16,021 bases of DNA from the NCBI GenBank assembly GCA_003165855.1, contig PMXH01000530.1:1-16021 (forward strand), read 5' to 3'. Below are positions 1 through 16,021 of the stretch, piece after piece. Made by a program: the position numbers and the translations under genes. The stretch is from Acidobacteriaceae bacterium. GTDB lineage: Bacteria > Acidobacteriota > Terriglobia > Terriglobales > Acidobacteriaceae. Within the stretch, counting starts at the first letter, position 1. Every line of letters starts with the position of its first letter. The notes beneath the pieces are model-generated. The model saw only the letters and a list, made by a program, of their open reading frames with translations, searched no databases and was not told the DNA's origin.

Positions 1-29
1 TATTTGTTTGCGTTCTGAAAATGTAACAG

Positions 30-96
30 GCAAGAGGGCCATTCACAGTGCGGCCGTGATGGCCTCTTGCCCTGTGGTACTCCAGTTGGCCCTCTT
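30..96. repeat. Three-arm inverted repeat (competing hairpins)
   Basis: GGCAAGAGG (30-38) pairs with CCTCTTGCC (63-71 region, within ATGGCCTCTTGCCCTGT), and the flanks ACAGG/CCTGT and CCAT/ATGG extend the stem to about 17 nt with small bulges. A third arm, TGGCCCTCTT at 87-96, is the perfect reverse complement of AAGAGGGCCA at 32-41, so the first arm can pair with either of two partners. It lies just past the stop codon of the small minus-strand gene ending at 120 and could serve as its terminator, but there is no clear T tract. Confidence 0.6.
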
Positions 97-119
97 ATCT
101 CATGCTTGATGGGCTACGG

Positions 120-314
120 TCAGTGACGAATGAACATACGATGGTTGTGCAAAAGTCCCATGCTCGCCATAACACGCTTGCGGCTTTCCTGGGATCGCTC
201 TCTGGCGTGCTGGAGCATTTGCTCAAGTTCACTGTGAATTTCGGTGATGCGCTGGTTTTCACGCTGCAATTCTTCTTCGAAGGTGCTGTGCGTTCGCTTG
301 GGATGCCTGTCCAT
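120..314 (-). CDS. Small coiled-coil hypothetical protein (64 aa)
   Basis: This is a 64-residue, strongly charged protein that I do not recognise. Residues about 10-45 are rich in Glu, Gln and Arg with a heptad-like run (EEELQRENQRITEI, then SELEQMLQHARE), which suggests one amphipathic helix or a short coiled coil. There is no signal peptide and no cysteine. The ATG at 314 is preceded by GGAGG three nucleotides upstream, a close but plausible ribosome binding site. The opposite-strand frame across the same DNA lacks such a signal. The gene opens the run of minus-strand genes that covers the first 3 kb, but it lies too far from the next gene to be assumed part of an operon. Confidence 0.5.
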   Translation of the reverse strand: MDRHPKRTHSTFEEELQRENQRITEIHSELEQMLQHARERSQESRKRVMASMGLLHNHRMFIRH

Positions 315-522
315 GTTCCTCCATTTGAAGGGCAGAGACGCAGAAATTAATCTTTCCGCCTACGTTCCCTGCCCACCCACCTTTGAGGCTTGGTGAGGAA
401 AGGCCCTCATGCGAGTTAGCCTGCCGCCTCACCTTCCATGAGATAAGTTCTCCCAGCCAATTGGGTGTCGTCTGTGACAGATGAACGTCCGGGCTGTGGA
501 TAATCAGACAATCTGGATGGGT

Positions 523-645
523 TCATTCTCCGTACCGTACCTTCTTCCGCAAACCCGGCACATGGGAAAACGCCCGAAGGTTGTTAGCATCAAAATCAGC
601 CCCAAAACATCCAGTGAAGGTTTGCTCTTCAATGTCTATTGGCAT
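523..645 (-). CDS. Possible 40-aa hypothetical protein with a strong ribosome binding site
   Basis: The ATG at 645 follows AAAGGAGG at a 7-nt spacing, one of the best Shine-Dalgarno sequences in the window, and that is the main reason for calling it. The 40-residue product (MPIDIEEQTF... to ...KKVRYGE) matches no family I know. A longer reading starting at 726 exists, but it would bury this ribosome binding site inside the gene. A second minus-strand frame over the 3' half encodes a short peptide with a CRVCGRRYG zinc-knuckle-like motif. The real gene may therefore be frameshifted, with the 5' half in this frame and the 3' half in the other. Confidence 0.4.
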   Translation of the reverse strand: MPIDIEEQTFTGCFGADFDANNLRAFSHVPGLRKKVRYGE

Positions 646-847
646 TTCCGATCCTCCTTTGGAGTGTTCGGTCGGGCTCGATTTTGCATGACCACTACGA
701 AAAGAGCCAACTTTGAGTTCCGGCAAGCTCTACGTGCTTAGAGCACGCCTCGTCGTCGTTCGCCACATGGTTGATCCGTGATGGACTGTCCTCCGCTTCG
801 ATGCAGATTGGGAATGGCTTCATCGAATGGGAGGCACTGATAGGCTA

Positions 848-1219
848 TCAGGCGGCGTCGCCATCAGCCGTTCCAGAAACTGGTTTCGTTTTCCAATCCC
901 TGAGTGCGGGACCCGCCATGGCTCCGATCAATGTCATTCCGAGTGCAATATCGAAAATGGGGGAGAAGAAGACCAGCACTCCGACCGCGAAAAGGGGAAT
1001 AATCGATACCAACTTTGCGTGTTGAATGACGTATGCAAGGACAAGGAGCAAGAAAGCCGCTGGAAGCACTGTGAGACAGCAATAAAGCGCGTCGGTGAAA
1101 CCAAAACGATGCCTGAAGACAAAGCGCCCGACGCCGAGCAGAAACAGCGCACCTCCGAGTACAGCTATGATCCAAGGTCCCCATGCAATGTTCCGCGAGG
1201 TAGATTCGTCTGAGATCAT
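848..1219 (-). CDS. Four-helix integral membrane protein of unknown function (123 aa)
   Basis: The protein is almost entirely hydrophobic with four likely membrane segments, at about residues 13-34, 43-65, 69-88 and 90-108. They are separated by very short loops, including a basic RHR loop after helix 1. The C-terminal tail (about residues 109-123) is polar. No catalytic or transporter motif is visible and I do not recognise the family. I prefer the ATG at 1219, which has GGGGA about 10 nt upstream. A GTG at 1240 would add seven residues (MDWGNTQ). The gene lies 73 nt downstream of the secreted TPR gene on the same strand and could be co-transcribed with it. It may be a small inner-membrane protein, but no function should be assigned. 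Confidence 0.7.
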   Translation of the reverse strand: MISDESTSRNIAWGPWIIAVLGGALFLLGVGRFVFRHRFGFTDALYCCLTVLPAAFLLLVLAYVIQHAKLVSIIPLFAVGVLVFFSPIFDIALGMTLIGAMAGPALRDWKTKPVSGTADGDAA

Positions 1220-1292
1220 TTGCGTATTTCCCCAATCCACGCCGTTTCCGATCCGCGATGCGGCAGCGCGCTAGGATGCGGTTCTGGTTGGT

Positions 1293-2114
1293 CTAGTCGC
1301 GTCGCGACAATTTGCACTCTTGAGTGCTGTCTTGGAACATGTGGCCGTCAGCGGACGAATTCTCCTCCCGCGCAGTCCCGGTTAATGTTTTCCCGTCGTT
1401 AGAAATAGCAAGGTCGTAGACCTTATCCCTATGGCGGTGTTGCTTGACTCCGCTGCCTTTCCAAACTTCATCCGCGGTTACAGTGAATCTTACGTTTCGA
1501 CCGCTAATTTCAAAACTGCGAAGACCGTTGCTTCCCTTTACCTTGATGCCCGATCCACTCTGGATCACGTCGAAGCCTGAGCTTAAGCGAGCAGACATCG
1601 GCCCCAATATTTCAATAAACTGATCTTGCGAGTACCATCTACCGTCAAATTGTTGTTCCAGCGCTTTTACCCGTGCCGCTTCAGAGGCAACTTTCGCTGC
1701 TGCATCGGTGACGGTTTTCTGCTGTTTGGCTTCGAGCGCGTAGATTTTGTCCTGAATCGTGCGCGCCTCTATGTCGGATAGTTTGAACTGTTGGTAGAGT
1801 TTCAAGTCGCTCATCGCACCCGAATAATCGCTCGCCGCTTCCCTCGCGAGCGCCAGATTGTAGCGCGCTTCGGGCCATTGCGGAGCAAGGTCTGCGGCTT
1901 GCTTGAATTCACCCGCAACCTGTAAACAATCGTCGTGGCTCTTGGCATCCTTGAAGAGCGTTGCTCCCATAACAAAATGTTTCCGGGCTTCCTCTGGAAT
2001 CGGCGGCTGCGTTGTCGCAACACTGTATTTGTCAGCAGTCGCCCCAGTTTGGCTGACGAGAGACGGAGTAGCCACGCAAAAGGCAGCTAAAATAAGGAGT
2101 AAGTAGGCTTTCAT
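1293..2114 (-). CDS. Secreted TPR-type protein with coiled coil and C-terminal beta-rich domain (273 aa)
   Basis: Residues 1-21 form a clear signal peptide (basic start, LLLILAAFCVA core, cleavage near SLVSQ). Residues about 43-108 resemble two tetratricopeptide units, with the typical helix pattern around FKQAADLAPQWPEARYNLA and a following helix pair. Residues 110-160 form a Lys/Ala/Glu/Gln-rich helix, probably a coiled coil. The remainder (about 160-273) alternates hydrophobic and polar residues (SGFDVIQSGSGIKVKG, NVRFTVTADEVW) and looks beta-rich. The product is probably periplasmic or cell-surface. The ATG is preceded by GAGGTGA at a good distance, so the start is well supported. TPR proteins usually mediate protein contacts. 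The partner is unknown. Confidence 0.8.
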   Translation of the reverse strand: MKAYLLLILAAFCVATPSLVSQTGATADKYSVATTQPPIPEEARKHFVMGATLFKDAKSHDDCLQVAGEFKQAADLAPQWPEARYNLALAREAASDYSGAMSDLKLYQQFKLSDIEARTIQDKIYALEAKQQKTVTDAAAKVASEAARVKALEQQFDGRWYSQDQFIEILGPMSARLSSGFDVIQSGSGIKVKGSNGLRSFEISGRNVRFTVTADEVWKGSGVKQHRHRDKVYDLAISNDGKTLTGTAREENSSADGHMFQDSTQECKLSRRD

Positions 2115-2213
2115 CTTTTCACCTCAATAGATAGGTTTTAGTTGACGGGCTGTATCGCCGTGGCACCTGTTTGATTCGAAAGTGTCAGTCGCCAAGAATG
2201 CACAACTGTTCCG

Positions 2214-2774
2214 CTATTGGGGCGCGGATACGCCAATCGCCCAAACGACGTGATCCATGGTAATGGAGAAGGTCAGACCCAACGAATTGTAGCCCATAAC
2301 AATTCCAGACCAGTCCTTGAACTGGTTGCCGTAGGCGCGCCTGACATCGAAAGCTGAGGAGCCAAGAGTGATTCCATCGGCAGTTTGGAAGGCAACTTTG
2401 ACTGGAAGAATACCTTTCCAATAGAGATTACCCAAGGTTCCGCGTTTGCGAGGGAAGGCAGTTGCCGCAACGGCCGTGACGGTTGGCGCTGCGCCCCGGT
2501 CAAAAGAAATCGAGAGATTCTGGTCGGGGTAACGCCACGTCGCGCCCGATATGTTATCAGCATTCGTCCAACCGAAGGGTTTGCCGAGCAGGCTCTGTAC
2601 CTCATCCATGCCCATGCCGAGCCGGATCGGCCCGATACTTTGGCCCGGGATAATCGCGGTGTTCTGCATCGCAGCTTGTCGTTTCTCTGCGTCAGCCGCT
2701 GAAGCCTTGTCCCTCCCCGTCGCCGCCCCTGCCAGCATCAAAGTAACTGCCAACGCCGCAACATATTTTTTCAC
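2214..2774 (-). CDS. Secreted two-motif (BLIP/SmpA-like) protein (186 aa)
   Basis: Residues 1-20 form a signal peptide (KKY then a long Ala/Leu core). The mature part has two copies of a short pattern: IIPGQSIGPIRLGMGMDEVQ leading to LLGKP (41-66), and ITLGSSAFDVRRAYG (about 135-149). This G-x-x-x-x-x-V-x-x-x-x-G signature is typical of the small alpha/beta domains of the BLIP and SmpA/OmlA type, which bind protein partners. The family placement is inference. The GTG at 2774 is chosen because AAGGAGT sits 4 nt upstream and it places the signal peptide at the N-terminus; the longer frame from 2870 adds 32 residues with no secretion signal. A related protein is encoded at 4128-4745. The start lies 38 nt downstream of the small Cys-protein gene, suggesting an operon. 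Confidence 0.75.
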   Translation of the reverse strand: MKKYVAALAVTLMLAGAATGRDKASAADAEKRQAAMQNTAIIPGQSIGPIRLGMGMDEVQSLLGKPFGWTNADNISGATWRYPDQNLSISFDRGAAPTVTAVAATAFPRKRGTLGNLYWKGILPVKVAFQTADGITLGSSAFDVRRAYGNQFKDWSGIVMGYNSLGLTFSITMDHVVWAIGVSAPQ

Positions 2775-2812
2775 CGTGACTCCTTGAGCACAGATTTTGG
2801 AATTTAGAAGTA

Positions 2813-3037
2813 CTACGTGCAGGGAACGGTCCGGACATTCGTTCCCTTTGCATCGTCGGCTTCTTGGCAATAGCGGGTTCCGTTATCTCGAACGCACTGA
2901 CGCCAATACAGACCTTCTTTCTGCCACATCCACACCGAACACGAGTCAACGGCGATCCCCATACTGGACACAAGCATCATTCCCAACAGCACCACTATGA
3001 ATCTCGTTTTCGAACGCAACTTTCTGATGATTGTCAT
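2813..3037 (-). CDS. Small secreted four-cysteine protein (74 aa)
   Basis: Residues 1-30 form a signal peptide: a basic start (RKLRSKTR), a hydrophobic core (FIVVLLGMMLV), and a likely cut near GIAVDS. The mature peptide of about 44 residues holds four cysteines (33, 48, 57, 73) and several aromatic residues (WMWQ, YWRQ), so it may be disulfide-bonded in the periplasm. I do not recognise the family. The ribosome binding site is weak (AAGG about 8 nt upstream of the ATG). It is the first of a likely minus-strand operon followed by the two-motif secreted protein (38-nt gap) and the TPR protein (99-nt gap). Confidence 0.6.
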   Translation of the reverse strand: MTIIRKLRSKTRFIVVLLGMMLVSSMGIAVDSCSVWMWQKEGLYWRQCVRDNGTRYCQEADDAKGTNVRTVPCT

Positions 3038-3125
3038 TTGTTGGAGCCTTTACTCTTGCGAGAACTTAACACCATTTCTCATCGTGTTTCTAGATCGTGC
3101 GGGAGTGTTCATCAATCAAGTGCGT

Positions 3126-3158
3126 CTGATACTGTCACCCAGTGCGTATCAGGGATAC
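3126..3158. repeat. Nested palindromes in the region between 3037 and 3275
   Basis: CTGATAC (3126-3132) pairs perfectly with GTATCAG (3146-3152) over a 13-nt loop. The same right arm, GTATC (3146-3150), also pairs with GATAC (3154-3158) over a 3-nt loop. The two hairpins exclude each other. It lies upstream of the minus-strand small Cys gene and downstream of the broken secreted-protein frame, so it could be an operator, leader or terminator. There is no T tract. Confidence 0.4.
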
Positions 3159-3274
3159 GGTACAGAGGTAACGTGATCTCGTTTTTGCGGGTTGGTGGTG
3201 TGCTGCCGCAGAGTTTTCCAAGAGAAAGTAGGTTGAGTGATTCACGAGCGAAACTCTTCTGACGCCCTGTCAAA

Positions 3275-3538
3275 TTACGGTTCCTTGGTGACGAAAGGCG
3301 GCGGCGGCGGGCGGCGGGACGAAGCTTCGGCGCTAGCGGCCGGTTTGGACTTCGCGTCTGTTATCGCCTGTTGGACAGTGCGGGTGCTGGTGAGGACTTC
3401 GGGCGCTTGTGCAGGAAGTATCTCCTGCACTTTCTGGCTAGGCGTCTATTGGCTCGCGGCCCTGCTGGTGGATGCGTTTTGGCCAAATGACATGCTTGCC
3501 ACATGAGCGAAAATAAAGACTGCTGCTGAAATCCTCAA
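3275..3538 (-). pseudogene. Interrupted secreted Pro/Ala-rich protein (in-frame amber at 3446-3448)
   Basis: Reading the minus strand from a TTG at 3538, the first 30 codons make a convincing secretion signal: LRISAAVFIFAHVASMSFGQ followed by NASTSRAASQ. A TAG at 3448-3446 then stops translation. In the same frame 56 further sense codons follow, with typical mature-protein content (QKVQEILPAQAPEVL, SKPAASAEASSRRPPPP) up to a TAA at 3275. The start is also damaged. A nearby ATG (about 3551) reads MDKVLEDF out of frame, and losing one A from its AAA run would give MDKSLRISAAV, a normal signal-peptide start. The simplest reading is a decayed gene with one frameshift and one nonsense mutation. 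Sequencing error or amber readthrough are alternatives. No known family is recognised. Confidence 0.45.
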
Positions 3539-3699
3539 GGACTTTGTCCATTTTTTACTTTGAGCGTATCGGCACCCAAGGCGCAGGCACCGGGCTGGAA
3601 TGGGAAATAAAAGGCTGTCGTTACCCTTGTACCCTTGTGCCCGCACCACCCTCTCCATACAGTCCAAACACAGTGGGCCATGCCCTAGGAGAACTCAAC

Positions 3700-4014
3700 A
3701 TGAAGAAGGTCAGCACGTTGTTGACGATACTATCTTTGACCGCCATCAGCTTTGCACTTACGGCAACCACATCTACTGCGAAAAGCCAACGCAATGCAGA
3801 AGACTCGGTAACGGCTAGTGTTCAATCATCTTTACAGGCTCAAACCGTGGTCGGCGAAAGATACGACGCTACGTTTTCCCAAGTGATCGGGATGACAGAT
3901 GCCCATGCGGACGCTTGCGCGTACAACCGGGATGTTTGCTTGAAGGGTTGCGACGGCGCAACATCTTGCTCAAACCAATGCTGGATTAACTACAACAACT
4001 GCATGAAACAGTAG
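3700..4014 (+). CDS. Secreted six-cysteine protein with symmetric cysteine spacing (104 aa)
   Basis: Residues 1-27 form a signal peptide (MKKVSTLLTILSLTAISFAL then a small-residue Thr/Ala stretch). The middle is polar and probably disordered. The last 35 residues hold six cysteines at 73, 80, 84, 90, 94 and 101. The spacing x6-x3-x5-x3-x6 reads the same in both directions, so the two CxxxC pairs could sit on two antiparallel helices joined by disulfides. The ATG at 3700 has AGGAGA 7 nt upstream; the open frame extends upstream to 3544 but without a start signal or coding character. It is probably periplasmic or secreted. I do not recognise a named family and assign no function. Confidence 0.7.
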   Translation: MKKVSTLLTILSLTAISFALTATTSTAKSQRNAEDSVTASVQSSLQAQTVVGERYDATFSQVIGMTDAHADACAYNRDVCLKGCDGATSCSNQCWINYNNCMKQ

Positions 4015-4127
4015 TCACTGATGCATTGGTGACCAAGGAGCCAAACCCTGCGACCCTGATGTCTACCCGCGCGGTGACTGTTAGGGGCAGGTAGGTCTTT
4101 CGATTCGCCTTTTTGAGGAGGCATTTC

Positions 4128-4745
4128 TTGATAGACGTCCGCAGATTTGCACGTTTCCTTTGTTTCGGAACTCTAGCCGTCACATCGGTACTCGCGGGCT
4201 ACGCCGTCGCATACGGCGGAAACCACAGCAAGTCCGGCCCTAAGAGTTCAGACCCGAGACTCGACGGCCCCCGTGACATGAACTATGACCATCTGATCGT
4301 CGCGGGTGATCGTGTCGGCCCCGTGAAGATGGGTGGTCTTGTGAGCGACGCAGTGCAGCATTTGGGCAACCCGAGCAAAGTTTTCCGCAGCACCTTTCGC
4401 GGCCCCGGCTACTCCTCCGATGAGGTCTATTACTACTACAAAGACGAATGCGTCGAGTTCACCTGGGAGGACTCCGGCCTCAATCCCAAGATTGAAACCG
4501 GTTTGCGAGGAATTAATGTGACCTGCGACAAATGGTCTACTCCCGATGGACTGCACGTTGGGTCACCCATGCAAGAGGTCAACAATCACGTCGGACAATA
4601 TTGCCCCTATAATCGTCCAGATGGCTCGATGATCGTTGCTACCAAGCAGGGCATCTGGTATGAAGCTAAGAACCGCAACAGCCCCATTACCATTATTCGC
4701 GTGATGCCCGTGACGGATAACTGGGGCGGCATGTGCAAAGACTAA
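4128..4745 (+). CDS. Secreted two-motif (BLIP/SmpA-like) protein, paralogue of 2214-2774 (205 aa)
   Basis: Residues 1-29 form a signal peptide (RRFARFLCFGTLAVTSVLAG). The mature protein carries the same paired signature as the 186-aa protein at 2214-2774: DRVGPVKMGGLVSDAVQHLG with NP (61-82), and GLHVGSPMQEVNNHVG (141-156). Cysteines at 108, 133, 159 and 203 could form two disulfides in the periplasm. The start is a TTG at 4128, chosen because a perfect AGGAGG lies 6 nt upstream; an upstream TTG at 4113 would overlap that ribosome binding site. Its last 53 nt overlap the 3' end of the convergent minus-strand gene. The role is probably protein binding in the envelope, by analogy with BLIP/SmpA-type domains. 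Confidence 0.75.
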   Translation: MIDVRRFARFLCFGTLAVTSVLAGYAVAYGGNHSKSGPKSSDPRLDGPRDMNYDHLIVAGDRVGPVKMGGLVSDAVQHLGNPSKVFRSTFRGPGYSSDEVYYYYKDECVEFTWEDSGLNPKIETGLRGINVTCDKWSTPDGLHVGSPMQEVNNHVGQYCPYNRPDGSMIVATKQGIWYEAKNRNSPITIIRVMPVTDNWGGMCKD

Positions 4746-5772
4746 TAGTTCGTTCTCCTGACATATTTGAGAGTTCGCCAGAGGTTGCCTTGGACGCCTT
4801 GCCGAGCTCCCTCTCGACCTCGTCCAGGTCGACGAACGTGCGGCGGACTTCCTCCGCCAGCGCGGAATTCTTCTGGAGGAAGTCGGGGCCCTCTGTTCTC
4901 ATCCGCTCGAAGACGGGCTTGAGAACTTCGAGGTCCCGCGGTAGCCAGCGCCGCGTCGACCGGAGCACCCAGACGCCGTCCTCCTGGCCCCATCGCCGCT
5001 CGCGGTCAACCTGGCGGAGCTGGCTTTCTTCCCTCGCGACGATGATCCCGACCGCGCTGCGGCGTTCCTTCGCGTCGCGGATCAGCTTCCTGATGTCGCC
5101 TTCGGTGATAGTTGCCTTGTCTTTGTTGTCAACGATGATGCGCGGCTCAAGCGGCGCACCGCTCGGATCACGGTAGGCGAGAATGAAATCTCCGTTGCGA
5201 GGCAGCTTCTCGCTCACGCAGACACCAGCCCAAGTCCGTGCTTCGTCAGCGAAGCTGACTTCTTCCAGCTTGCCAACACGGGCGACCTTCGACATCTCGG
5301 CTTCCAATTGCTGGTTGCGCTCACGAAGTTGGGATACTTCTCTGAGGCAATCTTCAACCCGGCGACTGAGGTCTGCATTCTGGGACTGCGCTGCGAGAAG
5401 CTTGGCTTCCGAGTCCGCATGGCCTAACTGAACATCGAGCGCGTGCAGTTCCTCGGCGACTCGTGCTGCGGACTCAAGCTCCCTGATCCTCCCGCTGACC
5501 GTCCGAAGCTCGTCCCTGTGGCGCTGTTCGATCTCGGCGGTGCGCTTGGTGAGTTCGGTCTCGAACCGAGCCCATGCGGTCTGGTGGTCGTTCGTGTGTC
5601 TCTTGCTGAGCAGTCTGAAGGCTTCCTCCGCGCTGAGTTGCGCTACACGTGCGAAATCCTTCACACCGAGGCGGTCGAGAACCTCAGTTCTCTTCAGCAT
5701 GCCTTCGCCCAGACACAGCGGGCATTCGATGTTTTCCGTCTGCGGCAGAAGACCTCCTTCTTTATCGGGCAA
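4693..5772 (-). CDS. Putative PD-(D/E)XK nuclease-like protein with zinc knuckle and coiled coil (359 aa)
   Basis: The N-terminus has a CPLC knuckle (C17, C20). Residues about 60-165 are a long Glu/Gln/Arg/Ala-rich helix, clearly a coiled coil. Residues about 168-290 look like a restriction-endonuclease-type core. GDFILAYRD supplies D195; PRIIVDNKDKA supplies D215-x-K217 on the next strand; and AVGIIVAREESQLRQVDRE follows. The arrangement recalls DUF2130/RmuC-type proteins, whose coiled coil precedes a nuclease-like fold. That assignment is inference. The start is a TTG at 5772 with GGAG 6 nt upstream; an in-frame TAG lies seven codons before it. The final residues (about 340-359) are encoded by the antisense of the neighbouring gene's 3' end and have an unlike composition, so the original C-terminus may have been shorter. 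Confidence 0.7.
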   Translation of the reverse strand: MPDKEGGLLPQTENIECPLCLGEGMLKRTEVLDRLGVKDFARVAQLSAEEAFRLLSKRHTNDHQTAWARFETELTKRTAEIEQRHRDELRTVSGRIRELESAARVAEELHALDVQLGHADSEAKLLAAQSQNADLSRRVEDCLREVSQLRERNQQLEAEMSKVARVGKLEEVSFADEARTWAGVCVSEKLPRNGDFILAYRDPSGAPLEPRIIVDNKDKATITEGDIRKLIRDAKERRSAVGIIVAREESQLRQVDRERRWGQEDGVWVLRSTRRWLPRDLEVLKPVFERMRTEGPDFLQKNSALAEEVRRTFVDLDEVERELGKASKATSGELSNMSGERTISLCTCRPSYPSRASRE

Positions 5773-5850
5773 TCCGTACTCCAGTGATCGCTACGATCTT
5801 GACCGCCTCGCCCTTGACCCGCAGCGGCACCTGCTTCTGCGCGTGAACCG

Positions 5851-6339
5851 TTGTTTGTCTCACCCTCACACTGTACGGAGCTGGCGGGGGAATCGTCCGG
5901 TCTTGGAGGGAAATCTTCGGTAACTGCGTCCGGCTTTCCGGACGATTTGGCGGCGCGATTCGTAGACTGCAAAAGGGGAGAGGAATTGACGATCCGCGAA
6001 CTCATCGAGGAGCAGCGACGGCGGATGGGCCCCGGCAAACCCGTGGAGAGGTTCGCCGCCGCCATGCTGATCCCGGCGGTGCTGGCCGAGCGCCTAGCAG
6101 GATTGGCGGACCGGCAGGTCGGGCAGCTTCTGCTTGACGAGGTTTGGCCAGGGCTGAGTCCCCTGGCTCCCGAATCCACGATCTGCCTCCACGCCGCGGA
6201 CCGGCTTCGCGGCCAGATGAAGCAAAGTCCGACTTGCCCGAAGTGCGACTCGGAGATGATCCGCCACATCGGGATCGACGAGCCCGACTTTCTGAAGTGT
6301 GCCCTTCTCAATTGCGGACTTCGGATACAGGAAACGTAG
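5851..6339 (+). CDS. Zinc-ribbon hypothetical protein next to a recombinase (up to 162 aa)
   Basis: The C-terminus carries CPKCDSEM and FLKCALLNCG (C129, C132, C150, C155), a four-cysteine zinc ribbon. The body is helical: LTIRELIEEQRRRM, then VERFAAAMLIPAVLAERLAGL. I know no named family. The start is uncertain, because the frame has no ATG until codon 59. TTG at 5851 is the longest option, without a ribosome binding site. TTG at 5986 has GGGGAG 5 nt upstream and gives 117 residues starting LTIRELIEEQ. The sequence between them (FPDDLAARFVDCKRGEE) looks coding, which favours a start upstream of 5986. The gene is divergent from the nuclease-like gene and ends 25 nt before the serine recombinase gene, so it is probably co-transcribed with it. 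A DNA-binding or accessory role is a guess. Confidence 0.6.
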   Translation: MFVSPSHCTELAGESSGLGGKSSVTASGFPDDLAARFVDCKRGEELTIRELIEEQRRRMGPGKPVERFAAAMLIPAVLAERLAGLADRQVGQLLLDEVWPGLSPLAPESTICLHAADRLRGQMKQSPTCPKCDSEMIRHIGIDEPDFLKCALLNCGLRIQET

Positions 6340-6364
6340 CCAACACACGAGGAGCATCGAGCGA

Positions 6365-7003
6365 ATGAAGAGAGCAGCCCTGTACGTGCGCGTCAGCACC
6401 GTCGACCAGCACCCGGAGACCCAACTGCACGATCTCCGGCAGCTCGCCGCCCAGCGCGGGCTTCAGATCGTCGGGGAATACGTGGACCACGGATTCAGCG
6501 GAATGCGGGCGCGGCGGCCCGAGCTCGACAGGATGATGGAGGACGCCCGCCGCCACAAGTTCGACGTTCTGGTGGTCTGGGCGTGCGACAGGCTCGCGAG
6601 GAGCACCAGGCACCTGCTCCAGACGCTCGACGAGCTCTCGGGGTTCGGCATCCAGTTCCTCTCGCAGCGCGAGGCGATCGACACCGAGGGACCGCTCGGC
6701 AGGGCCATCATCGTCATCGTGTCGGCGATGGCGGAGCTGGAGCGGTGCATCATCATCGAGCGCGTGCGGGCAGGGATGCGCCGCGCGAAGCTGGAGGGCC
6801 GTCAGATCGGCAGGTCGCGGCTGGACGTGGACCGGGAGCAGGTCGTCACAGACCGCCGCTCCGGGATGTCGCTGACGCAGGTCGCCAAGCGCCACAACAT
6901 TTCAAGGGCCTCAGTGTGCCGCCTGATGAAGGGGGCGAATGCTGATAGCTCTCCTGCGGTTCTGCCCGCAGGGGAAGACCTCCGGCGTAAGGCTCAGCTT
7001 TAG
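6365..7003 (+). CDS. Serine recombinase (resolvase/invertase family, 212 aa)
   Basis: The N-terminal catalytic domain starts at residue 1 with AALYVRVSTVDQ, giving the nucleophile S11 and the adjacent R9. It continues through GFSGMRARRPELDRMM (43-58) and WACDRLARS (72-80, with the expected R76 and R79) to the E-helix AELERCIIIERVRAGMRRAK (123-142). A helix-turn-helix for DNA binding follows at about 168-188 (MSLTQVAKRHNISRASVCRL). The length is normal for a small resolvase or invertase. About 22 extra residues follow the HTH and contain a GC-rich palindrome in the DNA. The ATG at 6365 follows GAGGAG by 10 nt. The enzyme would cut and rejoin DNA at paired short sites through a 5' phosphoserine link. 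It is the best evidence that 4.7-7.5 kb is an accessory module. Confidence 0.92.
   Translation: MKRAALYVRVSTVDQHPETQLHDLRQLAAQRGLQIVGEYVDHGFSGMRARRPELDRMMEDARRHKFDVLVVWACDRLARSTRHLLQTLDELSGFGIQFLSQREAIDTEGPLGRAIIVIVSAMAELERCIIIERVRAGMRRAKLEGRQIGRSRLDVDREQVVTDRRSGMSLTQVAKRHNISRASVCRLMKGANADSSPAVLPAGEDLRRKAQL
6953..6972. repeat. GC-rich palindrome at the 3' end of the recombinase gene
   Basis: CCTGCGG (6953-6959) and CCGCAGG (6966-6972) are perfect inverted repeats around a 6-nt loop. They lie in the codons after the helix-turn-helix, in the C-terminal extension of the recombinase. It could be an RNA hairpin between recombinase and downstream genes, or part of a recombination site. No second copy was seen in the window. 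Confidence 0.4.
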
Positions 7004-7061
7004 TGGTGACGCAAAATGAATCACGACATCGACCATTTCTTCGGGGAGGAGTATCACGGCA

Positions 7062-7337
7062 ATGACGCTGAGAGAGAACATCGAGAAGCACAACCCGGAC
7101 GCGTTGTTCCTCAGCCAGTACGGCGACGCGCTCGTCGGAATGACCCTGGGGGACCATCCCGTCGCCGTATACGACTTCGACCTGATGGTCGCACGATTCA
7201 GGAAGCTGGACTGGTCCACTGAAAAGACGCGCGATGAGGCGGAGAAGTGCATCGTCAAGAATTTCCGGGCGGTATACCCGAAGCCCAACTTCCCCGTGAT
7301 ACTTCGCAGAAATGTCCCTGAGCACAAGGATCAATGA
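7062..7337 (+). CDS. Hypothetical protein of the recombinase module (91 aa)
   Basis: This is a 91-residue soluble protein that I do not recognise. It is mixed alpha/beta in appearance, with LGDHPVAVYDFDLMVARF in the middle and a helical, charged stretch (STEKTRDEAEKCIVKNF) before a Pro-rich tail. There is no signal peptide or membrane segment. GGGGAGGAG lies about 10 nt upstream of the ATG. The same DNA also opens an overlapping plus-strand frame at 7016, which I regard as a shadow. The TGA stop overlaps the ATG of the next gene (ATGA), so the two are probably translated together. The setting suggests an accessory protein of the mobile module. Confidence 0.6.
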   Translation: MTLRENIEKHNPDALFLSQYGDALVGMTLGDHPVAVYDFDLMVARFRKLDWSTEKTRDEAEKCIVKNFRAVYPKPNFPVILRRNVPEHKDQ

Positions 7338-7534
7338 GCCAAGACATCGAGATAAGGGAAGCCCAGAAAACTCGTCGAAGCGCACGCGCCGACCAGGTCG
7401 GCAAGGTCTTCATCGTCGTCGGTCAGGAGGTTCGCCAGTGCTTGGTCTGTGAATGTGTGTTCACGCGGCGGGCATCCTGTGAGCATTCAACGGTTCCCTG
7501 CATGCCAGTTATCGCCATGAAGGAAGTAAGGTAA
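7334..7534 (+). CDS. Small zinc-finger-like hypothetical protein (66 aa)
   Basis: The start codon overlaps the previous stop as ATGA, implying translational coupling. The first 20 residues are charged and helical. Residues 33-57 contain RQCLVCECVFTR, then CEH and PC. C36, C39, H51 and C56 make a C-x2-C-x11-H-x4-C pattern that could hold one zinc ion, with C41 and C49 spare. I do not know the family; a small DNA- or RNA-binding accessory role is inference. Its last codons and stop overlap the start of the repeat shared with the kinase-2 region (7527-7547), so the end of this gene marks the edge of the conserved kinase upstream block. Confidence 0.5.
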   Translation: MSQDIEIREAQKTRRSARADQVGKVFIVVGQEVRQCLVCECVFTRRASCEHSTVPCMPVIAMKEVR

Positions 7535-7547
7535 GGTTTGCCGACAA
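7527..7547 (+). repeat. Copy A of a 21-nt repeat upstream of kinase 1
   Basis: The 21 nt begin TAAGGTAAGG and end TTGCCGACAA. They match 10400-10420 at 20 of 21 positions (T versus G at position 11). In this copy the repeat runs directly on into CCCAGAATCG (7553-7562) and the kinase-1 promoter. It therefore forms the outer edge of a block shared by the two kinase genes. Confidence 0.85.
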
Positions 7548-7609
7548 CCCACCCCAGAATCGTCGGCCTCACTGCGACGGCTTGCTCAGGGCTATAATTT
7601 CACGCACGG
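7542..7609 (+). promoter_or_regulatory. Kinase-1 promoter with near-leaderless start
   Basis: TATAAT at 7593-7598 is a perfect -10 hexamer and ends 11 nt before the ATG at 7610. A transcript starting 6-8 nt after it would have a leader of only a few bases. No Shine-Dalgarno is visible. No good -35 is present at the usual distance; TTGCTC (7582-7587) is too close. Upstream, CGACAA (7542-7547) and CCCAGAATCG (7553-7562) recur at nearly the same distances before kinase 2, so they are candidate activator sites. Confidence 0.6.
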
Positions 7610-10309
7610 ATGGCCCTTACCTCTGGCACGAAGCTCGGACCCTATGAAATCCAGTCACCGCTGGGCGCCGGCGGCATGGGTGAGGTGTACCGAGCCGTGG
7701 ACACGCGTCTTGACCGTACCGTCGCCATCAAGGTTCTGCCGGCGCATCTTTCCTCTGATCCGGAACTAAAACAACGCCTGGAGCGGGAAGCCAAGACGAT
7801 CTCCTCGCTGCAACATGTCAATATCTGCACGCTCTACGACATCGGCACTCAGGGCGACACGGATTTTCTGGTCATGGAGTATCTGGAGGGCCAGACTCTG
7901 GCCGACCGCCTGCAAAAAGGTCCGCTGCCAGTCGATCAACTTCTGAAGATTGCGACAGAAATCGCGCAGGCTCTTGAGAAGGCGCATCAACGAGGCATTA
8001 TCCATCGCGATCTGAAGCCAGCGAACATCATGCTGACACAAGCTGGCGCCAAGCTAATGGATTTTGGACTGGCAAAACCGAAATTGCCAAATGCCTCGCA
8101 AGCTTTGGGTACGTTCACTCCCTCCACGCCGACGATGAACCTCGCTTCGTTGACGTCGGCTGCGTCCCCGCTGACCCAGAAAGGTTCGATCGTCGGGACG
8201 TTCCAATACATGGCTCCGGAGGTGTTGCAGGGAGCAGATTCCGACGCCCGCAGCGACGTCTTCAGTCTGGGCTGCGTTCTCTATGAAATGGTCACCGGAC
8301 GCCGCGCCTTCGAGGGCAAAACCCAGCTAAGCGTGATGAGCGCAATCCTGGAAAAAGATCCCGAGCCGCTAGCGAACGTGCAGCCCACTTCACCGGCGGC
8401 CCTTGACTACACAGTGCGGAACTGTCTCGAGAAAAATCCTGACGAGCGCATCCAGACTGCGCACGACGTCAAACTGCAACTGGCATGGATTGCGACCTTC
8501 AGTTCGCAGAAGGGTGCTCCGACCCTGCCTCCGCCTTCCAAGCCGCGCTCCAAGTTGTGGCTTGCAGCCATTGCGGTTCTCACGCTGGCGACGATTGCGT
8601 TGACTTTGGCGCTGGTGTGGCCTGCATCGCGGCGGCGCGTGCTGCGAGTGAATCTTCTTCCGCCCGACGGAACGCGATTCGAAACGCTCTACCGAAACGG
8701 AGCTCCAGCGCTTTCTCCCGACGGCACGCAACTCGCGTTCATCGCTCAGAAGGACGGCAAGAATGGGCTGTGGCTTCGGTCGCTCGATCGGCTCGAGGCC
8801 ACGCCCGTGCCCGGCACCGACGATGCCTATTTTCCCTTCTGGTCACCCGATGGCACGGCCGTGGCGTTTTTCATGCGGGGCAAGCTGTGGCGAACGGATC
8901 TGAACGGCGGCTCACCCACCTCGATCTGTGACGCGCCGGAAGCCCGCGGCGGATCCTGGGGGCGCGGCGATATCATCATTTTCGCGCCGATGTTCGGAGG
9001 GCCGATTTTCCAGGTTCCCGCAGCCGGTGGAAAGCCTAAGCCGGTCACCGGCGTTCCCGTGGCCTCCACCAATGTCTCGGACCGGTGGCCTTCCTTCCTC
9101 CCCGATGGGAAACATTTTCTGTTTCTGAACAGCCCTTACGGCAACGCGGGTGATCAGAATGAAGTTCGCCTGGCTTCGCTCGACGGCGACACCCAACTGC
9201 TGCTGCGAGGAAAATTCTACGGCGCACACTATGCCTCCGGGCGTTTGCTGGCGGTTCGCGACGGCTCGCTTCTAGCCTGGAAGTTCGACCCTTCCAGCGG
9301 CAAGATTTCTGGCGATCCAGTAACCGTCGTCGATAAGGTCGCATCTGACGAAATCACCGCGTTGTCCGTGGTTTCCTTTTCGGCACAGGGCATGTTGCTC
9401 TACCAGTTGGGCACGGGGCCGAATGGCGATCGCCACCTTTGGATGGATGCCGCGGGCAAAGTGCTTTCCCAGCTTTCCGAACCTTCAGTCTATGGCCCTA
9501 TTCGGATTTCGCCCGATGGTTCTCGCATCGCGACGCCGGTGATGAGCCAATTCGGCAACTCTCCGCTTTGGATCTGGGACTTGGCCGGAGGAACCCGCAG
9601 CATCGTCTCTGCGGCCACTGAATATGTGGATGCTTCGGTCTGGTCGGCGGACGGCCGCACTCTTTACTTCGATTTCTTCAAAACCGTCTTCCATAACGAA
9701 CTACACGCGGTGACGGTGGACGGATCTCAGCCCGAGCGCGTTCTGATCAAGTCCGACCGCGACGTCATGCCCCAAGATGTGACCGGCGACGGAAAGTGGC
9801 TTCTCTATGAAGAGGCCAAAGCAGGTGACCTCGCGAATGCCGAGTTGAAAGCCTTTCCGCTCACGCCCGGCCTCGAACCCTTCCGTGTGCTGGAACCGGT
9901 GGATGACCTGGGCAACGCCCGACTCAAGCCCGGCTCCAATGACTGGCTGGCCTATCAGTCGAGTGAATCTGGGCAATCACAGGTCTACCTCACGCGCTTT
10001 CCTCATCCGGGAGCGAAGTACCAGGTCTCGAAAGACGGCGGTACGCAGCCAGTTTGGAGCAAGGACGGCAAAACCCTCTACTACCTTGATTCTTATAGAA
10101 AGCTGACGGCCGTAGATATTCAGACGCATGACCAGGCGGTGCAGATTGGCGCGGCCAAACCCTTGTTTACGACCCGCATTCGCCACTCCATTGCAACCGA
10201 GGCGTACGACGTCGCCCGCGACGGCAGATTCCTGGTGGTGGACTCGATCACCGAGAGCACAGCGCCGCTGGTGCTGGTCACAAACTGGGACGCGGAACTG
10301 AAAAAATGA
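7610..10309 (+). CDS. Membrane Ser/Thr protein kinase with TolB/PD40 beta-propeller (899 aa)
   Basis: Residues about 12-290 form a complete, apparently active Hanks-type kinase: glycine loop GAGGMG (19-24), Lys41 in VAIKVL, HRDLKPAN with Asp134, DFG at 151-153, and APE at 202-204. The activation segment carries an unusually long Ser/Thr-rich stretch (about 160-195). A single membrane span follows (about 316-338), then a large outer domain with repeated propeller motifs such as LSPDGTQLAF, WSPDGTAVAF, FLPDGKHFLF and ISPDGSRIAT, ending in TNWDAEL. The kinase would face the cytoplasm and the propeller the periplasm, where it may sense a ligand or protein. This architecture is common in Acidobacteriota. 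The ATG at 7610 has no ribosome binding site; see the promoter entry. Substrates are unknown. Confidence 0.95.
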   Translation: MALTSGTKLGPYEIQSPLGAGGMGEVYRAVDTRLDRTVAIKVLPAHLSSDPELKQRLEREAKTISSLQHVNICTLYDIGTQGDTDFLVMEYLEGQTLADRLQKGPLPVDQLLKIATEIAQALEKAHQRGIIHRDLKPANIMLTQAGAKLMDFGLAKPKLPNASQALGTFTPSTPTMNLASLTSAASPLTQKGSIVGTFQYMAPEVLQGADSDARSDVFSLGCVLYEMVTGRRAFEGKTQLSVMSAILEKDPEPLANVQPTSPAALDYTVRNCLEKNPDERIQTAHDVKLQLAWIATFSSQKGAPTLPPPSKPRSKLWLAAIAVLTLATIALTLALVWPASRRRVLRVNLLPPDGTRFETLYRNGAPALSPDGTQLAFIAQKDGKNGLWLRSLDRLEATPVPGTDDAYFPFWSPDGTAVAFFMRGKLWRTDLNGGSPTSICDAPEARGGSWGRGDIIIFAPMFGGPIFQVPAAGGKPKPVTGVPVASTNVSDRWPSFLPDGKHFLFLNSPYGNAGDQNEVRLASLDGDTQLLLRGKFYGAHYASGRLLAVRDGSLLAWKFDPSSGKISGDPVTVVDKVASDEITALSVVSFSAQGMLLYQLGTGPNGDRHLWMDAAGKVLSQLSEPSVYGPIRISPDGSRIATPVMSQFGNSPLWIWDLAGGTRSIVSAATEYVDASVWSADGRTLYFDFFKTVFHNELHAVTVDGSQPERVLIKSDRDVMPQDVTGDGKWLLYEEAKAGDLANAELKAFPLTPGLEPFRVLEPVDDLGNARLKPGSNDWLAYQSSESGQSQVYLTRFPHPGAKYQVSKDGGTQPVWSKDGKTLYYLDSYRKLTAVDIQTHDQAVQIGAAKPLFTTRIRHSIATEAYDVARDGRFLVVDSITESTAPLVLVTNWDAELKK

Positions 10310-10383
10310 GCCCCACTGCGCAATCGGAAATTTAGAGAACTTTCGTTTGGCCTGCGGGGGAACTCATCCTGGATAACGGGCCA

Positions 10384-10410
10384 CCCTTACCTGATCCGAT
10401 AAGGTAAGGG
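10384..10410. repeat. Inverted repeat between kinase 1 and the mobile element
   Basis: CCCTTACC (10384-10391) and GGTAAGGG (10403-10410) form a perfect 8-bp stem with an 11-nt loop. The right arm is part of copy B of the kinase-upstream repeat. It lies 75 nt after the kinase-1 stop and could help end transcription, but no T tract follows. The rest of 10310-10383 shows no gene or obvious signal. Confidence 0.55.
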
Positions 10411-10420
10411 TTGCCGACAA
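10400..10420 (+). repeat. Copy B of the 21-nt repeat, displaced outer part of the kinase-2 upstream region
   Basis: This copy matches 7527-7547 at 20 of 21 positions. Directly after CGACAA (10415-10420) the similarity to the kinase-1 upstream region stops and mobile-element sequence begins. Similarity resumes at 12922 with another CGACAA. This is the left junction of the insertion. Confidence 0.8.
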
Positions 10421-10425
10421 GGACT

Positions 10426-10447
10426 AAGCCGCTGGCGCGGCGGACGC
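10426..10447 (+). repeat. Left subterminal inverted repeat of the IS91-like element
   Basis: AAGCCGCTGGCG followed directly by CGGCGGACGC. The same two blocks, separated by TTTG, occur in reverse complement at 12807-12832. This copy can itself fold as GCCGC-TGGC-GCGGC (10428-10441). Confidence 0.8.
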
Positions 10448-10517
10448 TACCGCGTGGTGAACCAGGAAAGTTCAGGAACGACTGACATAGTGTGGGTCAT
10501 AGGGAAAGGAGATTCCT

Positions 10518-11414
10518 GTGACCCGTTTACGCAAGATGATGCTGGAGGAACTCCAGCGTCGCAACTATTCTGCCATCACCACACGCAATTACTTGCGGGT
10601 GGTGACCGAGTTCGCCAAGTATTTCGGCAAGTCTCCCGACAAGCTCGGCCCCAACGAACTTCGAACCTATCAAGCCTATCTGCTGACGGAGCGCAAACTG
10701 ACGCCCGGCACGGTGGTCAACCGGGTAGCGGCGCTGCGGTTTTTTTTCGTCAAGACACTCAAGCGGTATCAGTTTCGCGAGTTCTTGCCGTACCCCCGGG
10801 ACCGGCGTCGGCTGCCGACGGTGCTGAGCCAGGAGGAAGTCTCGCAGCTGATCAATGGCGCCGGAAACCTGTTTCGACGGACGTTGCTGATGACACTCTA
10901 CGGAACCGGCATGCGACGCGCCGAACTCGCGCGTCTCAAGGTCGGCGACGTCGATAGCCAACGGATGATCATCCGCGTGGTGGAAGGCAAGGGCGGCAAA
11001 GATCGTGACCTGCCTCTGAGTCCGGCTCTATTGGAGACGCTGCGAGAGTATTGGCGCTGGCGGAAGCCGAAGCTCTACATGTTCCCCACACGCACTCGTG
11101 GCCGGACGCTCGATCAGCCGATTTCCGACAAGACCGTCTGGATCGCGTGTAGCGAAGCCGCGCACCGGGCCGGCATCCGCAAACGGGTCACCCCGCATAC
11201 GCTGCGCCACAGTTGGGCGACCCACTTGTTGGAGGCGGGCACCGACCTGCGCACCATCCAGGTTCTGCTCGGGCACGGCGATCTGGAAACTACTGCCCAG
11301 TATTTGCATCTGTCACAGCGGCACTTACAGGCAGTTACGAATCCGCTGGACAGTCTCTCTCTATCCAGCACCGAGAACATCAGCCGCAGTTTTAAACGGA
11401 AAAGCGAAAAATGA
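10518..11414 (+). CDS. Tyrosine recombinase (XerC/D-like) of the IS91-like element (298 aa)
   Basis: Residues about 1-90 form the SAM-like N-terminal DNA-binding domain (LEELQRRNYSAITTRNYL, then TVVNRVAALRFFF). The catalytic domain shows all expected residues: R133 in GTGMRRAELARL, K158 in GKGGKDR, H227 and R230 in HTLRHSWATH, H253 in LLGHGD, and the nucleophile Y262 in TTAQYLHL. The length is standard. The start is GTG at 10518 with GGAG 6 nt upstream. It overlaps the transposase gene by ATGA, so the two are made together. A subgroup of IS91-related elements is known to carry such a recombinase beside the HUH transposase; its role there is not settled. It may resolve or integrate transposition intermediates at short core sites. 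Confidence 0.93.
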   Translation: MTRLRKMMLEELQRRNYSAITTRNYLRVVTEFAKYFGKSPDKLGPNELRTYQAYLLTERKLTPGTVVNRVAALRFFFVKTLKRYQFREFLPYPRDRRRLPTVLSQEEVSQLINGAGNLFRRTLLMTLYGTGMRRAELARLKVGDVDSQRMIIRVVEGKGGKDRDLPLSPALLETLREYWRWRKPKLYMFPTRTRGRTLDQPISDKTVWIACSEAAHRAGIRKRVTPHTLRHSWATHLLEAGTDLRTIQVLLGHGDLETTAQYLHLSQRHLQAVTNPLDSLSLSSTENISRSFKRKSEK

Positions 11415-12592
11415 CTCGGCCCACCTTCGAGGTGGCCGACATCCTTCGCGCGCAGGGTGATCGCTTCCTGGATCGCTATCGATCGGGCTTTGACTTTCAG
11501 CAGCTCAAAGCGTTTCGTGCCATTCTGCGCTGCCGTACCGCTGCGCTGGGCGGTCATCGCGATGCCTGCCCGAGCTGCGGTCATCAGGCTATCTCGTACA
11601 ATTCGTGCAGAAACCGGCACTGCCCCAAGTGCCAGACCCAAGCACGCGAACGCTGGCTGGCGGCCCGCGAACGCGAACTCCTGACTACCAGCTACTTCCA
11701 TGTCGTGTTCACCGTGCCCCACGAACTCAACGTGCTGGCCTTGGAAAACCCGCGTTTGTTCTACGACTTGTTGTTCGCTGCCAGCGCACAAACCTTGCTG
11801 GAGATCGCCATCGATCGCAAACACTTGGGCGCCGAGATCGGCATGATCAGCATCCTGCACACTTGGGGACAGAACCTGCTTCTGCATCCCCACATACACT
11901 GCGCCATTCCTGCGGGCGGACTTTCACCAGATCACCGTCAATGGGTCCGCCCACGCTATGCTTTCTTCTTACCCGTGAAGATCCTCAGCCGCGTCTTTCG
12001 CGGCAAGTTCCTCGCCCGCCTGAAACGTCTGCACAGTCGCAACAAGCTATGTTGCAACGGTCCCGCCGCCGCTCTGGCCGATCCGCAGCAGTTCGCAAAA
12101 CTCATGCGCCGTCTGCACCGCCACGACTGGGTTGTCTATGCCAAGCCCGCCTTCGGCGGACCCATGCAGGTGTTGCGCTACCTCGGCCGTTACACCCATC
12201 GCGTGGCCATTTCCAATCATCGCTTATTGGCCTTCGACCAAGAACGCGTCACCTTTCGCTGGAAGGATTACGCCCACGGCGGCAAGCATGGCAAGATGAC
12301 CCTTGCGGCCACCGAGTTCTTACGGCGTTTCTTTCTGCACGTGCTCCCCAGAGGATTCGTGCGCATCCGTCACTTTGGTTTCCTCGCCAATCGCTTTCGC
12401 TGTTCCCGCTTGGCACTATCCCGACAACTGCTGTCCAGTAGCTCCTCCACGCTGGTCGAGGCTGGAACCTCCCAAGCTTCGGCGGAGAGTTCTTCTGTCT
12501 GGCATTGCCCACGTTGCGGCGCGGCCATGATCGTGATGCAGAGATTTACGGCTGCGGAATTATCAACATGCTCTTACTTCGATTCTTCATAG
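11411..12592 (+). CDS. IS91-family transposase (Y2 HUH rolling-circle type, 393 aa)
   Basis: The N-terminal zinc-binding region has CPSCG (C53, C56), C66 and RHCPKC (C71, C74). The HUH metal-binding motif is HPHIHC (H161-I-H163), inside LLLHPHIHCAIPAGG. The catalytic tyrosines are Y257 and Y261 in RYLGRYTHR, the Y-x3-Y arrangement of two-tyrosine transposases. A second zinc pair, CPRCG, lies near the C-terminus before RFTAAEL. The length and domain order are normal and nothing is interrupted, so the enzyme may be active. It nicks the element end and drives single-strand, rolling-circle-like transposition. Translation is coupled to the upstream recombinase gene through the ATGA overlap at 11411-11414. 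Confidence 0.95.
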   Translation: MTRPTFEVADILRAQGDRFLDRYRSGFDFQQLKAFRAILRCRTAALGGHRDACPSCGHQAISYNSCRNRHCPKCQTQARERWLAARERELLTTSYFHVVFTVPHELNVLALENPRLFYDLLFAASAQTLLEIAIDRKHLGAEIGMISILHTWGQNLLLHPHIHCAIPAGGLSPDHRQWVRPRYAFFLPVKILSRVFRGKFLARLKRLHSRNKLCCNGPAAALADPQQFAKLMRRLHRHDWVVYAKPAFGGPMQVLRYLGRYTHRVAISNHRLLAFDQERVTFRWKDYAHGGKHGKMTLAATEFLRRFFLHVLPRGFVRIRHFGFLANRFRCSRLALSRQLLSSSSSTLVEAGTSQASAESSSVWHCPRCGAAMIVMQRFTAAELSTCSYFDSS

Positions 12593-12806
12593 CTCGTCCA
12601 CCGCTATCGACCCGAGGATGTGCTCCGGCACGCGGACGCACGCGTGTGTCCGATACTTCTCCACTGCCTCTCAAGCAACTTTCCGCGTGCGCTTTTGCTC
12701 ATCTCAGTCGCCACTCCGACCATCCCGATGGCATTCCCACCAGGCCTCATCGCTCTCCCCAAGCTCTGTTCAGATCCAGGCTGCCGTTGAAATCCCATAG
12801 CGCACC
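12593..12806. other. Non-coding right part of the IS91-like element
   Basis: The roughly 210 nt after the transposase stop show no credible gene. Open frames here lack ribosome binding sites and have shadow-like composition. The region leads into the right subterminal repeat and the distal palindrome, and probably holds the element's cis-acting end. Confidence 0.5.
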
Positions 12807-12832
12807 GCGTCCGCCGCAAACGCCAGCGGCTT
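12807..12832 (-). repeat. Right subterminal inverted repeat of the IS91-like element
   Basis: The reverse complement reads AAGCCGCTGGCG, TTTG, CGGCGGACGC. It is identical to 10426-10447 except for the extra TTTG. A few bases further out, GGAGACTA (reverse complement of 12838-12845) resembles GGACTA at the left edge (10421-10426). Confidence 0.8.
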
Positions 12833-12847
12833 CCTCCTAGTCTCCTT

Positions 12848-12912
12848 ATCGAAAACGCCTCGGACCGAGATCCCGCTCCGCCCCCGCAGTCTGCCCCCGA
12901 GGCGTTTCCGAT
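12848..12912. repeat. Long palindrome abutting CAAG at the right junction
   Basis: ATCGAAAACGCCTCGG (12848-12863) pairs with CCGAGGCGTTTCCGAT (12897-12912) at 15 of 16 positions, with a 33-nt C-rich loop. CAAG follows immediately at 12913-12916. A terminal hairpin beside CAAG fits an IS91-type replication origin end. It could also be a separate small palindromic insertion, because the subterminal repeats end before it. Confidence 0.7.
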
Positions 12913-12921
12913 CAAGGCTAG

Positions 12922-12990
12922 CGACAAACCGCCCAGAATCGATCACATCCTGTGACATCTTGCTCCGCAAGGCTATAATTGCGCACACAA
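12922..12990 (+). promoter_or_regulatory. Kinase-2 promoter with near-leaderless start
   Basis: TATAAT at 12974-12979 ends 11 nt before the ATG at 12991, exactly as for kinase 1. GTGACA at 12952-12957 is a fair -35 with a 16-nt spacer. CGACAA (12922-12927), CCCAGAATCG (12932-12941), TTGCTC (12960-12965) and GGCTATAATT are shared with the kinase-1 upstream region in the same order. No Shine-Dalgarno is present. The upstream outer part of the block has been separated from it by the mobile element. Confidence 0.65.
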
Positions 12991-15654
12991 ATGGGCCTTA
13001 CCTCAGGCACCAAACTCGGGCGGTATGAGATCCTGACTTCCGCCGGCGCTGGCGGCATGGGTGAGGTGTATCGAGCGCGGGACGCGCGGCTGAACCGTGA
13101 TGTGGCCATCAAAGTCCTGCCTGTCGCGTTTGCCAGCGATCAGGAGAGGTTGCGGCGCTTCCAACAGGAGGCGCAGGCGGTGGCTGCGCTTAATCATCCC
13201 AATATTTTGGCGATTCATGATTTTGGCGAGCACGTAGGCTCGCCTTACATCGTCACGGAATTCTTGGAGGGCGAGACCCTGCGCGTCCGCTTGGGGGCGG
13301 GGGCGTTGCCGGTGCGCAAGGCTAGCGAGTATGCGGAGCAGATCGCACGCGGGCTGGCGGCGGCGCATGAGAGGGGCATTGTTCATCGCGACCTGAAGCC
13401 GGAAAACATTTTTGTCACGCGCGACGGGCGGGTGAAGATTCTGGACTTTGGCCTGGCCAAGCTCACACGTCCGGATGCGGCGATTTCTTCCGATGCGGCG
13501 ACACTGGCCTCGCAAACTGAGCCGGGAATTGTGATGGGCACGGCTGGCTACATGTCGCCCGAGCAGGTGAAGGGGCAGGTTGCGGACCATCGGTCAGATC
13601 TGTTCAGCTTTGGGGCGATTCTTTACGAGATGCTTTCGGGCAAGCGCGCGTTTCGCGGCGAGACTTCGGTCGAGACCATGAGCGCGATTCTGAAAGAGGA
13701 TCCGCCGGAGTTTGCGGAAACGAACCGGACGGTTCCGCCTGCGCTCGATAAGATCGTGCGGCACTGCCTGGAGAAGAATCCCGAGGAGCGGTTTCAGTCG
13801 GCGCGCGATGTGGCGTTTGCGCTGGGAGCGCTGTCGGATTCGGGCAGCGCCGCAACGCCTGTGGTTAAGGCGGTAAGCGGAGCATGGGGAAAGAGGTTGC
13901 GCATCGCAGCCGAAGTGTCTCTTGTCGCTGCTGCCATCGCCCTGAGCGTTCTACTCACACGGCGTTCTGAGAAACCGGAACCCAACCTGCAAGCGGCAAT
14001 TCTGCCGCCGCCCGGCGATGGCTTCTGGTCGAACATCACACAGCCAGCGGCGATTTCGCCGGACGGAAAGTTTCTCGCCATCATTGCCATGCGCAACGGC
14101 CACACCCAGTTGTGGTTGCGACGGCTGGATCAGTCCGACGCCCAACCCATTGCGGGCAGCGAGGACGCCTCAAATCCTTTCTGGTCGCCGGATAGCCGCA
14201 ACATCGCATTCTTCGTCCCAGGCAAGCTGAAGAAGGTGAATGTTTCCGGCGGCGGTGTCAGCGACATCTGTCCGGCAGGGGCATTTGGAATTGGGGGAGC
14301 GTGGTCGGCGCGTGGAGTCATCGTTTTTGCAAACTTCGGCGACGCATTAAGAATGGTATCGGACGGCGGCGGCACACCTGAATCGGTTCCCGGCGATGAA
14401 TTGCCGAGTGACTCGCTGTCTCAGATGTGGCCCGCATTTCTTCCTGATGGAAAACACTTTCTATTCTTGCAATGGAAATATCCATCCTTTGGTACGCCAG
14501 ATGACAATGTGTGGATCGGTTCTATCGACGGGGAAAAGTCAAAACGGCTTTCGCTGACCTCGACCAACGCGCAGTACTCGGAGGGATATCTGTTGTTCAG
14601 CCGAGACGGCGATCTGGTCGCGCAGAAGTTCGACCTCGGAGGGTTGGAACTGATTGGAGCTGTATTGCCTGTGGTGAGACAGATTCAATATCACACATTT
14701 CTGCATAACGGCGCGTTCACGGTTTCATCGAACGGCATCATGGTTTATGGAACGGCGGGAACCGGGGTCAATAGCCAGATGGCATGGCTGGACAGGACGG
14801 GGAAGACGATTGGGACGTTGGGCGAGCCGGGACTCTTGATTCGGCCGTCCATTTCACCCGATGGAAAGCGAGTCGCTGTTGGTATTTCGCCAAGTGATGC
14901 GCGGGAGAAAATCTGGATTTATGACGTGGAGCGAGGCACTCGCATTCCTCTCGTAGGCGAGGAATCCGGCCCAAACTTGTACCATCCTATCTGGTCTCCG
15001 GATGGCAAGCAGATCGTATATCGAGACACCGTGGGAAAGGATTCGACTCTCGTCGTGCACAACTCTGACGGCTCAGGAGAAGAACGGCGGCCCGGCGGAA
15101 TGCATTTCGACCTCATTGACCCGAGCGACTGGTCCCCCGACGGCCGCTATGTTTCCGTTGAACTGACCAAGTTTCGGGGCCGCGGGAACTGGCAGAACGT
15201 CCTTCGTGTGGCGGAACTCAAAACAGGGAAAGCCATATTCGATATCGATGATGCGAGCGGGGGCAAATTCTCCCCTGACGGGCATTGGCTTGCTTACTGC
15301 GATGGAAGCAGTGGACAAGTGTATGTAACCTCGTTTCCCGTACGAGGAGCCAAGATTGCCGTGGAATCCGCGGGCGCAGGCGATGTGCGGTGGCGTGGGG
15401 ACGGACAAGAATTGTTCTACGTAACCGATGATCAGATGATGACAGCCGTGCAGGTACATGAATCAGCGCAGGAGTTTCGGGTGCTATCTTCTCAGCCGCT
15501 ATTCCAGTTGCAGCTTCCAGACAATGTCGGTTTTTATGATGTCACGCGCGACGGCAAGCGTTTCCTGGTGAACGTCAGGACATGGAAGGAGCAAACCAAG
15601 CCCCTGATGGTCATTACAAACTGGACCGACGAACTACAGAACTCCGGCAAGTAA
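12991..15654 (+). CDS. Membrane Ser/Thr protein kinase with TolB/PD40 beta-propeller, paralogue of 7610-10309 (887 aa)
   Basis: The kinase domain (about 12-280) is complete: GAGGMG loop (19-24), Lys41, HRDLKPEN with Asp134, DFG at 152-154, and SPE at 189-191 in place of APE. The activation segment is shorter than in kinase 1. A membrane span lies at about 303-323, and the outer domain repeats the propeller motif: ISPDGKFLAI, WSPDSRNIAFF, FLPDGKHFLF, ISPDGKRVAV, WSPDGKQIVY, WSPDGRYVSV and FSPDGHWLAY, ending in TNWTDEL. It probably passes a periplasmic signal to cytoplasmic targets. The ATG at 12991 matches the start of kinase 1 (M-x-LTSGTKLG-x-YEI); an upstream TTG at 12979 overlaps the -10 box and is rejected. 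The paralogues probably arose by tandem duplication. Confidence 0.95.
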   Translation: MGLTSGTKLGRYEILTSAGAGGMGEVYRARDARLNRDVAIKVLPVAFASDQERLRRFQQEAQAVAALNHPNILAIHDFGEHVGSPYIVTEFLEGETLRVRLGAGALPVRKASEYAEQIARGLAAAHERGIVHRDLKPENIFVTRDGRVKILDFGLAKLTRPDAAISSDAATLASQTEPGIVMGTAGYMSPEQVKGQVADHRSDLFSFGAILYEMLSGKRAFRGETSVETMSAILKEDPPEFAETNRTVPPALDKIVRHCLEKNPEERFQSARDVAFALGALSDSGSAATPVVKAVSGAWGKRLRIAAEVSLVAAAIALSVLLTRRSEKPEPNLQAAILPPPGDGFWSNITQPAAISPDGKFLAIIAMRNGHTQLWLRRLDQSDAQPIAGSEDASNPFWSPDSRNIAFFVPGKLKKVNVSGGGVSDICPAGAFGIGGAWSARGVIVFANFGDALRMVSDGGGTPESVPGDELPSDSLSQMWPAFLPDGKHFLFLQWKYPSFGTPDDNVWIGSIDGEKSKRLSLTSTNAQYSEGYLLFSRDGDLVAQKFDLGGLELIGAVLPVVRQIQYHTFLHNGAFTVSSNGIMVYGTAGTGVNSQMAWLDRTGKTIGTLGEPGLLIRPSISPDGKRVAVGISPSDAREKIWIYDVERGTRIPLVGEESGPNLYHPIWSPDGKQIVYRDTVGKDSTLVVHNSDGSGEERRPGGMHFDLIDPSDWSPDGRYVSVELTKFRGRGNWQNVLRVAELKTGKAIFDIDDASGGKFSPDGHWLAYCDGSSGQVYVTSFPVRGAKIAVESAGAGDVRWRGDGQELFYVTDDQMMTAVQVHESAQEFRVLSSQPLFQLQLPDNVGFYDVTRDGKRFLVNVRTWKEQTKPLMVITNWTDELQNSGK

Positions 15655-16021
15655 ATCTTCCGCCGAAGTGTCACATATCCCTGCGGCCTTCCATCGCTTT
15701 CAGCGTGGTGATCTCGTCGGTGTACTAGATGTCGCTGCCGACCGGCGCGCCCATGCCGGTGCGCGTGACTCTTCACCCGGCCTATTGAGTTGTTGCACCA
15801 TACCGCGGGAGCTTCGCTCCGACGGAGCAGAGGAACTTCGCATTCCGGTCGGATCACGGGCAACTCTGAAATTATGATCCAAGATCGACTCCTGGCGAGC
15901 CATCAGTCGGCTTCGAGGTGATCGCGACGGGCAACGTCGTAAGGCCGGCTGTGCAGAATCCTCTATTAGCGCTCGTGCGTCCGTCGGATAGGTAATGAGA
16001 AACGTTAGGGCCCTATCGGGA
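15655..16021. other. Region without an intact gene
   Basis: No frame here has both a ribosome binding site and coding character. It contains interleaved palindromes at 15808-15828, a possible minus-strand gene remnant at 15671-15772, and a 10-bp palindrome TAGGGCCCTA at 16006-16015. No clear terminator for kinase 2 is seen. Confidence 0.5.
15808..15828. repeat. Interleaved GGAGC/GCTCC palindromes
   Basis: GGAGC (15808-15812), TTC, GCTCC (15816-15820), GAC, GGAGC (15824-15828). The middle arm can pair with either neighbour, giving two exclusive 5-bp hairpins with 3-nt loops. This compact form resembles repetitive extragenic palindromes, but only one copy is in the window. Confidence 0.45.

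Follow-up and report, generated by a model that had tools for sequence, protein, structure and literature searches.

The locus and its features

The window, that is, the whole stretch of 16,021 nt analyzed here (contig PMXH01000530.1, Acidobacteriaceae bacterium), carries two Ser/Thr kinase genes with an IS91-like element between them. The features used below are as follows.

7527..7547, + strand: right arm only (half copy) of a dispersed palindrome, upstream of kinase 1; exact match to 10400-10420
7542..7562, + strand: CGACAA-N5-CCCAGAATCG part of the kinase-1 leader, the within-window reference of the first-pass annotation
7610..10309, + strand: kinase 1, Ser/Thr kinase domain and PD40/TolB-like propeller, 899 aa (Pfam PF00069, PF07676)
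10368..10424, + strand: dispersed imperfect palindrome (model R1, 57 positions), arms 10379-10396 and 10398-10415, right foot CGAC at 10415-10418
10415..10418, + strand: CGAC, right foot of the palindrome, candidate insertion target and left junction (from the left flanks of relatives and the empty site L168)
10416..10437, + strand: left subterminal inverted repeat, 22 nt, 86% complementary to its partner at 12821-12842
10419..12925, + strand: IS91-like element, 2,507 bp net (from aligned left ends, and from right ends that are kept up to GGCTAGCGAC elsewhere)
10518..11414, + strand: tyrosine recombinase, IntI/Xer-like, 298 aa (PF00589, 5e-41)
11411..12592, + strand: IS91-family Y2 transposase, 393 aa (NF033538, PF04986, PF14319; HPHIHC and RYLGRY in the translation)
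12821..12842, + strand: right subterminal inverted repeat, partner of 10416-10437
12848..12912, + strand: right-end hairpin with 16-nt arms; same layout at other right ends
12922..12925, + strand: terminal CGAC of the element, right junction (from the right ends of the subfamily)
12922..12941, + strand: CGACAA-N4-CCCAGAATCG, start of the kinase-2 leader; at least 17 leader matches begin at 12921-12922
12952..12979, + strand: promoter-like site of kinase 2, uninterrupted (GTGACA-16-TATAAT, 11/12; a consensus match only)
12991..15654, + strand: kinase 2, Ser/Thr kinase and PD40 propeller, 39% identical in amino acids to kinase 1

The transposase scored 446 bits on the IS91-family model NF033538 (cut-off 125) and is thus assigned to that family. 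The recombinase reached 192.9 bits on the integron integrase model TIGR02249, under the cut-off of 265. The left ends were aligned at 31 listed placements, two of which are right ends read in reverse. Among the 11 right ends listed for the subfamily, the window included, seven have exactly GATCAAGGCTAGCGAC and four differ by 1-3 changes (L131, L083, L081 and L084); copy 1 at L205 provides an additional exact GATCAAGGCTAGCGAC. The terminal word is CGAC in nine of the 11 and CGGC in two, the sequence beyond it differs, and L205 has CGAC as well. In the window, this word begins 9 nt after the right-end hairpin, which folds as single-stranded DNA with z = -1.71 (12 of 200 shuffles were equally good). 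CGAC stands at both junctions without a longer duplication, as in the IS91 family. Of the 12 elements visible at both ends, seven have, as judged by eye, the same short word on either side and five do not (L101, L089, L120, L125 and L131). A close piece of the element at L106 is a 231-bp fragment without the left end.

The split layout in front of kinase 2

The first-pass annotation had proposed that the element split blocks that stand together upstream of kinase 1. With up to three mismatches, exactly two TAAGGTAAGGKTTGCCGACAA sites were found in the window, at 7527-7547 and 10400-10420, and none of 200 dinucleotide shuffles contained a match. Before kinase 1, CGACAA and CCCAGAATCG are separated by 5 nt, compared with 4 nt at 12922-12941, a difference of one base. 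The two relevant CGACAA words start at 10415 and 12922, 2,507 bp apart, and both the recombinase gene and the transposase gene lie between the halves. Sequence comparison thus confirmed that the blocks at 10400-10420 and 12922-12941 are two parts of the arrangement found unbroken upstream of kinase 1; when they are joined again at CGACAA, that arrangement returns to within the one base claimed. Taking out 2,507 bp leaves 174 nt between the kinase genes, as predicted. As reconstructed, the intergenic region before the insertion would have read ...GTTGCCGACAAACCGCCCAGAATCG.

The joined layout with N4 spacing was also found before kinases of other genomes, exactly in L071 and L058 and with changes in L062 and L060; the proposed join therefore agrees with the arrangement before other kinases of the genus. 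At least 17 leader matches, one of them kinase 1, begin at query positions 82-83, which correspond to window positions 12921-12922. Among the matches listed for the leader and start of kinase 2, the best-scoring one other than itself had 73% identity.

The dispersed palindrome

The left block, 10400-10420, proved to be the right arm of a hairpin (10379-10415) with 18-nt arms that are 89% complementary; the positions of the palindrome model past 10418 belong to the element. Compared with shuffles, 10368-10420 folded with z = -4.04 and the half copy upstream of kinase 1 (7515-7562) with z = 0.06, no better than its shuffles. This palindrome of about 57 bp was present in 38 of 45 genomes of the genus, with 1-27 model hits per genome; an Edaphobacter isolate is among the carriers (loci L196, L197, L201, L212 and L228). 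Its left foot is GACG/CGTC in many copies, and CACG and AACG variants occur too. Neighboring palindromes were in direct orientation in 38 of 40 pairs, with mixed genes between them. The arms vary among copies (A- and B-type), whereas the element ends are conserved. The B-type is only loosely described, because, with the search form used, a single one of the 15 left arms found was paired with a right arm up to 600 nt away. An Rfam search of 7000-13100, with E up to 1, gave no match.

The palindrome foot as a probable landing site

All four close copies whose left junction was read, the window included, lie at a right foot. The palindromes are A-type in the window and at L205 copy 1, and the arms are B-type at L205 copy 2 (truncated) and L303. 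In the wider family, a palindrome arm was found in 10 of 27 distinct flanks with up to three mismatches (2.3% of 20,000 random windows) and in seven with up to two (0.39% of random windows), an enrichment that is partly circular because the motif was picked after the flanks and kinase leaders had been viewed. One of the 27 is a reversed right end, leaving 26 true left flanks. No match to the arm motif was seen in 16 of these 26, some of which come from subfamilies with other flanks (GATTT, CACA).

An unoccupied site was available for the same element subfamily. The palindrome at L168 (G064) reads ...GGTTAGCCGAC|CATCCGGCCAGAACC, compared with ...GGCTAGCGAC|CATCCGGCCAGAACC at L082/L302 (G062). 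Their common flank extends over 402 columns at 88% identity and stops about 12 nt beyond the junction. In G062, a scaffold gap of 2 N interrupts the hairpin of the right end, and the 5.6 kb examined contains no transposase; therefore, this case fixes the right junction only. Folding of the L168 palindrome gave z = -1.07, with many shuffles as good. The expectation that empty sites join at the junction word was borne out here, as this orthologous site joins at the same CGAC. For the kinase pair itself, no element-free orthologue was found among the relatives compared. From these sequences, the right foot CGAC seems to be a landing site of this group of IS91-like elements.

The kinases and their control

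The region 7610-10418 is 96% identical in DNA to contig C111 of genome G015, which carries the closest relative found for kinase 1. There, the kinase-1 orthologue is followed by a different kinase, and the same kind of palindrome stands after the gene without any element. Its leader differs, and the point where the identity begins is the ATG and not the palindrome.

The first-pass annotation had read the 21-nt block as an upstream element of the kinases and supposed that the control of kinase 2 may have changed with its loss. Neither idea was supported. The block is an arm of the dispersed palindrome, and a kinase start lies within 420 nt downstream of only 10 of 105 distinct palindromes. Kinase regulation was rejected as the primary meaning of the block, as the other 95 have no kinase start within this distance. 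The word CCAGAA follows the foot at 12 of the 105, seven of which are not followed by a kinase start in the next 420 nt. The promoter-like site of kinase 2 lies intact on the 3′ side of the junction. An effect of the insertion on the regulation of kinase 2 is possible but not indicated.

A second recombinase and possible gene shuffling

Another tyrosine recombinase gene, at L050 (4703-5674, minus strand), is situated between two half palindromes. Its product scored 38.4 bits on TIGR02249 (cut-off 265). We read the flanks of close and distant homologues of this gene at 26 loci, with L248-L252 left out. In five of eight close homologues, the left foot is exact (8/8 letters) and precedes the gene by about 40-55 nt, while it has 7/8 letters in one and 6/8 letters in two; the exact foot was found in none of 18 distant homologues. 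An exact right foot follows the stop within 35 nt in L230 and L231. These positions place the palindrome arms at the ends of another tyrosine-recombinase element, unrelated to the first.

We also found that, among segments common to different species, 10 of 76 ends fall at palindrome feet, far above random. In the shared unit L211/L216, one genome has B-type centers and the other A-type ones; thus, the palindrome center was not carried along with the clearest shared unit. A second array (G016:C262, L163) did not repeat the pattern of G015:C111. It has a 378-bp end segment common at 89-98%, the end of which is away from palindromes, and its other listed segments are 68-87% identical and mostly stop at gene ends. 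This array counts against a general cassette claim. Similarly, a simple palindrome-to-palindrome exchange of the kinase-1 unit is counted against by the identity with G015, which starts at the ATG. The shared orientation, the segment ends and the recombinase ends hint at a possible integron-like shuffling system.

Discussion

We consider it highly probable that an element of the IS91 family, encoding both a Y2/HUH transposase and a tyrosine recombinase of IntI/Xer type, landed 3′ of the CGAC that forms the right foot of a dispersed hairpin repeat in the gap between the two kinase genes, and that kinase 2 kept its promoter-like site. That an insertion took place, where it begins and ends to about 2 nt, that the left block comes from a palindrome arm and that close copies recur at feet can all be read from the sequences themselves. 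Entry 3′ of the foot would leave CGAC at both junctions, and no duplication of the target beyond that word, because the right terminus of the element finishes in CGAC as well; the CGACAA on both sides leaves the ends ambiguous by up to 2 nt, at the left anywhere within 10415-10420. HUH enzymes recognize hairpins with an adjacent short word. By analogy, the transposase may prefer the feet because their hairpin and CGAC look like the right end of the element, where CGAC follows a hairpin after 9 nt.

Arm-like sequence stands directly to the left of the conserved left end in several related copies, as would be seen if 10368-10418 were the true left end of the element and the kinase region had never been split. 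The first-pass annotation had named the block as a standard part of the left end at unrelated loci as evidence against itself, and these copies agree with that in part. However, an element-end core lies within 60 nt of a foot in only four of 109 distinct palindromes, one of them by chance similarity as judged by eye, and the other 105 lack it. In addition, the 16 left flanks without an arm, the element-free palindrome after the G015 orthologue, the unoccupied L168 and the variation of A- and B-type arms beside conserved element ends all make this reading very improbable. We interpret the arms in the flanks of related copies as the target of the element. Homologous recombination, or chimeric metagenome assembly at repeats, would dispense with transposition altogether. 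The genome is indeed a fragmented metagenome-assembled one of 610 contigs, and some breakpoints between species do fall at palindromes. However, this explanation is hardly credible for an element that has both typical ends, whose joined flanks match the family layout to the base, and whose junctions with palindromes have similar counterparts in other assemblies (L205, L303).

A palindrome arm, CCCAGAATCG and TATAAT occur in the same order before several kinases of the genus, and the leader from CGAC onward is common to the 17 or more matches. This might imply a regulatory module specific to kinases, the outer part of which kinase 2 lost by the insertion. The scarcity of kinases after palindromes and of kinases after CCAGAA, the different leader of the 96%-identical G015 orthologue and the intact promoter-like site of kinase 2 make such a module unlikely. 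A broader proposal, which we offer tentatively and hold to be somewhat less than an even chance, is that the palindromes are recombination sites of an unnamed tyrosine-recombinase element, with direct-orientation copies left around inserted segments by site-specific integration. Soil Terriglobia would then possess integron-like shuffling without attC or integron integrase, with large kinase genes among the units, and the IS91-like HUH transposases would be second users of the sites, landing at the feet and perhaps lifting DNA from them. The near-constant distance of the left foot before L050-type genes raised the probability of this proposal.

Taken alone, the locus is a modest result, a single element placed between two kinase genes for which no effect is indicated. 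IS91-family elements are known to move neighboring genes, but little is understood about what decides where they land and stop. A group with landing sites at hairpin feet suggests a testable rule, a hairpin plus CGAC or CGTC. If the hairpins also mark exchange points between species and the sites of a dedicated recombinase, they would provide a mechanistic route to the large genomes of soil Acidobacteria, which are rich in paralogues.

The attC core motif is GTTRRRY/RYYYAAC. Like attC arrays of integrons, the palindromes here are imperfect, lie in direct orientation between unrelated genes and have conserved ends with a variable center; some segments common to species break at them, and their arms form the ends of a recombinase element. 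Unlike attC, the 16-copy palindrome consensus has no such core by eye, both recombinases fall under the integron integrase cut-off, and, unlike in cassettes, the site center did not move with its unit (L211/L216).

Targeting of REP repeats is described for IS621, ISPpu9, ISPpu10, IS1397 and others, and the available part of that account names the families IS3, IS110, IS4, IS256 and IS5, with IS91 listed at 1 of 7 copies in one Shigella genome (PMC1525189). Like them, the element here has an insertion point that is fixed within a scattered extragenic palindrome; the family differs, being IS91. The REP/TIR repeats comprise GTAG and CGTC superfamilies and TIRYT-associated repeats, and are extragenic palindromes with an unpaired foot word (PMC3733652). 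The palindrome here may be compared with them through CGTC, which many but not all copies have on the opposite strand of the left foot, and CGAC at the right foot. CGTC-superfamily REPs have stems of 8-9 bp, loops of 4-5 nt and head-to-head dimers (PMC3733652); comparatively, the palindrome here has a longer, more variable center, a longer loop, 1-27 model hits per genome and neighbors in direct orientation (38/40 pairs). In the portion of that source available, CGTC repeats come from five phyla, Acidobacteria not among them, and Acidobacteria are described as having Y1 transposases with inverted-repeat ends, including one repeated family of ends in Koribacter versatilis (PMC3733652). Compared by description only, that family is possibly identical with our palindrome. 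Titles and abstracts listed, with subscription papers outside the scope, contained nothing on IS91 targeting of REP-like palindromes or on the Terriglobia palindrome, which is a weak negative.

Right ends without a nearby transposase recall the one-ended transposition described, in the text available, for ISCRs and helitrons (PMC5714925). The element resembles IS91/ISCR, which are rolling-circle insertion sequences, in its Y2/HUH transposase with a zinc-binding domain, its terminal hairpin, and a short word common to target and terminus without a long target duplication. Unlike them, it has subterminal inverted repeats and an additional IntI/Xer-like tyrosine recombinase gene. Some IS91 members carry a tyrosine recombinase gene; the titles and abstracts listed in our literature search contained nothing on such members. 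The known targets of IS91 are GAAC/CAAG and GTTC, whereas those here are CGAC (CGTC or CGTT in sister groups) at palindrome feet; the IS91 words were thus not found as targets, and the transposase nonetheless passes the family model. Four distant relatives of the transposase, 48-50% identical, were seen on viral contigs.

Structure and ends of the element

The window is contig C15 of the fragmented MAG G000 (4.87 Mb, 610 contigs, 77% complete). Kinases 1 and 2 (7610-10309 and 12991-15654, both plus strand) are paralogues with 39% amino-acid identity, each having a kinase domain and a PD40 propeller. With up to 3 mismatches, the block TAAGGTAAGGKTTGCCGACAA occurred in the window only at 7527-7547 and 10400-10420, and 200 shuffles of the window gave no match. 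The right half, CGACAA-N4-CCCAGAATCG (N5 in kinase 1), lies at 12922-12941. Within G000, the leader from CGAC on was common only to kinase 1 and the query itself (among the matches listed, 6 of 10). The sequence between the two halves contains the following features.

10518-11414, tyrosine recombinase, inside the insert
11411-12592, IS91-family transposase with HUH and Y-x3-Y motifs
10416-10437 and 12821-12842, subterminal inverted repeats
12848-12912, right-end hairpin

The ends were fixed by aligning left ends and right ends from searches of 45 genus genomes, of which 24 had left-end and 22 had right-end matches. On the left, conservation begins at GGACTAAGCCGC, with changes. Among the matches listed, seven of the 11 right ends of the window subfamily (the window included) were exactly GATCAAGGCTAGCGAC and four had 1-3 changes; the following bases vary. 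Copy 1 at locus L205 is a further exact GATCAAGGCTAGCGAC right end. Judged by eye, the right terminus repeats the short word (CGAC, CGTTT or GATTT) that precedes the element in 7 of the 12 elements with both ends visible, and not in the other 5. Because the word in the window is CGAC, the element spans about 10419-12925. A cut up to two bases further right is possible and leaves the empty site unchanged, since CGACAA flanks both sides.

Other ends were also seen. Downstream of kinase 2, at 16000-16021, there is a second, reversed IS91-like right end that extends past the window edge (contig C15, locus L006, 16000-16106). It is from a different subfamily, with the terminus CTAACGTTT; contig positions 16062-16106 are 96% identical to 12787-12831. 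At five window-subfamily right ends (L302, L304, L305, L309 and L311), the element-side stretch of about 0.9-5.6 kb matched neither a transposase nor a recombinase, which is reminiscent of ISCR-type one-ended transposition. L307 and L308 (G002:C39 and G027:C45) are MITE-like derivatives: each is about 0.3 kb long and has both element ends and no match to the element genes.

The left block is part of a dispersed palindrome

When a 721-base query (9700-10420) was searched, any match was found in 22 of 61 genomes, own included, and its final 50 or so bases matched scattered places in the genus. They belong to an imperfect palindrome (10368-10424), which we described by a 57-position model, R1, from sixteen aligned copies, one being the window copy with its flanks joined. 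R1 matched (E up to 0.001) in 38 of the 45 genus genomes, with at least 1 to 27 matches in each of these; at most 125 candidates were scored per genome under strict filters, and the counts are thus lower bounds. When GTDB genomes were scanned with a pattern, 49 stretches matched, all but one titled Acidobacteria, Terriglobia or named members (Edaphobacter, Candidatus Sulfotelmatobacter, Candidatus Acidiferrum, Acidoferrales); the exception was a MAG named Verrucomicrobia. No Rfam match was found for the palindrome block.

Downstream sequence was long enough for 105 distinct copies. Of these, 10 had a kinase start within 420 nt downstream, and 4 had a divergent kinase upstream. CCAGAA followed the foot in 12, five of them with a kinase. 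The first-pass annotation had taken the left block for an outer upstream element lost by kinase 2. With so few kinase-adjacent copies, it is not a kinase control element; it belongs to a dispersed palindrome, some copies of which precede kinases, and it is a mobile-element site. The changed control of kinase 2 that had been proposed is likewise not indicated: the promoter-like site (12952-12979) starts 27 bases past the junction, and only the palindrome was displaced by the insertion. Transcription that reads in from kinase 1 or from the element may be affected.

The empty site and the probable target

None of the genomes searched had this kinase pair free of the element. The closest relative of kinase 1, in genome G015 (96% over 7610-10418), has a palindrome of this type behind it and, beyond that, a different kinase. 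In other genomes, kinase leaders carry an uninterrupted palindrome-CGAC-N6-CCCAGAATCG-TATAAT, exactly at L071 and L058 and with changes at L062, L060 and L035, and at least 17 matches to the kinase-2 leader query begin at query position 82-83, the join point. Both observations give indirect support for the empty site. Direct support, for the element subfamily, comes from aligning L168 (G064) with L082/L302 (G062). Their shared flank (402 aligned columns, 88%) ends at GCCGAC|CATCCGGCCAGAACC within a palindrome in L168 and at GCGAC|CATCCGGCCAGAACC, the element end, in G062. This case shows the right junction only, because a 2-N scaffold gap interrupts the G062 element end and the 5.6 kb read there contain no transposase. 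The earlier reading was right about the insertion and in its empty-site reasoning: the blocks are in place, the element lies between them and the joined layout precedes kinases elsewhere.

All four close element copies whose left junction was read lie at the right foot of a palindrome (CGAC, 10415-10418 in the window). The window element and L205 copy 1 are at A-type palindromes; L205 copy 2 (truncated) and L303 are at B-type arms. L106 is a further close piece, a fragment without the left end. In the wider family, a palindrome arm (up to 3 mismatches) was present in 10 of 27 distinct flanks (10 of 26 without one right end read in reverse) compared with 2.3% of 20,000 random windows, which is supportive and not independent because the arm motif was set after viewing the flanks and leaders. 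The flanks ending in TTGCCCGTCA (L115) and TTGCCCGTAA (L161) are the palindrome left foot on the other strand, and in G068 an IS91-like end seems, by eye, to lie at GGATGAC. Most palindromes are unoccupied: in 105 of 109 distinct copies, neither foot had an element-end core within 60 nt. The IS91-like left ends at L116, L117, L120 and L125, which come from different genomes, have a near-identical 60-nt left flank ending in CCCAGCACA, a site type not accounted for by the palindrome.

What HUH nucleases recognise is a hairpin with a short word next to it. The element right end and the palindrome are alike in layout, a hairpin and then CGAC, and the transposase may read both alike. Passages of PMC1525189 name IS3, IS110, IS4, IS256 and IS5 for REP targeting, and passages of PMC3733652 say that CGTC-tagged REPs have no dedicated transposase. 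The window subfamily would be an IS91-family group that targets palindrome feet.

Possible origin and role of the palindromes

Neighbouring palindromes on a contig were co-oriented in 38 of 40 pairs among the matches listed (148 rows; G000:C172 minus and G032:C6 minus, opposite-strand readings of listed copies, were left out). Ten more pairs, judged by eye, agree in orientation, although in four of these the second match is weak (27.9-33.9 bits). In contrast to this direct orientation, head-to-head dimers have been described for REPs. The genes that lie between palindromes vary in both type and strand. The palindrome array on G015:C111 (L050) also contains another recombinase.

L050 4703-5674 (in the region 4660-5730), minus strand, second tyrosine recombinase, different from that of the window

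This protein is only distantly IntI-like (TIGR02249, 38.4 bits) and has homologues in 23 of the 45 genus genomes. Gene flanks were read at 26 loci, 8 with close homologues (best segments 73-100% identical; for L247, 50%, and 81% over a short segment) and 18 with distant ones. In the close homologues a left palindrome foot lies about 40-55 nt before the gene, matching all 8 letters of ACGGGCAA in L230, L231, L233, L259 and L202, 7 in L247 and 6 in L253 and L246; none of the 18 distant homologues had all 8. In L230 and L231 there is also an exact right foot, TTGCCGAC, no more than 35 nt past the stop; the other close copies are truncated or fused, which makes their right side uninformative. Given these feet, the palindrome arms look like the ends of an L050-type recombinase element, and the 57-bp palindromes look like a version of it that lacks the gene, or like its attachment sites. 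Site-specific integration by tyrosine recombinases leaves direct repeats of the site; such integration would yield palindromes in direct repeat and fit the orientation bias.

A gene-shuffling role for the palindromes is a bold reading. Single segments of G015:C111 are common with different genomes (84-98% identity), several ending inside palindromes and others not. The clearest unit, 1,393 bp and 97.8% identical (L211 4014-5406 / L216 1158-2550), is shared by a fen MAG and Candidatus Acidiferrum typicum and has palindrome feet on both sides. Foot-like sequence stood in both genomes at 10 of 76 distinct interior block ends (at least 88% identity), compared with 0.16% of 20,000 random position pairs, the loci being largely chosen for carrying repeats and the controls drawn from the same loci. 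Against a cassette system, the palindrome centres differ between the two genomes and thus did not move with the L211/L216 unit, the palindromes lack attC core sites, and the kinase-1 unit shared with G015 begins at the ATG. The cassette pattern was not seen in a second array tested, and MAG assembly error at single junctions is possible. The kinase-1 leaders (window 7527-7610 and L050 11275-11375) are unlike, though the orthologues are 96% identical from the ATG; the window leader is similar to the one before a different kinase, in G026:C276.
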